DNA from: Lachnospiraceae bacterium
Lineage (GTDB): Bacteria; Bacillota; Clostridia; Lachnospirales; Lachnospiraceae
DNA: 64,000 bases
Direction of reading: 5' to 3'
Assembly (NCBI GenBank): GCA_022845955.1
Contig: AP025576.1
Span: 3,906,001 to 3,970,000 of the forward strand
The notes below the pieces were generated by a model. The model saw only the letters and a program-made list of their open reading frames with translations. It was not told where the DNA came from and ran no database searches. Of this stretch, positions 1 to 64,000 are shown piece after piece. Numbering within the stretch: the first letter of the stretch is position 1; each line of letters opens with the position of its first letter. The translations under genes were made by a program, and so were the position numbers.

Positions 1-33
1 AAATACTTCCAAAATTCCTACGGCTTCTCCCAT
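1..33 (-). CDS. BMC shell protein, N-terminal fragment (runs off the window)
   Basis: Only the first 11 codons are present (MGEAVGILEVF), preceded by a strong AGGAGG ribosome binding site 6-7 bases upstream. The peptide matches the opening strand of hexameric BMC-domain shell proteins (PduA/PduT/EutM type, 'EAxGxIEVxG'). It lies 22 bp downstream of the alcohol dehydrogenase on the same strand, so it is probably the next gene of the microcompartment operon, whose remaining shell genes should lie beyond the left edge. The call rests on a short peptide plus context. Confidence 0.6.
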   Translation of the reverse strand, partial: MGEAVGILEVF

Positions 34-55
34 GGGCTTCGCCTCCTAATGCTGC

Positions 56-1267
56 TTATTGATTGATGATTGCGATCTTCAAACCGCTCATTGCCAGATT
101 GGTTTTGTGCGCCTCATTGATTTCATCCAGCGGGAAAGTATGGGTAATGAGCTTCTCAATAGGAATCCCTGCTTTCTTCGCGCTCTTTAAGAATTCAAAG
201 GTGGTGGCATAATCCCTCAGGGTATATACCCAGGATCCCACAATGGTGATTTCCTTGGAGCAGATATCAAAGTGCGGATTGATGGTGGCGTCACCGCCGT
301 TAATGAAGAATCCCAGTTCACAAAGGCCTCCGCCGTTGCGGATGAATTTGTAAATGTTTGCATGGGCGAAGGGAGAACCGGTGCACTGGAATGCAAAATC
401 TGCCAGATGTCCGTCAAACTTGGCTTCCACAGCGCCTGCAAGGGCTTCAATTCCCTTGTGATCCTTGAAATTCACCGTATCGGATGCTCCCATCTCTTTG
501 GCAAATTCCAGACGTTTTTCTTCCCCGTCCACGGCTACGATATGATTGATTCCCATCGTGCGCAGAATCGCAATACAGATCAGCCCGATAGGACCGCAGC
601 CCTGTACCACCACCCTGCTGTTAAACCGGAGGATTCCTGTAGTCTTAGCTCTTTCCACCGCATGAATCAATACGGCGCAGGGCTCAATCAGGATTCTGGA
701 ATACAAATCCAGATCGCTTACCTTAAATACGGTAGAGCCTCCGCGGATAAAAAGATAATCGGAAAACCAGCCGTTAAGATGGATATCGTCATCAGGAAGC
801 AGGCCGTAAACATCCGCGCCCCCCACGTTCTGTTTATTCAGGTCGAACATGGTAATATCCGGGTTATCTTTAAAAATCATACAGGTAACTACCTTATCCC
901 CGATTTTTAATTCATTTCCCGCGCTGTCTTTCTTTACATTCTTTCCCATCTTTACGATTTCACCGGTTCCTTCATGGCCGAGAGCCACGGGAATCAGTCC
1001 GAAGGGATCTTTTTTAAATTCGTGGGCGTCGGTTCCGCAGATACCGCAGCCTTCCACCTTAACGAGGATATCGTCATCCCCTACCTCGGGGATAGGGAAT
1101 TCCTTAATGTCATAATGCTCCAGGCTGGTAAGCATGGCAACACGGGCTGTTTTGGGGATTTCTCCCGCCGCATTTGAAGAAACGCTTTTTTCCGTGCCGG
1201 TATGTCCTTCCATACTGTTTAGGACCTGTCTTACAATCTCTTCTATATTTGTTGCATTAACGTCCAT
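56..1267 (-). CDS. Zinc-dependent alcohol dehydrogenase, microcompartment cargo
   Basis: A 403-aa medium-chain Zn alcohol dehydrogenase, expected to reduce propionaldehyde to propanol and regenerate NAD+ inside the shell. The catalytic-zinc region (GCGICGTDAHEF, GHEGTGEIV) and Rossmann motif (GCGPIG) are visible. The N-terminal 20 residues (VNATNIEEIVRQVLNSM) form an amphipathic helix followed by a Ser/Thr/Asn-rich linker, the layout of an encapsulation peptide. I start at ATG 1267 because a GGAAAGG site sits just upstream and the helix begins there; a longer reading to 1315 has no such site. Many Pdu-type compartments use an iron alcohol dehydrogenase (PduQ) for this step, so a Zn enzyme is notable. 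The substrate is inferred from context. Confidence 0.85.
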   Translation of the reverse strand: MDVNATNIEEIVRQVLNSMEGHTGTEKSVSSNAAGEIPKTARVAMLTSLEHYDIKEFPIPEVGDDDILVKVEGCGICGTDAHEFKKDPFGLIPVALGHEGTGEIVKMGKNVKKDSAGNELKIGDKVVTCMIFKDNPDITMFDLNKQNVGGADVYGLLPDDDIHLNGWFSDYLFIRGGSTVFKVSDLDLYSRILIEPCAVLIHAVERAKTTGILRFNSRVVVQGCGPIGLICIAILRTMGINHIVAVDGEEKRLEFAKEMGASDTVNFKDHKGIEALAGAVEAKFDGHLADFAFQCTGSPFAHANIYKFIRNGGGLCELGFFINGGDATINPHFDICSKEITIVGSWVYTLRDYATTFEFLKSAKKAGIPIEKLITHTFPLDEINEAHKTNLAMSGLKIAIINQ

Positions 1268-1333
1268 TTTCTTTTCCTTTCCTGCCTTCCGCCGTCCATG
1301 CCTCTTTTCCGGCATGCCTGCACGTTCTGCTCT

Positions 1334-2725
1334 TTAACGGATGCAAAGACTGTCCGACATGACACATCTTCTTCTCTTGGTGAAGGTGCTTGCACTTGTC
1401 AGGCCTTCACCGGTCCTGCTGGCAATAGTGAAGGTACAGAAGCCTTCTCCACCGAAACCCAAAGCCGCATAGGAAGGTGCATTCTTAACCAGGATAGCCG
1501 TGTCAATTGCCCTGGCATACTTGGTGATGTTATCCACATTCTTGGAATGGATATGGGCGGAATGCCGGTTGCCGTGCTCCAGCCAGACAGCCTTCTCCAC
1601 CGCATCGTCAAAATCCTTTGCCCTTACCAGCCCCAGAATAGGCATCATCAGTTCTTCCGCAATCAGCGGGTGTTCTTTTTCCCCTTCAAATACGATACAG
1701 CGGATATTTTCCTGTGCCTGAATGCCGATCATGGAAAGAAGTGTCCTCGCGTCCCTTCCCACGCATTTCCGGTTCAGGCCCTTAGGGGTCAACACCGTGG
1801 CGGTGAGCTTCTCCTGTTCCTCTTTGGAAATCAGGTAACAGCCCTGCTCGCTGATCATGTAATCCATCAGTTCATCGGCCACGCTGTCCACAGCAACGAT
1901 TTCCTTCTCGGCAATACAGGGGAGATTATTATCAAAGGTACAGCCGTTTACAATGTCTGCCGCCGCTTTTCTCACATCTGCAGTCTCATCCACCAATGCG
2001 GGAGGATTTCCCGCTCCGGCGCCGATTCCCCTTTTTCCGGAGGAAAGGACGGCGGTAACCACACCCGGCCCTCCTGTCGCGGCAATCAGCGGAATATCCT
2101 TATGCTTCATCATAATATTGCTGGTTTCCAGTGTGGGCCTGCTGACCGTACAGGCCACATTGTCCGGCCCGCCCGCCTCTATCGAGGCTTCATTCACCAT
2201 ATTAATGGCGAATATGGAGGTTTTGATAGCCTGAGGGTGGGGGTTGAATACCACCGTATTTCCCGCAGCTATCATCCCCATGCAGTTGCACAGGACGGTT
2301 TCACTGGGATTGGTGCAGGGTGTGATGGCGCCGATAACACCGAAAGGCCCCATTTCAATCAGGGTAAGCCCTCTGTCTCCCGACCAGGCTGTCGTTGTAA
2401 TATCTTCCGTTCCGGGCGTTTTGTCCGCCAGGAGATGATGCTTTAAAATCTTGTCGCCCACGTTGCCCATGCCGGTTTCTTCCACACCCATACGGGCAAG
2501 GATTTCCGCGTTCTCGTGGGTCTTTCTGCGGATATTGGAAACAATCTGCTCACGCTGGTCCATGGTCATGTGGCGAACCTTCGTTTCCGCTTCCTTCGCC
2601 GCTTCAATGGCCTGGTTCATATCCGTGAACACGCCGTGCTGCGCTGTCCCGGCATTACCGGAAAGCTGCATCCTGGCAACCACTTCCTTTACAATATCCT
2701 GTACCATGCTCTCACTTACAGGCAC
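1334..2725 (-). CDS. CoA-acylating aldehyde dehydrogenase (PduP/EutE type)
   Basis: A 463-aa CoA-dependent aldehyde dehydrogenase that should convert propionaldehyde to propionyl-CoA with NAD+. The catalytic cysteine lies in FDNNLPC, typical of PduP/EutE, and the substrate-binding TPCTNPSETV segment is present. The N-terminus (PVSESMVQDIVKEVVARMQL) is a classic encapsulation helix followed by a Gly/Ala-rich linker. The start is GTG at 2725 with AAAGGAGG eight bases upstream, and it overlaps the end of the GlcG-like gene by 10 bp, indicating translational coupling. It is the oxidising arm of the aldehyde dismutation, with the downstream Zn alcohol dehydrogenase as the reducing arm. Length fits the family. 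Confidence 0.93.
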   Translation of the reverse strand: MPVSESMVQDIVKEVVARMQLSGNAGTAQHGVFTDMNQAIEAAKEAETKVRHMTMDQREQIVSNIRRKTHENAEILARMGVEETGMGNVGDKILKHHLLADKTPGTEDITTTAWSGDRGLTLIEMGPFGVIGAITPCTNPSETVLCNCMGMIAAGNTVVFNPHPQAIKTSIFAINMVNEASIEAGGPDNVACTVSRPTLETSNIMMKHKDIPLIAATGGPGVVTAVLSSGKRGIGAGAGNPPALVDETADVRKAAADIVNGCTFDNNLPCIAEKEIVAVDSVADELMDYMISEQGCYLISKEEQEKLTATVLTPKGLNRKCVGRDARTLLSMIGIQAQENIRCIVFEGEKEHPLIAEELMMPILGLVRAKDFDDAVEKAVWLEHGNRHSAHIHSKNVDNITKYARAIDTAILVKNAPSYAALGFGGEGFCTFTIASRTGEGLTSASTFTKRRRCVMSDSLCIR

Positions 2726-3183
2726 GAGATTACCTCCTTTAACAAGGACGCTCCGTAAGCCGCAAGGGCGGTGTCCTGTTCGGCTGTTCCGCCGCTGACG
2801 CCCAGAGCTCCTATTATTTTACCTTCATAGATAAGCGGTTCCCCGCCGCCGAAAATCACAATCCTGCCGCCGTTGGTATACTGGATGCCGTACAGCGATT
2901 CTCCCGGCCGGGCGAGTTCCCCCAGAGCGGCCGTGGACATCTGAAAGGCCACACAGGTATAGGCCTTATTCACCGCCACATCCAGACTTCCTATGTAGGC
3001 GCCGTCCATACTGCGCACCAGCTTCGGATGTCCGGCTTCATCTGCGAGGGCGGTAACTACCCGCATTCCCCATTCCTTTGCCTTTTCCTCCACTTTAGCA
3101 GCCAACGCTTCCGCCAGCTTAAGAGACATGCCCGTCTCCTGCAGGACTCTGCGGACAGTTCTTGCAATCAGCTCTTCGTTCAT
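2716..3183 (-). CDS. GlcG/HbpS-family protein with encapsulation peptide (PduO C-domain-like)
   Basis: A 155-aa protein of the GlcG/HbpS (DUF336) family. That family occurs alone in many glycyl-radical microcompartments and as the C-terminal domain of PduO; its role is unclear, with heme or cofactor binding suggested for relatives. The N-terminal 25 residues (MNEELIARTVRRVLQET) are an amphipathic helix like those on the other cargo enzymes. The core contains the typical GALGVSGGTAEQD ending. The start ATG overlaps the aldolase stop (TAATG), and its end overlaps the aldehyde dehydrogenase start, so the three are translationally coupled. Function is inferred only at family level. Confidence 0.85.
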   Translation of the reverse strand: MNEELIARTVRRVLQETGMSLKLAEALAAKVEEKAKEWGMRVVTALADEAGHPKLVRSMDGAYIGSLDVAVNKAYTCVAFQMSTAALGELARPGESLYGIQYTNGGRIVIFGGGEPLIYEGKIIGALGVSGGTAEQDTALAAYGASLLKEVISCL

Positions 3184-3986
3184 TATTTTATCTGCTCCAT
3201 GACCTTTTTAACGATTTCAGCAACCATATCTTCGCTTACCTCTTTGGAAGCGGGTGAGGATACGGAACCGCAGCCGTTTCCGCAGTTATGGCAGTTTTTC
3301 TTCCCCTTATTCTGGCACAGATCCGCGGGATGCTTTCCGGGCAGGCCCATTTTTCTTCTGATTTCATACAGCTTCTCAATGGTTGCCTGATCGAATTCCT
3401 TCGGTCCGCCCAGCATTCTGGACTTGTACAGAAGCTCTGCATAGAACTCAACGGATTCCATCTTCATGTAAGCGGCCGTCAGGTCGGTGCTCCAGGTGAG
3501 GGCGCCGTGGCTTTCCAGCAGAACTGCATCGTAGTAAGGAAGGTATTTTTCCACATTATCGGGAATCTCCATGGTGGAAGGGGTGCCGTACTCAGCGATG
3601 GGAACACATCCCAGAGCGATAACCGCTTCCGGCATGATAGGCTGTGTCAGCGGGATGCCGGCAATAGCAAAGGAGGTTGCAAAGGTAGGATGGGCATGTA
3701 CCACCGCTCCCACATCAGGACGTTTCTGATATACACGCATGTGCATTTTAATCTCAGAGGAAGGACGGAACCCCTTGTTTGCCTGGATTACATTTCCCTG
3801 TCCATCTACCTTGCAGATAAATTCAGGTGTCATAAAACCTTTGGAAACACCGGTAGGGGTGCAAAGGAATTCATTGTCATTGAGTTTAACGGAAATGTTG
3901 CCGTCATTGGCCGCCACCATATTACGGTCATAGATTCTCTTTCCGATGTCGCACATCAATTTCTTAAGTTCATACTCGTTCTGCAT
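3183..3986 (-). CDS. Class II sugar-phosphate aldolase with C-terminal encapsulation peptide
   Basis: A 267-aa aldolase of the FucA/RhaD/adducin family. It should split L-fuculose-1-phosphate or L-rhamnulose-1-phosphate into dihydroxyacetone phosphate and lactaldehyde, the precursor of 1,2-propanediol. Visible motifs are NDGNIS, the zinc-binding HAHP, and SHGA. After the catalytic domain comes a Cys-rich linker (CQNKGKKNCHNCGNGCG) and a final amphipathic helix (SEDMVAEIVKKVMEQIK), a C-terminal encapsulation tag. I choose ATG 3986 because GGAGG lies five bases upstream. A near-consensus promoter lies 106 bp upstream of the start. Encapsulated aldolase with a glycyl radical dehydratase is the hallmark of the fucose/rhamnose type of glycyl-radical compartment. 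The Cys-rich linker could bind metal or form disulfides. Confidence 0.9.
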   Translation of the reverse strand: MQNEYELKKLMCDIGKRIYDRNMVAANDGNISVKLNDNEFLCTPTGVSKGFMTPEFICKVDGQGNVIQANKGFRPSSEIKMHMRVYQKRPDVGAVVHAHPTFATSFAIAGIPLTQPIMPEAVIALGCVPIAEYGTPSTMEIPDNVEKYLPYYDAVLLESHGALTWSTDLTAAYMKMESVEFYAELLYKSRMLGGPKEFDQATIEKLYEIRRKMGLPGKHPADLCQNKGKKNCHNCGNGCGSVSSPASKEVSEDMVAEIVKKVMEQIK

Positions 3987-4091
3987 TGTTTCCTCCATTC
4001 TGCCGTCTTCCTGCGGCGTAAAAAATATGTTTGCATCCTTGTGCAGATTCTTTATACTCTTTCTGACTGTTTTTCCTGTTGACTCGTGTTC

Positions 4092-4120
4092 ATTATAGTC
4101 CTAAATACAACACATGTCAA
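4092..4120 (-). promoter_or_regulatory. Sigma-A promoter of the aldolase half of the BMC operon
   Basis: Read on the minus strand this is TTGACA, a 17-bp spacer, then TATAAT, a perfect consensus match. It lies between the EutP-like gene and the aldolase, so the cargo genes can be transcribed independently of the dehydratase segment. Confidence 0.8.
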
Positions 4121-4155
4121 CATTTCTTATGTGGTTTTTATTTGTTTTCATGCTT

Positions 4156-4626
4156 TTATTGCTTTTTATTTTTGTTGTCTGCCGCTCTTCCTTCCGGCGC
4201 TTCTTCCCTCAGATAGGCGAGGATGTCCGGAACGCCTGTCCCTTCCGCTGAATCCACGAAAAAAATCTTTTTACAGCCGGAAAGCCGGAGCCATCTGGCG
4301 GAGCGTTCCGGATCCGCTTTCGGCGCATTGATCTGGGTGACTATCCCCACCACTTCCCGGTTCACCATGCAGGTAATATTGGGCGGATACAAAGAATAAG
4401 GCTCCGTAGCGGAAAGAAGAAGTCCCACCACATCCGCTTCATAGGAATACAGGGCCAGGGCATATCCCAGCTCATGGGTCTGGGCATATTCTCCCGGGGT
4501 ATCTATAATGCACTCAAAGTAGTTCACATACTGGGTTTTGTGATATTTGATTTCTTCCCCCTTCAGCGCCTGTGTCAGGGTCGTTTTCCCCGCACCGCTC
4601 CTGCCGATAAGAATTATCTTTTTCAT
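4156..4626 (-). CDS. eutP: EutP/PduV-family small GTPase-like protein
   Basis: A 156-aa P-loop protein of the EutP/PduV family, which accompanies many microcompartments. Relatives have been linked to compartment positioning or acetate-kinase-like activity, so the exact role is open. Walker A is GRSGAGKTT near the N-terminus, the switch region carries DTPGEY, and the nucleotide-recognition segment resembles TQIN. Its ATG overlaps the stop of the shell gene upstream (ATGA-type overlap), so it is coupled to it. The tail is rich in charged residues. It is followed by about 170 bp that hold the aldolase promoter. Confidence 0.88.
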   Translation of the reverse strand: MKKIILIGRSGAGKTTLTQALKGEEIKYHKTQYVNYFECIIDTPGEYAQTHELGYALALYSYEADVVGLLLSATEPYSLYPPNITCMVNREVVGIVTQINAPKADPERSARWLRLSGCKKIFFVDSAEGTGVPDILAYLREEAPEGRAADNKNKKQ

Positions 4627-4997
4627 GTTCTTGTTATGCCGCAGACTTCATACCCCAGTTTGCCCGCCGTATACTCCAGGACGGCCAGCGTCCCGGCCTC
4701 CACCTGTGACACTGTCCCCGTTACAATCAAGGAGCCGCTGAAGCGGTCCACAAACCCCAGGGACACGCCGGCGGACTTGATGGCGATATCAGCCATGATA
4801 ATCGCTGTTTCTGCAGGAGTTACGGTCATGATTCCGATCGCCGCCCGGTTCAGCTCCACCCTCGGATCCAGTCCCAGCTTCTCATACAGTTCCCCGTCGG
4901 GGCTGGCAATTATATGGGCCAGTGTAATCTGTTTACCGGGTACAAGCTCCTGGACAATTCTTTGTTTTTTTTCCGGATTATAGTTTTCCAATTCCAT
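4623..4997 (-). CDS. PduU/EutS-type circularly permuted BMC shell protein
   Basis: A 124-aa shell protein with a circularly permuted BMC fold. The N-terminal segment (KQRIVQELVPGKQITLAHIIA) is the beta-barrel-forming start typical of PduU and EutS, followed by PAETAIIMADIAIKSAGV, the pore-helix region, and GSLIVTGTVSQVEAG. It should form a hexameric facet of the compartment. It lies 12 bp downstream of the activase and overlaps the EutP-like gene by 4 bp. It is the only complete shell gene in the window; the hexamer fragment at the left edge suggests more beyond. Confidence 0.92.
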   Translation of the reverse strand: MELENYNPEKKQRIVQELVPGKQITLAHIIASPDGELYEKLGLDPRVELNRAAIGIMTVTPAETAIIMADIAIKSAGVSLGFVDRFSGSLIVTGTVSQVEAGTLAVLEYTAGKLGYEVCGITRT

Positions 4998-5009
4998 TCT
5001 TCCTGCCTT

Positions 5010-5801
5010 TCAGCCGCCGATGCGGCAGTCCAGACTGCTCACACGTTCCACAGCCCGTTTCAGGTTTTCCATATGTTCGGCCGTGGGCGGCAGGATATCT
5101 TTCATCCGGTATTCCCGGCCCAATCCGTCATATTTATCCTGCCCCAGCCGGTGATAAGGAAGCAGGTGAATACGTTTCACTCCCGGAAGGGCATCCGAAA
5201 ACCTTGCGATATCTTCGATTTCTTTTTCCGTGTCATTAAATGTTGGGATAACCGGCACCCGGATAATCAGCTCCGTTTTCCCGCCCTGTGCAATTTTGCG
5301 GGCATTTTCCAGCATCAGTTCATTACCTTTTCCGGTAAATTCCTTATGCTTGCCGCTGTCCGTATGCTTGATGTCCATCAGGTACTGATCCAGCCAGGGA
5401 AGAAGCTTGTCAATGGTTTCCATAGGCGCACAGGCCATACTCTCCATTGCAGTGTTGATTCCTTCTTCCTTTGCCGCCCGCAGCAGCGCCGCCGCGAAGT
5501 CCGCCTGGCACAGGCTTTCTCCTCCGGAAAGAGTAAGTCCGCCCCCGGAACGTCTGTAATAAGGGCGATCCTTTACCACTGTTTCCATCACCCTGCGGAC
5601 CGTAACGTCCTCACCGATTATTTTGGGTTTGCCCTGTACCAGCATTGTCTGTATCCCGTATTCCTGGGATTCCGGATTGCAGCACCACCGGCACCGCAGA
5701 ACACAGCCCTTCAGGAATACAATCGTGCGGATCCCTCTGCCGTCGTGGATGGAATAACGTTGTATGTCAAAAATACGGCCTGTTGTATCAAGGTAATCCA
5801 T
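5010..5801 (-). CDS. Glycyl radical enzyme activase (radical SAM), compact form
   Basis: A 263-aa radical SAM activase that installs the glycyl radical on the adjacent dehydratase. The SAM-cluster cysteines are C33, C37 and C40 in KGCVLRCRWCCNPES; the GGE motif appears as LTLSGGES. Activases of glycerol dehydratase and choline lyase usually carry an insert with two extra [4Fe-4S] clusters between the SAM motif and the GGE motif. Here that stretch is short and has no CxxC pairs, so the protein resembles pyruvate formate-lyase activase in size. The start is ATG 5801, with AGAGGAAAG upstream; an in-frame extension to 5891 runs into the palindromic intergenic element and has no such site. Confidence 0.92.
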   Translation of the reverse strand: MDYLDTTGRIFDIQRYSIHDGRGIRTIVFLKGCVLRCRWCCNPESQEYGIQTMLVQGKPKIIGEDVTVRRVMETVVKDRPYYRRSGGGLTLSGGESLCQADFAAALLRAAKEEGINTAMESMACAPMETIDKLLPWLDQYLMDIKHTDSGKHKEFTGKGNELMLENARKIAQGGKTELIIRVPVIPTFNDTEKEIEDIARFSDALPGVKRIHLLPYHRLGQDKYDGLGREYRMKDILPPTAEHMENLKRAVERVSSLDCRIGG

Positions 5802-5896
5802 TTTTTCTTTCCTCTCTTCCTGCTGCTGTATGCAGCCTGCAGGCCGCATACAGCAGTGCGTTTGAACATAAGGATGCGCAGAGCGCGGCATCGTGG

Positions 5897-5948
5897 GTTA
5901 CTGTTCACTCAGTACTGTGCATTTACCGGGCACGGAGCGAACAGTAAC
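5897..5948. repeat. Intergenic palindromic element, copy A
   Basis: Outer arms GTTACTGTTC and GAACAGTAAC are perfect inverted repeats enclosing an inner GTGC...GCAC hairpin with the core gcatttac. The complementary core (GTAAATGC followed by a purine and CAG) recurs near 41023 and 58291. It lies between the dehydratase and the activase and could also act as an mRNA processing or stability hairpin. Confidence 0.55.
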
Positions 5949-5966
5949 ATCCGTTGTTTCCCGTCA

Positions 5967-8495
5967 TCAGAAGCCCTGCTGTGTCCTGCGGATGATATCA
6001 TCCTGCAGGGACCGGGATAAGGTGGTAAAGAGGGCGCTGTAGCCGGCCACACGGACTACCAGGTGCTGGTATTTTTCCGGATATTTCTGGGCATCCAGCA
6101 GCGTATTCCTGTCCACCACATTGAACTGCATATGGCTTCCCTTCTGATCAAAATAGGAACGGATTAAAGCCACAAAATTATTCAGCCCCTCATCCCCGCT
6201 CAACGCCGAAGGATGGAACTTCTGGTTCAGCAGGGTTCCGTTGGAGGCAATGCCGTGATCCAGCTTGGAAACGGAGTTGGCCGTCGCCGTGGGACCGTTT
6301 ATATCCCTGCCTGCCGTAGGGGAAACCCCGTCCGCAACAGGCGTATGGGCAAGACGTCCGTCCGGCGTTGCGCCGGTCTGCGCTCCCAGAGGAACATTGG
6401 CGGATACCGGGTACAGGCCGGCCTGGAAAATTCCGCCTCTGGGGTTTCTGTAGTTCTGGAGAGGTTTTGTATAGGTATAAGCCACCTCTCTGGCAAACAT
6501 ATCCACCTCTTCGATATCATTGCCGTATTTGGGAACCTCTTCTATCATGGCGAGCAGCCTTTCACAAAGCTCCTTGTCCTTATCCGGGATTTCCGTATCC
6601 ATAATTCCTTTGACAATACCGGCAATCTGGGCCTGGCTGGGCTGCTGCCCTGCCTTTACAAGCTCTTTTATGATTTCCTTCGTCATTTCCTGGACCGTGA
6701 TAGCATCAAAACCCTTTCCGAAATTCAGGGCGAGAGCCTTCTTGTATTCCGAAAGGGTCACTTTCTTTTCTTCAAATACCAGCTTCCGGATGGCGTACAG
6801 GGAATCCGCCACATTGGCAATTCCGAAGCCCTGAGGCCCGGTAAAGTTATAGACGGCGCCGCCCTCCTGGACGGTTTTCCCTCTCTTCATGCAATCGTCC
6901 ACCATGCTGGAAAGGAAAGGCAGCGGACAGCGGTCCGCATGGGCGGTGTCGATGGCATTGTCCGCATTTACCAGCAGGCTGATGCAATATTCCATCTGTT
7001 TCTTATAGGCTTCATAAAATTCTTCAAAGGTGCCCATCTGTTCCACGGTTCCCGTGGCAGGCCCTATCTGTTCTCCCTTATCCTTTCCGTTGGAGAAAAC
7101 AAGCTCCAGCGGACGGCACATATTGAAAAACGCCGCGTCATGCCAGCCTTCGGTCTTGCCGGCCTTCTGGGGTTCCACACAGCCGATGATATTATAGGTC
7201 CTTGCATCCTCCAGAGTCAGCCCGCGGTTCATCAGGGAAGGGATAATCACCTCATCATTGTAATAGGCGGGAAGCCCGATTCCGGTTCTGGTCAGCCTGG
7301 CCGCCTCTACCATAAGCTCATGAGGGGTACCGTTCCATACCCGGACAGACAGAGAGGGCTGCGGAAGGAATACATGGGCGGATGCCCAGATGCACAGGAA
7401 AGACAGGTCGTTGGTGACATCTTCCCCATTCTCATTCTGTCCGCCTACAATCAGATTCTGGAACAGGCTGTAGCCGGCAAACCCTTCCGCACTGGCCGCA
7501 TCCCTTGCTTTGTTCAGATCATTCAGTTTCACCCAGATACAGTCAACCAGTTCCTGCGCTTCGTCCCTTGTTATCTTTCCCGCTTCCATGTCCTTTTGGT
7601 AAAAAGGATACATATACTGGTCAAAACGTCCCGGAGAAATGGAATGTCCGCTGGATTCCATCTGCAGCAGCTGCTGGATGAACCAAAAGCTCTGGCAGGC
7701 CTCGTGGAAGCTGCGTGCCCCTTTGGCAGGAACCCTTTCACAGTTGGAGGCGATCTGCAGAAGTTCTTCTTTCCTGGTTCTGTCCGTACAGGAATCGGCT
7801 TCCTGCCTGGCAAGGGCGGCATAACGTCCCGCGTAACCGATTACGGCGGCACAACTCATGATTACGGCCTCCAGGAAACAGTGCTTCCTGGCATAGTCCC
7901 CATCTCCCACATTACAGCCTGCCAGCTCCTGCGCCGCTTCTTTTATGATGCCTTCCAGCCCGATTTCCAGCACCTTTTCATATTGGACGGTTACATGTCC
8001 CACACCGTTATAGAAATAGTTGCCCGGCGTGAAGATATTATGTTCAATTGCCGCGGCGGCTTCCGGCGCCATATAGGAGAGGGCGAGTTCACTTGTTGTC
8101 TTCCCCTTCCAGTATTTATGTACTTCCCGCAGTTTTTTCCTGGTATCCTCGGAAATGGAAAAAGGATCCGCGCTTCTTTTTTCAATCGTGTCGAATTCCG
8201 CTTCCAGCCATTCATAAGAAAATTCAGGAAAGGTCTGGCAGCCTCTGGGCGCTTTGGTAGAGCTTCCTACAATAAGCTCCTCCTCACGGATAGTGATGGG
8301 GATATGGGCAAGAATATGGGCAAAGGCCCTGGCCCTTCGCATAATAATAGGTTCGCCCTCTGTTTCCCTGTAGCTTTCCGTCAGCAGTACCGCCCTGTCC
8401 GGTTCGATTTCCGGCATGTTACGGTACAGGTTTTCAACCAGCCTGGTAATACGTTCCGATTTGGCTGTGGGATCGGTGTTGAATTTACTGCTCAT
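5967..8495 (-). CDS. Glycyl radical diol dehydratase (B12-independent propanediol dehydratase type)
   Basis: An 842-aa glycyl radical enzyme predicted to dehydrate 1,2-propanediol to propionaldehyde inside the compartment. The thiyl cysteine and general base lie in GCVEP (C439, E441), and the glycyl radical is Gly818 in RVAGYSA, 24 residues from the C-terminus. The segment HSISPGRFDQYMYPFY matches diol/glycerol dehydratase members rather than pyruvate formate-lyase. I start at ATG 8495 with GGAGG ten bases upstream; the open frame extends to 8567 without a good site. I see no added encapsulation helix at the N-terminus, unlike the cargo enzymes. Neighbouring activase and lactaldehyde-forming aldolase support propanediol over glycerol or choline as substrate, but this is inference. 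Confidence 0.9.
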   Translation of the reverse strand: MSSKFNTDPTAKSERITRLVENLYRNMPEIEPDRAVLLTESYRETEGEPIIMRRARAFAHILAHIPITIREEELIVGSSTKAPRGCQTFPEFSYEWLEAEFDTIEKRSADPFSISEDTRKKLREVHKYWKGKTTSELALSYMAPEAAAAIEHNIFTPGNYFYNGVGHVTVQYEKVLEIGLEGIIKEAAQELAGCNVGDGDYARKHCFLEAVIMSCAAVIGYAGRYAALARQEADSCTDRTRKEELLQIASNCERVPAKGARSFHEACQSFWFIQQLLQMESSGHSISPGRFDQYMYPFYQKDMEAGKITRDEAQELVDCIWVKLNDLNKARDAASAEGFAGYSLFQNLIVGGQNENGEDVTNDLSFLCIWASAHVFLPQPSLSVRVWNGTPHELMVEAARLTRTGIGLPAYYNDEVIIPSLMNRGLTLEDARTYNIIGCVEPQKAGKTEGWHDAAFFNMCRPLELVFSNGKDKGEQIGPATGTVEQMGTFEEFYEAYKKQMEYCISLLVNADNAIDTAHADRCPLPFLSSMVDDCMKRGKTVQEGGAVYNFTGPQGFGIANVADSLYAIRKLVFEEKKVTLSEYKKALALNFGKGFDAITVQEMTKEIIKELVKAGQQPSQAQIAGIVKGIMDTEIPDKDKELCERLLAMIEEVPKYGNDIEEVDMFAREVAYTYTKPLQNYRNPRGGIFQAGLYPVSANVPLGAQTGATPDGRLAHTPVADGVSPTAGRDINGPTATANSVSKLDHGIASNGTLLNQKFHPSALSGDEGLNNFVALIRSYFDQKGSHMQFNVVDRNTLLDAQKYPEKYQHLVVRVAGYSALFTTLSRSLQDDIIRRTQQGF

Positions 8496-8639
8496 CCTGC
8501 GTTTTCCTCCATAGTTCTCTTCCGGTAAGCTGTTCTGTAAAAAAGACACGGTTTTCCCGGAAGGCATGATATCTGCTGCGTATTGTTATTTATGTTGTTT
8601 TGCATAATCAGGCGTCCATTTGTGTGGTTTTCCATAATT

Positions 8640-8668
8640 AGTATAGTTGCTCCGGGCAAAAATGTCAA
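8640..8668 (-). promoter_or_regulatory. Promoter of the dehydratase operon
   Basis: Minus-strand TTGACA, 17 bp, TATACT. The leader to the dehydratase start is about 140 nt. The 345-bp region 8496-8840 is shared with the divergent XRE-type regulator, so this is a likely site of its action. I found no convincing operator dyad at the promoter itself. Confidence 0.75.
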
Positions 8669-8763
8669 TAAATACCGCATATATTATATTTGTTTTTTGT
8701 TGTTTTCAGCTGCGGTTCAGACGGCCCTTTGTGCCCTGCGGCATCCTCTCCACGAAGCGTAGG

Positions 8764-8792
8764 TTGCATTCCTCTTTCTTCTCCTTTATCCT
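8764..8792 (+). promoter_or_regulatory. Possible promoter of the XRE-desulfoferrodoxin regulator
   Basis: TTGCAT, 17 bp, TATCCT on the plus strand, about 50 nt ahead of the regulator start. It is a moderate match only. Confidence 0.35.
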
Positions 8793-8840
8793 TGAAGGAA
8801 GGAAAGACAGCTGCCTTATGCAGCGGAAAGGACACAAGAA

Positions 8841-9425
8841 ATGAATCATTATATTACCGGAAACACCATCCGGGAACTCAGGGAAAAGAAACAGATTACC
8901 CAGAAAGAACTGGCTCAGGTATTGGATGTAAGTGACAAAACCATATCCAAATGGGAAACGGCAAAGGGCTATCCCGATATCAGCCTGCTGGAGCCGCTGG
9001 CTGCCGCGCTGGATATTTCCGTTGCGGAGCTTCTCAGCGGAGATTACGTCACAAACCAGAATAAGATGGGAAACATGCTGCGCAGCGTCTTTTATATCTG
9101 CCCGGTATGCGGGAATATTATCCATACTATGGGGAAATGTGTGGTAAGCTGCTGCGGAATCACACTGCCGCCCGAAGAGGCGGAGGAAACGGACGGTGCC
9201 CATTCCCTTATTGTAGAACAGGTGGAGGATGAGTCCTATGTCACGATAGCGCATGAAATGAGCAAAACCCATCATATCTCGTTTATCGCCTGGATGACCT
9301 CCGGCAGGCTGGAGCTTTTAAAGCTTTATCCGGAACAGAATGCAGAAGGGCGGTTCCGGCTCAGAGGGCATGGATATCTGTACGTTTATTGTAATAAGCA
9401 TGGATTGATGAAGCAGAAAATTTAG
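8841..9425 (+). CDS. XRE HTH regulator fused to a desulfoferrodoxin/superoxide-reductase-like domain
   Basis: A 194-aa protein. Residues 6-66 are an XRE/Cro HTH (ITQKELAQVLDVSDKTISKWET). Residues 85-192 resemble desulfoferrodoxin. There is a desulforedoxin-like centre with C87, C90, C104 and C105 (CPVCG then SCCG), then the superoxide reductase centre ligands H121, H138, H144, C184 and H187, with spacings 17, 6, 40 and 3 that closely follow the enzyme (20, 6, 41, 3). The Glu and Lys normally just before the first His are G119 and A120 here, so catalysis may be weakened while iron binding is kept. It is divergent from the oxygen-sensitive glycyl radical dehydratase, suggesting an oxygen, superoxide or iron-state sensor for that operon. 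Start is supported by AAAGGA upstream. The sensing role is inference. Confidence 0.85.
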   Translation: MNHYITGNTIRELREKKQITQKELAQVLDVSDKTISKWETAKGYPDISLLEPLAAALDISVAELLSGDYVTNQNKMGNMLRSVFYICPVCGNIIHTMGKCVVSCCGITLPPEEAEETDGAHSLIVEQVEDESYVTIAHEMSKTHHISFIAWMTSGRLELLKLYPEQNAEGRFRLRGHGYLYVYCNKHGLMKQKI

Positions 9426-9503
9426 AAATTTGCTCGAGTTTTTAAGAGCTGTTTAGTCAGGCAGACGAGCGGGCACACCATTTGGCCCGTTGCCTGCCGG
9501 AAT

Positions 9504-9538
9504 AAAAGCCACGGGAGAATAGTGATTCCCGTGGCTTT
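9504..9538. terminator. Bidirectional terminator between the XRE regulator and the repeat protein gene
   Basis: A 12-bp stem (AAAGCCACGGGA / TCCCGTGGCTTT) with T-rich flanks on both strands lies between two convergent genes. Confidence 0.85.
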
Positions 9539-9544
9539 CCTCAT

Positions 9545-11989
9545 TTACCGAAACAAATTCAATAATCTCTGCCAGAAAGTAAGCGGTTCTTCTGCATTTT
9601 CAGGCATTACCTCCTCCGGCATCTTAATCCCATCTGTCTTCATGACGAACTGTACCAGGTTGACATTGGTATTTTTATCTGAGACAAAAGAAAGGGGAGT
9701 GAAATCGCTTCCTGAAAAATTGTTTATCACCTTATCCACTTCCTCATCAATCTGCGTATCAATATCGGAACTCTTATCCTTGAATTCGTCGGTTCCATCC
9801 TTCAATTCTCCCACTCCGTCCACTAAATCCTGCGTGCCGTCCAGTAAATCACCGGTGCCGTCCGCAAGCTGGCCGGATCCGTCCTTCAAATCATCGGAGG
9901 CATCTGTAAGTTCTTTCACGCCGTCCGCCAAATCCGATACTCCGGACTGCAAATCTTTGGTACCGTCCGCCAGTTCCCAGCCGCCGTCATTCAGTTCGGA
10001 AACGCCGGACTGTAACTGGTTGGTGCCGTCCGCAAGCTGGCCGATTCCGTTGGCCAGGGATCCTGCGCCGTCCGCAAGAGAGGCCACGCCGTCTTTCAGG
10101 GCGGAGGCGCCTTCGGAGAGTTGTTTGAGTTGGGATTGAGTGGCCGGATCACTTAATGCACTTATTGCTTCATAACTTCCAAGCAGCATATCCACCTTAG
10201 ACTTTACCTGCATCAGTGTCCCAATTTCAACCCAAATAGTTCCTGAAGTTCCCACATTTGATACTTCAATTACGGTTCCTTCCTTCTGCTCTTTCTGATT
10301 CACGTTTCTATAATCAAGCATTACTAATGAATAAGCACTGAATCTCTTTTCATACTTTACATCCTCTACGCTTTCCTTCTGTTCTTCCGCTTTATTCCTT
10401 TCGGTTTCTTGTACTTTTCCAGATTCATTGGTTCCTTTTTCATCATCTTCTTTATTCGTTTCCGATTCTACCGGACTTTCCTGTTTTTCCTGCTCATCAT
10501 TTTCATTATTTTCAGGCTCACTGTTATTATCCGTTCCTCCTTCAACACTTTCTGATGATTCCTGTGTTGCCCCTTCCGTTTCTTCTGGTTCTTCTGTCTG
10601 ATCTTCCTGTGTATCTTTTTCTTGCACAGAATTTCCGGAAACGGGTGCTGCCGATGGGTGATTTTCAGCTGATATGCTATTTGTCCCTCCTGTCCCGCCT
10701 GAAACAGATTGCACAAGTTCCATCATTTTATTTGACAAATCATTTGAAAAACTTGTTAATCGTTCTTTTATATTTGTCCCTTTAGGCTGATAGCCAGATC
10801 CCATTATTGAAGTGACACTTCCTACAAGAATCTGCAAGCTTTCTTCTATCTTCTTTTCATCTCCCAGGCTGCTCATCATCCCCACCAACGCACTAATCCC
10901 ATCACTCAGCTGCCCGGCCCCGCTTTTCAGTTTGTCGGCGCCTTCCGCCAGCTTCCTCGCGCCGGCTGCTGCGCCTTCCTCTCCGTTATAACCTCCGGCC
11001 AGTTGATCCACACCTTCCTTCAGGGAGGAAATTCCATCCGCCAGCTCCGTTGCCCCGTCGGCGAGATCGTCCGTTCCGTCCTTCAGCGTATCCACGCCGT
11101 CTCCCAGAGACTGCGCGCCGTCCGCATAGCTTTCAATCCCTTCCTTCAGGCTGTCGGCCCCATCCTTTAAATCGGCAGCGCCGTCCTTCAGCGCGCCTGC
11201 GCCATCGGACAGTTCCGCCGCACCGTCGGAAAATTCATCCGCCGCATCCTTGATCTCACCGGTTTTGTCATACAGGGCATCCATGGATAACGTATCCCTG
11301 TCCAGATCAAAGGACATGGGGACTCCCTGGAAGCTTATGGGATCCATTTCAAAATCCAGGATATCCGCCGTAATAACGATATCCTTTTCCTGCCCTGCCA
11401 TAATATTGTATACCAGCTGCTTGGAGATCCCTACGTTGCCTACAGCGGCCCCTGCCGCCTTCAGATTGCTGCAAGTATCCATATTCATGGTTACGGTGGC
11501 CTGAAGCAGGTAATTTTCGAAAAAAGCTTCGTCCACACTGTCATTTTTCCCTACATGTATGGTTATTTTCAGGCTTCCGTTCTTCCCGGCCAGTTCCTCC
11601 GCCTGCATTTCTTTTCCGTCCAGATAATAACGGATGGTGAGTTCCCAGGGCATCTCTTTGGTTTTCAGGTTTCCCTGGTAGAAAAAGTTTCCTGCGGGGG
11701 CCGCTGCGGTAATGGTATCCCCCTTTTTTTCCAGTTCCGCATCTGTTGTCAGATTTTTTACGGAATCGTATTTTCCGTAATCCACAATATCCGTTTCCGT
11801 TTCCAGCCGGAAGGAATTGACCACATAGATGCTGTCCACGCTTCCGTCCTGTTTCAGGTTCACATATACATTTTCATCCTTTTGTGTATTGGCACCTGCC
11901 GCGGCTGCGGAAAAACCGCTGCCCAGAAACATCACTGCCGACAGGATACATGCGGTACCCTTTACTGCCAGGTTCTTATTTTTTTTCAT
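9545..11989 (-). CDS. Secreted heptad-repeat (xLxDGxx) partner of an MMPL exporter
   Basis: An 814-aa protein with a signal peptide (residues 1-31, hydrophobic stretch ending in AAAAG). A beta-rich N-terminal domain runs to about residue 235. Two long blocks of 7-residue repeats with consensus xLxDGxx follow (about 240-385 and 640-770), as found in YhgE/Pip-type and MMPL-associated proteins. Between them lies an acidic, low-complexity Glu/Ser/Asn/Gln linker at about 460-570. The repeats should form an extended coiled or helical rod at the cell surface. I see no sortase motif or clear C-terminal membrane anchor. It follows the MMPL gene by 12 bp and is probably co-transcribed, so it may be a periplasm-like scaffold or substrate-handling subunit of the exporter. 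Exact function unknown. Confidence 0.75.
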   Translation of the reverse strand: MKKNKNLAVKGTACILSAVMFLGSGFSAAAAGANTQKDENVYVNLKQDGSVDSIYVVNSFRLETETDIVDYGKYDSVKNLTTDAELEKKGDTITAAAPAGNFFYQGNLKTKEMPWELTIRYYLDGKEMQAEELAGKNGSLKITIHVGKNDSVDEAFFENYLLQATVTMNMDTCSNLKAAGAAVGNVGISKQLVYNIMAGQEKDIVITADILDFEMDPISFQGVPMSFDLDRDTLSMDALYDKTGEIKDAADEFSDGAAELSDGAGALKDGAADLKDGADSLKEGIESYADGAQSLGDGVDTLKDGTDDLADGATELADGISSLKEGVDQLAGGYNGEEGAAAGARKLAEGADKLKSGAGQLSDGISALVGMMSSLGDEKKIEESLQILVGSVTSIMGSGYQPKGTNIKERLTSFSNDLSNKMMELVQSVSGGTGGTNSISAENHPSAAPVSGNSVQEKDTQEDQTEEPEETEGATQESSESVEGGTDNNSEPENNENDEQEKQESPVESETNKEDDEKGTNESGKVQETERNKAEEQKESVEDVKYEKRFSAYSLVMLDYRNVNQKEQKEGTVIEVSNVGTSGTIWVEIGTLMQVKSKVDMLLGSYEAISALSDPATQSQLKQLSEGASALKDGVASLADGAGSLANGIGQLADGTNQLQSGVSELNDGGWELADGTKDLQSGVSDLADGVKELTDASDDLKDGSGQLADGTGDLLDGTQDLVDGVGELKDGTDEFKDKSSDIDTQIDEEVDKVINNFSGSDFTPLSFVSDKNTNVNLVQFVMKTDGIKMPEEVMPENAEEPLTFWQRLLNLFR

Positions 11990-12001
11990 CTTCTCTCCTC
12001 C

Positions 12002-14098
12002 TTAATCCGCTGCTTTCCCGGACTCCGCGCTCTCTTTTTCTTTCCTGTAAAAATCACAGTGCAGAGTCGTACGCCTTATCACTCCGTCAAAAAGGAGCAG
12101 AAGGGTGGGCAGGACAAATATAACCAAAACAAAGGACAGCGCCGCGCCCCGTCCAATTAATATTCCCAGCTGGCTCAGTACGCCGTTGGTGGATACCTTT
12201 CCCAATATCACGCCTGCCAGAGTGAGTACGGACGCAGAAGTGAGAATGGATATGGTACAGGTCTTCAGTGTCATAAACGCCGCTTCTTTTTTGGAAAGCT
12301 TTTTCCTGAAATCCATATACCGGTCGGAAAACAGAATGGCGTAATCAATCGTCGCTCCCAGCTGTACGGTGCTGATTATCAGATACCCGATGTAAAACAA
12401 TGTCTGTCCCTGGAAATAGGGGAGCCCCAAGTTAATCCAGATGGAGGATTCGATAACCAGCGTCAGAATCACCGGCAGGGACAGGGATTTAAAGGTCACC
12501 AGCAGAATGCAGAACACAAAAGCAATCGCCAGAAAGTTCACCTTGGCATTATCCTGGGTAATGGTGGTTTTCAAATCCTCCGTGCTCACCAGCTCTCCTG
12601 CATATTGGATTTTATCCCCGTAATATTTTTCCCCGATGTTGCGGATATCGTTCACCTTTTCGTACCAGTCCGGATCCTTTTCCTCCGTCTCCAGCGTGAT
12701 AACAAACCGGCTGTAATGGGCGGAATAAAGCTGGGACACGGTTTCGGAAGGCAGGAAGGAGGAAGGGATGGCATTCCCAACAGAGTTCACATAAGAAACC
12801 ACGCTTGTTACGCAGTCCAGCTTTTTCAGTTCCTCATTCATGGCAATTTCCTTTTCCATGTTTCCCTTGGGAACCATGAGTACGACCGGATTGGAGGAGC
12901 CAAACATGCTGTCGATCGCTTCCATATCGCGTCCCATCTGTGTGGCCCTGGTGCTGTATACCTGGCTTCCTCCGTAGAAGAAAGCATTCTTCTGCTGGCC
13001 TAGGAAAGAAACCGGGAGAATCAGAGCCACCAGGACAAGCATGGGAATCCGCAGCTTCATGACCAGTCCAGCAAATTTATCAAACGTAGGGATAAAGCTG
13101 CGATGCTGTGTTTTATCTATCAGGCGGTATGTAGAAATAGCCAGGGCAGGCAGGAAACAAAGCACGCTCACAAGGCTGAATACAATAGCCTTTGACATAA
13201 CCCAGCCCATATCAGGCCCTATTTTAAAGCGCATGAGCACCAGGGCCAGGAAACCGGTAACCGTTGTCAGCCCGCTGGAAAGGATGCTCCCCACAGACTG
13301 CTGTACCGCCTGTGTCATCGCTTTTTCCACCGGAAGGCCCTCATCCCTGTTTTCCGCGAAGCGGTGGAGAAGGAAAATGGAGTAGTCCATGGACACCGCC
13401 AGCTGCAGCACACTCCCGGCCGCATTGGTCACAAAGGAAATGGTGCCGAACATCAGGTTCGTTCCCCGGTTAATCAGGATAGCCACCCCGATGGTTATCA
13501 TAAACAGTACGGGTTCAAACCAGGATTTGGTAGTCAGGATCAGAATCAGGAAGATAATCGGCACAGCCAGAAACATGATCTGCTGCACCTCCGCCGACGT
13601 ATTTACCGGAGCCAGCACGGAGGTCACCGCAGCGCCCGACATGCAGTTTTCTTCCCCGATAATTTCCCTTACCGCCGGTATCACGCTTTCCTGCTTTTTT
13701 TCGTCTACGGTCACGCTGAACAACGCGTTTCCGTCCTGATACCAGTCATCCACGGTTTTCTGCTCCGCCAGCTCCAGCGGCTCGTAAATGTCCACCGCAT
13801 CATCCAGCCAGTTAATTTCCTCCACACCGTCCACCGCAGCTATTTGTTCCTTATAAGCCAATGCCCGGGGAATGGAAACCTCATATACCAGCACCCTCAT
13901 ATTCGGTACGGACTGGCTGTACTCCTCATCCATCACCTCCAGCGCTTTCGTGGAGGCGGACGTATCGGGCAGATAGTCGGCAAAATCATAATTTACCCCT
14001 ACCAGGCCGGAAAGAACGGCGCACAGGACGGCAGCTAAAACGAATACACCGATGATCAGTTTCTTATGTCTCAGCAAAAATTGGGTATATCGTTCCAT
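12002..14098 (-). CDS. MMPL/RND-family membrane transporter
   Basis: A 698-aa polytopic protein with the two-half MMPL layout. One membrane helix lies near residue 15, a large extracytoplasmic loop follows, then five or more helices, and the arrangement repeats. The DYSIFLLHRF and DYAILFSDRY segments at the end of each half contain the conserved Asp-Tyr of the proton-relay helices. Similar Gram-positive proteins export lipids or hydrophobic compounds. I choose ATG 14098 because GAGGAG lies 7-12 bases upstream; a GTG at 14107 overlaps that site. The divergent TetR regulator and the downstream repeat protein suggest an inducible three-gene export unit. Substrate unknown. Confidence 0.88.
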   Translation of the reverse strand: MERYTQFLLRHKKLIIGVFVLAAVLCAVLSGLVGVNYDFADYLPDTSASTKALEVMDEEYSQSVPNMRVLVYEVSIPRALAYKEQIAAVDGVEEINWLDDAVDIYEPLELAEQKTVDDWYQDGNALFSVTVDEKKQESVIPAVREIIGEENCMSGAAVTSVLAPVNTSAEVQQIMFLAVPIIFLILILTTKSWFEPVLFMITIGVAILINRGTNLMFGTISFVTNAAGSVLQLAVSMDYSIFLLHRFAENRDEGLPVEKAMTQAVQQSVGSILSSGLTTVTGFLALVLMRFKIGPDMGWVMSKAIVFSLVSVLCFLPALAISTYRLIDKTQHRSFIPTFDKFAGLVMKLRIPMLVLVALILPVSFLGQQKNAFFYGGSQVYSTRATQMGRDMEAIDSMFGSSNPVVLMVPKGNMEKEIAMNEELKKLDCVTSVVSYVNSVGNAIPSSFLPSETVSQLYSAHYSRFVITLETEEKDPDWYEKVNDIRNIGEKYYGDKIQYAGELVSTEDLKTTITQDNAKVNFLAIAFVFCILLVTFKSLSLPVILTLVIESSIWINLGLPYFQGQTLFYIGYLIISTVQLGATIDYAILFSDRYMDFRKKLSKKEAAFMTLKTCTISILTSASVLTLAGVILGKVSTNGVLSQLGILIGRGAALSFVLVIFVLPTLLLLFDGVIRRTTLHCDFYRKEKESAESGKAAD

Positions 14099-14113
14099 TT
14101 TTTTCACTCCTCA

Positions 14114-14196
14114 ATTACTCAACTGTATTTTATTACTCAACAGCTGTTCATTTTCTTGCTTTTCTAAATTATATTAATTATAATTATCTAATACAA
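14114..14196 (-). promoter_or_regulatory. MMPL operon promoter with repeated TetR-type operator candidates
   Basis: Minus-strand TTGTAT (14191-14196), 17 bp, TATAAT (14168-14173). Downstream of the start point, ATTACTCAAC occurs twice (14114 and 14132, 18 bp apart), and AACAGCTGTT (14139-14148) is a perfect palindrome. A related GTTACTGAAC lies at 14221 ahead of the tetR gene. These are candidate binding sites for the divergent TetR protein. Confidence 0.55.
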
Positions 14197-14284
14197 TAAT
14201 CAGTGTTTATATTTGTGTTTGTTACTGAACACATTCCGGCTTTGTGTTTAGTTTTTTATAGTTTTTTAAGAAAGAGAGGATCGT

Positions 14285-14857
14285 ATGGAACCTGCAAAAA
14301 CCGACCGGCGGGTCCGGAAAACAAAAACACGTCTTCTGAATTGTCTGACGGAATTGATGAAAGAAAAAGAGGTCAAAGACATTTCAGTCAAAGAGCTCTC
14401 CGACCTTGCCGATATCAACCGGGGTACCTTTTACCTGCATTACAGAGATGTATATGACATGCTGAATAAGGTGGAGGATGAGCTTTTCTCGGAATTTAAC
14501 GAGATACTCGACCGGGACTTTACCATAGTGCCGGACGATACCTTATATACCATACTGGAAGATGTGTTTACCTTTCTGTACGCTAATGTACAGACCGCCC
14601 AGGCCCTGATGGGCCCTCACGGGGATCTCACCTTCATAAACCGGATGAAAGAGGTGGTAAAACAGCGCATCCTCCAGGTCTGGCGCAAAAACCAGCAGCC
14701 CTCCGAAACCTTCGACTACTATTATTCCTTTCTGGTATCCGGCTGTATAGGTATGATCGAAACCTGGCTTAACAAAGAAACGCCGGAGCCGCCCAGGCAG
14801 ATTGCCGCCCTGGCAGGCGATTTAATCAAGCGGGGGTTTATAACACCGGTTTTTTAG
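14285..14857 (+). CDS. TetR/AcrR-family regulator of the MMPL operon
   Basis: A 190-aa TetR-type repressor. The N-terminal HTH spans about residues 20-55 (ISVKELSDLADINRGTFYLHY), and the C-terminal half is an all-helical ligand domain of the type seen in Firmicutes TetR proteins next to transporters. A GAGAGGA site precedes the ATG. It is transcribed away from the MMPL gene across 186 bp containing repeated ATTACTCAAC motifs, the usual arrangement for local autoregulation and control of an exporter. The ligand cannot be told from sequence. Confidence 0.88.
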   Translation: MEPAKTDRRVRKTKTRLLNCLTELMKEKEVKDISVKELSDLADINRGTFYLHYRDVYDMLNKVEDELFSEFNEILDRDFTIVPDDTLYTILEDVFTFLYANVQTAQALMGPHGDLTFINRMKEVVKQRILQVWRKNQQPSETFDYYYSFLVSGCIGMIETWLNKETPEPPRQIAALAGDLIKRGFITPVF

Positions 14858-14867
14858 CTTCCGTACA

Positions 14868-14930
14868 AAAAAAGCTTCCTGCCGCACAGACAACCGGAAT
14901 TGTTGTCTGTCTGCGGCAGGAAGCTTTTTT
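14868..14930. terminator. Strong bidirectional terminator
   Basis: A long stem (AAAGCTTCCTGCCGC... pairing with ...GCGGCAGGAAGCTTT, extended by ACAGACAAC/GTTGTCTGT) with A and T tracts at both ends lies between the tetR gene and the HPr-like gene. Confidence 0.9.
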
Positions 14931-14968
14931 ACCAACGGCAGCCGCTGTCTTTTAAAGAAAACGTGCTG

Positions 14969-15226
14969 TCATAAATTCTGTGCCATAAATGCCTGCAATT
15001 CCTGGTAGGCTACCTCCTCGTCCTTTCCTGAAATCTGCAGGTGCAGTCTGTCCCCCTGCTGGATGTTCATATGCAGAATCCCCAGCAGTTTACTCAGATT
15101 GCCGCTTTTCTCCCCATCCGTAAGAATGACGTCACTTTCAAAATCCTTTACAAGATGCATCATTACCCCTGCTACCCGGGGATGCAGCCCGACAACCGAA
15201 CGTACCGTATGTTCAAACTCTCTCAT
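14969..15226 (-). CDS. HPr-family phosphocarrier-like protein
   Basis: An 85-aa HPr-like protein. The phospho-acceptor histidine is present in GLHPRVAG, but the usual order H-A-R-P is H-P-R-V here. The regulatory serine region (NLSKLLGILHMNIQQGDRLHL) is preserved. It may be a PTS phosphocarrier or a Crh/NPr-like regulatory paralogue rather than the main HPr, since no ptsI lies nearby. The start is ATG 15226 with GGAGGG six bases upstream; an in-frame extension to 15259 begins near the promoter -10. It is monocistronic between its own promoter and a strong terminator. Confidence 0.85.
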   Translation of the reverse strand: MREFEHTVRSVVGLHPRVAGVMMHLVKDFESDVILTDGEKSGNLSKLLGILHMNIQQGDRLHLQISGKDEEVAYQELQAFMAQNL

Positions 15227-15261
15227 AAAAATCCCTCCATAATGCCCCTTGTTACACAAAC

Positions 15262-15290
15262 ATTATATCATATGCATACACATTGTACAA
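15262..15290 (-). promoter_or_regulatory. Promoter of the HPr-like gene
   Basis: Minus-strand TTGTAC, 17 bp, TATAAT, about 35 nt upstream of the start. The -35 region forms the palindrome TTGTACAA. Confidence 0.75.
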
Positions 15291-15389
15291 GTATTCGCGC
15301 CGTCTGTCGTCATTTTTTTGTATGCTTTTACATTGTTTTTGCATTTATGAGAGGTTTTTGTGCATTATTGTCATATTATGGCGTTTCTA

Positions 15390-16574
15390 TCAATTTTCTG
15401 TTTCACTTATGAAAAGATTTCTCATTCTGCGGACCACGGATGTAAGGCCGGAGTCTGTTTTCTGCATCATAAAAAGCATGGTCATCCGGGCCGCCGGATC
15501 ATTGGCAAAGTAACAGCCAAGCCAGCCGTCCCAGCCGTATTCTCCCACATGATTCAGGGTTGCCGACTGGCCCGGATCCTTCATTACCCGCATCAGATTC
15601 CCATAACTAAAGCCCGGCATATTGGAAAAATTGCGGACAAATGCGAGCTGCTGCGCCTGATTCAGCTGGCCTGCCGTCATAAAGCGTACCGTAGCCGGAC
15701 GGAGAATCCGTCTGCCGTCCAGTTCTCCTTCATTCAAAAGCATCTGGGCAAACCGGGCATAGTCATCAATGGTGGAAACCAGCCCGGCTCCGCCGGACTC
15801 AAACGCAGGCTGCCTGTCCATGGCATTGATAATCCCCAGATGGTTTTCTTCATATCGCACCAGTTCCCCGTTGTCATCCATACGATAGGCCGCCGCCAGA
15901 CGTTCCCTTTTCTCCTCCGGCACATAAAAGCCGGTATCCTTCATTTCAAGAGGGGAAAAGATATATTTTTCCAGAAAAGCACCGAAGGTCATCCCGGATG
16001 CCGCTTCCACTACCGCTCCCAGCACATCCGCGGAGGTTCCGTAAAGCCAGGAGGAGCCCGGATGGAATTTCAAAGGCCCTCTGCCCAGCGCTTCTGCTAT
16101 TTCCGCCGTTGTCATTGCCTGATCCGTCAGCAGTCTTTCATCCACCCGGCGGAACACCTGTGTGGCATATTCCCCTGCCAGACCCGGATTTCCGTTATAC
16201 AGCAGTCCCGAAGTCATGCCCAGCAGATCCTTAACCGTGACTTCCCTCTCCGCCGGCACCAGACTTCCGTTTTCTTCCACCTGCTGTCCCTTAAAAGCCG
16301 GCAGATAGGTGGAAACAGGCTCCGCCAGATCCAGTTTTCCCTGCTCAAACAGAACCATCGCAGCCGCCCCTGTTATGGGTTTGCTCATGGAATAAAGGCG
16401 GTAAATCTGATCTCTGCGGATGGCCTTCCCCCGTTCCCTGTCCGCCATACCGCTTTCCAGGTAACAGATTTCCTCTCCATCCTGTCTGATGAGCAGGCTT
16501 CCCCCCGCCAGTTCTTTATGGGCAACTGCGGTATCCAGCATTTCCTGCATTTTTTCTCTGATTTCTGCTTTCAT
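15390..16574 (-). CDS. Serine hydrolase of the class C beta-lactamase family
   Basis: A 394-aa beta-lactamase/EstB-type serine hydrolase. The nucleophile is in SMSK (SxxK), and the second motif appears as YGTS instead of YxN. There is no signal peptide, so it should be cytoplasmic and act as an esterase or D-amino-acid amidase-like hydrolase rather than a drug-resistance enzyme. A HVGEYGWDGWLG segment near the C-terminus matches related esterases. It lies 98 bp downstream of the Zn alcohol dehydrogenase on the same strand, possibly in one transcript. Substrate unknown. Confidence 0.85.
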   Translation of the reverse strand: MKAEIREKMQEMLDTAVAHKELAGGSLLIRQDGEEICYLESGMADRERGKAIRRDQIYRLYSMSKPITGAAAMVLFEQGKLDLAEPVSTYLPAFKGQQVEENGSLVPAEREVTVKDLLGMTSGLLYNGNPGLAGEYATQVFRRVDERLLTDQAMTTAEIAEALGRGPLKFHPGSSWLYGTSADVLGAVVEAASGMTFGAFLEKYIFSPLEMKDTGFYVPEEKRERLAAAYRMDDNGELVRYEENHLGIINAMDRQPAFESGGAGLVSTIDDYARFAQMLLNEGELDGRRILRPATVRFMTAGQLNQAQQLAFVRNFSNMPGFSYGNLMRVMKDPGQSATLNHVGEYGWDGWLGCYFANDPAARMTMLFMMQKTDSGLTSVVRRMRNLFISETEN

Positions 16575-16672
16575 TTCTGTTTCTTCCCCTTTTCTTTCTC
16601 TCTTTATACCGGGTCTGCATTATGCATCTTTGTCAGACCTTCCGGTATCTGTCTTTCTCACAGCATCCTCTC

Positions 16673-17716
16673 TTAAAAAGGCGCCACCGCTATTTTTAAC
16701 ACATGATCCCGTTTGTTTTCAAAAATATCATAGACCTCCATGATACGTTCCAGCGGAAACCTGTGGGTTATCATACAAGTGGTATCTATGCGGCCTTCCG
16801 CAATCAGGGCCAGGATTTCATCACAGGAGCAGGCATCCACGCCGCCGGTTTTAAAGGTCAGGTTTTTCCCGTACATAGCGGGCAGCGGAAGGCTCTGTGC
16901 TTCCTCATACAATGCCACGATGTATACGATGCCGTTGGGACGGGCCGCCTGCCATGCCAGCTGAAAGGTATCCGGCCCGCCTGCTGCCTCAATAACCACA
17001 TCGGCACCTCTTCCGTCTGTCATTTCCCTCAGCACCTCTTGTACCTTTTCTTTTTCGGGATTGACCACCCGGTCCGCAAGTCCCCTGCTTCTGACCAGAT
17101 CCAGGCGTTCTTCGCTGATATCCGCACAGACAATGGTACCCGGCTCATACAGCGCTGCACACATAAGGGTACATAACCCGACAGGCCCGGCGCCCAGCAC
17201 CAGTACCGTATCCCCTTTGCGGATTTCACTGTTTTGGGCGGCCCAATAACCCGTGGACAGGATATCCCCCGTAAAAAGAGCCTGTTCATCACTCACACCT
17301 TCCGGGATCCGGTTCAGGCCGTTATCGGCAAACGGCACCCTCACATATTCCGCCTGCCCGCCGTCAATCCGGCAGCCCAGCGCCCATCCGCCATGGGCAT
17401 CCGTACAATTATTCACAAATCCCTTCCTGCAGTAAAAGCATTCCCCGCAAAAGGTCTCCACATTGACGCTCACCCGGTCGCCGGGCCTGAATTTCTTCAC
17501 TCCGGAACCGGCCTCCACCACTTCCCCCACCATCTCATGTCCTACAATCGTCCCCGGAACCGCCCGGGGAACACTGCCATGCCTGATATGGAGGTCGCTG
17601 GAACAAATGGAGCATAATGTCACTTTAACGATGGCGTCTCCAGGCTCCTGAAGTACGGGGACAGGCCTTTCCTCCAGGCTGAAAACACCTTTTTCCTTAT
17701 ACACTACCGCTTTCAT
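16673..17716 (-). CDS. Zinc-dependent medium-chain dehydrogenase (sorbitol/threonine dehydrogenase-like)
   Basis: A 347-aa medium-chain dehydrogenase. Catalytic-zinc ligands are in CSICSSD and GHEMVGEVV, structural-zinc cysteines in CGECFYCRKGFVNNC, and the NAD(P)-binding motif is GAGPVGL. It is the polyol/threonine dehydrogenase subgroup by general look, without an encapsulation peptide, so it is unrelated to the microcompartment enzyme at the left edge. GAGGG precedes ATG 17716, and an extended -10 promoter lies about 70 bp upstream. The substrate cannot be assigned from sequence alone. Confidence 0.87.
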   Translation of the reverse strand: MKAVVYKEKGVFSLEERPVPVLQEPGDAIVKVTLCSICSSDLHIRHGSVPRAVPGTIVGHEMVGEVVEAGSGVKKFRPGDRVSVNVETFCGECFYCRKGFVNNCTDAHGGWALGCRIDGGQAEYVRVPFADNGLNRIPEGVSDEQALFTGDILSTGYWAAQNSEIRKGDTVLVLGAGPVGLCTLMCAALYEPGTIVCADISEERLDLVRSRGLADRVVNPEKEKVQEVLREMTDGRGADVVIEAAGGPDTFQLAWQAARPNGIVYIVALYEEAQSLPLPAMYGKNLTFKTGGVDACSCDEILALIAEGRIDTTCMITHRFPLERIMEVYDIFENKRDHVLKIAVAPF

Positions 17717-17783
17717 AGCATCCCTCGCTTTTCCCTTTTATCCTGACGGCGTCCTCCTCAGGGACACTGCCGCGACACAGCAA

Positions 17784-17812
17784 AGTATACCACCAGTGCG
17801 TTACCTCTGCAA
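17784..17812 (-). promoter_or_regulatory. Promoter of the Zn dehydrogenase gene
   Basis: Minus-strand TTGCAG, 17 bp, TATACT, with the extended -10 TGG directly in front. Confidence 0.65.
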
Positions 17813-17833
17813 GCCCGGCCTTACCGTCAAAAA

Positions 17834-17883
17834 ACGGACAGGCGCAACGCTTCAGACAAATCTGAACCGTTGCGCCTGTCCGT
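17834..17883 (-). terminator. Terminator of the Fur-family operon
   Basis: A 16-bp stem (ACGGACAGGCGCAACG / CGTTGCGCCTGTCCGT) is followed on the minus strand by a run of six T. Confidence 0.9.
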
Positions 17884-17895
17884 TATTCCCGTTTT

Positions 17896-18357
17896 TCATA
17901 CACCTTCCACAAGGCTGCCGTCCTTCCATATGACCGCTTCCACATCATTTTCTTCCCGATAGCCTTTTCTGCGCAGGACTTCGTTTACCGCCTCCCGGAA
18001 GTCTTCCATGGAAAGCGTTACCTTCTCCTTATTCTTCAGGACGAGGATACAGCCCTCCTGGAATTCGCAGTTTTCCTCACAGGAAATCCGGTACAGGTTC
18101 TTTCTGTCTATGGCCCCGATTTCTTCCAGCGTCTTTACCATACGGTATACGGTTGCAATCCCGATAGAAGGGTCTTCACGCACCGCCTTGTAATAGATTT
18201 CCTTACAGCAGGAACATTCATCCGAAAGAATAATATCCACGAGCAGTCTTCTCTGGCTGGTAATGCGGAAGCCGTTCCTTTTCAGTTCTGTCAGAATCCG
18301 TTCCCGGCGTCCGGTATTTTTCATAAACTGTCTGTTATCCTGTTTTTCTTTTATCAT
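17896..18357 (-). CDS. Fur-family metal-responsive regulator, atypical C-terminus
   Basis: A 153-aa Fur-like protein. The winged-helix region is clear (RNGFRITSQRRLLVDIIL, IGIATVYRMVKTLEEIGAI). The usual His-rich HHHDH metal site and CxxC pair of Fur are not present; instead there is CEENCEFQEGC around residue 105 and CSCC around residue 50. It may therefore sense metal differently or act as a divergent paralogue. I start at ATG 18357, where AGGAG lies nine bases upstream; an in-frame extension to 18453 overlaps the upstream gene. It is co-transcribed with the Feo-associated peptide, 20 bp apart. Confidence 0.85.
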   Translation of the reverse strand: MIKEKQDNRQFMKNTGRRERILTELKRNGFRITSQRRLLVDIILSDECSCCKEIYYKAVREDPSIGIATVYRMVKTLEEIGAIDRKNLYRISCEENCEFQEGCILVLKNKEKVTLSMEDFREAVNEVLRRKGYREENDVEAVIWKDGSLVEGV

Positions 18358-18377
18358 CCAATCCACTCCTGTCCGTC

Positions 18378-18566
18378 TTATTCCGCCTTGTGTTCCCTCA
18401 TGCTCCCGTGGCAGGCACATGCATGGGAACAGCCGCCGCAGGATCCTCCGCATCCGCCTTTTCCCGCCTTCTTATCCCGTATCATGGTACGCAGCACCAG
18501 GACCACAACCGCAAGGAGGACAATACCTGTCAATAGGGTTCCTATATTATTTATAAGAAAGGTCAT
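18378..18566 (-). CDS. FeoB-associated Cys-rich membrane peptide
   Basis: A 62-aa peptide with one transmembrane helix (GTLLTGIVLLAVVVLVL) followed by a basic patch and a Cys-rich tail (GGCGGSCGGCSHACACHG). This matches the small FeoB-associated Cys-rich family usually encoded beside ferrous iron transporters. No feoA or feoB lies in the window. ATG 18566 has AAGGAG nine bases upstream, whereas the ATG at 18575 sits right on that site. The promoter -10 is overlapped by an iron-type palindrome. It could bind Fe(II) at the membrane or hand it on; this is inference. Confidence 0.8.
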   Translation of the reverse strand: MTFLINNIGTLLTGIVLLAVVVLVLRTMIRDKKAGKGGCGGSCGGCSHACACHGSMREHKAE

Positions 18567-18618
18567 ATGCTCCATCTCCTTTTTCTTTTGAGAATGGCTC
18601 TCATTTACTTTATCTTAG

Positions 18619-18650
18619 GTTAGTATAAACTAACTTTTATTTTTTGTCAA
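18619..18650 (-). promoter_or_regulatory. Promoter with overlapping 16-bp iron-type palindrome
   Basis: Minus-strand TTGACA (18645-18650), 17 bp, TATACT (18622-18627). The perfect-arm palindrome GTTAGTATAAACTAAC (18619-18634) covers the -10. The same palindrome, with two centre changes, lies upstream of the DUF3793-flavodoxin genes at 42227. The half-sites (TTAG...CTAA) look more like DtxR/IdeR-type than Fur-type boxes. Confidence 0.7.
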
Positions 18651-18683
18651 TAGCTTCTTTCCATGATTACCGTTTATTTCCTG

Positions 18684-18712
18684 TTTACAGAACATATGTT
18701 CTGTCATATACT
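18684..18712 (+). promoter_or_regulatory. SOS promoter of the Y-family polymerase with LexA box in the spacer
   Basis: TTTACA (18684-18689), 17 bp, TATACT (18707-18712). The spacer contains GAACATATGTTC, the core of the 16-bp palindrome CAGAACATATGTTCTG, a textbook Gram-positive LexA site. The -10 ends only six bases before the ATG. Confidence 0.85.
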
Positions 18713-18718
18713 TTTCTC

Positions 18719-20014
18719 ATGAAACCAATTATTTTTCATGTGGATGTAAATAACGCCTTCCTGTCCTGGGAAGCGGTATACCGCCTGAAGCATCTGGGCG
18801 GAAGGACAGATCTGCGTGAACAGGTCTGTGTGGTAGGCGGGGATGCCCAGAAAAGACATGGCATTGTTCTTGCCAAATCCCTTCCGGCGAAGGCCTGTGG
18901 GATCCAGACCGGGGAAAGCCTGATGGAAGCACGGCAGAAATGCCCCGGCCTGTTTGTCGTTCCGCCTCATTACCGTCTCTACAGCCGCTGCTCCCATGCT
19001 TTTATGGATATTCTCCGGGAATATACGCCCGGTGTGGAGCAGTACAGCATTGATGAAGCTTTTATGGATATGAGCGGGACACAGGATCTTTGGGGTGATC
19101 CTATTCTGACAGCGGATACCCTGCGCCGGCGGATTTACCAGGAACTGGGATTTACGGTGAATATCGGCATTTCCGAAAATAAACTTCTGGCAAAAATGGC
19201 CTCGGATTTTCAAAAGCCCGACCGGACCCACACCCTTTTTCCGGAGGAAATTCCCCGCAAAATGTGGCCGCTCCCGGTTACGGATCTTTTTTTCGTGGGA
19301 CGCGCTTCCTTTTCCCGGCTCCGCAGGCTGGGGATTTGCACCATTGGGGAGCTGGCTCACGCGGACAGGGAACTGCTGCGGGCCCATTTCAAATCCTATG
19401 GGGAGGTGATCTGGAATTATGCCAACGGCAGGGACAGTGCCCAGGTAGAAACCATGGTACCCCCTAACAAGGGGTACGGCAATTCCACCACCATTGCTTT
19501 TGATATCTGTGATACGGTTTCGGCGGGCCTCGTGCTGCTCTCTCTCGCTGAGACCATCGGCACCCGCCTGCGCCGGGATCAGGTGCGGATCCAGGTAATC
19601 GCGGTCAGTATCAAATATGCGGACTTTACCTGCGTTTCCCACCAGAAAACGCTGCCCGCTTCCACCAATATCACCAATGAAATTCATCATGCCGCCATGG
19701 AGCTTTTTCAGGAAGCCTGGGACGGCTGTACGCCAATCCGGCATCTGGGAATCCACACGAACCATGTCCGGGACAACACCGACTGCCGCCAGCTGCATTT
19801 ACTGGACATGGAACCGTCCCCCCTTTACAGGGAAGAGGTACCCTGCTATGAAAAGCTGGCCCAGGCAGATACCATGGCGGACCAGATCCGGGGCCGTTTC
19901 GGCATTGATTCTCTCAAAAGAGCCGTATTTGTAAAACAAAATGCCATGGATCACATGGCCGGCGGTATCACCCGTGAAAAAATGGATGTGGATTATGACA
20001 AAGAAAGGCTATAG
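18719..20014 (+). CDS. dinB: DNA polymerase IV-like Y-family translesion polymerase
   Basis: A 431-aa DinB/UmuC-family polymerase for error-prone bypass of damaged DNA. It opens with PIIFHVDVNNAF (metal ligand D9, steric-gate F14) and has the catalytic YSIDEAF (D112, E113). Near the C-terminus QLHLL looks like a degenerate beta-clamp-binding motif. I start at ATG 18719, the family-typical start; the open frame extends to 18644 but would begin before the promoter. There is no Shine-Dalgarno sequence, and the -10 ends six bases upstream, so the mRNA is probably leaderless. A small conserved-looking gene follows 38 bp downstream. Confidence 0.92.
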   Translation: MKPIIFHVDVNNAFLSWEAVYRLKHLGGRTDLREQVCVVGGDAQKRHGIVLAKSLPAKACGIQTGESLMEARQKCPGLFVVPPHYRLYSRCSHAFMDILREYTPGVEQYSIDEAFMDMSGTQDLWGDPILTADTLRRRIYQELGFTVNIGISENKLLAKMASDFQKPDRTHTLFPEEIPRKMWPLPVTDLFFVGRASFSRLRRLGICTIGELAHADRELLRAHFKSYGEVIWNYANGRDSAQVETMVPPNKGYGNSTTIAFDICDTVSAGLVLLSLAETIGTRLRRDQVRIQVIAVSIKYADFTCVSHQKTLPASTNITNEIHHAAMELFQEAWDGCTPIRHLGIHTNHVRDNTDCRQLHLLDMEPSPLYREEVPCYEKLAQADTMADQIRGRFGIDSLKRAVFVKQNAMDHMAGGITREKMDVDYDKERL

Positions 20015-20052
20015 GAAACAGAGAAAAACCCGCAGGGAAAGGGGGCATAGGC

Positions 20053-20373
20053 TTGCTCATTCATACGGACAACGACATCAATTACCATTCTGAAGCCGAG
20101 GAAAGGCCGAAAAAAAACCGGAAAGAAATCGCCTGCTGCAGCTGGACGACCGCTTCCGGTCAGATAATCCCTATTCTTTTTAAAATGCAGGATGAGGAAG
20201 GCATGATCCGTACCTTCAATAAAATTCATGTAAACCACTCCGCCAAAAAGCTCTATGCCGGAATCCCTTCCTATGAATTTGACTGTGATATCCTGGTAAA
20301 CGGCCTCGTAGTAAATGTCCTGCTCCAATACTATCCGGAGGACAGCCGATGGACTCTGAGTGAACATCCCTGA
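20053..20373 (+). CDS. Small protein of unknown function in the SOS polymerase operon
   Basis: A 106-aa protein I do not recognise. It starts at TTG 20053, with GGGGG about seven bases upstream, 38 bp after the polymerase. The sequence is a soluble mixed alpha/beta domain (KKNRKEIACCSWTTASGQI, then a VNGLVVNVLLQYYPE ending) without membrane segments. Position resembles YolD-type small partners that follow Y-family polymerases in other Firmicutes, although I cannot show homology. It should be co-induced by DNA damage. It ends 2 bp before the end of the convergent SRAP gene. Confidence 0.6.
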   Translation: MLIHTDNDINYHSEAEERPKKNRKEIACCSWTTASGQIIPILFKMQDEEGMIRTFNKIHVNHSAKKLYAGIPSYEFDCDILVNGLVVNVLLQYYPEDSRWTLSEHP

Positions 20374-20374
20374 T

Positions 20375-20983
20375 TCATGGCTTGGGCGGCGTTTCCCCTG
20401 ATTCAAAAAGGGAAAGCTGCCCCTTCATTTCCTTTTCCAGAGGCCCCGGCCTTTTATGGAGGAGAATATCCGTGGCCTCCGGATCAAACATCCATGTATT
20501 CACTTCTCCCGGCTCCAGTATCAGCGGCATCCGGTGATGGATCCCTTCCAGAGAGGCATTGGCCTGCGTCGTCAGTATCACAAACCTGTCCGTTCCTTCA
20601 TATTGTCTGTAAAAACCGGCAAACAGCAACACCCTGTGATCCGGGGAACGGAAAAAATATTTATCCTTTTTTTCCGACCATTCATAAAAACCGGTCGCCG
20701 GGACAATACAGCGCCGTTCTTTCACACTGTCCCGAAAGGTTCTCTTTTCCAGTGCGGTTTCACTGCGGGCGTTAAAGATAACGCGCTTTTTGTCAAAGCC
20801 CGGGAAACCCCACATGAATTCCTCCGCATACAGCCGGTCGTTCCTTCCGGTAATGACCGGCGCTTTCCCGGAAGGATATACATCCCTTTCCCTGCATGCC
20901 GTCAGAAGGCTGTCATTGATCTGCCGGATAAGCCGCTCTATTTCTTTTGCCGTTTCATCATTGATATAATATCTTCCACACAT
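20375..20983 (-). CDS. SOS response-associated peptidase (SRAP/HMCES/YedK)
   Basis: A 202-aa SRAP protein that crosslinks to and shields abasic sites in single-stranded DNA. The catalytic Cys2 follows the initiator Met (MCGRYY), with N71 in FNARSE, E101 in FYEW, and H149/H150 in IHHRMP, all family residues. The C-terminus ends with QLSLF at residues 189-193, a consensus beta-sliding-clamp-binding pentapeptide, so it may be recruited to replication forks. It starts 3 bp after the GGDEF-EAL gene stop and so shares that transcript, and it converges on the SOS polymerase operon. Confidence 0.93.
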   Translation of the reverse strand: MCGRYYINDETAKEIERLIRQINDSLLTACRERDVYPSGKAPVITGRNDRLYAEEFMWGFPGFDKKRVIFNARSETALEKRTFRDSVKERRCIVPATGFYEWSEKKDKYFFRSPDHRVLLFAGFYRQYEGTDRFVILTTQANASLEGIHHRMPLILEPGEVNTWMFDPEATDILLHKRPGPLEKEMKGQLSLFESGETPPKP

Positions 20984-20986
20984 TAC

Positions 20987-23900
20987 CTATTCTCCGGAAT
21001 TCTTTCTGTCCGCCAGTTCATACCGGATTTCCTTCATGGAAGGAGCGTATTTCCTGAAAGAGCTTTTTCCTTCCATTTTGGCTGCGAAAAGGGCAATATC
21101 CGCCTTTCGGTAAAGCTCATCAAATCCGGTACCCTGATCCGGGATCATGGCATAACCCGCCGAAATGGAAAACCGGATATCCCGGTTCCCGTTTTTGCAG
21201 CAGACCACCATGGTTTCCACCACGCGGGACAGTTTGTTTATTAAATCCTCTTCCTTTATATTCTTGCACAAAATCAGGAATTCATCCCCTCCGATTCTGC
21301 AAATAATATCCTCCCGCCGGAAAAACTGTTTTAATTTCCGGGCATTATCCGATATCATGGTATCTCCGTAGGCATGTCCGAATACATCATTAGCCAGTTT
21401 GAAATTATCCAGATCAAACATGATCAGCGCCGCCGTCTCTCCCTTCATGCCGCCCAGGTATGAGTTGATCCGGGGAACCGCCGTCTGCCGGTTAAAGAGT
21501 CCTGTCAGGGAATCGGTGCTCACCACGCCGGCGAGGGCTTCATTCAGTCCCTGCTGTTTCAGATCCGAAACATCTCCGTAGGTAAATAAAAAGACAAAAC
21601 TTCCATCCTCTTCCCCGATATATGCAGCATTCAGGCTGATCCACTGCTCCCCTTTTTCCGGAAGGAAAATAGGGAAAATATGGCTGAAATCCCCTTTATC
21701 CCGGATGGCATCCATCAGCTTGCCGCGGATACGTTCCTTATCCCTGTCCGTAAGCATTTGCTCATACCGTTTCTCCTTAAGGTGTTTTTCATATTCCTGC
21801 CAGGTGTAACCCAGATCACGGTACATGCCGTTGGCGATGATCTCATAGCTTATTGTGTCATCTTTATATCTGGCAAGGACGATATTCTCCGATATATGAT
21901 CGATAAGCAGGCGCATGTTATTACGGAGCGCCACTTCCTTCGTCACATCGCTGAGAGAGGCATAATACATCCGATGCCCGTCCTGTTCCTTTATGAAAAA
22001 CACATGCAGCTGCACCCACAGGGTACGGCCCTTGCCGGAAAGCCGGCGTACCGCCCCTTTTCCTCCGTTCACGCGGCTGCGGAAGGCTTCCTCAAAAATA
22101 TCAAGAAGCTTCTGCCTGTCATCCGCATAGACATACCGCATGCCTTCCTTCCGATGCTCCTCCAAATCCACGGAATTGGAACCGGTTACCCGGTAGTACT
22201 GCTCATTGACACAGAGGATTTCCACCTGTCCCTCATAGACATCATAAAAAGCAATGCCGCCCAGAATGTTATTCACCACCGCTTCACTGAACATATCCCC
22301 GCCCAGAAGCTCCCTCACGTTCAGGCTTTCCATCTGTCTTGCCTTAATTCCCCGGAAGTCAATATTCTCTTCTCTTTCCAGCAGGGATTCCAGCGTTTCC
22401 ACCGGCATAGGGCGGTAAAAATAATACCCCTGTCCATACAGACAGCCTGCATCCAGAAGAAAATCCATCTGTTCCCTGGTTTCCACCCCTTCCGCAATGA
22501 GCCGCAGGCCCATAAGGCGAGCCATACTGATAATGGCTTCCAGAATCCCCAAACCTTTTCCTGCGCTCTCCACCTTCATTTCCAGGAATTTCATATCGAT
22601 CTTCAGGACATCCACATTGACATCCTTGAGCATGTTCAGAGAAGAATAGCCGCTTCCGAAATCATCCATCAATACGGTAAAACCGGCCTTTCTCAACTCC
22701 TCCACCACGCCCGTGATTATCTGCGAGTCCTCGGCATAAGCACTTTCCGTAATTTCAATTTCCAGAAACCTTGGCTCCAGTCCGTATTTACGGATCAAAT
22801 CCCGGAAGGTCTGCACCACATCCAGCGTATAAATGTCCACACGGGACACATTTACGGACACAGGGACCGCATTTTTCCCCTGCCGTATCCACTCCTGCAC
22901 CTTGCGGCAGACCGCTTCCCAGATGTACAGATCCAGATTGGTAATAAATCCGTTATTTTCAAGCAAGGGGATAAAATCTTTGGGAGGGATGATTCCTTTT
23001 TCCGGGTGGACCCACCGCACCAGGGATTCCATGCCCACAATTCTTCCTGTGGCCATATTGCATTTCGGCTGGGTATAAAAGGTGAATTCCCCGTTGTCCA
23101 ACCCCTTCTGCACCTCAGAGAGCATCACCAGGTTTTCCTCCATCTCCTGTTTCATCCGCACATCGTACCAGCGTGCCCTCTGTCCATAATTTCCCTTCAC
23201 CGTCGCCAGCGCAATGGATGCCCTGTCATACATACGGCTTACGGAATCCTCCTTATCCTCTATAGCGTACAGGCCGAAAGCCGGAAAAAAGCCGGCATTG
23301 TTCCCATACTGCTTCACATATTCCAGAATTCCCTCCTGAAGCTCCTTCAGAATGGCCTCATCTCCGGGAAGGATTACGCAAAAATCATCCTCACCGATGT
23401 AGCCGGCGATTCCCAGTCCGCTCTCCTGCACCTTCTGCAGATGGCGGCCGATATCCGCAAGCAGCCTATCCCCCTCCGCTTCCCCGTACCAGGAGTTAAA
23501 CAGTTTAAAGTGTTCGATGTCAATGGTCATCAGGCAATAGCCGCTTCTCCTCACGCCCGCAAGAAACTGCTGTGCTTCCCGGAAAAAAACATTTCTTTTA
23601 TACAGGCCGGTAAGTGCGTCCAGAGTATCCTCCTGCCTGCCGTCCTTTCTCCGCCCCCATTGATCCTTCGTGATCTGGGCGTCAATATCCTGGATAAAAC
23701 ACATAACGATCTTATCGCCGCTGTCCCCCTGAAGCAGGGGCACAACAATCTGCGCCACCCAGCAGTATTCCCCGTCCGTCTTTCTTTTGCGGAACTCTCC
23801 TCTTAGGACATTGTTCCCTTCATTCTCCCCCAGACGGGGAAGCAGGTTATCCAGGTTCCAGAATTCCAGGAATGCTTCCCTGTCACCGGGATGGATCATC

Positions 23901-24376
23901 TCCCTGTCCGTCACCTGTCTGAGCATAAAGGACAGCTCTCCCTCTTCGTCGGGAATCACATATTTCCCCTTCAGATGGTACAGGATTTTATAGGTGTTAC
24001 GGGTTATATTCAGTTCAAACAGTTCATCATAGACCGACAGGCTGGTCAGATTATAGAACAGGTTCTTATTCCCTTCATCAATACGCCTGGTGAAAACAAA
24101 GTTGCAGTCCCCTTTTCCGGGCCACTCCCCAACAGCAGTACTGCATTCCAGCCACCTTTGCAGCAGCTTATTATATATGATCGTGCTGCGGTTCCCCTCC
24201 TTGGATAAGGGACACTCCCGGCAAGGGGCATATTCCCCGCAGAATACACGATAACACAGATCTCCGCATGCAATCTCCGGGAAGCTGCTCTTAACCAACT
24301 GATTAAAATGGACAATCCGGTATTCCTTATCAATTATATAAAGGCCATTGTCCCCGCACTCCGCTCCTGGTCTCAT
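20987..24376 (-). CDS. PAS/GGDEF-EAL-PAS-GGDEF cyclic-di-GMP enzyme
   Basis: An 1129-aa cytoplasmic signalling protein with no membrane helix. From the N-terminus: a PAS-like domain with a Cys-rich loop (CYRVFCGEYAPCRECP), a second PAS-like domain, a degenerate GGDEF (YIGEDDF, about 245-410), an EAL phosphodiesterase domain (ESL variant of EAL, DDFGSGYSS, IAEGVET, about 420-665), two more PAS-like domains, and an intact C-terminal GGDEF (RIGGDEF, about 960-1115). It should both make and break c-di-GMP, with PAS inputs. The cysteines in the first PAS could bind an Fe-S cluster or sense redox. A promoter sits 105 nt upstream and the SRAP gene follows in the same transcript. Domain borders are estimates. 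Confidence 0.88.
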   Translation of the reverse strand: MRPGAECGDNGLYIIDKEYRIVHFNQLVKSSFPEIACGDLCYRVFCGEYAPCRECPLSKEGNRSTIIYNKLLQRWLECSTAVGEWPGKGDCNFVFTRRIDEGNKNLFYNLTSLSVYDELFELNITRNTYKILYHLKGKYVIPDEEGELSFMLRQVTDREMIHPGDREAFLEFWNLDNLLPRLGENEGNNVLRGEFRKRKTDGEYCWVAQIVVPLLQGDSGDKIVMCFIQDIDAQITKDQWGRRKDGRQEDTLDALTGLYKRNVFFREAQQFLAGVRRSGYCLMTIDIEHFKLFNSWYGEAEGDRLLADIGRHLQKVQESGLGIAGYIGEDDFCVILPGDEAILKELQEGILEYVKQYGNNAGFFPAFGLYAIEDKEDSVSRMYDRASIALATVKGNYGQRARWYDVRMKQEMEENLVMLSEVQKGLDNGEFTFYTQPKCNMATGRIVGMESLVRWVHPEKGIIPPKDFIPLLENNGFITNLDLYIWEAVCRKVQEWIRQGKNAVPVSVNVSRVDIYTLDVVQTFRDLIRKYGLEPRFLEIEITESAYAEDSQIITGVVEELRKAGFTVLMDDFGSGYSSLNMLKDVNVDVLKIDMKFLEMKVESAGKGLGILEAIISMARLMGLRLIAEGVETREQMDFLLDAGCLYGQGYYFYRPMPVETLESLLEREENIDFRGIKARQMESLNVRELLGGDMFSEAVVNNILGGIAFYDVYEGQVEILCVNEQYYRVTGSNSVDLEEHRKEGMRYVYADDRQKLLDIFEEAFRSRVNGGKGAVRRLSGKGRTLWVQLHVFFIKEQDGHRMYYASLSDVTKEVALRNNMRLLIDHISENIVLARYKDDTISYEIIANGMYRDLGYTWQEYEKHLKEKRYEQMLTDRDKERIRGKLMDAIRDKGDFSHIFPIFLPEKGEQWISLNAAYIGEEDGSFVFLFTYGDVSDLKQQGLNEALAGVVSTDSLTGLFNRQTAVPRINSYLGGMKGETAALIMFDLDNFKLANDVFGHAYGDTMISDNARKLKQFFRREDIICRIGGDEFLILCKNIKEEDLINKLSRVVETMVVCCKNGNRDIRFSISAGYAMIPDQGTGFDELYRKADIALFAAKMEGKSSFRKYAPSMKEIRYELADRKNSGE

Positions 24377-24487
24377 CCCTGGTCCGCTCCCCTCTGTGCG
24401 CCGTACCGCGCGACTAAAGAAAGGACAGGCAAACGTTTCTTCCTTTACCTGTTTCTTCCAACACTGTCAATTCACCGTAATGCTATT

Positions 24488-24517
24488 ATTATAATAGCAT
24501 TAGCGTCAAAGAGTCAA
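24488..24517 (-). promoter_or_regulatory. Promoter of the GGDEF-EAL gene
   Basis: Minus-strand TTGACT, 18 bp, TATAAT. The -10 lies inside an AT-rich inverted repeat (AATGCTATTA / TAATAGCATT), a possible operator. The -35 overlaps the stop of the helicase gene. Confidence 0.65.
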
Positions 24518-26604
24518 TTGTCATATTCCATACCGCCGAAGGCCTTCAGGAATTCCCTGACCCCATATCCCGGAAACTCTGCGGTCAATACGGTTTCATC
24601 CTCTAAGATTACCCTGCCTCTGCCATATTTCCGGTGGGTAATATATCTCTCCGGTACCGCTTCCTCTTTCTGTTCCGCCGGCTCCGGTTCTTCCTGCGGC
24701 TTCCCGGCCGCCCGTTCCTCAAGTATCATCTTTTTCAGCGTCTGCAGATCATTTTCCGTCCCGGCGGGCGTCCCCTTCTCCACCAAATCAGGAGGCAGCA
24801 TTTTAAGGAACCTGCTTTCCCCAGGTCTAACTCTGCTGTCCGGGTTGGTATAAAAAGAAAGCTCCAGATAATCCCTGGCCCGTGTCATTCCCACAAAAAA
24901 CAGCCGCCGCTCTTCGTCCTCTTCTTCGAAATCCCTGGTCCGCAAAGGGATCAGGCCATAATTAACCCCGATAATAAACACATGGGAAAATTCCAGGCCC
25001 TTGGACGCATGCAGCGTCATCAGCTTCACGCAGTCCCCGCCCTCTTTTTCTTTCCTGTCAGGAAGGCCGTATAATACGGAGGTATTCAAAAACCCTTTCC
25101 ATGCGGCCTCCAAAGCTGTCCGCCTTTCGTGTTCCCCTTCCTCCGCCGGATAAGGAAGCACGGAAAAAACAGCGTCAAACAATTGAAACAGCGCCGTCCT
25201 GTCCTCCTGCCAGGTCCGGGAGGAGGGATGGATATGGCGGTCCAAATCAAAATAGGAATACAGGGCCCCGGGGCTGTCTATTCCCGGACAGGCCTCTAAA
25301 AAGCCCCGCATCCGTCTATACAGGGGGTACTCCTCCGTCTTTTCTTCCCGGAGGATACCGGAGGCCGCTTTTTCGGAAAGTGCCTTACCTGCCTTACGTT
25401 CCCCGTATTCTCCGTGGCTCAGGGCATAAATACCGGCTCCCCTGTCCAGCGGATCCAAAGAAAAGCGCAGCACCTGCAGCATCCAATACAGGACGGGAGC
25501 CTCCCGCAGCGTTTTTTTTACCGATACCAGGCAGGGGATCCCGTTTCTGGCAAATACCTCCTCCAGTACCTGCGACTGGCTCTGCAGCCTGTAAAAAATG
25601 GCGATTTGCCCGCAGGGGATCCCCTCCTGTAAAAGCTTTTGAATCCGTTCCGCCAGATAACAGGCCTCCTGGAACGGATCATAATGGTTTTTTACCACTA
25701 TCTTGCTTCCGCCCTTCCTGCTGCCGGTAAAACCGCCGCCGTTTTGTGCAAAGGCCCCTGCCGCCTCAAGGATGGGGGCGCTGGAACGGTAATTGACGGG
25801 AAGGGACAGCTCTGTGGCATGGCAGGCGGCCCGCAGGGTATAGAATACATTACAGGCACTGCCCCGCCAGGAATAAATCACCTGATTGGGATCCCCTACC
25901 GCAAACAGGGCGCATCCTTTGTCAACAAGCTTCCGGATCATGCGCAGCTGCAGTTCGTCACAATCCTGCACTTCATCAACTATGACCCAGGCCGGCTTCC
26001 AATCCGCAGCCTCCAGCAGCTGATCCGTATGGAGGATTAAATCGGAAAACGTCATCTTGTCCCGTCGTTTTTTTTCTTCCTCAAGCGCTTCCAGAAGGAG
26101 AGGCATATCGTCCTGTATGCGGGAAGTATTTGTGCCCGCAGGACCTGTACTGTTTTGTTCCAGCCTTTTTTTCAGCCGGTTTTTATATTTAATCTGCAGT
26201 TTTTTCTCCCGGATCAACTCCAGGGCCAGATCCATTTCCTCTTCCGGATCCATGACCTGAAAATCAGGGGTATAACCCAGCGCTCCTACCGGCAGGACTT
26301 CCCGCAGAAGCTGCAGCGCCACACTGTGAAAGGTGCCGAAATACCGCATATCCGGCAGAAGAAAAGCTTCTTCGGAGGCCGCCAGCCTATCCCGGATCTC
26401 CTTTGCCGCTTTGTTCGTGAAGGTAAGAACCACCATATCCCGGTAGCTTATATGCGCAATTTCATGAAGATATCTTATTTTCACTGTCAGCACCGTGGTT
26501 TTCCCGCTTCCCACATTGGCATTGACAAGGCAGGCGCTGCTGTCATCCAGCACCGCCTTTTTCTGATATTCGTTGAGAAACGCCGGCATTACAAATTCAC
26601 CCAT
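24514..26604 (-). CDS. UvrD/Rep-family superfamily 1 DNA helicase
   Basis: A 696-aa SF1A helicase. Walker A is VGSGKTT (K35), motif II is VDEVQD, motif III GDPNQVIYSWRGS, motif V TLHASKGLEF, and motif VI VGMTRARDYL; a UvrD/PcrA-like beta-rich C-terminal domain ends the protein (YITHRKYGRGRV). It should translocate 3'-5' on DNA. It is shorter than PcrA/UvrD, so it is a paralogue. Its ATG (AAGGAG seven bases upstream) overlaps the DEAH helicase stop by 8 bp, so it is the last gene of a tight operon with that helicase and the DUF4132-type protein. Confidence 0.92.
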   Translation of the reverse strand: MGEFVMPAFLNEYQKKAVLDDSSACLVNANVGSGKTTVLTVKIRYLHEIAHISYRDMVVLTFTNKAAKEIRDRLAASEEAFLLPDMRYFGTFHSVALQLLREVLPVGALGYTPDFQVMDPEEEMDLALELIREKKLQIKYKNRLKKRLEQNSTGPAGTNTSRIQDDMPLLLEALEEEKKRRDKMTFSDLILHTDQLLEAADWKPAWVIVDEVQDCDELQLRMIRKLVDKGCALFAVGDPNQVIYSWRGSACNVFYTLRAACHATELSLPVNYRSSAPILEAAGAFAQNGGGFTGSRKGGSKIVVKNHYDPFQEACYLAERIQKLLQEGIPCGQIAIFYRLQSQSQVLEEVFARNGIPCLVSVKKTLREAPVLYWMLQVLRFSLDPLDRGAGIYALSHGEYGERKAGKALSEKAASGILREEKTEEYPLYRRMRGFLEACPGIDSPGALYSYFDLDRHIHPSSRTWQEDRTALFQLFDAVFSVLPYPAEEGEHERRTALEAAWKGFLNTSVLYGLPDRKEKEGGDCVKLMTLHASKGLEFSHVFIIGVNYGLIPLRTRDFEEEDEERRLFFVGMTRARDYLELSFYTNPDSRVRPGESRFLKMLPPDLVEKGTPAGTENDLQTLKKMILEERAAGKPQEEPEPAEQKEEAVPERYITHRKYGRGRVILEDETVLTAEFPGYGVREFLKAFGGMEYDN

Positions 26605-29290
26605 GGAACACTCCTTTTTCCAGCTTTTTCTGAATGGTTCTGCGTTCTTCCCCGTCTTCGCTTTCTTCCAGACGTATCTCCAGCTTCAGGTTTCCGGGAG
26701 CCTGGGTATAATAACGGAAAATATTCAAAAGGCTGCGGTAATTATTTTCTTCCATAATCCACTCCCGGTAAAAGGGAAGGACGGTGCCAAGGCACAGGGT
26801 ATTTCCTTCCAGAACAACTCCGGGCACCGTATACAGAAAGGCGGAAAAGGGATCTCCTTTATCCTTCAGATAAAGACAGAATTCCTTCCATTTTTCAGGC
26901 TTTTCCAATTCCTTCAGCACAAAAGGCTTTTGGAAAGCGGGCATTTCCCGTGGCCGGTTCCAAAGAATGCCCGCAGGCGGATCCGACTCCTCCAGAAGGT
27001 TTTTAAGTCCCCACAGGACCAGCTTTTTATCCAGCCAATGGTCGCCGATACAGGCGGCACAGCCGTCCTCACAGGGACAGCCGGATACCAGGGCGGCCGC
27101 ATTTTCCACAATTTGCGGAATAAAATCCGCAATTTTATCCGCATAGCCAAGCCCTCCTGCATACTGGTCATAGAAAAAAAGGGCCGTTTCCTCTCCAGGC
27201 GGCAGATCCCCGTCCTGCCAGAGGGCAGGATCCCACTCCCCGCCGCCCAAATGGCCGGACATAGCCGTCCCTATATCCTCCCTTTCCGTCATGGTTACCA
27301 TCATGGCTGCGTTTTTAAGAGCATAGGCAAGGCCTTCAAAATGATTGTTCCTGACAATTTTGCCATCCTCCTTCACCTGCATCAGCCTCCGGTAGACTGC
27401 CGCCACATTGTCGGGAATGGCAATCCAGGCGCCTTCCGTATCGAAATCTTTGGAAAGAGGTGCCGGCAGCTGTTCAAATCCCAGATTCTGATGGTTATGG
27501 AACTGCAGCTTCCGGTACATGGAAACCATGGTATGCACATTGACATCCCCGAAGGATATACGTGTCCGCCGGTATTCCTTTTCCCGGCTGCTGCGTATGA
27601 CGGAAATTTCCGTCCCTCCGCCCGGGACGGTATAGTAATTCCCAAAGAAAGGTTCTGCCGACGCGGTTCTGGTTTCCAGGTTCAATCCGCTCACCTGGTA
27701 CTGCACACCGTCGTGCATATATACCGCGCCTTCATGGATTTCCCGGAAGGCCTGCATCTCGTCCATCTCGGTAATGACCCTGCCGTTTTCCCGGTTGATC
27801 AGCTTGTATCTGGCCTTATCAATATTACGCAGGCTGAAATCCCCTGCCGGAAACGCTCCCCCCGACCAGGCAAACCTTCCGTCCCGGCCGTCCACCTCCT
27901 TCACCTTCAGCAGTACCGGTATGGCCTCCCCCAAATCCGGGAACAGGGCGATATCATCCAGTGTCAGCGGTATTTCCGCAGCTGCCGCCCGGATATGGGC
28001 CAGCTCAATGAGAAGATTGTTCTTATCCACGATGGCGGTTTCACTTCCGCCGCCGAACAGCCAGTCGGGATTCACAGCAATATACTGGTCAAAAGGAAGA
28101 TTTTCCAGGATCAGATAGTTCAGACAGCCTTTCCCGCTTCTTCCGGCCCGCCCTGTCTGCTGCCAGAAGGAGGCTCTGGTGCCGGGATATCCCACCAGCA
28201 CCGCGGACTCTATCTTGCCGATATCAATCCCCAGCTCCAGTGCATTGGTGGAAATCAGGCCCGTCAGTGCTCCCGACACCATCTTATTTTCAATTTCCTT
28301 ACGCTCCGCAGACGTATAGCCTCCCCGGTAACCGGATATTTTATCTGCCCTGCCCGATCCTCCTTCCGATTCCAGGATATCGGAAGCCTCCTTCAAAACC
28401 ACCTCCACATTTCTTCTGGATTTGGTAAAAGCAATAAAGCTTCTTTCCGCTTCCGCCAGCTGCACAAGCAAATGGGAGGCTACCTCCGTGGAAGAAACCT
28501 GTCCGTAATTTTTCCCATCCTTCCCTTTGATTACGGGCGGCTGCAAAAACACATATGTCCGCGGCCCCGCAGGCGAACCGTCCCTGGATATCCGGGTAAA
28601 ATCCTGTCCGCATATCTCCCCCGCAAGCTCCGCAGGATTGGCTATGGTGGCAGAACTGCACAGGAACCTGGGTGAGGATCGGTAATATCTGCACACCCGT
28701 TCCAGGCGCCGGAACACATTGGCAAGGTGGGAGCCAAAAGCCCCCCGGTAGGTATGCAGCTCATCTATCACCACAAATTTCAGATTGCTGAAAATGAAAT
28801 CAAATCCGTATCTGCTGTGGTTGGGAAGGAACGCGCTGTTGAGCATTTCCGGGTTTGTCAGAATCAAATTCGCGTGCTTGCGGATTCTGCTCCTTTCGCC
28901 CGCCGTCGTATCCCCGTCATACACTCCGGCGGCTATCCGGTTTTCCCCAAAATATTCCACCACCGGCAGAACCGCCCGGTACTGATCCGCTGCCAGCGCT
29001 TTTGTAGGATAAATGAAAATGGCTCTGGCCTGGGGATTTTTCAGGATTTCCTGAATCACCGGCAGCAGGAAGCTCAGTGTCTTTCCGCTGGCTGTGGAGG
29101 TGGTGATCACAAGGTTTTTCCCCTCCTGCGCTTTTTCAAACATTTCCGCCTGATGGCAGTACAGCCTGCGGATCCCCCGGCTCTCCAGATATGCGGCAAG
29201 CTCCGGGAGCATATTCTCCGGGAAGTCCGAATAGACAGCCTCTCTTGCCGGATATTCTTTGGTATATATTATCAGATCCTTAGTTTCCAT
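26597..29290 (-). CDS. DEAH-box helicase with C-terminal DUF1998 zinc region (MrfA/YprA-like)
   Basis: An 897-aa SF2 helicase. Walker A is STASGKT (K70), motif II is DELH (176-179), and motif VI is QTGRAGRSGKG. The C-terminal part carries the four-cysteine cluster CPCEDGCAAC with a DHWLDKK follow-up, the DUF1998 hallmark. The best-known relative is Bacillus MrfA (YprA), which acts with the exonuclease MrfB in mitomycin-damage repair. No MrfB-like exonuclease is present here; instead a UvrD-like helicase overlaps downstream and a 1710-aa DUF4132-type protein lies 12 bp upstream. The role in repair or defence is inferred. Confidence 0.9.
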   Translation of the reverse strand: METKDLIIYTKEYPAREAVYSDFPENMLPELAAYLESRGIRRLYCHQAEMFEKAQEGKNLVITTSTASGKTLSFLLPVIQEILKNPQARAIFIYPTKALAADQYRAVLPVVEYFGENRIAAGVYDGDTTAGERSRIRKHANLILTNPEMLNSAFLPNHSRYGFDFIFSNLKFVVIDELHTYRGAFGSHLANVFRRLERVCRYYRSSPRFLCSSATIANPAELAGEICGQDFTRISRDGSPAGPRTYVFLQPPVIKGKDGKNYGQVSSTEVASHLLVQLAEAERSFIAFTKSRRNVEVVLKEASDILESEGGSGRADKISGYRGGYTSAERKEIENKMVSGALTGLISTNALELGIDIGKIESAVLVGYPGTRASFWQQTGRAGRSGKGCLNYLILENLPFDQYIAVNPDWLFGGGSETAIVDKNNLLIELAHIRAAAAEIPLTLDDIALFPDLGEAIPVLLKVKEVDGRDGRFAWSGGAFPAGDFSLRNIDKARYKLINRENGRVITEMDEMQAFREIHEGAVYMHDGVQYQVSGLNLETRTASAEPFFGNYYTVPGGGTEISVIRSSREKEYRRTRISFGDVNVHTMVSMYRKLQFHNHQNLGFEQLPAPLSKDFDTEGAWIAIPDNVAAVYRRLMQVKEDGKIVRNNHFEGLAYALKNAAMMVTMTEREDIGTAMSGHLGGGEWDPALWQDGDLPPGEETALFFYDQYAGGLGYADKIADFIPQIVENAAALVSGCPCEDGCAACIGDHWLDKKLVLWGLKNLLEESDPPAGILWNRPREMPAFQKPFVLKELEKPEKWKEFCLYLKDKGDPFSAFLYTVPGVVLEGNTLCLGTVLPFYREWIMEENNYRSLLNIFRYYTQAPGNLKLEIRLEESEDGEERRTIQKKLEKGVFHG

Positions 29291-29302
29291 GAATAACTCC
29301 TG

Positions 29303-32300
29303 TTATGCCTGTATCTGATCCAGTATATAAGGATCCTTTATCCTGGCATCCTGTGCAAACAATATAATTTTGGACATAATTTCCGCTGTCTTGGGGTCCT
29401 CGTCCAGAAAGGGAAGGAACAGCCTTCCCCTGCTCTGGGAATGGACGGGCAGTACCTGAATCTGATGCCCTCCCTTACGGTGGATCACACCGCTTCCCAA
29501 ATGAATGCTGTAGGCAGCCCTGCTGCCCTTTATAAGGGCATGGCTTCCCTCCAGGGTAACATTGGATATATCGAAAAGAGGCAGATTATATTCCACAATC
29601 GCTTTCCTCATTTCCACGGTGGAATGGCTGGTCTCCGGATCCACACCGCCCGCATGGGCCACACTTACCGCCAAATCCACATCCCGCATAACCTCGGAAT
29701 AGACAATGGCAGGAATATCCCTGATTGGAATGCCCTCAAAGGTTTTCCTTTGGGTAAACTCCACCCATTCCAATGCGGGCGCTTCCACTTCACTGGGCGA
29801 AAACCAGTCTGCCTGGGCATAAATATGGGCGATAATATTCTCTTTATAATAGATTTTCTGAAGCCCTTCCTCATAATCCGCCACCCAGCGCCTGGATTTC
29901 AGGCAGGCAGCCGTTTTGGCAGGTTGGATCTGATTCCCGGCAAACATAAGGGAATGGGTTCTGTCCAGTTCCTCCGGAAGTTTTACGTACAGCTCGCGGA
30001 ATACCTGCTTAAAGGGCTGCCTGAGCCCTTCCGCAAACAAAAGCTTCTGGTATTCTTCCCAGCAGCCCAGCTCATAGAGGTCAAACGGGTGGGCCACACG
30101 CAGCATATCTTCTCCCCGGAGGAGCACACGTTCCTTTTCCCAGCCGGTCATGCCATCCTCTCTTATAAAACCGGATACCGGACAATCGGCGGGGCCTGCC
30201 GGGCTATCGCCGATAAATACGAGACTCCGCACCACCGGCGCTATTACCGGATTACACAGAAGCGCCTGCAGTTCCTCATATCGGTAAGCCTCCCGCTCTT
30301 CCATAGCCTGTTCAAACATTTTGACGCATCTGGCATACTGTTCTTTCAGTTTCATGTGGATTTCCTTCAACTGCAGATAGTACGCATTCTTTTTCAGCCT
30401 GGCCGGTACGGTTTTCAGGGGCTTGCCATCTTTTTCAGCCATAATGGACGGTCTACCGTTTTCATCCACATAAAGACACAGGAAAACACCGTCCTCTTCT
30501 TTTTTCTCAAAGAAAACACGATACTCCTTTACCAGTTCCGTTTCCATGGCAAGGGTCAAACGGGTCACATCCGCATAGCCCGCCTTGGTAGCCATATTTT
30601 TCATAGCCACCGACACGGCGAGGGACTCGCTGGCCCGGCGCTGCGCTCCGAACTGCCTGCTTTCCTTCAGGAACCGCTGCAGAAATTCATACCGGCGGGG
30701 CAGCTCGCGTTTCCCCTGCACAGGCACCAGGCCATAGCTCATCAGCAGATCCTTATTCCTTTTTTCCCGGATTGCCTGTTCCAGCGCCTGCGCAGTTACC
30801 CGTCCCAGAGCCGCGTCTGCGTATTTCCTCGCCCGGGCATGCTTGCTTCCGTCGGAGATATATTTGGCGGCATCATACAGTCTGCCGAACCGCTCTTCCC
30901 CCAGCAGGGAATAGGCTTCCTCAAACCAGTTCACATCAAAAGCGCCGTTATTGAGTTCTTCCGGCGTAAGCGGGGTATACCGGGCTATCATTGCTTTCTT
31001 TTTATCGTCGAATCGCTCGTTCATATGGGCCATGAAATAATAGCATCCGCTTTTCAGCCCGGGCCAGCCCAGATATTCCTCTATGATATCCAGCCACTGC
31101 GGCGCATACATGGCTGTTTCGATCATTTTCTGTTCTTTTATTTTCGTCCCCTTCAGCAGTTCCTTCAGCTTTCCGGCATCCTCTCCCTCCAGAGGATAGC
31201 ATATCTGAAGCAGATAGCTCAAGCATTCCTTTTTCCCCGTCCTGCTTCCCGACCAGTAATAGTAGGCAGTCCGATCCAGCTTGTCATTTCCCAGGGCTTT
31301 CAGGATCTCTATCATGCGATCCATACCGTAAATCCGCTTGATAGAAGATATGCTGGAGGAAAACACCGTGGGAAGATCCCCGCGCTTTACTTCCACATCC
31401 AGAATCGTATCGGTAATACGGAAGAAAAACGCCCTTCCCTGTTTTATAAAAGGATTCTCCGGATTCCCTTTTTCTTCCGCCAGTTCCTCCTTTGACAGGT
31501 AAGCGGAAAGTCTGTTTCTATCGTAAGGCTGTAAATGATCGGAAACCAGACGGGACAGATCTTCCAGGCTGGCACGCAGGCCAATCGTTTCAAATGCGGC
31601 CTCGTAAACCGTATCCGCAGGGATAAGGCCCAGCCGGAACGCCAACACATACTCATAAATGGTCAGCAGCGTACGGGAATTCCGGTTATACGAATAGGCA
31701 CTTCCGCTGCCATTGTGGGCATTGTAGTCAAAAAGCTGATCCAGACGGTAAAGGGCAGAGAATCCTTCTTTAAATTCCTGCTCTGTCCTCCATCCCGACA
31801 GAGGACGGATCAGGCCGTTCACGGCAGGAATATCCGTCAGGGCAAATTCCCCGGGATCCGAAACATAATAATAGCGGGTATCTTTCCCTTTTTCATACCA
31901 CAAATCCCTGGCAGGGATCTCTTCCGCAAGCAGGGCGGCCAGTTCCAGGGCGGCCGGTCTCCACTGTGTATCCTCATATATGCTGTTCAGAATGGTAAGA
32001 ACCGTATAGGCACTGCTTCCATATCCCGGCCGTACCCCCTGCTTCTGGGGGATCCGGAATTCCCCGATATTTCCCAAAAGCTTTTTCTGATAGCCCAGCA
32101 GGATTTCCTGATTTTTCACATTTACGCCGCTTCCCGTCCCGTTGTTCCATGCCAGCAGCAGAAGCTTTACCAGATGGGGATCCCCGATATGTTCCTCATA
32201 AAAACGGATCCACAGTTCTTTAAACGGATAACGATCCGCAAAAGGCAGGGAGGTATCGCTGCTGCTCACGACCAGATGATTCCCCAAAAGCATCTCATAA

Positions 32301-34435
32301 CCGTTGGCAGCTTTATACTCCAGTCCTGCATTTTCATCCAGAAACGCATACAGGCTGCGTACGATCTCTTCCAGCTTTCGGATATCCGTCCGGAAAAAGG
32401 CCCGCAGGTTCTCACGGCCTGCCGCCGGCTCCAACAATGCAGGAACCGCATCTTTACGGTACAGGCCATACCCTTCTGTTTCCAATATCCGGCTTGAGGC
32501 GGATTCTCCTGTGATTTCCTCTAAAAGGATCTGTTCCTTATCCGATTTTCCCTCCAGCTTTCCGGCTTCCTCCGCCAGGCTTTTCTGCACAGCTTCCGGC
32601 CTTCCGCTGATCCGGGCCTCTCTCACCAAAGTCAGGCCGCCCTCGCGCATCTCCTCCGAGGAAGAAGAAAGCAGGCGCCTCACCGATTCCTCCAGCCCCT
32701 TATCGCTCTGTTTTTCCAGAAGCTTCAGGACATTTTGTCTGATATCCCCTTTCTTATATTTCAAGAACGCTTCTATCTGCCGGTAATCCCCGTCGGACAG
32801 CTCCAGTCCCTCCGCCAGCCGGAATGCCGTCTTTCTGGTCATCGTTTCCTTATCTGCCAGAAAAGAAAGCAGAAGTTCCTTCTGGTGTTCATTTTCCGGG
32901 CTGTGAAGCAGCAGTTCCACCCATTTCGCCCTGCTTTCATAAGAACCGCTGATATCGATCTCCATCACGTTTCCGGCCGCCTCTTCTATGAGGCCGGAAT
33001 CCCCAAGGGAATAAGCAATTACACACATTCGCTTAATAAGCTGCCCCCTGGTAAGTTCCACCCGGTACCAGGAAAACACACAGGGTGCAAATTCCAGCAC
33101 TTTTTTCTTCATGCTCTCCAAGATATCTTTCAGCACCCCATAGTGGGCAATGGCTTCCCCGCGGCTGTCAAACAGCCAGCCGATGGGAATGGGACGATAC
33201 TGCCTTTCCTCTCCGTTACCGGACTGACGGCCGCCCAGCGCATAACTGACATACCGTTCCGCGCTGCTCAGATAGGTGGGCATAAAAGCCGCGATCATTT
33301 CCGGATCCGATGAGAACTTCATGACTGCCTTTTTGGCCGTGACTCCGGTAAACGCATCCCATTCCAGTGTGCGGTTAAAATAGGACATGGTAAGGATCTG
33401 GTTCCTGGTTCCGTGCTCCAGGAATTCTCCCATCACTCCGATGGCATCCTGCAGTTCATAAAAAGCCAGTGTCCACAGGCCCACGGCAATCCGGATGCTG
33501 TCATTGGAAGCGATATATGCCTGCACTGCCTCCGGATCGCTAAGAGAAGCCTCCATGAGGGTTATCATCTTCTCCGATATCCGATCCGCATTTTCCACAT
33601 CGCAGATACCGGTCCAGGTTGCCACTGCCCTTTTAACGGAGGCAAAACGGATCAGATTATTATCACATACCGCGGCAAAAATTGTCCGGAAAGCCTCCAC
33701 TGTCCCGCAGTCCGCATTTTCACAGACCGCCTGTCTGACCCCTTCCTGAAGCCTGGCGGCAAGCAGGAAATCCGAAAGGAGACGGTGAAGGGACGCACAG
33801 GAGCTTTTTACGATCCCCCTTATCCAGTCCGCCGTGATTACGGCGGTATTGTTATCGCTTAGCAGCACATTTTCAGCCGCCGCTTTTACCGCCTCATCTC
33901 CTCTGTCTATCCTGGCCGCGATCATATCATCCATACACTGCAGGGTAAAACCGTAAGCCGGATTCCTTTTGAAGTCCAGCTTTTCTTCCGACAGCCGGTC
34001 CAGGAGATAATCCTCCAGGCTGCATTCATAAAACTGCAGCACCTTGTAGGCATACAGCAGACGGAATACATGCTTAAGGCTTGGAAAATAAGATTTGGTA
34101 CGAACGGTTCTGCGGTAAATGCTGTGGGAATAGGGAAACTGGTTCAGCTTATCGATAATATAATAAAAATCCCCGGCAAACTCCTTTCCTGCATAAAGCT
34201 CCGTCAGTTTTTTATAGTTTTTCCGCATGAAAGAAGAAAGCGTCAGATATGTCCCCTCACGCAGTTTTTCTTCCGCTTTCTCCAGAAACGGGCCGAATTC
34301 CTGTCTGTACTGCCCGAATTTTTCTATTTCCTCCACCGCTTTTTTCGTTTCGCCGGAGGCAAGGTACAACTTTTTTTTCCATTTTTCCCTGTAGGCTTCC
34401 GACAGCTTCTGCCTGCTTTGATAACTGTATTCCAT
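29303..34435 (-). CDS. Giant DUF4132/DUF5724-type protein of unknown function
   Basis: A 1710-aa protein without signal peptide or membrane segments. The first half is helical and looks like degenerate HEAT/ARM repeats (for example EEMREGGLTLVREARISG). The last 300 residues resemble the conserved C-terminal domain of DUF4132/MolR-type proteins (RDVDLAVSVAHAGGVDPETS, LGSGVIHRKGGHQI). I see no nuclease, protease or NTPase motif. It starts at ATG 34435 with GGAGAG upstream. It is the second gene of an operon with a 140-aa protein upstream and two DNA helicases downstream. A scaffold or sensor for the helicases is a guess; the family assignment is moderate. Confidence 0.7.
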   Translation of the reverse strand: MEYSYQSRQKLSEAYREKWKKKLYLASGETKKAVEEIEKFGQYRQEFGPFLEKAEEKLREGTYLTLSSFMRKNYKKLTELYAGKEFAGDFYYIIDKLNQFPYSHSIYRRTVRTKSYFPSLKHVFRLLYAYKVLQFYECSLEDYLLDRLSEEKLDFKRNPAYGFTLQCMDDMIAARIDRGDEAVKAAAENVLLSDNNTAVITADWIRGIVKSSCASLHRLLSDFLLAARLQEGVRQAVCENADCGTVEAFRTIFAAVCDNNLIRFASVKRAVATWTGICDVENADRISEKMITLMEASLSDPEAVQAYIASNDSIRIAVGLWTLAFYELQDAIGVMGEFLEHGTRNQILTMSYFNRTLEWDAFTGVTAKKAVMKFSSDPEMIAAFMPTYLSSAERYVSYALGGRQSGNGEERQYRPIPIGWLFDSRGEAIAHYGVLKDILESMKKKVLEFAPCVFSWYRVELTRGQLIKRMCVIAYSLGDSGLIEEAAGNVMEIDISGSYESRAKWVELLLHSPENEHQKELLLSFLADKETMTRKTAFRLAEGLELSDGDYRQIEAFLKYKKGDIRQNVLKLLEKQSDKGLEESVRRLLSSSSEEMREGGLTLVREARISGRPEAVQKSLAEEAGKLEGKSDKEQILLEEITGESASSRILETEGYGLYRKDAVPALLEPAAGRENLRAFFRTDIRKLEEIVRSLYAFLDENAGLEYKAANGYEMLLGNHLVVSSSDTSLPFADRYPFKELWIRFYEEHIGDPHLVKLLLLAWNNGTGSGVNVKNQEILLGYQKKLLGNIGEFRIPQKQGVRPGYGSSAYTVLTILNSIYEDTQWRPAALELAALLAEEIPARDLWYEKGKDTRYYYVSDPGEFALTDIPAVNGLIRPLSGWRTEQEFKEGFSALYRLDQLFDYNAHNGSGSAYSYNRNSRTLLTIYEYVLAFRLGLIPADTVYEAAFETIGLRASLEDLSRLVSDHLQPYDRNRLSAYLSKEELAEEKGNPENPFIKQGRAFFFRITDTILDVEVKRGDLPTVFSSSISSIKRIYGMDRMIEILKALGNDKLDRTAYYYWSGSRTGKKECLSYLLQICYPLEGEDAGKLKELLKGTKIKEQKMIETAMYAPQWLDIIEEYLGWPGLKSGCYYFMAHMNERFDDKKKAMIARYTPLTPEELNNGAFDVNWFEEAYSLLGEERFGRLYDAAKYISDGSKHARARKYADAALGRVTAQALEQAIREKRNKDLLMSYGLVPVQGKRELPRRYEFLQRFLKESRQFGAQRRASESLAVSVAMKNMATKAGYADVTRLTLAMETELVKEYRVFFEKKEEDGVFLCLYVDENGRPSIMAEKDGKPLKTVPARLKKNAYYLQLKEIHMKLKEQYARCVKMFEQAMEEREAYRYEELQALLCNPVIAPVVRSLVFIGDSPAGPADCPVSGFIREDGMTGWEKERVLLRGEDMLRVAHPFDLYELGCWEEYQKLLFAEGLRQPFKQVFRELYVKLPEELDRTHSLMFAGNQIQPAKTAACLKSRRWVADYEEGLQKIYYKENIIAHIYAQADWFSPSEVEAPALEWVEFTQRKTFEGIPIRDIPAIVYSEVMRDVDLAVSVAHAGGVDPETSHSTVEMRKAIVEYNLPLFDISNVTLEGSHALIKGSRAAYSIHLGSGVIHRKGGHQIQVLPVHSQSRGRLFLPFLDEDPKTAEIMSKIILFAQDARIKDPYILDQIQA

Positions 34436-34495
34436 CCCTTTTTCTCTCCTTATGCGCTGTAACTGTCCGGCCCCGTACCAACTGATATTACGCGC

Positions 34496-34915
34496 TTACC
34501 ACATTCTTCCGGCAAGCATTGTCATTCTCACAAAAACAAGCTCACTGTTCTCCCGGAGTTCCATTTTTTCCTCCAGCCGCTCCAGCTTTTTCCCGTCCAG
34601 GAATACCACCACAATCCCGTCTTCAAAGCATTGCCAGGCATTTTCCACGGCCTCCCTGAATTCCGGCACCTTGTCCTTGCGGGAAAGGCCGAAGGTTACC
34701 TTACCGCCGCGTGCCTGTTCTTCGATATTTTCCCCGGAAAGGACGGCTTCCACCTCCGTATGTTTCCGCCGTTCTCCGTATGCTTTCCGATTTATGCGCA
34801 CCGTTTCTTCCAGAAGCTTTCGGACGGTGTCTGCTGTTTCCGGATATTCATAAATAACCGGTACGATGCTACCGCGGTTTTTCCCTATTTTTTTCACTTG
34901 GATTCTTACCTTCAT
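34496..34915 (-). CDS. Small beta-grasp-like protein of unknown function
   Basis: A 140-aa protein. It starts at ATG 34915, after GGTGGG, rather than at an upstream in-frame ATG (35005) that precedes the promoter. It opens with an amphipathic strand (MKVRIQVKKIG), then a helix (ADTVRKLLEETVRIN), an insert of about 55 residues, and ends with VVVFLDGKKLERLEEKMEL and RENSELVFVRMTMLAGRMW. The order and spacing of these segments recall the ubiquitin/MoaD/ThiS beta-grasp fold, but there is no C-terminal Gly-Gly and no E1-like gene nearby. The similarity is by eye only. It is the first gene of the DUF4132-helicase operon. Confidence 0.6.
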   Translation of the reverse strand: MKVRIQVKKIGKNRGSIVPVIYEYPETADTVRKLLEETVRINRKAYGERRKHTEVEAVLSGENIEEQARGGKVTFGLSRKDKVPEFREAVENAWQCFEDGIVVVFLDGKKLERLEEKMELRENSELVFVRMTMLAGRMW

Positions 34916-34972
34916 ATCCTGCCCACCTGCTCCGGCACCGGGTTTGTGCTCTCCCTGCTGCCTGTTTTCTCT

Positions 34973-35002
34973 ATTATACAACGGGCTGCCACAGACCAGC
35001 AA
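34973..35002 (-). promoter_or_regulatory. Promoter of the beta-grasp/DUF4132/helicase operon
   Basis: Minus-strand TTGCTG, 18 bp, TATAAT, about 55 nt before the first gene. I see no LexA box here, so the operon is not obviously SOS controlled. Confidence 0.55.
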
Positions 35003-35132
35003 CAAAAAGAAAAGAACTGGCCGGATGCGTTTTCTCTCTGAATGGTTATATCCTCCCGGAAAATATTATATTGCGGGCTTTTATGTTTTTCTTTGCATGA
35101 TCACGATCTTTCGAAAGGAAAATCCCTGATAA

Positions 35133-35171
35133 AAAACAGGAAGAGCCGTCATATAACCGTCTCTTCCTGTT
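35133..35171 (-). terminator. Terminator of the MerR gene
   Basis: Stem AACAGGAAGAG / CTCTTCCTGTT, followed on the minus strand by a run of six T. Confidence 0.85.
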
Positions 35172-35227
35172 ATTAAGCGTGTTTGTGGCCTGCTTTCTAT
35201 CCAATGCGCGCCAAACGGTACACCAGC

Positions 35228-35605
35228 CTACTGACGCAGTTTTTTCTCCGTCTGCATGAGTCCCTGCTCATAAAGATCTATTTTCTGATTCAGCCTATCC
35301 AGGGATTTCTGCATTTCCTCCATTCTTGCCAGTAATTGATCCCGTTGCTCGATGAGCAGCGTTTTCCTGGCATTAATGGTGGAATCTCCCTGCTGGAACA
35401 GGGAAACATATTCTATCAGCGCCTCAATCTGCACGCCCGCCCCGCGCATACACTTCATTAATTCGATCCAACGGCAGGAATTGTCATCATAATCCCTGAT
35501 CCCGCTTTTATTCCTGGGCACCTGCGGAATCAGGCCGATGCGTTCATAATACCGCAATGTATCCGCCGTCATCTCATATTTTCTGCTCACTTCTGCAATT
35601 GTCAT
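35228..35605 (-). CDS. MerR-family regulator (AdhR/NmlR-like)
   Basis: A 125-aa MerR protein with the N-terminal winged HTH (TIAEVSRKYEMTADTLRYYERIGLIP) and a long dimerisation helix to the C-terminus. It has no metal-binding cysteines at the end, and the subgroup resembles AdhR/NmlR-type aldehyde or electrophile responders. Its own promoter has the 19-bp spacer typical of MerR-activated promoters, with a dyad, so it probably controls itself. No obvious target gene is adjacent on the same strand. Confidence 0.87.
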   Translation of the reverse strand: MTIAEVSRKYEMTADTLRYYERIGLIPQVPRNKSGIRDYDDNSCRWIELMKCMRGAGVQIEALIEYVSLFQQGDSTINARKTLLIEQRDQLLARMEEMQKSLDRLNQKIDLYEQGLMQTEKKLRQ

Positions 35606-35656
35606 GGCTTGCCGCCTGCCTTTCTCTCAGAGAACGTATTTTTCACCTTTTCTTTT

Positions 35657-35687
35657 ATCATACCATTGTGACCTAACTCCAAGTCAA
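35657..35687 (-). promoter_or_regulatory. MerR-type promoter with 19-bp spacer
   Basis: Minus-strand TTGACT, 19 bp, TATGAT. The dyad TGACTTGGAGTTAGGTCA spans the -35 and spacer (one mismatch between arms), the standard geometry for MerR-family activation by DNA untwisting. Confidence 0.75.
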
Positions 35688-35912
35688 CAGGTTTTTTTGG
35701 ACTTTTACGGACTGAACATATTTCACAGACCTTTGGAAGCAGGTAAAGGTATGTCAAAGGTTGTGTAAATCCAGGCCAAATGAACGCCGCGCAGGAAACT
35801 ACGTTTAGCAGATTCAGCCCGGATATACAGAGAGTGGTGCTTTGGCCGACACGGATATACAGACGGCGGCGGGGATTCGTTAACCAGATCTGGCTTACCT
35901 GCCAATCAGCTC
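35688..35912. other. Intergenic stretch without recognised gene
   Basis: Together with the MerR promoter this makes about 300 bp with no convincing gene. The 11-mer CGGATATACAG occurs twice (near 35819 and 35854) as a direct repeat. I see no clear terminator for the repeat-rich gene that ends at 35913. Confidence 0.4.
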
Positions 35913-37796
35913 TTAGTTATCTGCACAGGAGGGTTTTTCCGGACATAGCGGTTTTAGCGGACCACCGCATGAACTATTCCTGCAGCAGGACGGTTTGGGG
36001 CAGCATGGTTCCGGCGGACACGGCTTAGTTGTACATATGGGCCTTGGTTTGCGGGTACGTTTCGGCGAACATGGCGGTTCCGGCGGGCACGGCGGCTTCG
36101 GCGGACACGGCGGTTCCGGCGGACACGGCGGCTTCGGCGGACACGGCGGTTCCGGTGGGCACGGCGGCTTCGGCGGGTACGGCGGCTTCGGCGGACATGG
36201 AGGTTCCGGCGGACACGGCGGTTCCGGCGGACACGGCGGCTTCGGCGGACATGGCGGCTTCGGCGGACACGGCGGTTCCGGTGGGCACGGCGGCTTCGGC
36301 GGACATGGAGGTTCCGGCGGACATGGCGGTTCCGGCGGATATGGTGGGTATGGCGGTTCCGGCGGATACGGCGGCCTGGGCGGATATGGCGGATATGGCG
36401 GTTCCGGCGGATACGGCGGCCTGGGCGGGTATGGCGGGTATGGCGGTTCCGGCGGATACGGCGGATACGGCGGCCTGGGCGGATATGGCGGGTATGGCGG
36501 TTCCGGCGGGTATGGCGGGTATGGCGGATATGGCCACACTGGCGGATAAACACAGCATGGGGGCATCTGCCAGCCACAGTTAATAAACCCCTGCATACCC
36601 AAGTTATTATTATTATTGTTATTATTGTTATTATTGTTGTTATTATTATTGTTATTTATCTGTATCCCGGACTGTACCGTACATCCGCCGTCCTTTTCCT
36701 TAATACCCGCAGACAGGCACACACACATAGAAGCGTTAACCTCTATCGTTTCATCCTGAAGAGATGAACCGATTGGCTGATAGTTGGGTGAACTGACAGG
36801 CCTCATCGTGATTACCCGGGTTATTGTTGCTGTAAATGCGGCCTCTACGGTAAAGCATATACAAGTACGGGCCGCCCGCACCGCTATATAAAATTCCTGT
36901 CCGATAACAGGCGATGTTATTACATTTCCGCAAAAATCCATAAAGGAAGCGGCAAAACCATCCTGACATACGCACAGAGGACGGACTGTAATGACCGGCT
37001 GGCCCGTTAAATTGGACTGAAGCCGGAACGGCCCTATCAGGAGCCTTCCGCACAGGGAACGCACTTCATCCGGGCAGCCGCTGAATACAAGATAGGACTC
37101 ATTGACAGCGCCCGGAATGGTACCGGCATTACAACACTCCACAGGGGAATCCTTGCAGCAGCACATAGTGTTTGCCGCTGTCGGCGGCAAAGGATCGGCA
37201 AAAGAATCTGCGAAGTCCCCTGCCATCTGCAGAAGCTTCAGCACGGTTGCCCGAAGCCTTTCCGACTTCGGATGCGTTTCTCCTGATCCGCAGTCCAGAA
37301 AAAAGACTTCGTCCTCGGCAATCTGTCCCAAAAGGACCCACAGGGCAACCTGCACCGCCGCATAGGCATCGTTGTCATCCAGCACCGGGCTGGATGTATA
37401 GTCCGTTCCGGTTAGCTGAAAGGTTTCTCCGGCACTCACCGCAGGATACCCGTTGGCAAGTATCCAGGCAAGCATCTGTTTCTGCCTTTCCGTATCCGCC
37501 GGAAATATTGTTTCAAAGGGCGCGCTCTCATAGGGAACATCATTATAAGGGCCGTCCGCAAATTTATCAAGACAATAGGCCATTCTCGTTACTCCGTTTT
37601 GTGTCAGGCGGAATTGAAATATATTATTATGATCCGCTCTGTCCAGCCGGTATCTTGATTCCGAAGTATAAGGCAGGGCACAATAATTGCGGACCTGCGC
37701 ATCCCCGGTAGCCGTACCGGTCAGATCCGTACCGGAATAAATAACAAAGGGACGGGACACCGGAACAACGGCTTCTAAATTATTCTTTTGCATCAT
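35913..37796 (-). CDS. Thioester-domain protein with poly-Asn linker and Pro-rich Cys repeats
   Basis: A 627-aa protein. Residues 60-165 look like a thioester (TQxA) domain: Cys75 in MAYCLDKF and Gln149 in AVQVALWVL correspond to the residues that form an internal Cys-Gln thioester in Gram-positive adhesins. A Cys-rich middle domain (about 205-375) follows, then 18 consecutive Asn (381-398), and about 200 residues of PPxPP repeats, first PPYPPEPP/PPYPPRPP, then PPCPPEPP/PPCPPKPP. There is no signal peptide, no LPxTG motif and no membrane anchor, which is odd for a surface adhesin. Cysteine-rich Pro repeats and lack of signal suggest a spore-surface protein, but this is inference. Start is ATG 37796 after AGGAG. 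Confidence 0.75.
   Translation of the reverse strand: MMQKNNLEAVVPVSRPFVIYSGTDLTGTATGDAQVRNYCALPYTSESRYRLDRADHNNIFQFRLTQNGVTRMAYCLDKFADGPYNDVPYESAPFETIFPADTERQKQMLAWILANGYPAVSAGETFQLTGTDYTSSPVLDDNDAYAAVQVALWVLLGQIAEDEVFFLDCGSGETHPKSERLRATVLKLLQMAGDFADSFADPLPPTAANTMCCCKDSPVECCNAGTIPGAVNESYLVFSGCPDEVRSLCGRLLIGPFRLQSNLTGQPVITVRPLCVCQDGFAASFMDFCGNVITSPVIGQEFYIAVRAARTCICFTVEAAFTATITRVITMRPVSSPNYQPIGSSLQDETIEVNASMCVCLSAGIKEKDGGCTVQSGIQINNNNNNNNNNNNNNNNNNLGMQGFINCGWQMPPCCVYPPVWPYPPYPPYPPEPPYPPYPPRPPYPPYPPEPPYPPYPPRPPYPPEPPYPPYPPRPPYPPEPPYPPYPPEPPCPPEPPCPPKPPCPPEPPCPPKPPCPPKPPCPPEPPCPPEPPCPPKPPYPPKPPCPPEPPCPPKPPCPPEPPCPPKPPCPPEPPCSPKRTRKPRPICTTKPCPPEPCCPKPSCCRNSSCGGPLKPLCPEKPSCADN
36060..36540. repeat. 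Coding minisatellite (9/18-bp units)
   Basis: Tandem imperfect units such as GGCGGTTCCGGCGGACAC encode PPEPPCPP-type repeats on the minus strand. Units with Tyr lie toward the middle of the protein and units with Cys toward its end. Spacer-free and in frame, so this is not a CRISPR array. Such DNA is prone to slip-strand length change. Confidence 0.9.
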
Positions 37797-37892
37797 TCTC
37801 CATTCTCTCCTGTAAGGTATTCTACTATTACGGTATTCCCATTGTTCCCAAAGGTTCCTCTACCTCACAGAATACTTTTCATCGAAGAATAC

Positions 37893-37921
37893 TTGACATT
37901 AAAATATAAGCTTTATATAAT
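37893..37921 (+). promoter_or_regulatory. Consensus promoter of the TetR gene with embedded dyad
   Basis: TTGACA, 17 bp, TATAAT, a perfect match. The dyad ATATAA-GCT-TTATAT overlaps the -10 and may be the autoregulatory operator. Confidence 0.8.
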
Positions 37922-37948
37922 GAGCATGGTTCAACAGGAGGATAAATG

Positions 37949-38509
37949 ATGAACAAAAATGTTACATCCCGTCAGGAGCTTATTGACGCTGCTATGGAAA
38001 TCGCCCGGACCGAGGGAATACATAAGGTCAATATCCGCAACATAGCCCGGAAATGCTCTATTTCTGTGGGTGTTCTCTATAATTACTTTCCCAATAAGAC
38101 AGAGCTTATTTTTGCTGTGGTGGATTCCTTCTGGGCAGATGTTATCCATAGTCTGTCCGGCATCAACCCCCGGACTGTCTGTTTCACCAAATTCGTATCC
38201 CAGTTTTACGCAGTTATCAACGAGCAGCTTTCCGAATTTGAACGGGACTGGCTTACTCAGCTGGAAACCATGCCCCCGGAAGATAAAAAAAGAGGAAGGG
38301 AACTGGAAAACGAATGTTTCCAGGTTCTCCTGGAGCTTCTTCGCAAGGCTCTGCAGAGAGACACCTCTATTCCTGCATCCGTATGGTCGGAGGAGTACAC
38401 ACAGGAAGAATTCCTTCAGTTTGTGTTCCATCACCTTATTGTCCTTCTTCATTCCGGCCATAAAAACTGTGATTTCTTCGAAAAAACCCTGCAGAAGATT
38501 CTCTATTAA
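37949..38509 (+). CDS. TetR/AcrR-family regulator
   Basis: A 186-aa TetR-type protein with HTH at about residues 25-50 (VNIRNIARKCSISVGVLYNYFPNK) and a helical ligand domain. Two adjacent ATGs exist; I favour 37949 because AGGAGG is then six bases away, against three for 37946. It has a consensus promoter and its terminator begins inside the last codons, so it is monocistronic. It is divergent from the thioester-domain gene and may control it or only itself. Ligand unknown. Confidence 0.86.
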   Translation: MNKNVTSRQELIDAAMEIARTEGIHKVNIRNIARKCSISVGVLYNYFPNKTELIFAVVDSFWADVIHSLSGINPRTVCFTKFVSQFYAVINEQLSEFERDWLTQLETMPPEDKKRGRELENECFQVLLELLRKALQRDTSIPASVWSEEYTQEEFLQFVFHHLIVLLHSGHKNCDFFEKTLQKILY

Positions 38510-38528
38510 GAGAATCCGCTGCAGGGTT
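38484..38528. terminator. Bidirectional terminator shared by tetR and leuA-araC
   Basis: Stem AAAACCCTGCAG / CTGCAGGGTTTT with an inner GATTCTCT/AGAGAATC extension. It overlaps the tetR stop codon and serves both convergent genes. Confidence 0.9.
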
Positions 38529-38533
38529 TTTGG

Positions 38534-40525
38534 CTATTTCTGCACCCGGAACTGTACAGGGGTCATACCATAGGATTTTTTAAACAGTCTGTTAAAATGC
38601 TCCACACTTTCATATCCCACATCTTCGGCAATCGATTCCACCGAATGCCCCGACTCCTTTAAAAGCATCCTTGCTTTTCTCATTCTGGCTTCTCTAACCA
38701 CATCCTGAAAATTCATACCTGTCTTGTCTTTGATATATTTTGAAATATAAGGCCTGGAAAGATTGAAGTTTTCCGACAGATTTTCCAGGGTCACCTCTGC
38801 ATAATGTCCATTAATATATTTGATAATATCCACGATTCGTTCCTCCCTGCCTTCCCGAAGATTTTCGCTCTCCGCCAGTTTATTGCCTGCTGAAACAAGA
38901 GCGGCCACGGAGCTTTTAATAATATCCTCATCAATACCCACGCCCCAATAGTTCTTTCCCTTACAGCTAATTCCCACATAGGCCGCTGCTTTGGAGGAAG
39001 AACCGCTGGAAATCGCATGTTCCTCATAAACGGTGAGTTCATAGCTTATGCCGAAATACATTTTTACCGCATTGCTGACCGCATCGAGACGGCCGTTTCC
39101 TGAAGCTTCTATCACTCTTCTCTCTTTTCCCTGTTCAATCGTCACCTGTGCGGTAATCCCGTCTTCCTGGCGGAAATGACATTCCGGGATATGAAAAATC
39201 GAGCGGGGAGTGATATAATTTTCCTCAAAGATCTGATAAATATCCGCCGGTGTCAGTTCCTGATGTCTCTTATCGGATACTCCTTTCACCAGATAGCCTA
39301 CTTCTTCTTTCATCCCGTCAGGTATGGAAAAACCAAAATTCTGCTTCAGGATAAAAGCGATTCCTCCCTTTCCTGACTGGCTGTTAATACGGATGACGTC
39401 AGATTCATATTCCCTTCCCACATCCTTTGGATCCACCGGCAGATAAGGCACCGTCCATTTACTGCCGCTCTTTCCTTCTTTCCACCATGTCATTCCTTTG
39501 GAAATCGCGTCCTGATGGGAACCGGAGAACGCAGTGAATACCAGGTCTCCGGCATAAGGTGTTCTCTCGTATACCTTCATACCGGTCAGAAGCTCATAAC
39601 TTTCCCTTATTTCCATAATACGGCTGAAATCCAGTCCTGCTTCCACGCCGTGGCACATCATGTTCATAGCCAACGTAACCAGATCCACATTACCCGTTCT
39701 TTCCCCATTTCCGAAAAGAGTCCCTTCCACTCTGTCCGCTCCCGCAAGGATACCGAATTCCGCATCGCTTATCCCGCAGCCCCTGTCATTATGGGGATGT
39801 ACGCTTAAAACCACACCGTCCCTGTACTTCAGGTTTTTGTGAATATATTCCACCTGACAGGCAAATACATGAGGCATGGCAACCTGTACGGTAGTGGGAA
39901 TGTTAATGACTACCTTGTGCTTTTTATCCGGCTTCCATACATCCAGGACCGCATTACATACCTCCACAGCATAATCCACTTCCGTTCCCGGAAAACTCTC
40001 CGGACTGTATTCAAAGGTAAAACTGCCTTCCGTTTCCTCCGCCAGCTTTTTCAAAAGCGCCGCTCCGTCCACCGCCAGCTGCTTCACCTCATCCCTGCTT
40101 TTTTTGAAAACCTGCTCCCGCTGCGCCACCGATGTGGAATTGTACAGATGAACGATCGCATGGGGCGCACCCTTTACGGCTTCAAATGTTTTTCTTATGA
40201 TATGTTCTCTGGCCTGGGTAAGCACCTGGATCGTCACATCCTCCGGGATCATATCCCTTTCGATTAACGCCCTTATAAAAGCGTACTCCGTGTCGGATGC
40301 GGCAGGAAATCCCACCTCGATTTCTTTAAAACCGATTTTGACAAGCATTTTAAAAAACTCCAGCTTTTCTTCCAGTCCCATTGGTTCAATGAGTGCCTGG
40401 TTCCCATCCCGCAAATCCACACTGCACCAAACCGGCGCTTTTTCAATCGTATCCTTTTTCACCCAATCATATGTCACCACCGGCGGCATAAAATAAGATC
40501 TTCCATACTTTTCTGCTGCTTTCAC
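38534..40525 (-). CDS. leuA: 2-isopropylmalate synthase fused to an AraC-type DNA-binding domain
   Basis: A 663-aa protein. Residues 1-440 are the 2-isopropylmalate synthase TIM barrel, making the first leucine intermediate from acetyl-CoA and 2-ketoisovalerate: RDGNQ (39-43), the metal-binding HPH (243-245) and GNGERTGN (272-279). Residues 444-552 are the leucine-binding regulatory domain of the long LeuA subgroup, which normally ends the protein. Here residues 562-663 add an AraC/XylS domain with two HTHs ([42 protein letters not shown]). The reading frame is continuous with no stop or shift. Start is GTG 40525, with AGGAGG eight bases upstream, after a Leu T-box. The enzyme may double as a leucine-responsive transcription factor; I infer this from the fusion only. 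Confidence 0.93.
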
Positions 40526-40554
40526 TTATGCTTCCTCCTGTTTCTGTCCGGGCA

Positions 40555-40865
40555 CAAAAAAAGTCTCTATAAAAATGACTTTTCTGTAATCCGGTCATTT
40601 TTATAGAGACGCAAATTCACCTTCGCGCGGTACCACTCTATTTCATGGCGCAACACCATGCACTCGTCAGCACTAACATGCCTTTCCCCTTTCTACGGCG
40701 GGTGTTCCGTCTGCGCCTACACAACCCTGCGGTCTTCAGCCAGCTGCTCCAAGGTCAGTTCACGATCCGCTTCAGACTGCCTTGCACCACCCGGCAGTTC
40801 TCTGTTTTCCAGCTTTCAGCTACTACTCCTCTTCCTTGCATTTGCTTTCTTATTCAATTTTCTAA
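40555..40865 (-). ncRNA. T-box riboswitch, Leu specifier
   Basis: On the minus strand the leader has an AGTA-type bulge region, the Stem I distal motif GGGTGGTGCAAGGC, the conserved T-box AGTGGTACCGCG (40626-40637) and a strong terminator (GTCTCTATAAAAATGAC pairing at 40563-40610, then a T run). The likely specifier is CUG (40758-40756) in GAACUGACC, a leucine codon followed by A as usual. Uncharged tRNA-Leu should prevent termination and switch on leuA-araC. The 5' boundary is approximate. Confidence 0.92.
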
Positions 40866-40894
40866 ATAGTAACATAGATTTCGAGTGACTACAA
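40866..40894 (-). promoter_or_regulatory. Likely promoter of the T-box leader
   Basis: Minus-strand TTGTAG, 17 bp, TACTAT, just upstream of the riboswitch. A moderate match. Confidence 0.45.
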
Positions 40895-41014
40895 GGTGCA
40901 ATTTTAATCAATTTGATTGATTTATTTTATGCTGTAACAGCCAGGACTTGTCTGAACCGTTACGGCATCCGGTCAATGAAATTGCCGGACATTATACCGC
41001 CACATTTTCCGCAG

Positions 41015-41039
41015 CCTGTGCGGTAAATGCACAGGCCTG
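41015..41039. repeat. Intergenic palindromic element, copy B
   Basis: Hairpin CCTGTGC-GGTAAAT-GCACAGG followed by CCTG. It shares GTAAATGC-purine-CAGGCCTG with the copy near 58291 and the core with the copy at 5897. It lies just past the flavodoxin stop codon. Confidence 0.55.
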
Positions 41040-41051
41040 ATTGGCCCTTCC

Positions 41052-41489
41052 TCAGGAGACCGCGGCGGCCAGTGCTCTGCCAAGTTCTTTGCACTTTTCT
41101 TCGGCTTTTACATCCGGGGCACCATTGACAATAATCCCTTCCTCACCGATAACTGCTGCTCCGGAATTCTTGACTCTTTCTTCCCAGTCTCTCATCCATT
41201 CTCCGCCGCCCCAGCCATAAGAACCGAACAAGCCTATCTGCCGGCCGCCTATTGCACCATCCAGTTCACACATAAACGGTTCCATCAATGTTTCTTCCAA
41301 CTGTTCCGCTCCCATGGAAGGGCAGCCCAGTGCAAACGCCTTTTCTTTCTTCAAATCAGCTGCACTTGCCGCTTCCACACTGCATACGACAGCATCCTGT
41401 CCGGCCTCCCTCACGCCTTCCGCGACCATTTGCGCCATCAATTCCGTGTTTCCCGTACCACTCCAGTATACAATTGATACCTGTGCCAT
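41052..41489 (-). CDS. Short-chain flavodoxin
   Basis: A 145-aa flavodoxin, an FMN electron carrier that commonly replaces ferredoxin under iron limitation. The phosphate-binding loop is WSGTGNT (residues 9-15), and the aromatic FMN-flanking segment is GSYGWGGGEW. AGGAGG precedes ATG 41489. It lies 29 bp downstream of the DUF3793 gene, and both sit behind a GTTAGT...ACTAAC palindrome also found at the Feo-associated/Fur operon. The context fits an iron-starvation response. Confidence 0.93.
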   Translation of the reverse strand: MAQVSIVYWSGTGNTELMAQMVAEGVREAGQDAVVCSVEAASAADLKKEKAFALGCPSMGAEQLEETLMEPFMCELDGAIGGRQIGLFGSYGWGGGEWMRDWEERVKNSGAAVIGEEGIIVNGAPDVKAEEKCKELGRALAAAVS

Positions 41490-41518
41490 TTTTCTATTCC
41501 TCCTTTAATCCAGCTGTT

Positions 41519-42136
41519 TTATATGGATGTGCATAACTGCAAAAGCTCTTTTCCTTCCAATACTTCCCGTACAGTCACTTCCCTGGCTTCGTCGAAGGCG
41601 GCAAATATCTGTTTTGCCCGCCGCTCATTCTTGTATACCTTCCAATAGCCTGTGAGCAGACAATTCCTGCCTTCATTAGCAATAAAGCCTTCCACATCCT
41701 CCGTCGGATATCCGAGAAGCACACCTATCTCATGAGGAAAGTTTTCTTTTGTCCTGTAATAAGACTCCACTCTTTCGGAAAGTTCGGACAGAATCTGACA
41801 GATAGGAAACGGATGAGTCTTACCGCTCTGCAGATATCCTCTTTTTTTCAGGAATGCTGAAACATCCTCTTTTTGCAGAAATCTCTCCAATTCCTTTCTT
41901 CGGTAAATAAATACCATATCCTTTCCATCCTCATGGAGCAAAAAATACCAGTTCAGACCAGCCCGGGCTGCCAGGCCGGAAAAGGCAACGGACTGCTCTC
42001 TTGGAAGGCTGACGACAGCACTTTCCTTGATTCCTTTTAAAAACGGTGCACAATGGATTGCCAGCTGCATATGTAACGCCTTTTGACAGCTCTGCCCATT
42101 GGTCCGTAAATACTGCGTAATTTCTTCTACAGGCAT
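41519..42136 (-). CDS. DUF3793-family protein
   Basis: A 205-aa soluble protein of the DUF3793 type, which I recognise as a frequent neighbour of flavodoxins and ferrous iron transporters in Clostridia. Its function is not known. Features are a leading helix with CQKALHMQLAIHCAPFLKG, a repeated LLGYP/GYWKVY aromatic region, and a helical C-terminus. GGAGGAAGG precedes the ATG at 42136. The iron-type palindrome lies about 90 bp upstream, and flavodoxin follows directly. A role in regulating or assembling iron-sparing metabolism is inference. Confidence 0.8.
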   Translation of the reverse strand: MPVEEITQYLRTNGQSCQKALHMQLAIHCAPFLKGIKESAVVSLPREQSVAFSGLAARAGLNWYFLLHEDGKDMVFIYRRKELERFLQKEDVSAFLKKRGYLQSGKTHPFPICQILSELSERVESYYRTKENFPHEIGVLLGYPTEDVEGFIANEGRNCLLTGYWKVYKNERRAKQIFAAFDEAREVTVREVLEGKELLQLCTSI

Positions 42137-42226
42137 ATGTTCCTTCCTCCGGGATCCGGAAAATTATCTTCCGGCGTCCATCCATACGCCGGAAAACAAT
42201 CTCCTTTTAGTACATGTCAGGCTATA

Positions 42227-42242
42227 GTTAGTTTTAACTAAC
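42227..42242. promoter_or_regulatory. 16-bp iron-type palindrome upstream of DUF3793-flavodoxin
   Basis: GTTAGTTTTAACTAAC, a perfect palindrome in its arms, matches GTTAGTATAAACTAAC at 18619 except for two central bases. The promoter itself is unclear. The region 42137-42437 holds this site and a terminator, and nothing else I can identify. Confidence 0.7.
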
Positions 42243-42359
42243 TTCATGATACAGATTACCACAGAAAACCATTTGCTGCAATATCATTAGATGATAAGAT
42301 ATATCAATCAATACTCTGTCACCAGGAATCTATAACGCAGGCCGCCTGTTTATTCAACA

Positions 42360-42402
42360 AAACCCGTTTTCTTCCCTAACGGTACACGGAAGAAAACGGG
42401 TT
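42360..42402 (-). terminator. Terminator of the pgk-tpiA segment
   Basis: A 15-bp stem (AACCCGTTTTCTTCC / GGAAGAAAACGGGTT) lies 36 bp downstream of the tpiA stop, with T residues on the minus strand. Confidence 0.85.
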
Positions 42403-42437
42403 AAGCTTTCAGCGGCTATTGACTTACAAAGCTGCTG

Positions 42438-43187
42438 TTATTTATAATTTACAATCTTTCCGAAGTCAGGCTTCAGGGCAGCACCGCCGACAAGACCTCC
42501 GTCGATGTCAGGCTGAGCGAACAGTTCTGCTGCAGTCGCTGCATTAACAGATCCGCCGTACTGGATACGGATGGCTTCCGCGGTCGCTTCATCATACATC
42601 TCACCGATGCAGACACGGATGGCAGCACAAACCTCCTGTGCCTGTTCTGTGGTCGCCGTCTTGCCTGTTCCGATAGCCCAGATAGGTTCGTAAGCGATAA
42701 CTGCAGTCTTAGCCTGCTCTGCACTTACACCCAGGAAAGCGATCTTAATCTGCTGACGGATCCAGTCAATGGTAATTCCCTGCTCTCTCTGTGTAAGGGA
42801 CTCACCGCAGCATACAATAGGGGTAATACCATGCGCAAATGCCTTGAGAACCTTTTTATTAACGGTCTCGTTGGTCTCCGCAAAATACTCTCTTCTTTCG
42901 GAATGGCCGATGATAACATATTTTACACCTGCGTCAGTGAGCATATCAGGAGCGATTTCTCCGGTATATGCACCCTTCTCTTCGTAATACATGTTTTCAG
43001 CGCCAATTTCAATGTTGCTTCCCTTGGCAGCTTCGATAGCCGGAATGATATCGATAGCGGGTACACAGAAGACAACGTCCGCATCTTCCGTAGCCACAAG
43101 GGGCTTTAAGGTATTGATTAATTCAACGGCCTGGCTGGGAGTCATGTTCATCTTCCAGTTGCCGGCAATAATTTTCTTTCTTGCCAT
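42438..43187 (-). CDS. tpiA: Triosephosphate isomerase
   Basis: A 249-aa glycolytic enzyme interconverting dihydroxyacetone phosphate and glyceraldehyde-3-phosphate. Signature motifs are NWKMN at the start, IGHSERR (catalytic His), [12 protein letters not shown] (catalytic Glu) and GGSVNA. Full length for the family. It follows pgk by 23 bp and ends before a terminator, so it closes the gap-pgk-tpiA cluster. Dihydroxyacetone phosphate from the microcompartment aldolase would enter glycolysis here. Confidence 0.98.
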
Positions 43188-43210
43188 GATTATGGTCTCC
43201 TTAACATTTA

Positions 43211-44419
43211 TTATTTATCATTTGCTGCTGCAACACCAGGAAGCTCTTTGCCTTCCAGGAATTCCAGAGATGCGCCGCCGCCGGTGGAGATGTGGCTCAT
43301 CTTATCGCCATAGCCCAACTGGTTAACGGCTGCTGCGGAGTCACCGCCGCCGATGATTGTGGTTGCATCTGTTTCAGCCAGCGCTTTAGCAACTGCAATC
43401 GTTCCTTTTGCGAGCACAGGGTTCTCAAAAACACCCATAGGTCCGTTCCAGACAACAGTCTTTGCGGTTTTAACAGCCTCTGCATAAGCGTCTGCTGTCT
43501 TAGGTCCGATATCCAGTCCCATCATATCCGCGGGAATGGAATCTGCTGCAAACACTTCCACATCGATTTGGGCATCGATAGGGCTGGGGAAGGATTTTGC
43601 AACGACAGCATCCACGGGAAGAAGAAGGCTCTTGCCCAGCTTTTCCGCTTTCTCCATCATTTCTTTGCAGTATTCAATCTTCTCATCATCCACCAGGGAT
43701 GCGCCGATTTCATAGCCTTTTGCTTTCAGGAAGGTGAACGCCATACCGCCGCCGATAATCAGGGTGTCACATTTTTCAAGCAGGTTGGAGATAACATTCA
43801 GCTTATCAGCAACTTTGGCTCCGCCCAGAATCGCTACGAAAGGTCTTACAGGAGCCTCTACCGCATTTCCGAGGAAGTCGATTTCCTTCTGCATCAGATA
43901 GCCAACGACTGCGGTATCAGCCAGCTGTGCCACACCTACATTGGAACAGTGTGCCCTGTGGGCGGTACCAAATGCATCGTTTACAAAAACATCGCACAGA
44001 GAAGCCAGTTCTTTGGAGAACGCTTCGCCGTTCTTTGTCTCTTCTGCCCTGTAACGGGTGTTTTCAAGAAGGATTACATCGCCGTCCTTCATGGCTTCCA
44101 CAGCAGCTTTTGCGTTAGGGCCTACCACTTCAGGATCCGCAGCGAATTTCACTTCCTGTCCGAGCAGCTCGGAAAGGCGTGCTGCAACAGGCGCTAAGGA
44201 CAGCTCCGGTTTTGGCTCTCCCTTAGGCTTTCCCAGATGGGAGCAAAGGATAACTTTTCCGCCGTCCGCAATCAGTTTTTTGATGGTAGGCAGAGCGGCA
44301 ACCAGACGGTTTTCATCTGTGATTTTGCCTTCTTTAAGTGGAACGTTGAAATCGCATCTGCAAAGGACGCGTTTGCCTTTTACGTTGATATCATCAACGG
44401 ATTTTTTATTTAATGACAT
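43211..44419 (-). CDS. pgk: Phosphoglycerate kinase
   Basis: A 402-aa kinase transferring phosphate from 1,3-bisphosphoglycerate to ADP. It opens with [13 protein letters not shown] and has the conserved LGGAKVADK and GGGDSAAA nucleotide-binding segments. AAGGAGG precedes the ATG. I found no strong promoter between gap and pgk, while a terminator hairpin follows gap, so pgk-tpiA expression probably depends on read-through or a weak internal promoter. Confidence 0.98.
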
Positions 44420-44510
44420 GGTATAAAACCTCCTTATTTATTACTATCCAGACTCGGTGAATCTGCAGGGAACGTTTTTTGGACAATCCTGCCCCCGCTT
44501 ATCATGAGAA

Positions 44511-44545
44511 AAAAGGGCCCGGCCCTCATCAGACCGGACCCTTTA
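44511..44545 (-). terminator. Terminator-like hairpin between gap and pgk
   Basis: Minus-strand stem AAAGGGTCCGG / CCGGGCCCTTT (one mismatch) with a T run. It may reduce transcription into pgk-tpiA, setting higher gap expression. Confidence 0.75.
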
Positions 44546-44583
44546 TGAGCCTATGCCTTTACACAGCTGACTGCGTATGAAAA

Positions 44584-45603
44584 TTAAGCGTTCAGCAGTT
44601 TGCCAAAGTGTTTGATTGTACGAACCATCTGGCTTGTGTAGGAATTCTCATTGTCGTACCAGGAAATAACCTGTACTTCAGATGTATTCTCGTCAATAGG
44701 AAGAACCATGGTCTGCGTAGCATCAAACAGGGAACCATATCTCATTCCGATAACATCGCTGGATACGATTTCGTCTGTATTGTAGCCAAAGGACTCATTA
44801 GCAGCTGCCTTCATAGCCTCATTGATAGCTTCTTTGGTAGGCTGTCCTTTTACTACAGCTGTCAGGATGGTTGTGGATCCTGTAGGGGTAGGAACACGCT
44901 GAGCGGAACCGATCAGCTTGCCGTTCAGTTCAGGGATTACCAGGCCGATAGCCTTGGCAGCACCTGTGCTGTTGGGAACGATATTCACTGCTGCTGCACG
45001 GCTTCTTCTCTTGTCGCCCTTTCTCTGAGGACCATCCAGAGTCATCTGATCGCCTGTGTAAGCATGGATCGTGCACATAATACCACTCTGGATAGGGAAA
45101 GCATCGTTGAGAGCTTTTGCCATAGGAGCCAGGCAGTTTGTTGTACAGGAAGCAGCGGAGATGATGTGATCATCTTTGCTCAGAGTCTCATGGTTTACAT
45201 TGTAAACGATGGTAGGCAGATCGTTTCCGGCAGGAGCGGAAATGATAACGTGCTTAGCGCCGGCATCGATATGTGCCTGAGCTTTTGCTTTGGAGGTATA
45301 GAATCCGGTACATTCCAGAACTACGTCCACACCGATTTCTCCCCAGGGAAGCTCTGCAGCGTTAGCCTTTGCATAGATTTTGATTTCTTTTCCGTCAACT
45401 GTGATGGAATCTTCACCGTAAGATACTTTGTCGCCCAGTTCATATCTGCCCTGAGTTGAGTCATATTTCAGTAAGTGAGCCAGCATCTCGGGAGATGTTA
45501 AATCATTGATTGCTACGATTTCAAATCCTTCTGCTCCGAACATCTGTCTGAAAGCAAGACGTCCGATACGGCCAAAACCATTAATTGCTACTTTTACTGC
45601 CAT
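44584..45603 (-). CDS. gap: Glyceraldehyde-3-phosphate dehydrogenase
   Basis: A 339-aa NAD-dependent GAPDH. The Rossmann start is [11 protein letters not shown], the catalytic cysteine is in SCTTNCLAP, and the substrate-binding SWYDNE lies near the end. The codon use is clean and highly expressed in style. It has its own promoter (TTGATA, 17 bp, TAAAAT) and is followed by a terminator hairpin before pgk. Confidence 0.98.
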
Positions 45604-45750
45604 TTTTAATTCCTCCTAAAAATGATTTAATATATTATTTTGCCAAGCGTAGCAAACGGACCCGCGCACAACGCAAGTCCTTACTCCGGACACACCAGAA
45701 GCTTATCCGGGCTTGTCCCCATAGCTTGACAAAATTTTATCAGCAAACTC

Positions 45751-45779
45751 ATTTTACCTAATTTGCATAAAAATATCAA
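45751..45779 (-). promoter_or_regulatory. Promoter of gap
   Basis: Minus-strand TTGATA, 17 bp, TAAAAT. The leader of about 140 nt and the surrounding 45604-46003 interval contain this, the divergent hisK promoter and a degenerate hairpin (GGGCA...TGCCC, 45887-45910) that resembles the palindromic repeats. Confidence 0.6.
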
Positions 45780-45921
45780 GCCGAAAATAAAAAAATATTG
45801 GAAATAACGCCTTATTTTACAGAAAGTTTATAAATGGCAGCCATTCCGACCTGTCCGGACGGTTCCCCGGTTCTTTCTCGCGTTTGGGCATCCGGTGCCT
45901 GTAAATGCCCTTTTTTTTTCT

Positions 45922-45950
45922 TTGCCTTTTCCTGTCTCATACGCTATACT
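45922..45950 (+). promoter_or_regulatory. Promoter of the histidinol phosphatase gene
   Basis: TTGCCT, 17 bp, TATACT on the plus strand, about 50 nt ahead of the start. A T-run and hairpin precede it. Confidence 0.55.
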
Positions 45951-46003
45951 TTTGTTTAATCGGACAGACAGATAAAAAACAACAGTGCAGAAAGGCGGCA
46001 GAC

Positions 46004-46822
46004 ATGGCTATCAAAGCAGATTTTCATTTACATTCTTCTTATTCCGGCGACTCCCAAGCCCCCATGGAAGAAATGATACGTAAAGGGATTTCCCTGGGGC
46101 TTTCCCAGATGTGCTTCACGGAGCATATGGACTTTGATTTTCCCGTTTCCACGGATACCCCCGCAGGATTTTTTGAAGTGAATACGGATTCTTATCTGTA
46201 TGACTTATTGAAATATAAGGCGGAATACCGGAAAGAAATCCAGGTTTCCTTCGGCATAGAGCTGGGGCTGCAGGCTTATCTGACCGGGCTGCAGAGCGCT
46301 TATACGAACGCTTTCGACTTTGATTTCATTATCGGGTCCTCCCACTTATGCAAGGGCAGGGACCCTTATGATGCTCTCTTTTATGAAGGACGGACGGAGG
46401 AAGAAGCCTACAGGGAATACTTCTCTTCGATTATCGAAAACCTGGAGGCCTTCCATGACTTTGACATATACGGCCATCTGGACTATGTGGTCCGCTATGG
46501 CCCGGGCAAGGATAAGAATTATACTTATGAAAAATATCAGGACTTGTTCGAACGGATACTGGATCTTCTGCTGGAAAACGGAATCGGCATGGAAATCAAT
46601 ACGGGAGGGCTGCGGTATGGCTTAAAGGAGCTTCATCCCTGCCGGAAGGTTCTGGAACGTTACCGGGAAAAGGGCGGAGAAACCGTAACGGTAGGATCCG
46701 ATGCCCACCGTCCGGAGGATATCTGCCGGGAATTCGGCCGGGCGGAAACACTGCTGAAAGACTGCGGATTTTCCTATTACACGGTGTTCAGCAAAAGGAC
46801 CCCTTCGTTCATAAAGCTATAG
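46004..46822 (+). CDS. hisK: PHP-family histidinol-phosphatase
   Basis: A 272-aa PHP metal-dependent phosphatase, likely the histidinol-phosphate phosphatase of Firmicutes (HisJ/HisK type). Metal-binding motifs are DFHLHSSYSGD at the N-terminus, FTEHMDF, GSSHLC, and GSDAHRPEDI near the end. I start at ATG 46004, after AAAGG, because the PHP motif begins eight residues later; a longer reading from 45905 would start before the promoter. No other his gene is nearby, so the substrate remains probable only. Confidence 0.85.
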   Translation: MAIKADFHLHSSYSGDSQAPMEEMIRKGISLGLSQMCFTEHMDFDFPVSTDTPAGFFEVNTDSYLYDLLKYKAEYRKEIQVSFGIELGLQAYLTGLQSAYTNAFDFDFIIGSSHLCKGRDPYDALFYEGRTEEEAYREYFSSIIENLEAFHDFDIYGHLDYVVRYGPGKDKNYTYEKYQDLFERILDLLLENGIGMEINTGGLRYGLKELHPCRKVLERYREKGGETVTVGSDAHRPEDICREFGRAETLLKDCGFSYYTVFSKRTPSFIKL

Positions 46823-46844
46823 CTTACCTTCGTTTACCGGCCCG

Positions 46845-47663
46845 TCAGTCCGTATGGCAGGCGTTCGTATGCCCTCCCGCGAACGGGTCATATCCCGTTT
46901 TTGTAAAATAGGCTTCCAGGGCCGGTTCAATGAAAGAATGCACCACCGCCTGTTTTTCTTTCCATCTTCCCTTCGGATCTTCAAAGGTTTCAGCTTCCAT
47001 AAGATTGGAAAGCATGCTCATATCCCCGTCCGTAAACGCGGTGACCATCTCCCAATATGCCTTCGCAAGGCGCTGCCCTTTCCCACTTTCCGGAGATACC
47101 CCTTCCCTCTGAAGCCGTACCGCCTCCTCCTGCAGGGAGGTGAAGGTTTCCAGCATGGCCCTTCCGCTGTCTTTATCAAACCGGCTGCGGAAATGATCCA
47201 GTGTCCTGTTATCAAAATTCTTTATCAGCCAGTAGTATTCATTCTTCATCTGCAGATTCACCACGATATCGGCGTATTTACCGAAGTCAACCGCATTCAT
47301 CATAAGCACTTCCTCTTTCAGCGCTTCAATGGCTTCCAGGGAACCGGTAAGCTTATCTATTTTTTCCCGCAGCGCGGCAGCCTGTTCGGAAAGAGCCTCT
47401 GCCACATCCTCAGGGGTGTCAAGAGGTATCAGGCGGTTCTTAATATCATCCAGTGAGAAACCGAGAGATTTCATGGACAGAATCTGGTGAAGCCTGACCA
47501 CATCTTTGTCCGTATAAAGCCTCCGTCCGCCTTCGCTTTCTGCCGACGGGGACAGCAGTTCCATTTTATCATAATACTGCAGGGTGCGCACGGTTACGCC
47601 GGTTTTCCCGGCAACCTGGCCGACAGTCATATATCCCGGGGGAATTGCTTTGCTTTTTTCCAT
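46845..47663 (-). CDS. MerR-family regulator with TipAS-like effector domain
   Basis: A 272-aa regulator. The N-terminal MerR HTH (YMTVGQVAGKTGVTVRTLQYYDKMELL) and coupling helix are followed by a helical domain from about residue 130, resembling the TipAS antibiotic-recognition domain of TipA/Mta/SkgA proteins. These sense hydrophobic or peptide drugs and often activate their own gene. The promoter has a 19-bp spacer typical of that class. It ends 22 bp from the convergent hisK gene. Confidence 0.85.
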   Translation of the reverse strand: MEKSKAIPPGYMTVGQVAGKTGVTVRTLQYYDKMELLSPSAESEGGRRLYTDKDVVRLHQILSMKSLGFSLDDIKNRLIPLDTPEDVAEALSEQAAALREKIDKLTGSLEAIEALKEEVLMMNAVDFGKYADIVVNLQMKNEYYWLIKNFDNRTLDHFRSRFDKDSGRAMLETFTSLQEEAVRLQREGVSPESGKGQRLAKAYWEMVTAFTDGDMSMLSNLMEAETFEDPKGRWKEKQAVVHSFIEPALEAYFTKTGYDPFAGGHTNACHTD

Positions 47664-47682
47664 TTTATCACCTCATTCCCTT

Positions 47683-47713
47683 ATTATACTCTATTCCCCA
47701 GCGTAACAGGCAA
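47683..47713 (-). promoter_or_regulatory. MerR-type promoter with 19-bp spacer
   Basis: Minus-strand TTGCCT, 19 bp, TATAAT. The perfect palindrome AAGGAATTTTATTCCTT (47713-47729 region) overlaps its upstream edge. Confidence 0.65.
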
Positions 47714-47785
47714 GGAATTTTATTCCTTGTATACTTTTGAGGCAACAAACGGCTGCATTCCTCCCTGAAGGATATCAGGGCATAC

Positions 47786-47849
47786 AAAAAAACAGCGTAC
47801 CCCATGCCGGTTCCATTTCCCTATCGGATACCGGCATGGCTGTACGCTG
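47786..47849 (-). terminator. Terminator of the unknown gene at 47865
   Basis: Long hairpin (CAGCGTAC...ATGCCGGT / ACCGGCAT...GTACGCTG) with seven T on the minus strand. Confidence 0.9.
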
Positions 47850-47864
47850 CCCGTTCTTATGTTT

Positions 47865-48398
47865 TTATTGTCCGCAGAGCACGATAATTTTTTCAGGGGT
47901 GGTCTGTGCCGGTATGCTTCTGGTCGTCTGGCTGTAAAGCACTACCAGAGTATGGTTTCCGGGATTTCCCATAAAGGTCTGGTTATTTGTAGTCACCACC
48001 TGGGTCGTAGGGGCGAGGTTCAGCTTCAGGCTCTGATCGCTGCTCATGAGCAGATTGTTGAAATAACCTACAAATACCATCTGCCCTTCCTGCTGCGGCG
48101 CAACCACCGCCGCCACATACTGAGGCGGGTAAATTAAGGGAGCTGCCGCGTTTCCGTTATAGAACACGGTTACCGGCATGCTTTCATACATGGTGGCGTA
48201 GTCCACCACAAAGGTATCGGCGCTGACAAAGAAATTCACGGTATTCCCTGCCTCATTTTCCACTGTGATCATCTGGTCGCAGGCATCGTAGCGGCCCCGG
48301 TCTCCTCCCGCCACTTCCATATGGGTGATCACACCGGTAAATGACATAAAGGCAGGACGCTGCCTCATTCCGTATAACTGATTAAATTTTGACTCCAA
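47865..48398 (-). CDS. Conserved-looking protein of unknown function
   Basis: A 177-aa protein I cannot assign. I start at TTG 48398, preceded by AAAGGA about nine bases upstream; the next ATG is 48368, and a longer frame to 48566 would overlap mnmA. It is beta-rich with segments AFMSFTGVITHMEVAGG, NTVNFFVSADTFVVDY and GNHTLVVLYSQTTRSIPAQ, and no signal peptide or membrane helix. An OB-like or jelly-roll beta domain is possible. It follows mnmA by about 80 bp and ends in a strong terminator, so it may be on the iscS-iscU-mnmA transcript. Confidence 0.6.
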   Translation of the reverse strand: MESKFNQLYGMRQRPAFMSFTGVITHMEVAGGDRGRYDACDQMITVENEAGNTVNFFVSADTFVVDYATMYESMPVTVFYNGNAAAPLIYPPQYVAAVVAPQQEGQMVFVGYFNNLLMSSDQSLKLNLAPTTQVVTTNNQTFMGNPGNHTLVVLYSQTTRSIPAQTTPEKIIVLCGQ

Positions 48399-48480
48399 TT
48401 TATTCTTTCCTTTTTTACCTTTATTTATAGTTATGCACAAAAAAGAAAAGAGGTACCAAACGGCCTCTTTTCCTGTATGC

Positions 48481-49557
48481 TTATTCGATTGTTCCTCCGC
48501 CCAGCACATACTCGCCGTCGTAAAACACTGCGGCCTGTCCCGGAGTAACCGCACGGACCGGCTCATCGAAGGTACATTTCACCCTGTCATCCCCGATTTT
48601 TTCAACCAGACAGAAAGCTCCCTGATGGGCATAACGTATTTTTGTTTTTACCCGAACCGGTTCCGTCAAATCCGGTACCGCCATAAAGTTAAGCTTACTG
48701 CATGTCAGATGTTGTGTAAACACATCCTGGTTCTCTCCGATAACCACTTCATTGGTTTCCGGACGGATTGCGATCACAAAAACCGGATGTCCCAGGGAAA
48801 GGTCCAGCCCCTTCCTCTGTCCCACCGTATAGTGGGTAATTCCTTTATGTCTGCCGAGGATTACGCCTTCAGCGGTAACAAAATTCCCTGGGCCGGGCAC
48901 CTCTGTCCGGCTTTCCCGCGCAATAAAAGCGGCATAATCATGATCCGGTATAAAACAGATCTCCTGGCTGTCCTTTTTATGTGCCACCGGCAGCTCCGCC
49001 TCCTCTGCCATTCGGCGGATTTCCTCTTTGGTATAAGCGCCCACCGGCATCAGCGTATGGGCAAGCTGATTCTGTGTAAGATTATACAGGGCATATGTCT
49101 GATCCTTGGCCGCCGTCACGGAATTACGGATGGCAAACCTTCCTCCCGGAAGCTGTTCGATCCTTGCATAGTGCCCGGTTGCAATATAATCGGCCCCCAG
49201 CCCCAGGCTCTTGGCAAGAAGGGATTCCCATTTTACATACCGGTTGCAGGCAATACAGGGATTCGGTGTTCTTCCCCTGACATATTCCCTCACAAAGTAA
49301 TCGATGACATTCGCCTGGAATTCCTTTTTGAAATTCATCACATAATAAGGGATATCCAGCTTCTGGGCCACTCTCCGTGCATCGTCCACCGCGCTCAATC
49401 CGCAGCAGCCCCCGTTCTCTTCCCGGATCTCCTCCGCCTCATCCTGCCAAATCTGCATGGTGACGCCAATGACATCATAGCCCTGTTCCTTCAGCAAAAG
49501 GGCCGCCACGGAGGAATCCACTCCTCCGGACATGCCCACCACTACTTTTTTGCCCAT
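48481..49557 (-). CDS. mnmA: tRNA-specific 2-thiouridylase
   Basis: A 358-aa enzyme that thiolates U34 of tRNA-Lys, -Glu and -Gln using sulfur from the cysteine desulfurase. The PP-loop is GMSGGVDSSVAA; the catalytic cysteines lie in NPCIACNRYVKW and in SQEICFIPD. Full length for the family. It lies 3 bp downstream of iscU and with iscS makes a sulfur-relay operon. Confidence 0.97.
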   Translation of the reverse strand: MGKKVVVGMSGGVDSSVAALLLKEQGYDVIGVTMQIWQDEAEEIREENGGCCGLSAVDDARRVAQKLDIPYYVMNFKKEFQANVIDYFVREYVRGRTPNPCIACNRYVKWESLLAKSLGLGADYIATGHYARIEQLPGGRFAIRNSVTAAKDQTYALYNLTQNQLAHTLMPVGAYTKEEIRRMAEEAELPVAHKKDSQEICFIPDHDYAAFIARESRTEVPGPGNFVTAEGVILGRHKGITHYTVGQRKGLDLSLGHPVFVIAIRPETNEVVIGENQDVFTQHLTCSKLNFMAVPDLTEPVRVKTKIRYAHQGAFCLVEKIGDDRVKCTFDEPVRAVTPGQAAVFYDGEYVLGGGTIE

Positions 49558-49560
49558 ATT

Positions 49561-50004
49561 TTAGTATTCTTCCTCTGCTTCTTCTTCACCTTCATGAATA
49601 TCGGACTTCGGCTTCTCCAGGCCCTCAATGCTGATGCCGTTTTTCTGCGCATAGTCCCACAGGGCCGCATGGATAGCTTCTTCCGCCAGAAGAGAGCAAT
49701 GTACCTTTACCGGAGGCAGGCCGTCAAGCGCTTCCATAACCGCTTTATTGGTAACCTCCATGGCTTCCCTCACACTCTTTCCCTTTACCAGCTCGGTTGC
49801 CATACTGCTGGTCGCAACGGCGGCTCCGCAGCCAAAGGTTTTGAACTTCACATCCCGGATAATCCCGTTCTCATCAATATCCAGATATATTCTCATGATA
49901 TCGCCGCATTTGGCATTCCCTACAGTGCCCACACCGCTCGCATTCTCTATTTCCCCCACATTACGGGGATGCTCAAAATGATCCATTACTTTTTCGCTGT
50001 ACAT
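49561..50004 (-). CDS. iscU: Iron-sulfur cluster scaffold (IscU/NifU N-terminal type)
   Basis: A 147-aa scaffold on which Fe-S clusters are assembled. The three ligand cysteines are visible in GNAKCGDIM, TFGCGAAVA and VHCSLLAEEA. The C-terminal tail is strongly acidic (EGEEEAEEEY), which is less usual. I start at ATG 50004 with AAAGGAAG upstream; an in-frame ATG at 50025 lies ahead of that site. Coupled to iscS upstream (44 bp) and mnmA downstream (3 bp). Confidence 0.95.
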   Translation of the reverse strand: MYSEKVMDHFEHPRNVGEIENASGVGTVGNAKCGDIMRIYLDIDENGIIRDVKFKTFGCGAAVATSSMATELVKGKSVREAMEVTNKAVMEALDGLPPVKVHCSLLAEEAIHAALWDYAQKNGISIEGLEKPKSDIHEGEEEAEEEY

Positions 50005-50048
50005 ATTTCTTCCTTTCCGTATCATAGCGGCCGGAACCGCCGTCTTTC

Positions 50049-51233
50049 TTATTTATTCTGCTTTTTGATAAAATCCTCGTAAAGAGGGGACATGTTCCGA
50101 AGCTTGGTAATAATTTCTTTCATCGCTTCCACCGTAATATCCAGCTCTTCCTTTGTATTTTCCTCATTCATGGACATACGCAGGGAACCATGGGCGATTT
50201 CGTGAGGAAGCCCTATGGCAAGGAGCACATGGGAAGGATCCAGGGAGCCGGAAGTACATGCGGATCCGCTGGAGGCACATATCCCTTTCATATCCAGCAT
50301 AATCAGCAGGGATTCCCCTTCCACGAAGCGGAAGCTGAAATTCACATTATTAGGCAGTCTCTTATGCCGGTCTCCGTTCAGGCGGCAATAAGGGATTTCG
50401 GCTTCGATACGGCCAATAAGGTAATCCTGCAGTTCCCGTTCCTTTGCCGTCTTTTCCTCCATCATGGCAAAGGCTCTTTCCACAGCGGCGCCAAGCCCCA
50501 CAATCCCGGGCACATTTTCAGTGCCGGCCCTTCTTCCTCTTTCCTGCTGTCCCCCATGAACAAAGGAACGTATCTTAATTCCCTTACGGATATACAAAAA
50601 CCCTATCCCCTTCGGTCCGTTCAGCTTATGGCCGCTGGCGCTGAGCATATCAATATGGCACTCATCCACATTAATCGGCAGCTGCCCGTAGGCCTGCACA
50701 GCATCCGTATGGAACAGGACATCATGCTTCTTTGCAATTTCCCCGATTTCCTTAATCGGCTGAATCGTCCCGATTTCATTGTTGGCATACATTATGGAAA
50801 TCAGGATGGTGTCCGGACGGATTGCTTTCTCAAGCTCATCCAGCTTTACTATACCATTTTCGTCCACATTTACATAAGTGACCTCGTACCCCTTTTTTTC
50901 CAGATATGCGCATGTATGAAGAACCGCATGATGCTCAATCGCAGATGTGATAATATGTCTGCCCTTTGCTTCATAGGCTTCTGCCGTAGCTTTCAGCGCC
51001 CAGTTATCCGCCTCCGATCCGCCTCCGGTAAAATAAATCTCATTATTGGCGGCTCCCAGTGTTCCGGCAATAGTCTCCCTCACCTGGCTTACCGCTTTTT
51101 TACTTTCCGTTCCAAGGGAATAAATGCTGCTGGGATTCCCATAATGTTCGGAAAAGAAAGGCAGCATAGCCTGTACCACTTCCGGGGCGGTTTTCGTTGT
51201 TGCCGCATTATCCAAATAAATTAACTGATTCAT
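50049..51233 (-). CDS. iscS: Cysteine desulfurase
   Basis: A 394-aa PLP enzyme supplying persulfide sulfur for Fe-S clusters and tRNA thiolation. It begins IYLDNAATTKTAP, has the PLP-lysine in SGHKLNGPKG, and the mobile active-site cysteine in GSACTSGSLDPSH. ATG 51233 is preceded by AGGAGAG; an in-frame extension to 51299 has no good site. It is NifS-like in operon layout with the scaffold. A consensus promoter lies upstream. Confidence 0.96.
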   Translation of the reverse strand: MNQLIYLDNAATTKTAPEVVQAMLPFFSEHYGNPSSIYSLGTESKKAVSQVRETIAGTLGAANNEIYFTGGGSEADNWALKATAEAYEAKGRHIITSAIEHHAVLHTCAYLEKKGYEVTYVNVDENGIVKLDELEKAIRPDTILISIMYANNEIGTIQPIKEIGEIAKKHDVLFHTDAVQAYGQLPINVDECHIDMLSASGHKLNGPKGIGFLYIRKGIKIRSFVHGGQQERGRRAGTENVPGIVGLGAAVERAFAMMEEKTAKERELQDYLIGRIEAEIPYCRLNGDRHKRLPNNVNFSFRFVEGESLLIMLDMKGICASSGSACTSGSLDPSHVLLAIGLPHEIAHGSLRMSMNEENTKEELDITVEAMKEIITKLRNMSPLYEDFIKKQNK

Positions 51234-51330
51234 ATATAACTCTCCTGACTGCATGTCTTCATGCTTTTTCTGTATTTCCAGGGTTACCGGTTTTTCCAAT
51301 TCCTAGTAAACCACTTCGTATTCTATGGTT

Positions 51331-51359
51331 AATATAACACCGCACCTGCGTTCTGTCAA
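51331..51359 (-). promoter_or_regulatory. Promoter of iscS-iscU-mnmA
   Basis: Minus-strand TTGACA, 17 bp, TATATT. Just downstream an imperfect inverted repeat TAAACCA-N12-TGGTTAA (51306-51332) overlaps the transcription start and may bind an Rrf2-type or sulfur-responsive repressor. Confidence 0.8.
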
Positions 51360-51414
51360 CAGGCTCTCCTGCATATATTTACCAAAAGAGCTATTGCCTA
51401 CAGATTGGAGCCGC

Positions 51415-52794
51415 ATGCGCATCAAAAAAAATACCCTGATCACCGGAACGATTATCCTGACAGTAACAGGACTTGCCAGCCGCCTTATCGGTTTCTTTTA
51501 CCGGATTTTTCTCTCCCGGCTGTTCGGCGAAGAAAATATGGGAATCTATCAGCTGATTGGGCCGGTAATGGCTCTTGTTTTTTCTCTTTCAGCAGCCGGA
51601 CTGCAAAATGCTATCTCTAAATTCGTGGCAGGAGAAACAGCCACTCATGATTATAAAGCATCTTTACGCATTTTGCTAGTAGGATTTGCATTCTCTCTTA
51701 TATTATCCATGGGCTGTTTAATCGGTGTTTATCATTTTTCCGACTTTATCGCCTCCTACCTTCTTTTTGAACCACGCTGCGCCCCTCTTTTACGGATAGC
51801 AGCACTGTCCTTTCCCTTCGCCTCCGTCCATTCCTGTGTCAACGGTTATTTCTACGGAGTGAGGAAAACCGCGGTTCCTGCCGCAACCCAGTTAACAGAG
51901 CAAATTTTCCGGGTGGGAAGCGTATACATAATTGCTTCCTGGTGCCTGGCGCAGGGAAAAGAGCCTACCATAGCTGTTGCCGCTGCCGGGCTTGCCATCG
52001 GGGAGCTTTCCTCCATGCTTCTCGCCCTTCCCGCTGCTTACCTGCATTTTATCAGGAAAGCCTATCCTGCCGGCCGCCTTCCCTCCGGCACCATATACCG
52101 CAAGGCCTCCGGAACAAGTCCCGCACGGCTTGCACTGGTATATGGAAAACTGAGCCGGCAGATCATCGGGTTTGCCGCCCCTTTAAGCGCCAACCGGTTA
52201 TGCCTGAATCTGCTGCAGGCCATTGAAGCTGCCTGTATTCCCGCCAAGCTGCAGGTTTACGGCCATACGGTCAGCGATTCTCTCAGTGTTTACGGCGTGC
52301 TTACCGGAATGGCTCTGCCGCTTATTTATTTTCCCGGCACCCTGACCAATTCCGTTTCCGTCCTCCTCATGCCCGCTATTTCCGAAGCGGATGCCGTCAA
52401 CAACCAAAACGCCATCCGCCAGGCCGTGCGCAAATGCCTGGGCTACTGCCTGCTTCTCGGCTGCGTCTGCTGTATCGGTTTCCTGGCTGTGGGAAAAACC
52501 GTGGGGCTTATGCTGTATAACAGCGAAATGGCCGGTCATTTTATTATCATACTCAGCTTTATGTGCCCATTCCTCTACCTGAATACCACCTTAACAAGCA
52601 TCCTGCATGGCCTCGGAAAAACCAGCTATTCTTTTTTCTTAAGCCTGACCAGCCTGATGCTGCGCCTTGTTTTCGTATTCCAGGCGATCCCGCTTTACGG
52701 CATCAAGGGTTATCTGGCCGGGATGCTGTTAAGCCAGCTCTACACCACCATCTGCTGCCTTTTGCCCCTCCGGCAGTATCTTCTGCCCGGATAA
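51415..52794 (+). CDS. spoVB: SpoVB/MurJ-like polysaccharide flippase
   Basis: A 459-aa polytopic protein with about 12-14 membrane helices, of the MOP superfamily (stage V sporulation protein B, lipid II or polysaccharide flippase). Typical opening is GLASRLIGFFYRIFLSRLFG, and the FEPRCAPLL and PLIYFPGTLTNSVSVLLMP segments fit SpoVB-like proteins. ATG 51415 follows GGAG closely. In spore formers SpoVB acts in cortex synthesis. It is divergent from iscS. Assignment to SpoVB rather than another paralogue is likely but not certain. Confidence 0.82.
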   Translation: MRIKKNTLITGTIILTVTGLASRLIGFFYRIFLSRLFGEENMGIYQLIGPVMALVFSLSAAGLQNAISKFVAGETATHDYKASLRILLVGFAFSLILSMGCLIGVYHFSDFIASYLLFEPRCAPLLRIAALSFPFASVHSCVNGYFYGVRKTAVPAATQLTEQIFRVGSVYIIASWCLAQGKEPTIAVAAAGLAIGELSSMLLALPAAYLHFIRKAYPAGRLPSGTIYRKASGTSPARLALVYGKLSRQIIGFAAPLSANRLCLNLLQAIEAACIPAKLQVYGHTVSDSLSVYGVLTGMALPLIYFPGTLTNSVSVLLMPAISEADAVNNQNAIRQAVRKCLGYCLLLGCVCCIGFLAVGKTVGLMLYNSEMAGHFIIILSFMCPFLYLNTTLTSILHGLGKTSYSFFLSLTSLMLRLVFVFQAIPLYGIKGYLAGMLLSQLYTTICCLLPLRQYLLPG

Positions 52795-52804
52795 GCCTTG
52801 GTAC

Positions 52805-52833
52805 TTGCACTTTACGTTTTTCTATATTATAAT
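52805..52833 (+). promoter_or_regulatory. Promoter of the DAHP synthase gene
   Basis: TTGCAC, 17 bp, TATAAT, about 105 nt before the start codon. Confidence 0.8.
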
Positions 52834-52839
52834 GTACGC

Positions 52840-52918
52840 GAACAGCCACACCGGTCCTCCGGCAACGGCTGTTCCTACTGAAAGCTGCCCGGCAGGCCTG
52901 TTTCCGGCCTGCTCGGTT
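52840..52918 (+). promoter_or_regulatory. Structured 5' leader of the DAHP synthase gene
   Basis: Two hairpins fill the leader: GAACAGCC / GGCTGTTC (52840-52874) and GCAGGCC / GGCCTGC (52892-52912), the second followed by a T-containing stretch. It could be a weak attenuator or a stability element. I recognise no known riboswitch. Confidence 0.4.
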
Positions 52919-52947
52919 TCTATTTTACAGACAGGAGAAAATGCGTC

Positions 52948-53976
52948 ATGAGTTTCGAATTCATAAGAAAATTACCCACCCCAGATGAAATCAGGAAAGA
53001 ATATCCCATGCCGGAAAAGCTTATCCGGCTAAAAAAAGAAAGAGATCAGGAGATCCGGGATGTCATCACCGGAAAAAGCAGTAAGTTTCTGGTTATCATC
53101 GGCCCCTGCTCCGCCGATAACGAAGATGCCGTATGCGACTACATATCGAGGCTTGCCCGTATGAATGAAGCGGTTAAGGACAAGCTGATTCTGATTCCGA
53201 GAATCTATACAAACAAACCTCGTACCACGGGGGAAGGTTATAAAGGTATCGTTCACCAGCCGGATCCGGAAAAGAAACCGGATTTCCTTCAGGGACTGAT
53301 AGCGATGCGTAAAATGCACATCCGGGCTATCGAAGAATCCGGCCTCACGGCGGCGGATGAAATGCTTTATCCGGAAAACTGGCGCTACCTGTCCGACATT
53401 CTTTCTTATGTTGCTATCGGTGCACGATCCGTTGAGGATCAACAGCACCGCCTCACCGTCAGCGGCTTTGATGTACCCGCAGGCATGAAAAATCCCACCA
53501 GCGGCGATTTTTCCGTTATGCTGAACTCCGTACACGCCGCCCAGCATGCCCACTCCTTCATCTACCGCGGATGGGAGGTCAACACCACAGGAAATGAGCT
53601 GGCCCATACCGTGCTTCGCGGAGCCACCAACAAGCATGGACGAAACATTCCCAACTATCATTATGAAGATTTAAACACGCTTCTCACTCTTTACAACGAA
53701 AGGGATCTGAAAAACCCGGCCTGCATCATCGATGCCAACCACAGCAATTCCGATAAAAAGCATGACCAGCAGATCCGTATTGTCAAGGAAGTCATGCACA
53801 GCCGCAAGCTGAATAAGGATATCCACTCGCTTGTAAAAGGAGTTATGGTGGAAAGCTATATTGAAGAAGGCTGCCAGAAAGTAGGCGGAGGTATCTATGG
53901 TAAATCCATCACGGATCCCTGTCTTTCCTGGGAGGATTCGGAGAAGCTTATCTGCGATATTGCCGAATATGAATAA
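52948..53976 (+). CDS. aroF: 3-deoxy-7-phosphoheptulonate (DAHP) synthase, class I
   Basis: A 342-aa enzyme condensing phosphoenolpyruvate and erythrose-4-phosphate, the first step of aromatic amino acid synthesis. It has IGPCSADN, PRIYTNKPRTT, KNPTSGDF and DANHSNS, matching the AroF/G/H type typical of enterobacteria and some Clostridia. Length is normal. Which aromatic amino acid inhibits it cannot be told. AGGAG lies ahead of ATG 52948, after a structured leader; a terminator overlaps its stop codon. Confidence 0.95.
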   Translation: MSFEFIRKLPTPDEIRKEYPMPEKLIRLKKERDQEIRDVITGKSSKFLVIIGPCSADNEDAVCDYISRLARMNEAVKDKLILIPRIYTNKPRTTGEGYKGIVHQPDPEKKPDFLQGLIAMRKMHIRAIEESGLTAADEMLYPENWRYLSDILSYVAIGARSVEDQQHRLTVSGFDVPAGMKNPTSGDFSVMLNSVHAAQHAHSFIYRGWEVNTTGNELAHTVLRGATNKHGRNIPNYHYEDLNTLLTLYNERDLKNPACIIDANHSNSDKKHDQQIRIVKEVMHSRKLNKDIHSLVKGVMVESYIEEGCQKVGGGIYGKSITDPCLSWEDSEKLICDIAEYE

Positions 53977-54010
53977 AAAAATCTGCCGGTGAAAACCGGC
54001 AGATTTTTTT
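53975..54010. terminator. Bidirectional terminator
   Basis: AAAAAATCTGCCGGT-gaaa-ACCGGCAGATTTTTT stem between the convergent DAHP synthase and PII-like genes. Confidence 0.95.
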
Positions 54011-54026
54011 CAGCCCATATATTTTT

Positions 54027-54713
54027 CTACCCTTCCCATTCTTCGGAAATACGCAGGCCCGCCGTATCCGCCACCGGTAAGGAAAACACAATGGACTTTG
54101 CCTTACTTTCCAGGCCGGCATTTTCCATCACCGCTTTCATGATCTCTGTCTTTTTCTCCGTTCTCGCTACGATAAATATGATTTCCTTTTCCGCAGCAAG
54201 GGAGACGCCCAGGAATTTCTCTGCTTTCTCCATTCCGGTGCCCTTGGCATGTATGACGGTTCCCCCGCCTGCCCCGGCTTCCCTGGCCGCATCCATGATC
54301 ATGTTCGTATATCCGAAATTGGAAACCACAATAATAAGTTCATATTCCGTTTCCTTCAATACCGCTTCCTCCTCCTTTTCAAACTCCTGTCCCGCCAAAA
54401 GGAACTGGAGCGTCTTTCTGCCCCCCATACTGCTCACAGGTACAATAAATGAAATACCCGTGCCGGGCACATCAATATTCAGCTTTGTCTCCATTCCTTT
54501 TTTAACCTGTTTCCAGACTTCTCCGGTAACCGCGGTAAATAGGACTATTTTGTCGCTTTCTTCCAGCCCCAGATAATCCAATACCTCGCTGCTGGCCGTT
54601 CCTTTCCCCAGGGTGACCAAAATGACGGGAAGCTTCTCCGTCTTATACATGGAAGAGAACCGTTCTCCCTGGTCACGTCCGGTGATAGTCACCATCCAAT
54701 AGATTCTGCTCAT
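54027..54713 (-). CDS. PII-like signalling protein with two related halves
   Basis: A 228-aa protein. The C-terminal half (ELIIVVSNFGYTNMIMDAAREAGAGGGTVIHAKG) is plainly PII-like, and the N-terminal half looks like a second, more divergent PII-type ferredoxin-fold domain. The T-loop region and the usual uridylylated Tyr are absent. It lies 11 bp downstream of a DUF1538 membrane protein and is probably co-transcribed with it, so it most likely binds a nucleotide or small molecule and regulates that transporter, by analogy with GlnK-AmtB. The ligand is unknown. Confidence 0.82.
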   Translation of the reverse strand: MSRIYWMVTITGRDQGERFSSMYKTEKLPVILVTLGKGTASSEVLDYLGLEESDKIVLFTAVTGEVWKQVKKGMETKLNIDVPGTGISFIVPVSSMGGRKTLQFLLAGQEFEKEEEAVLKETEYELIIVVSNFGYTNMIMDAAREAGAGGGTVIHAKGTGMEKAEKFLGVSLAAEKEIIFIVARTEKKTEIMKAVMENAGLESKAKSIVFSLPVADTAGLRISEEWEG

Positions 54714-54724
54714 ATACGTTTCTC

Positions 54725-56314
54725 CTACAAATCGATGATATCATAATCGCCCCATGCCGCTTCTTCAGCAGGTATGGAAGCAAGCTGTGCTTCCTCGCTT
54801 TCCGCTTTCCTTGCACGCAATTGGAAAACCAGACCCAGTATCTGTATCGTTATAAGAGGAGTCATGGCTACCATGGCCACTACGCCGAAAGCATCCGCGA
54901 TAATATCTCCTCCCACCGCCAGACATGCGCCCATCGCAAAAGGCAGAAGAAAGGTAGCTGTCATCGGGCCGGAAGCAACGCCGCCGGAGTCAAAGGCAAT
55001 CGCCGTGAATATTTTGGGGACAAAGAAGGACAAGCCCAGCGCTATAAAATAACCGGGAACAATAAACCAAAGAATTGAAATTCCAGTAAGGACCCGGATC
55101 ATGGCCAGCCCCAGGGAAATGGAGACACCTACGGACAGGCTCAGCCCCATAGCCCCCGAAGAAATGGCCCCGTCCGTTATTTCCTCCACCTGTTTGGTAA
55201 GGACAAAAACCGCAGGCTCCGCCCGGACAACGAAATAGCCGATAAGCATGCCTATGGGGACAATGATCCAACGGTAGGGAAGCCCTGCGATTACCTGCCC
55301 CAGATAATTACCTGCAGGCATAAAGCCAACATTCACCCCGGTCAGGAACAGCACAAGCCCCACATATGTATAAACGAGGCCTACCCCTATTTTAATCAGG
55401 CTTTTTCCCGGCACCAGTTTAAATATGATCTGAAACAGGAAAAAGAACAGGACTATCGGCAAAAGGGAAATTGCCATTTCCTTCAGATAATCGGGAAAAC
55501 CTCCCAGGAAATACTTCCATAATTCCACAGAATCTGCTATTTCCGGGATTTCCACAGGTACATAATCCCCGCCGGAAGGACGATAAATCATCCCCAGCAG
55601 CATCACAGCCAAAATCGGTCCGATGGAACAGAGGGCTACCAGGCCGAAGCTGTCGTCCGAAGCATGGCGGTCACTTCGTATAGAGGAAATACCAATACCC
55701 ATAGCCATGATAAAAGGAACCGTCATAGGTCCTGTCGTAACACCGCCGGAATCAAACGCTACAGCCAGGAAATCCCTGGGGACAAAAAACGTCAGAATAA
55801 ATATCAGGCCATAAAAGAATACCAGCAACGGAGGAAGCGCTATGCTAAAAAGCATACGCAGCAATGCCACGATCAGGAATACTCCCACACCGCAGGCAAC
55901 CGACAGAATCAGTATCGCGTTGGGAATGGAGGGCACCTGTTCCGCCAGAACCTGGAGATCCGGTTCGGATATGGTAATAATAAAACCAAGAATAAAACTC
56001 ATCGGCACAATGACCCACAGCTTTTTGGACTGTGTCATACAGGTTCCCACCCGTTCCCCCATTGGCGTCATTGCCATATCCACGCCCATGGTAAAAAAGA
56101 CCATCCCCGCAATGAGCAGCACTGCCCCGACAAGGAAAGCCATTAAGATTCCCGGTGACACCGGTGCAATTGTAAAACATAAGAGCAATACAATAACGAT
56201 TACAGGTAATACGGCCTTAACTGTTTCTTTTAACTTTTCATGGAGGATTTTACGAAAAAACTTCAAATATACTCTGCCTTTCTGCTTTGCCATTGGCCGG
56301 GAAGCCAACTTCAT
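54725..56314 (-). CDS. DUF1538-family membrane protein with internal duplication
   Basis: A 529-aa polytopic membrane protein with two homologous halves. The motif AFDSGGVTTGPMT (first half) recurs as AFDSGGVASGPMT (second half), and each half also has an SEPD/AEPA-containing helix turn, suggesting an inverted or tandem repeat transporter. The family (DUF1538) has no firmly known substrate. The paired PII-like gene downstream suggests allosteric control by cellular metabolite status. Start is uncertain: ATG 56314 or 56293, neither with a strong ribosome binding site. A GCATAATTATGC palindrome lies at 56361-56372. Confidence 0.85.
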   Translation of the reverse strand: MKLASRPMAKQKGRVYLKFFRKILHEKLKETVKAVLPVIVIVLLLCFTIAPVSPGILMAFLVGAVLLIAGMVFFTMGVDMAMTPMGERVGTCMTQSKKLWVIVPMSFILGFIITISEPDLQVLAEQVPSIPNAILILSVACGVGVFLIVALLRMLFSIALPPLLVFFYGLIFILTFFVPRDFLAVAFDSGGVTTGPMTVPFIMAMGIGISSIRSDRHASDDSFGLVALCSIGPILAVMLLGMIYRPSGGDYVPVEIPEIADSVELWKYFLGGFPDYLKEMAISLLPIVLFFFLFQIIFKLVPGKSLIKIGVGLVYTYVGLVLFLTGVNVGFMPAGNYLGQVIAGLPYRWIIVPIGMLIGYFVVRAEPAVFVLTKQVEEITDGAISSGAMGLSLSVGVSISLGLAMIRVLTGISILWFIVPGYFIALGLSFFVPKIFTAIAFDSGGVASGPMTATFLLPFAMGACLAVGGDIIADAFGVVAMVAMTPLITIQILGLVFQLRARKAESEEAQLASIPAEEAAWGDYDIIDL

Positions 56315-56465
56315 TTGAGGTTACCGGATATACAAGAAATGCTTATCTTCTATGATTATAGCATAATTATGCATTATAAAAACAGAAAAAAGGCAGCCCG
56401 TTTTTATATTTAGCGCTTTCTTAGCGCAGGAACAAGCAGAGAGGGAATCCTCTTTGTTTAGGAAC

Positions 56466-57350
56466 TTAACTTCTTGGATGTGTCCTTTGGTATACGGTCC
56501 TCAGCTGTACCCCGTTACGGCCGGCATACACCTGTGTGGAAGAAATGTCGGAGTGCCCCATCATTTCCTGGACACTGTGTAAATCCGCACCGTTTTGCAC
56601 CAAATGGGCGGCAAAGGAATGGCGGAGAGTATGTGGTGTAATATCCGCTTCAATTCCTGCCTTCTGCGCATATATCTTAATCAGCTTCCAAAAACCCTGA
56701 CGGCTCATGGGCTTTCCCGCGCAGTTTACAAAAAGAGTATCGACGGCGGCCCCTTTGGTCAGCTGATCCCTGGCTCCCTTCAAATAACAGGCCAGCGCCT
56801 CTTTTGCCTTGTTTCCAAAAGGCACCGCCCTTTCCTTAACACCGTCTCTGCAGATAATATATCCCAGACGGAGATTCAGATCCGAACTGCGCAGAGAAAT
56901 CAACTCCGAAACCCGGATTCCCGTAGCATACAGAAGCTCCAGCATGGCTTTATCCCGGATATCCTTCGGGGAATTGTTACCGGGCTGCTCCAGCAGCCGG
57001 ACAGCTTCATCCACAGTGAGCACTTCCGGCACCTTTTTCTCTATCCTGGGAGCCTTCAAATGCTCCGACATATCCTCGGAAACCATCCCTTTTCTAAGCA
57101 TAAAATGAAAAAAAGCCTTTACGGCCGCAATGTGGCGGGATACAGTAGCCGGTGCAAACTGATTCTTTTCCAGGTATAGCACATAAGAATTCAGGGAAGT
57201 TTCCGTTATTCTTCCAGCCTCCTCAATTCCCTGGTTTCGGAGAAATGCCTGCAGCTTCTGCAAATCCCGCTTATAAGACAGTTCCGTATTAACTGAAGTT
57301 TTTTTCTCCTCATGCAGATATGATATAAAATCCCGTATCTCGTTTTCCAT
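56466..57350 (-). CDS. xerD: XerC/XerD-type tyrosine recombinase
   Basis: A 294-aa tyrosine recombinase that probably resolves chromosome dimers at dif. Catalytic residues are visible: Arg in ATGIRVSEL, His-x-x-Arg in HTLRHSFA, His in MMGHSDIS, and Tyr in QVYAG. An N-terminal SAM-like core-binding domain precedes them. ATG 57350 follows GGAAGG. Position next to spoIIM matches the ripX/xerD neighbourhood of Bacillus, so it is housekeeping and not a mobile-element integrase. Confidence 0.92.
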   Translation of the reverse strand: MENEIRDFISYLHEEKKTSVNTELSYKRDLQKLQAFLRNQGIEEAGRITETSLNSYVLYLEKNQFAPATVSRHIAAVKAFFHFMLRKGMVSEDMSEHLKAPRIEKKVPEVLTVDEAVRLLEQPGNNSPKDIRDKAMLELLYATGIRVSELISLRSSDLNLRLGYIICRDGVKERAVPFGNKAKEALACYLKGARDQLTKGAAVDTLFVNCAGKPMSRQGFWKLIKIYAQKAGIEADITPHTLRHSFAAHLVQNGADLHSVQEMMGHSDISSTQVYAGRNGVQLRTVYQRTHPRS

Positions 57351-57537
57351 GCCCCAATGCCTTCCCGAAAAATGTTTATGTAAACCAAAAGAATATGTAA
57401 AAAATATTATAATCAGTTTTTCGAAGAAAAGCAATGCGCATTTTCCCTGATTTTACGGGATTTTCCTGTTCATTTTGCCTCAGGCACTAGATATCGGTAA
57501 TCGATATTTTGTCATCACAATATGTGGTAAGCCCTTC

Positions 57538-58146
57538 CTAAAAAAAGTGGAAAATTTTTTGGAGAAAGATAGGATTTACATAACTTTCCACCAGACACCC
57601 GGTAAGGAGCATTCCTAAAATAAAAATAAGAGTCCCCGCCCGCACGGCGGACAAACCTGCATGCTTCCCTGCTGCGTTCCCCGGATAGCGTGCGGTCCGC
57701 ATTCGTTCCTGGAACCCCTGGCACCACCGGAACAGAAGAAGGTATGCCGGAGCCAGAAGCAGTATCTGCGGGAAAATCCCTCCTGTAAAAATAAGAATGC
57801 CCCGTATCCCATACCGTATGGACAGAACGGACAAGATGGTGCCCGCACAGAACCCGGCCCAGATCAGATACACACTTACCGCAATGCTTCCCACTCCCGC
57901 AAGGGTAAGGGCAATCAGCAGTATTGCCGGTGAAAACCGCTCTTTCATACTGTAAAAAAACAACATGGGCTTATCTATATCCAGTACTCCCATACGTCCC
58001 ACACTGAAGCTGTCCAGAAAATCCGCGTTTCCCACAAGGCTTTCCTGCCCCACATAAATAAGAGCAAGTCCTGCTAAAAAACCGGCTATAAAGAGAGCCA
58101 GGATACGTCCATTCAACTTTGTCTCGGCCAAACCGCCTCTTTCCAT
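57538..58146 (-). CDS. spoIIM: Stage II sporulation protein M
   Basis: A 202-aa membrane protein with about five helices, matching SpoIIM, a part of the SpoIIDMP machine that remodels peptidoglycan during engulfment. The signature includes the FSVGRMG loop and YGIRGILIFTGGIFPQ. Full length. It supports the view that the organism forms endospores. It sits between a Nudix hydrolase and xerD, a common arrangement in Clostridia. Confidence 0.9.
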   Translation of the reverse strand: MERGGLAETKLNGRILALFIAGFLAGLALIYVGQESLVGNADFLDSFSVGRMGVLDIDKPMLFFYSMKERFSPAILLIALTLAGVGSIAVSVYLIWAGFCAGTILSVLSIRYGIRGILIFTGGIFPQILLLAPAYLLLFRWCQGFQERMRTARYPGNAAGKHAGLSAVRAGTLIFILGMLLTGCLVESYVNPIFLQKIFHFF

Positions 58147-58283
58147 ACAAAAAATCCCCTTTGCCTGCTTTTTTCAATATATGCACCGTACCAAGCGCAC
58201 ATGCATGCAAAGGGGCCGCATCCGCCCAATTAAATCGCTTCACGACAGGCCGGATACTTCCTGCTGCCCCGTTTTCTTACGGT

Positions 58284-58325
58284 CTGCGCAGTAAATGCGC
58301 AGGCCTGCCTGAACTGTTACTGTTA
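58284..58325. repeat. Intergenic palindromic element, copy C
   Basis: Hairpin CTGCGCA-GTAAA-TGCGCAG followed by GCCTGCCTGAACTGTTACTGTTA. It shares its core and 3' flank with copies at 5897 (inverted) and 41015. Confidence 0.55.
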
Positions 58326-58339
58326 CAAGGGATCAACTG

Positions 58340-58879
58340 CTACTTCCTGTATTTGGCACGGTAACTCATAATCGCAGAAATGGTTTTGGAGTCTTCGATT
58401 TCTCCTGCAAATATTTTTTCACATAATTCATCAACCGTGTAAGCTTCCACATCAATATATTCATCTTCATCCAGATGCTGGCTTCCGGGGATTAAATCCG
58501 TTGCTACATAAATATCTATTTTCTCATTGCAGAAGGCTACGGTAGTCCGGATCGTAATCAGCCACTGTATCTTTCCCGCGCGATAACCTGTTTCTTCTTC
58601 CAGCTCCCTTGCCGCCGCTTCCTTTGTGGGTTCGTCCGGCCCGTTCAGGCCCCCTGCCGGGATTTCCAGAGTATACCGGTCAAGGGCATTCCGATACTGT
58701 CTCACCAGCAGAAGTTTTCCATCCGCTGTCACCGGAACAACAGCAGCAGCCCCCTGATGCTTGATAAAATCCCATTTGACTACTCTGCCGTTGGGTACCT
58801 GCACGGTATCCTTGTAGAAATCAATAATGGAGCCTTTATACACCAGTTCCCTGTCCAAACGTTTAAATTCGTCCGCCAT
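58340..58879 (-). CDS. Nudix hydrolase, ADP-ribose pyrophosphatase type
   Basis: A 179-aa Nudix protein of the NudF/ADP-ribose pyrophosphatase group, cleaving ADP-ribose to AMP and ribose-5-phosphate. The Nudix box runs GGLNGPDEP...AARELEEETGY, and the upstream EIPAG and downstream LDEDEYIDV segments match the subgroup. The neighbourhood with spoIIM and xerD is the usual one. It is preceded by the rny terminator. Confidence 0.92.
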   Translation of the reverse strand: MADEFKRLDRELVYKGSIIDFYKDTVQVPNGRVVKWDFIKHQGAAAVVPVTADGKLLLVRQYRNALDRYTLEIPAGGLNGPDEPTKEAAARELEEETGYRAGKIQWLITIRTTVAFCNEKIDIYVATDLIPGSQHLDEDEYIDVEAYTVDELCEKIFAGEIEDSKTISAIMSYRAKYRK

Positions 58880-58905
58880 TCCTCTTTTCTCCTATCCTCA
58901 ATATT

Positions 58906-58937
58906 TAAAAGCCCTGCAGGAATACCTGCAAGGCTTT
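58906..58937 (-). terminator. Terminator of rny
   Basis: Stem AAAAGCCCTGCAGG / CCTGCAAGGCTTTT with one mismatch, immediately after the rny stop codon. Confidence 0.85.
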
Positions 58938-58945
58938 TACAATTG

Positions 58946-60493
58946 CTATTTTGCGTAATCAGAAACACGGCTTTCTCTGATAACATTAACTTTAATCTGT
59001 CCGGGATATTCCAGTTCCGCTTCAATCGCTTTGGAAATATCACGTGCCATCAGTATCATGTCCGCATCCGATACCTGTTCAGGAACTACCATAACGCGAA
59101 TCTCTCTACCTGCCTGAATAGCAAAAGATTTGTCCACACCTTTGAAATTGTTTGCAATGTCTTCTAACTGAGTTAATCTGCTTGTATAAGTTTCCAGGGT
59201 TTCTCTTCTCGCACCCGGTCTTGCCGCAGAAATCGTATCTGCAGCCTGGACAATACATGCAATCAATGTAGTAGGCTCCACATCACCATGATGGGATTCC
59301 ACCGCATTAATAACCGTTGCGGATTCCTTATACTTTTTACAAAGTTCCACGCCAAGCTGAATATGGGAACCTTCCATTTCGTGATCCACAGCTTTACCGA
59401 TATCATGCAGTAAGCCGGCACGTTTGGCCATTCTCACATCTAAACCAAGCTCTGATGCCAAAAGTCCTGACAGCTGAGCCACCTCTATTGAATGCTTTAA
59501 CGCGTTCTGTCCATAACTTGTCCTGAACTTTAATTTGCCCAGTAATTTTACGAGTTCCGGATGAACACCATGAACTCCAACTTCCAGTATCGCGGATTCC
59601 CCTTCCTCTTTAATCATAACTTCTACTTCTTTTTGCGCCTTTTCCACCATTTCTTCAATTCTTGCGGGATGGATACGTCCGTCAACAATAAGCTTCTCAA
59701 GCGCAATTCTTGCTACTTCCCTTCTGATTGGATCAAAAGAGGATAAAATTACTGCTTCCGGTGTATCATCAATGATTAAATCCACGCCGGTTAAGGTTTC
59801 AAGGGTTCTGATATTCCTTCCCTCTCGTCCGATAATTCTTCCCTTCATCTCATCATTAGGAAGCTGTACCACGGAAATAGTCGCCTCCGACACATGGTCA
59901 GCCGCACATCTCTGAATAGCTGTAACCACATATTCCCTGGCTTTTTTGTCTGCTTCCTCTTTGGCCCTGCTCTCCATATCCTTGATCATCACGGCCGATT
60001 CATGCTTCACTTCATCTTCAACAATTTTCAATAAGTAATCTTTTGCCTGTTCGGAGGTCAAACCTGAGATTCGTTCCAGTTCCTGTACTCTCTGCTCATT
60101 CAGCTTCGCGATCTCTTCCTTCTGCTTTCCTAATTCCTCTTCCCTGGCTGCCAGCACGGATTCCTTCTTTTCGATGGCATCCGACTTCTTGTCCACGTTC
60201 TCTTCCTTCTGCTGCACTCTTCTTTCAAAGCGCTGCACCTCGGCTCTGCGTTCCTTGATCTCCTTATCCAGTTCGTTTTTGGCACGAATGGATTCTTCCT
60301 TCACTTCCAGCAGTCCTTCCCGCTTTTTGGATTCCGCGGTCTTTACCGCATCATCGATAATCTCTCTTGCCTTGTCTTCGGCGTTGCCGATTTTGGTTTC
60401 AGTTTCTTTCTTCCTATATGCAGAAGTTACTGCAAACGTAACCGGGATAGAAATCACCAAAGTAACCGCTACTGCTATTACATAACTAAGCAT
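58946..60493 (-). CDS. rny: Ribonuclease Y
   Basis: A 515-aa membrane-anchored endoribonuclease that starts decay of many mRNAs. It has an N-terminal membrane helix ([18 protein letters not shown]), a long charged coiled coil (about 30-200), a KH domain ([17 protein letters not shown]) and an HD domain ([12 protein letters not shown]). I start at ATG 60493, eleven bases after AGGAGG; a GTG at 60505 lies directly on that site. The promoter is strong. Confidence 0.97.
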
Positions 60494-60591
60494 AGACAGG
60501 AGCACCTCCTTATTAAATTTTCATTGTGCGAATATCTGTTATAGAATGTATGTACGCCAAACATTCTTATAAGCGATTTTACAACACTTCA

Positions 60592-60620
60592 ATTTTAATA
60601 AATAACAGGTATTATGTCAA
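60592..60620 (-). promoter_or_regulatory. Promoter of rny
   Basis: Minus-strand TTGACA, 17 bp, TAAAAT, about 100 nt upstream of the start. Confidence 0.75.
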
Positions 60621-60672
60621 GTAGAAAAGCATATTCTCACCAATTTTCATAACTTTTGCACAAGATTACCTG

Positions 60673-61311
60673 CTATTCCCAGGAATTTTCCGCTCCGTAA
60701 TCCTCACAATTCATGGCTCTGCGTATCTTATCGGGCGAAAAACCTTTCCTGTATAAAAAGGCCTGCACCCGTCTTTTCTCCTTTAAATCGGCATGCTCCG
60801 CGTCATAATGCTTCTTTTTCAGCAGCTCTTTGATCATCCCTTCCTCGTCCTGAAGCCCATCCTCCTCCTGAACGATACGCATGGCCTCTTCGATGCCGTT
60901 TCTGTCGATCCCTTTGCGCCGCAGTTCCTCTTCCATGCATCTGCGGCTTTTGCGTTCCAAATAGGCAGACACATAGCGTCTGGCATAAGCCGCATCGTCG
61001 ATATATCCGAAGGACTCCACATAGGCTAAGGCTTCCGCTATTACAGACGGCGGATATTTCCCCTGGCGGAGCTTGTCCTCCATCTGCTGTCTGGTATATT
61101 CCCTGGACTTCAGCAGATTCATACAGCGCAGTTTAGCCCTTTTGGGAAGCACATGTTCCATAATTTCATCAAATACATCCTGTGCCAGCTCCCGGTTTTC
61201 AGAAATGCCGTATTTATGAAGTTCGCCTTTGTACAATACAAAGGCGAATTCTCCGTCAATACTGACTGCATATTTTGTTTTATTGACTGGTTCTGTTTTT
61301 GTAATAAGCAT
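60673..61311 (-). CDS. recX: RecX regulator of RecA
   Basis: A 212-aa RecX protein, a modulator of RecA filaments. It is helical with three tandem three-helix units (SREYTRQQMEDKLRQ, KSRRCMEEELRRKGID, EKRRVQAFLYRKGFS). It starts 15 bp after the recA stop and is clearly co-transcribed with it under SOS control. Length is typical. Confidence 0.93.
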   Translation of the reverse strand: MLITKTEPVNKTKYAVSIDGEFAFVLYKGELHKYGISENRELAQDVFDEIMEHVLPKRAKLRCMNLLKSREYTRQQMEDKLRQGKYPPSVIAEALAYVESFGYIDDAAYARRYVSAYLERKSRRCMEEELRRKGIDRNGIEEAMRIVQEEDGLQDEEGMIKELLKKKHYDAEHADLKEKRRVQAFLYRKGFSPDKIRRAMNCEDYGAENSWE

Positions 61312-61326
61312 TTTTTACTCTGCCCT

Positions 61327-62445
61327 TCAGGCCTTTGCCGCGTCCTTGGACTGGGCTTTTGCAGGTTCTTTTCCCTCTTTTGCCGCTTTTCCATCCGCAG
61401 CGTCCTTCGCTGCCCCCGCCTTCTTGTCGGGTTCTTCTTCTGCCTTCTTCCCGTCAAGCTCATAGAAGGAGCGCACCTTCTGCTCGATTTCCGCGCAGAT
61501 GGCCGTATTCTCTTTCAGGAAGTTCTTTGCATTCTCCCGGCCCTGGCCGATTTTATTGCCTTCGTAAGCAAACCAGGCACCGCTCTTGTTTACAATATTC
61601 AGATTTGCCGCCAAATCCAGGATATCACCCACCCTGGAGATACCTTCACCGAACATGATATCGAATTCCGCTTCCTTGAACGGAGGGGCTATCTTATTCT
61701 TAACCACCTTGACACGGGTACGGTTACCAACCACTTCCCCGCCCTGTTTCAGGGATTCGATTCTTCTTACGTCCAGACGGATGGTGGAATAGAACTTCAG
61801 CGCACGTCCGCCGGTGGTAGTCTCGGGATTACCGAACATAATACCCACCTTTTCACGCAGCTGGTTGATAAAAATAACCGTACAGTTGGACTTGCTGATT
61901 ACCGCCGTCAACTTTCTGAGGGCCTGGGACATCAGCCTGGCCTGCAGGCCCACATGGCTGTCTCCCATATCTCCGTCAATCTCGGCCTTGGGAACCAAAG
62001 CTGCCACGGAGTCCACTACAACAACATCAATCGCGCCGGAACGCACCATCGTCTCCGTAATTTCCAGAGCCTGTTCTCCGTTATCCGGCTGAGAGATATA
62101 AAGGTTGTCAATATCCACGCCGATATTCTTGGCATAAACAGGATCCAGCGCATGTTCCGCATCGATAAAGCCGGCAATTCCGCCCCTTTTCTGTACCTCA
62201 GCAATCATATGTAAAGTGACCGTAGTCTTACCACTGGACTCCGGTCCATATATCTCAACAATTCTTCCCCTGGGAATGCCTCCCAGGCCCAGCGCGATAT
62301 CAAGGCTTAAAGACCCTGTGGGTATCGTCTCCACATTCATCTGTGTGGAAGGATCTCCCAGCTTCATTACGGCACCCTTTCCGAACTGCTTCTCTATCTG
62401 TGATAACGCGGCGTCAAGTGCTTTTAACTTTTCTTCTTTTTCCAT
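61327..62445 (-). CDS. recA: RecA recombinase
   Basis: A 372-aa strand-exchange protein and SOS coprotease. Walker A is GPESSGKT, followed by [10 protein letters not shown] and the L2 loop [22 protein letters not shown]. The C-terminal 35 residues are an Ala/Lys/Glu/Asp-rich tail longer and more lysine-rich than the usual acidic one. Its promoter carries two LexA-type sites. recX follows 15 bp downstream. Confidence 0.99.
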
Positions 62446-62465
62446 TATTTTCTCCTTCTCTTCCA

Positions 62466-62515
62466 GAACAGACGTTCTCTTTTCATATAATAAAACATCT
62501 GTTCGTATTTGTCAA
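62466..62515 (-). promoter_or_regulatory. recA promoter with two LexA boxes
   Basis: Minus-strand TTGACA (62510-62515), 17 bp, TATTAT (62487-62492). One LexA-like site with a single mismatch (GAACAGATGTTT) fills the spacer at 62493-62504, and a perfect GAACGTCTGTTC lies just downstream at 62466-62477. Confidence 0.85.
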
Positions 62516-62780
62516 TTCCCAACTTTACAATCAATATATAAAATCCGGTGTCCGATAAAACTCCCTCACAGGCATCCCTCCTTCTTTTTGTATTTGCTTT
62601 GAAATTATAGGCGAAATGCCAGATATGCAAAGCAGATGTAACAGACAAGGCCGCTCCGGGAACGAAGCGCCTCCAGCCAAGATATGCTGTTATGATTGTA
62701 ACACAGCCGTGCAGGAAATTCCACATAAAAGTACGGTGTATGCGCCTGTATTGCAAAACAGCGCGGCCGGGAATCGCAAC
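62516..62780. other. Intergenic stretch without recognised gene
   Basis: About 260 bp between the recA promoter and the terminator of the membrane protein gene. Small open frames exist on both strands, but none has a ribosome binding site or recognisable sequence. I see no RNA gene. Confidence 0.5.
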
Positions 62781-62816
62781 AAAACGGCTCCGGACTGTTG
62801 TCCCGGAACCGTTTTG
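62781..62816 (-). terminator. Terminator downstream of the truncated membrane protein gene
   Basis: Stem AAAACGGCTCCGG / CCGGAACCGTTTT, with a short T run on the minus strand. Confidence 0.8.
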
Positions 62817-62906
62817 ACCGCCGTTCGGACACGTCCTGCAAACAGACATGCTTTCCGGCAATAGCGTGTGTTTGAAAATTCATTCCCGCAATCTGCACGC
62901 CCCACT

Positions 62907-64000
62907 CTAGATTTTTTTCATATAACGTTCGTAATCCTTGATTGTGGCTGTGACCCATCCGCTGCTGGTGCTGGTAGTATAATTAAATCCGATTTCCAGG
63001 CCTACGGGAGTATAAAAAATAATATTGGTATCGGAATCCGACAAGAAGTCCTGGAGCTGTTCATCGGACATTTCATCCACCGCCTGGGCCGTCCCGTTCT
63101 GGTAGGCATCCTGATCACGGAATGCCTCGGCAAGCTGCGGCGTATATTCGATCATCTGCCCGTTGTCCATAAGTTCGCCGCTGACCAAATCTATATTGAT
63201 ACTATAAAGGGAAATATAGGACTCCATATTCATGGCATAGGACTCCCTGAGCACGATGCTTATCTTTTCTTCATCCATATAAGTCACATAGCCCTGGCTT
63301 GTGGAAGCGTAATACAGATCCTCTTCCTCCTGCTGCTGCCTGTAATACCCATAAAGATTGCTGTAATAGGTAGCCTCATACTTGATTTCTTCATTTAATT
63401 CATCAAGATGAGGAATGTTTCCGCCCTTCAGCTGCGGATATCTTCCCTGGGTGGTTGCCCCGGTTTCATCATCCACATAATCATATTCTTCCCATTCTAC
63501 GGTGTAGCTGAGATCATTTCGGATGGAATCGGCAAGCGTGACATAGTAATCATCCGCAGGGCTGGGAATATAATCCTCTTCTTCCGGTTCGGATTCATAT
63601 CCGCCGTAATTGTCTCCCTTCTCGTCATACCCTCCGTTCTCTTCCGGGCGGCTCTCCGGCTCTGCCGTTTCCGCACTGCCATACACTCCCTTGTAATTGG
63701 ACAGGCCGCTTCCGGCTTCCTTCACCGTCCCCCGCACGATCACATAGACAAGCACCAGGACAATACAAAGAAGAACCGCTATAACTGCAATGATAACCGC
63801 CGCCAGGGTCCGTCCGTTATTCCGTTTCTGGGGACCGCCGGGATAAGCGCCGTAAGGGGGATAAGGCGGGATCTGTCCCTGGTACCCTCCCGTTTGCCCA
63901 TAGGGTGTGCCGTAGGAGCCGTTCTGCGGGCCGTAGGGCGGCACATTCTGCTGTCCCTGCTGTCCGTAGGGAGGAACGTTCTGCGGCCCGTATTGGGTGT
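62907..64000 (-). CDS. Membrane-anchored protein with PPYGPQN repeats, 5' end outside the window
   Basis: The frame is open to the right edge, so at least 364 residues are encoded and the true start is missing. The visible N-terminal part is Gln/Pro/Tyr/Gly-rich with repeats such as NVPPYGPQN and NVPPYGQQG. One transmembrane helix (LAAVIIAVIAVLLCIVLVLVYVI) follows. After an acidic Glu/Tyr-rich linker comes an extracytoplasmic alpha/beta domain of about 220 residues ending in KDYERYMKKI. The layout is common for Firmicutes sensors or stress proteins with a cytoplasmic disordered or zinc-ribbon N-terminus. I do not recognise the outer domain. Confidence 0.75.
   Translation of the reverse strand, partial: TQYGPQNVPPYGQQGQQNVPPYGPQNGSYGTPYGQTGGYQGQIPPYPPYGAYPGGPQKRNNGRTLAAVIIAVIAVLLCIVLVLVYVIVRGTVKEAGSGLSNYKGVYGSAETAEPESRPEENGGYDEKGDNYGGYESEPEEEDYIPSPADDYYVTLADSIRNDLSYTVEWEEYDYVDDETGATTQGRYPQLKGGNIPHLDELNEEIKYEATYYSNLYGYYRQQQEEEDLYYASTSQGYVTYMDEEKISIVLRESYAMNMESYISLYSINIDLVSGELMDNGQMIEYTPQLAEAFRDQDAYQNGTAQAVDEMSDEQLQDFLSDSDTNIIFYTPVGLEIGFNYTTSTSSGWVTATIKDYERYMKKI

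Follow-up and report, generated by a model that had tools for sequence, protein, structure and literature searches.

The leuA-araC locus

The window analyzed here is a stretch of 64,000 nucleotides from the genome of a Lachnospiraceae bacterium (GenBank assembly GCA_022845955.1, contig AP025576.1). It carries one unbroken minus-strand frame that encodes a 2-isopropylmalate synthase (LeuA) continuing into an AraC-type double helix-turn-helix (HTH) domain; the plus-strand reading of the same interval contains stops. The gene, its domains, and the elements in front of it are collected in Table 1.

Table 1. Features of the leuA-araC locus (positions within the window)
Feature	Positions	Strand	Evidence
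leuA-araC fusion gene (663 codons, GTG start)	38534..40525	-	Translation, Pfam, NCBIfam
HMGL-like catalytic domain, aa 32-308 (RDGNQ, HPHNDRG, GERTGN)	39602..40432	-	Pfam, motif search
IPMS_D2 post-catalytic domain, aa 327-394	39344..39547	-	Pfam
LeuA_dimer allosteric (leucine) domain, aa 423-550	38876..39259	-	Pfam
Linker, aa 551-561	38843..38875	-	Motif spacing
AraC-type double helix-turn-helix, aa 562-663 (seven predicted helices)	38537..38842	-	Pfam, PDB matches, AlphaFold2
T-box leader between promoter and gene, probable leucine specifier codon CUG	40602..40845	-	Rfam, specifier pattern
-10 hexamer TACTAT of the extended -10 (TGTTACTAT), 22 bp from operator end	40866..40871	-	Promoter inspection
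Operator ATAAAATAAATCAATCAAATTGATTAAAATTGCACCT, which the fused HTH is predicted to bind	40894..40930	-	Upstream alignment, profile, genome scan

All five Pfam domains scored above their curated cut-offs, among them LeuA_dimer (PF08502, 95.7 bits vs. 24.9), HTH_18 (PF12833, residues 583-660), and HTH_AraC (PF00165, residues 628-660). The best NCBIfam match was the 2-isopropylmalate synthase model PRK03739.1, with 788.5 bits against a cut-off of 455. The C-terminus matched AraC-family PDB chains (MarA, SoxS, Rob, and AraC), and AlphaFold2 placed seven helices over residues 562-661, with block pLDDT values of 81-89 for residues 561-660. The model had a pTM of 0.52 and a poor hinge region (residues 320-387), which makes it no guide to domain placement. 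The original prediction described an uninterrupted 663-codon LeuA with a complete two-HTH AraC domain. Translation, Pfam, NCBIfam, and AlphaFold2 all bear this out, and no stop or frameshift was found inside the frame.

Both halves of the protein are maintained among 173 distinct fused proteins. On the enzyme side, RDGNQ and GERTGN were present in all of them and HPHNDRG in 169; we take these to be the conserved motifs of the LeuA catalytic domain. The fused protein was the sole LeuA_dimer protein in 23 of 30 carriers (a count of proteins bearing that domain, not of synthases lacking it), and leuB was present in all 30. Judging from these sequence features, the fused protein looks like a working enzyme. 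On the DNA-binding side, the signature GY...E.F.R.F was found in 172 proteins and Y[LIV]SK[YF]I in 168, and the WGxG and HTH motifs were 66 residues apart in 166 of the 170 proteins in which both were found. The fused HTH is strongly conserved.

The window's genome is one of the seven carriers, out of the 30, with an additional unfused LeuA. This second copy is a 592-codon open frame at 609 kb, about 50% identical and without an operator; by eye, it lies behind a glmM-like gene (L099, 8971-10713). An operon or neighborhood logic was considered for the fused gene and rejected: the commonest neighbor cluster occurred in 10 loci vs. 59 for leuA itself, so fused leuA is treated as a stand-alone gene.

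Two other minus-strand genes of the window were also noted. Positions 35913-37796 encode a 627-aa protein, probably a surface protein, with a thioester (TED) domain, an asparagine run, and a long Pro-Pro-Tyr/Cys-Pro repeat. Positions 29303-34435 encode a 1710-aa protein made of DUF5724, DUF4132, and DUF7737.

Distribution of the fusion

A protein similarity search found the full-length fusion in 89 of 397 sampled genomes of the window's family, counted from a match table in which the lowest full-length fusion scored 945 bits and the matches listed reached down to about 803 bits. In a class-level sample, 13 of 391 genomes had the fusion, three of them outside the family (G519, G654, and G656). 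A scan of named genomes gave at least 80 loci, titled mostly Lachnospiraceae; carriers among the loci listed include Eisenbergiella, Acetatifactor, Roseburia, Coprococcus comes, Mediterraneibacter massiliensis, and Merdimonas faecis. Full-length homologues at 61-94% identity occur in independent assemblies, and the fusion is therefore not a product of chance or a sequencing artefact. The search of related genomes for the same fusion thus returned many carriers with a linker of nearly constant length, and the HTH residues, whose mutation would have spoken against DNA binding, are conserved across the fused proteins. No description of a LeuA-AraC fusion was found in the open-access literature, a scope that most subscription papers fall outside.

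A conserved operator upstream of fused leuA

Upstream of leuA, the carriers share a conserved 37-bp block with the consensus TTAAAATAnATCAAnnAAAnTGATTAAATTTnnCnCT. A profile built from 57 sites, with scores above zero taken as positive, detected this operator at 98 of 103 fused leuA genes; the 57 profile-building sites are among these 98. In 167 upstream regions, the best of five shuffles never rose above the threshold. Out of sample, at the same threshold and with no new shuffles, the operator was found at 55 of 65 further fused genes, the other 10 scoring at or below the threshold. It was missing from 61 of 64 unfused leuA genes (60 orthologues above 60% identity and four paralogues). These counts leave out L050 and L028, with less than 300 nt upstream, as well as repeats sharing the first 300 residues and length.

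Three unfused genes are exceptions. At L104 (genome G111) and L106 (G128), leuA is followed directly by a separate ORF for the HTH, and the operator is kept; these loci are either natural splits of the fusion or assembly frameshifts. At L244, a fused gene is cut by the contig end and its operator scores. The operator table counts L244 among the unfused genes, whereas the tree described below treats it, like L104 and L106, as HTH-bearing.

Five of the 103 fused genes have no scoring operator, and four of these five have no broken HTH. L217 and L242 show HTH scores near the median, and L238 and L040 are among the eight lowest; half-site-like remnants of the operator were seen by eye at L040, L217, and L242. 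The fifth, L240, has a T-box core, no operator, decayed HTH recognition residues, and the lowest HTH score (120 bits vs. a median of 185). HTH and operator scores had a rank correlation of 0.40 (n = 103), a value that is uncorrected for ancestry and partly circular, the HTH score model having been built on operator-bearing genes. In the variant L025, the operator can be read as a pair of direct repeats, TTAAAWWWAATCAW, with a spacing of 23 bp, an arrangement that would suit two AraC-type HTHs.

Promoter layout

The distance from the operator end to the -10 hexamer was 22±1 bp in 88 of 98 genes and exactly 22 bp in 72, and in shuffled sequence it spreads widely. The -10 had a TG extension in 90 of 97 operator-bearing fused promoters. 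None of these 97 had a perfect TTGACA -35, compared with 28 of 47 unfused T-box promoters, and a same-width scan for TTGACA found it in 0 of 76 fused genes. AraC-type activators occupy this place, just upstream of the -35. Thus, the fixed spacing, the extended -10, and the lack of a consensus -35 make a layout that suits an activator, and from this promoter geometry activation is probable rather than repression.

Among fused genes that have no T-box core, 38 of 71 carry a second operator copy downstream of the first (0.6% in shuffles), compared with 1 of 22 with a core; this count leaves out five of the 98 operator-bearing genes, in which the sequence available behind the operator was too short. 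The commonest spacings between the two copies are 73-75 bp and 63 bp. The second copy suggests that a repressing or looping arm has been added, and the distances give a hint of helical phasing, by a clustering statistic that ignores shared ancestry.

The leucine T-box

The window's T-box matched Rfam family RF00230 with 99.2 bits vs. 93, and its CTG specifier was read by pattern. For the wider comparison, T-boxes were counted by an 11-base core pattern. The core was found at 23 of 103 fused genes (80 have none) vs. 48 of 60 unfused orthologues, which most often have a leucine T-box in front of them. Leucine codons stood at 63 of 71 specifier positions. In two samples, Rfam at the gathering score gave the same picture as the core pattern (3 of 20 fused and 17 of 20 unfused). 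Elsewhere it was stricter, finding 4 of 9 core-bearing loci in one set and missing the core-bearing L026 and L027 in another, and T-box counts by Rfam alone would be lower. The best reading of these sequences is that the fused protein often stands in for the leucine T-box. A rigid replacement was rejected: although far fewer fused genes have a core, the association between HTH and T-box was not significant in the independent-pair test (median p = 0.25), and in the window the T-box coexists with the fusion. As a separate observation, a Clostridiales-1 RNA match (RF01699) stands beside the T-box before unfused leuA at L255 (2458-2616 and 2663-2914).

Joint loss of the HTH and the operator

In a tree of 168 LeuA proteins built with FastTree, the HTH state changes 8 times (vs. 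a mean of 50 for shuffled labels), and 7 changes are forced by supported branches. This history reads as one gain followed by six or seven losses, and the ancestor that gained the HTH was probably T-box-bearing. With 200 random pairings, the operator moved with the HTH in 6.9 of 7 independent pairs on average, in the opposite direction in 0, and showed no difference in 0.1 (median p = 0.0156, range 0.0156-0.0625, resting on 7 events). Within the window's own genus, G002 and G012 have neither HTH nor operator and have kept the T-box core.

Targets of the predicted regulator

Allowing up to three mismatches, the operator core has one match in the window's 7.29-Mb genome, at the fused leuA promoter; this is also its one match in the window, where none is expected. 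Across 40 genomes, allowing up to two mismatches, there were 26 matches, all before branched-chain amino acid genes and 24 of them before fused leuA. The reversed pattern had no match in the 40 genomes, and the operator had none at this threshold in the eight of them that are fusion-free. Among the 32 fusion-bearing genomes, eight had no match either, and the search can miss weaker targets.

The remaining two matches lie before an acetolactate synthase gene (G240) and before leuB (G390). The G240 site (L144, 1500-1536) is 22 bp from a TATAAT, and by eye the leader behind it looks T-box-like. The G390 site (L145, 1500-1536) precedes leuB and a gene that looks ilvD-like by eye. It is possibly a recent widening of the regulon. 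When 1.5 kb upstream of 30 leuB loci was scanned, G390 gave a clear site (score 31.8) and G311 a marginal one (1.5, just above zero). This gene-by-gene scan covered leuB; leuC, leuD, ilvC, ilvD, and most acetolactate synthase promoters lay outside it. A pathway-wide regulon was rejected on the basis of one clear and one marginal site at 30 leuB loci and the single site in the window's genome.

The original prediction saw the enzyme as the regulator of its own pathway. Regulation of its own gene is strongly supported by comparative genomics, through the co-occurrence and joint loss of operator and HTH, and the fused LeuA very probably controls its own gene. The pathway-wide part of the claim looks too wide, with one site in the window's genome.

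Discussion

Taken as a whole, the most convincing explanation, and one that we consider likely, is that the fused protein is a trigger enzyme: a 2-isopropylmalate synthase that would also be the transcription factor of its own gene, leucine-gated and activating. Sequence and co-evolution support both roles. The HTH pair of a LeuA dimer would bind the tandem operator just upstream of the leuA promoter, at about -71 to -35, and would recruit RNA polymerase to a promoter with an extended -10 and without a consensus -35. Once bound in the LeuA_dimer domain, the family's feedback-inhibition site, leucine would most likely release or re-orient the HTHs. With a single ligand site, catalysis and transcription would shut down together. 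The second operator copy, found in about half of the T-box-less carriers, is probably a negative arm acting by looping or as a roadblock. In the window, the protein layer would work in series with the leucine T-box; most other carriers show no T-box core, and there the protein switch seems to act on its own.

That leucine gates the HTH is probable, given the intact LeuA_dimer domain. Leucine binds to Mycobacterium tuberculosis LeuA in pockets at the dimer interface of its regulatory domain (PMC11057210), and the exchange Tyr410Phe makes the enzyme leucine-insensitive (PMC10464499). Tyr361 of the fusion aligns with this Tyr410 in a sequence alignment and is invariant in 35 fused proteins. A more detailed version can be offered tentatively, at somewhat less than even chances: leucine in the allosteric pocket would inhibit catalysis and move the HTHs from the activating upstream operator to a repressing configuration with the second operator, about seven helical turns downstream, and this circuit would have replaced the leucine T-box across much of the carrier Lachnospiraceae.

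Among the other explanations, it is practically out of the question that the fusion is an artefact of sequencing or assembly, or that two genes fused by accident and are now decaying. We found no point in its support, and it is already refuted by the full-length homologues, the 89 carriers among 397 family genomes, and HTH motifs that are intact in nearly all of the 173 distinct fused proteins; the HTH label also clusters on the LeuA tree. It is very unlikely, too, that a separate stand-alone regulator binds the operator while the fused HTH does something else or nothing. The window's genome (G000) does have many other AraC-type proteins, by further HTH matches. However, almost all independent pairs show the operator and the HTH changing in the same direction. 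The operator also persists at the loci with a split-off HTH and is gone in L240, where the HTH decayed, and the HTH is strongly conserved.

Less clear-cut are the sign of control and the nature of the ligand. The fused HTH could be an autorepressor with leucine as its co-repressor, the protein obstructing the polymerase from sites next to the -35 region and beyond the start. Biosynthetic genes are usually repressed by their end product, and the downstream copy in over half of the fused genes without a T-box core would fit an autorepressor. Against this, the near-universal copy is the one upstream of the -35 position, at a fixed spacing and in the layout of an activator, and T-box-bearing genes nearly all have this upstream copy alone; we therefore regard autorepression as unlikely. 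We judge it similarly improbable that the same architecture is gated by a substrate or product (ketoisovalerate, acetyl-CoA, or 2-isopropylmalate) or by enzyme concentration alone. 2-isopropylmalate is the co-activator of the yeast regulator Leu3, and genes with a T-box already sense leucine status by way of tRNA. However, the HTH is joined to the leucine-binding domain by a linker of nearly constant length, and the invariant Tyr361 aligns with the M. tuberculosis residue whose change to Phe removes leucine sensitivity. The leucine-gated activator stays the preferred reading.

PutA, BirA, and NadR are trigger enzymes with ribbon-helix-helix (RHH), winged-helix, or other HTH domains. Like them, the fusion joins a metabolic enzyme and a DNA-binding domain in one polypeptide and would couple a metabolite level to transcription; unlike them, it has an AraC double HTH on the committed enzyme of an amino acid pathway, and its predicted target is almost only its own gene. 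M. tuberculosis LeuA (PDB 1SR9 and 3FIG), the best PDB match by sequence and fold, has the same catalytic, linker, and leucine-regulatory domains, but it is 644 residues long, the alignment ends with the regulatory domain, and it has no HTH. AraC itself binds as a double-HTH dimer to tandem sites by the araBAD -35, with a further looping site, and senses arabinose via a cupin domain. The fusion resembles this arrangement in its double-HTH dimer, the tandem sites just upstream of the -35 position, and a further site that could loop, whereas its sensing module would be a working enzyme and its extra site is downstream of the promoter and closer. The leucine T-box, unlike the fusion, is an RNA element that reads uncharged tRNA. 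Yeast Leu3 likewise links a metabolite of the LeuA pathway to leucine-gene transcription, but as a separate protein that senses the LeuA product and is not fused to the enzyme.

If this reading is true, common gut bacteria would have an amino acid pathway whose committed enzyme doubles as the transcription factor for the gene encoding it, and a single leucine pocket would serve both kinds of feedback. The carriers and their relatives would document how an RNA switch was displaced by a protein switch in nature, and the repeated losses and the two splits would serve as ready-made tests. It would also provide a compact, possibly leucine-sensing promoter for bench study.
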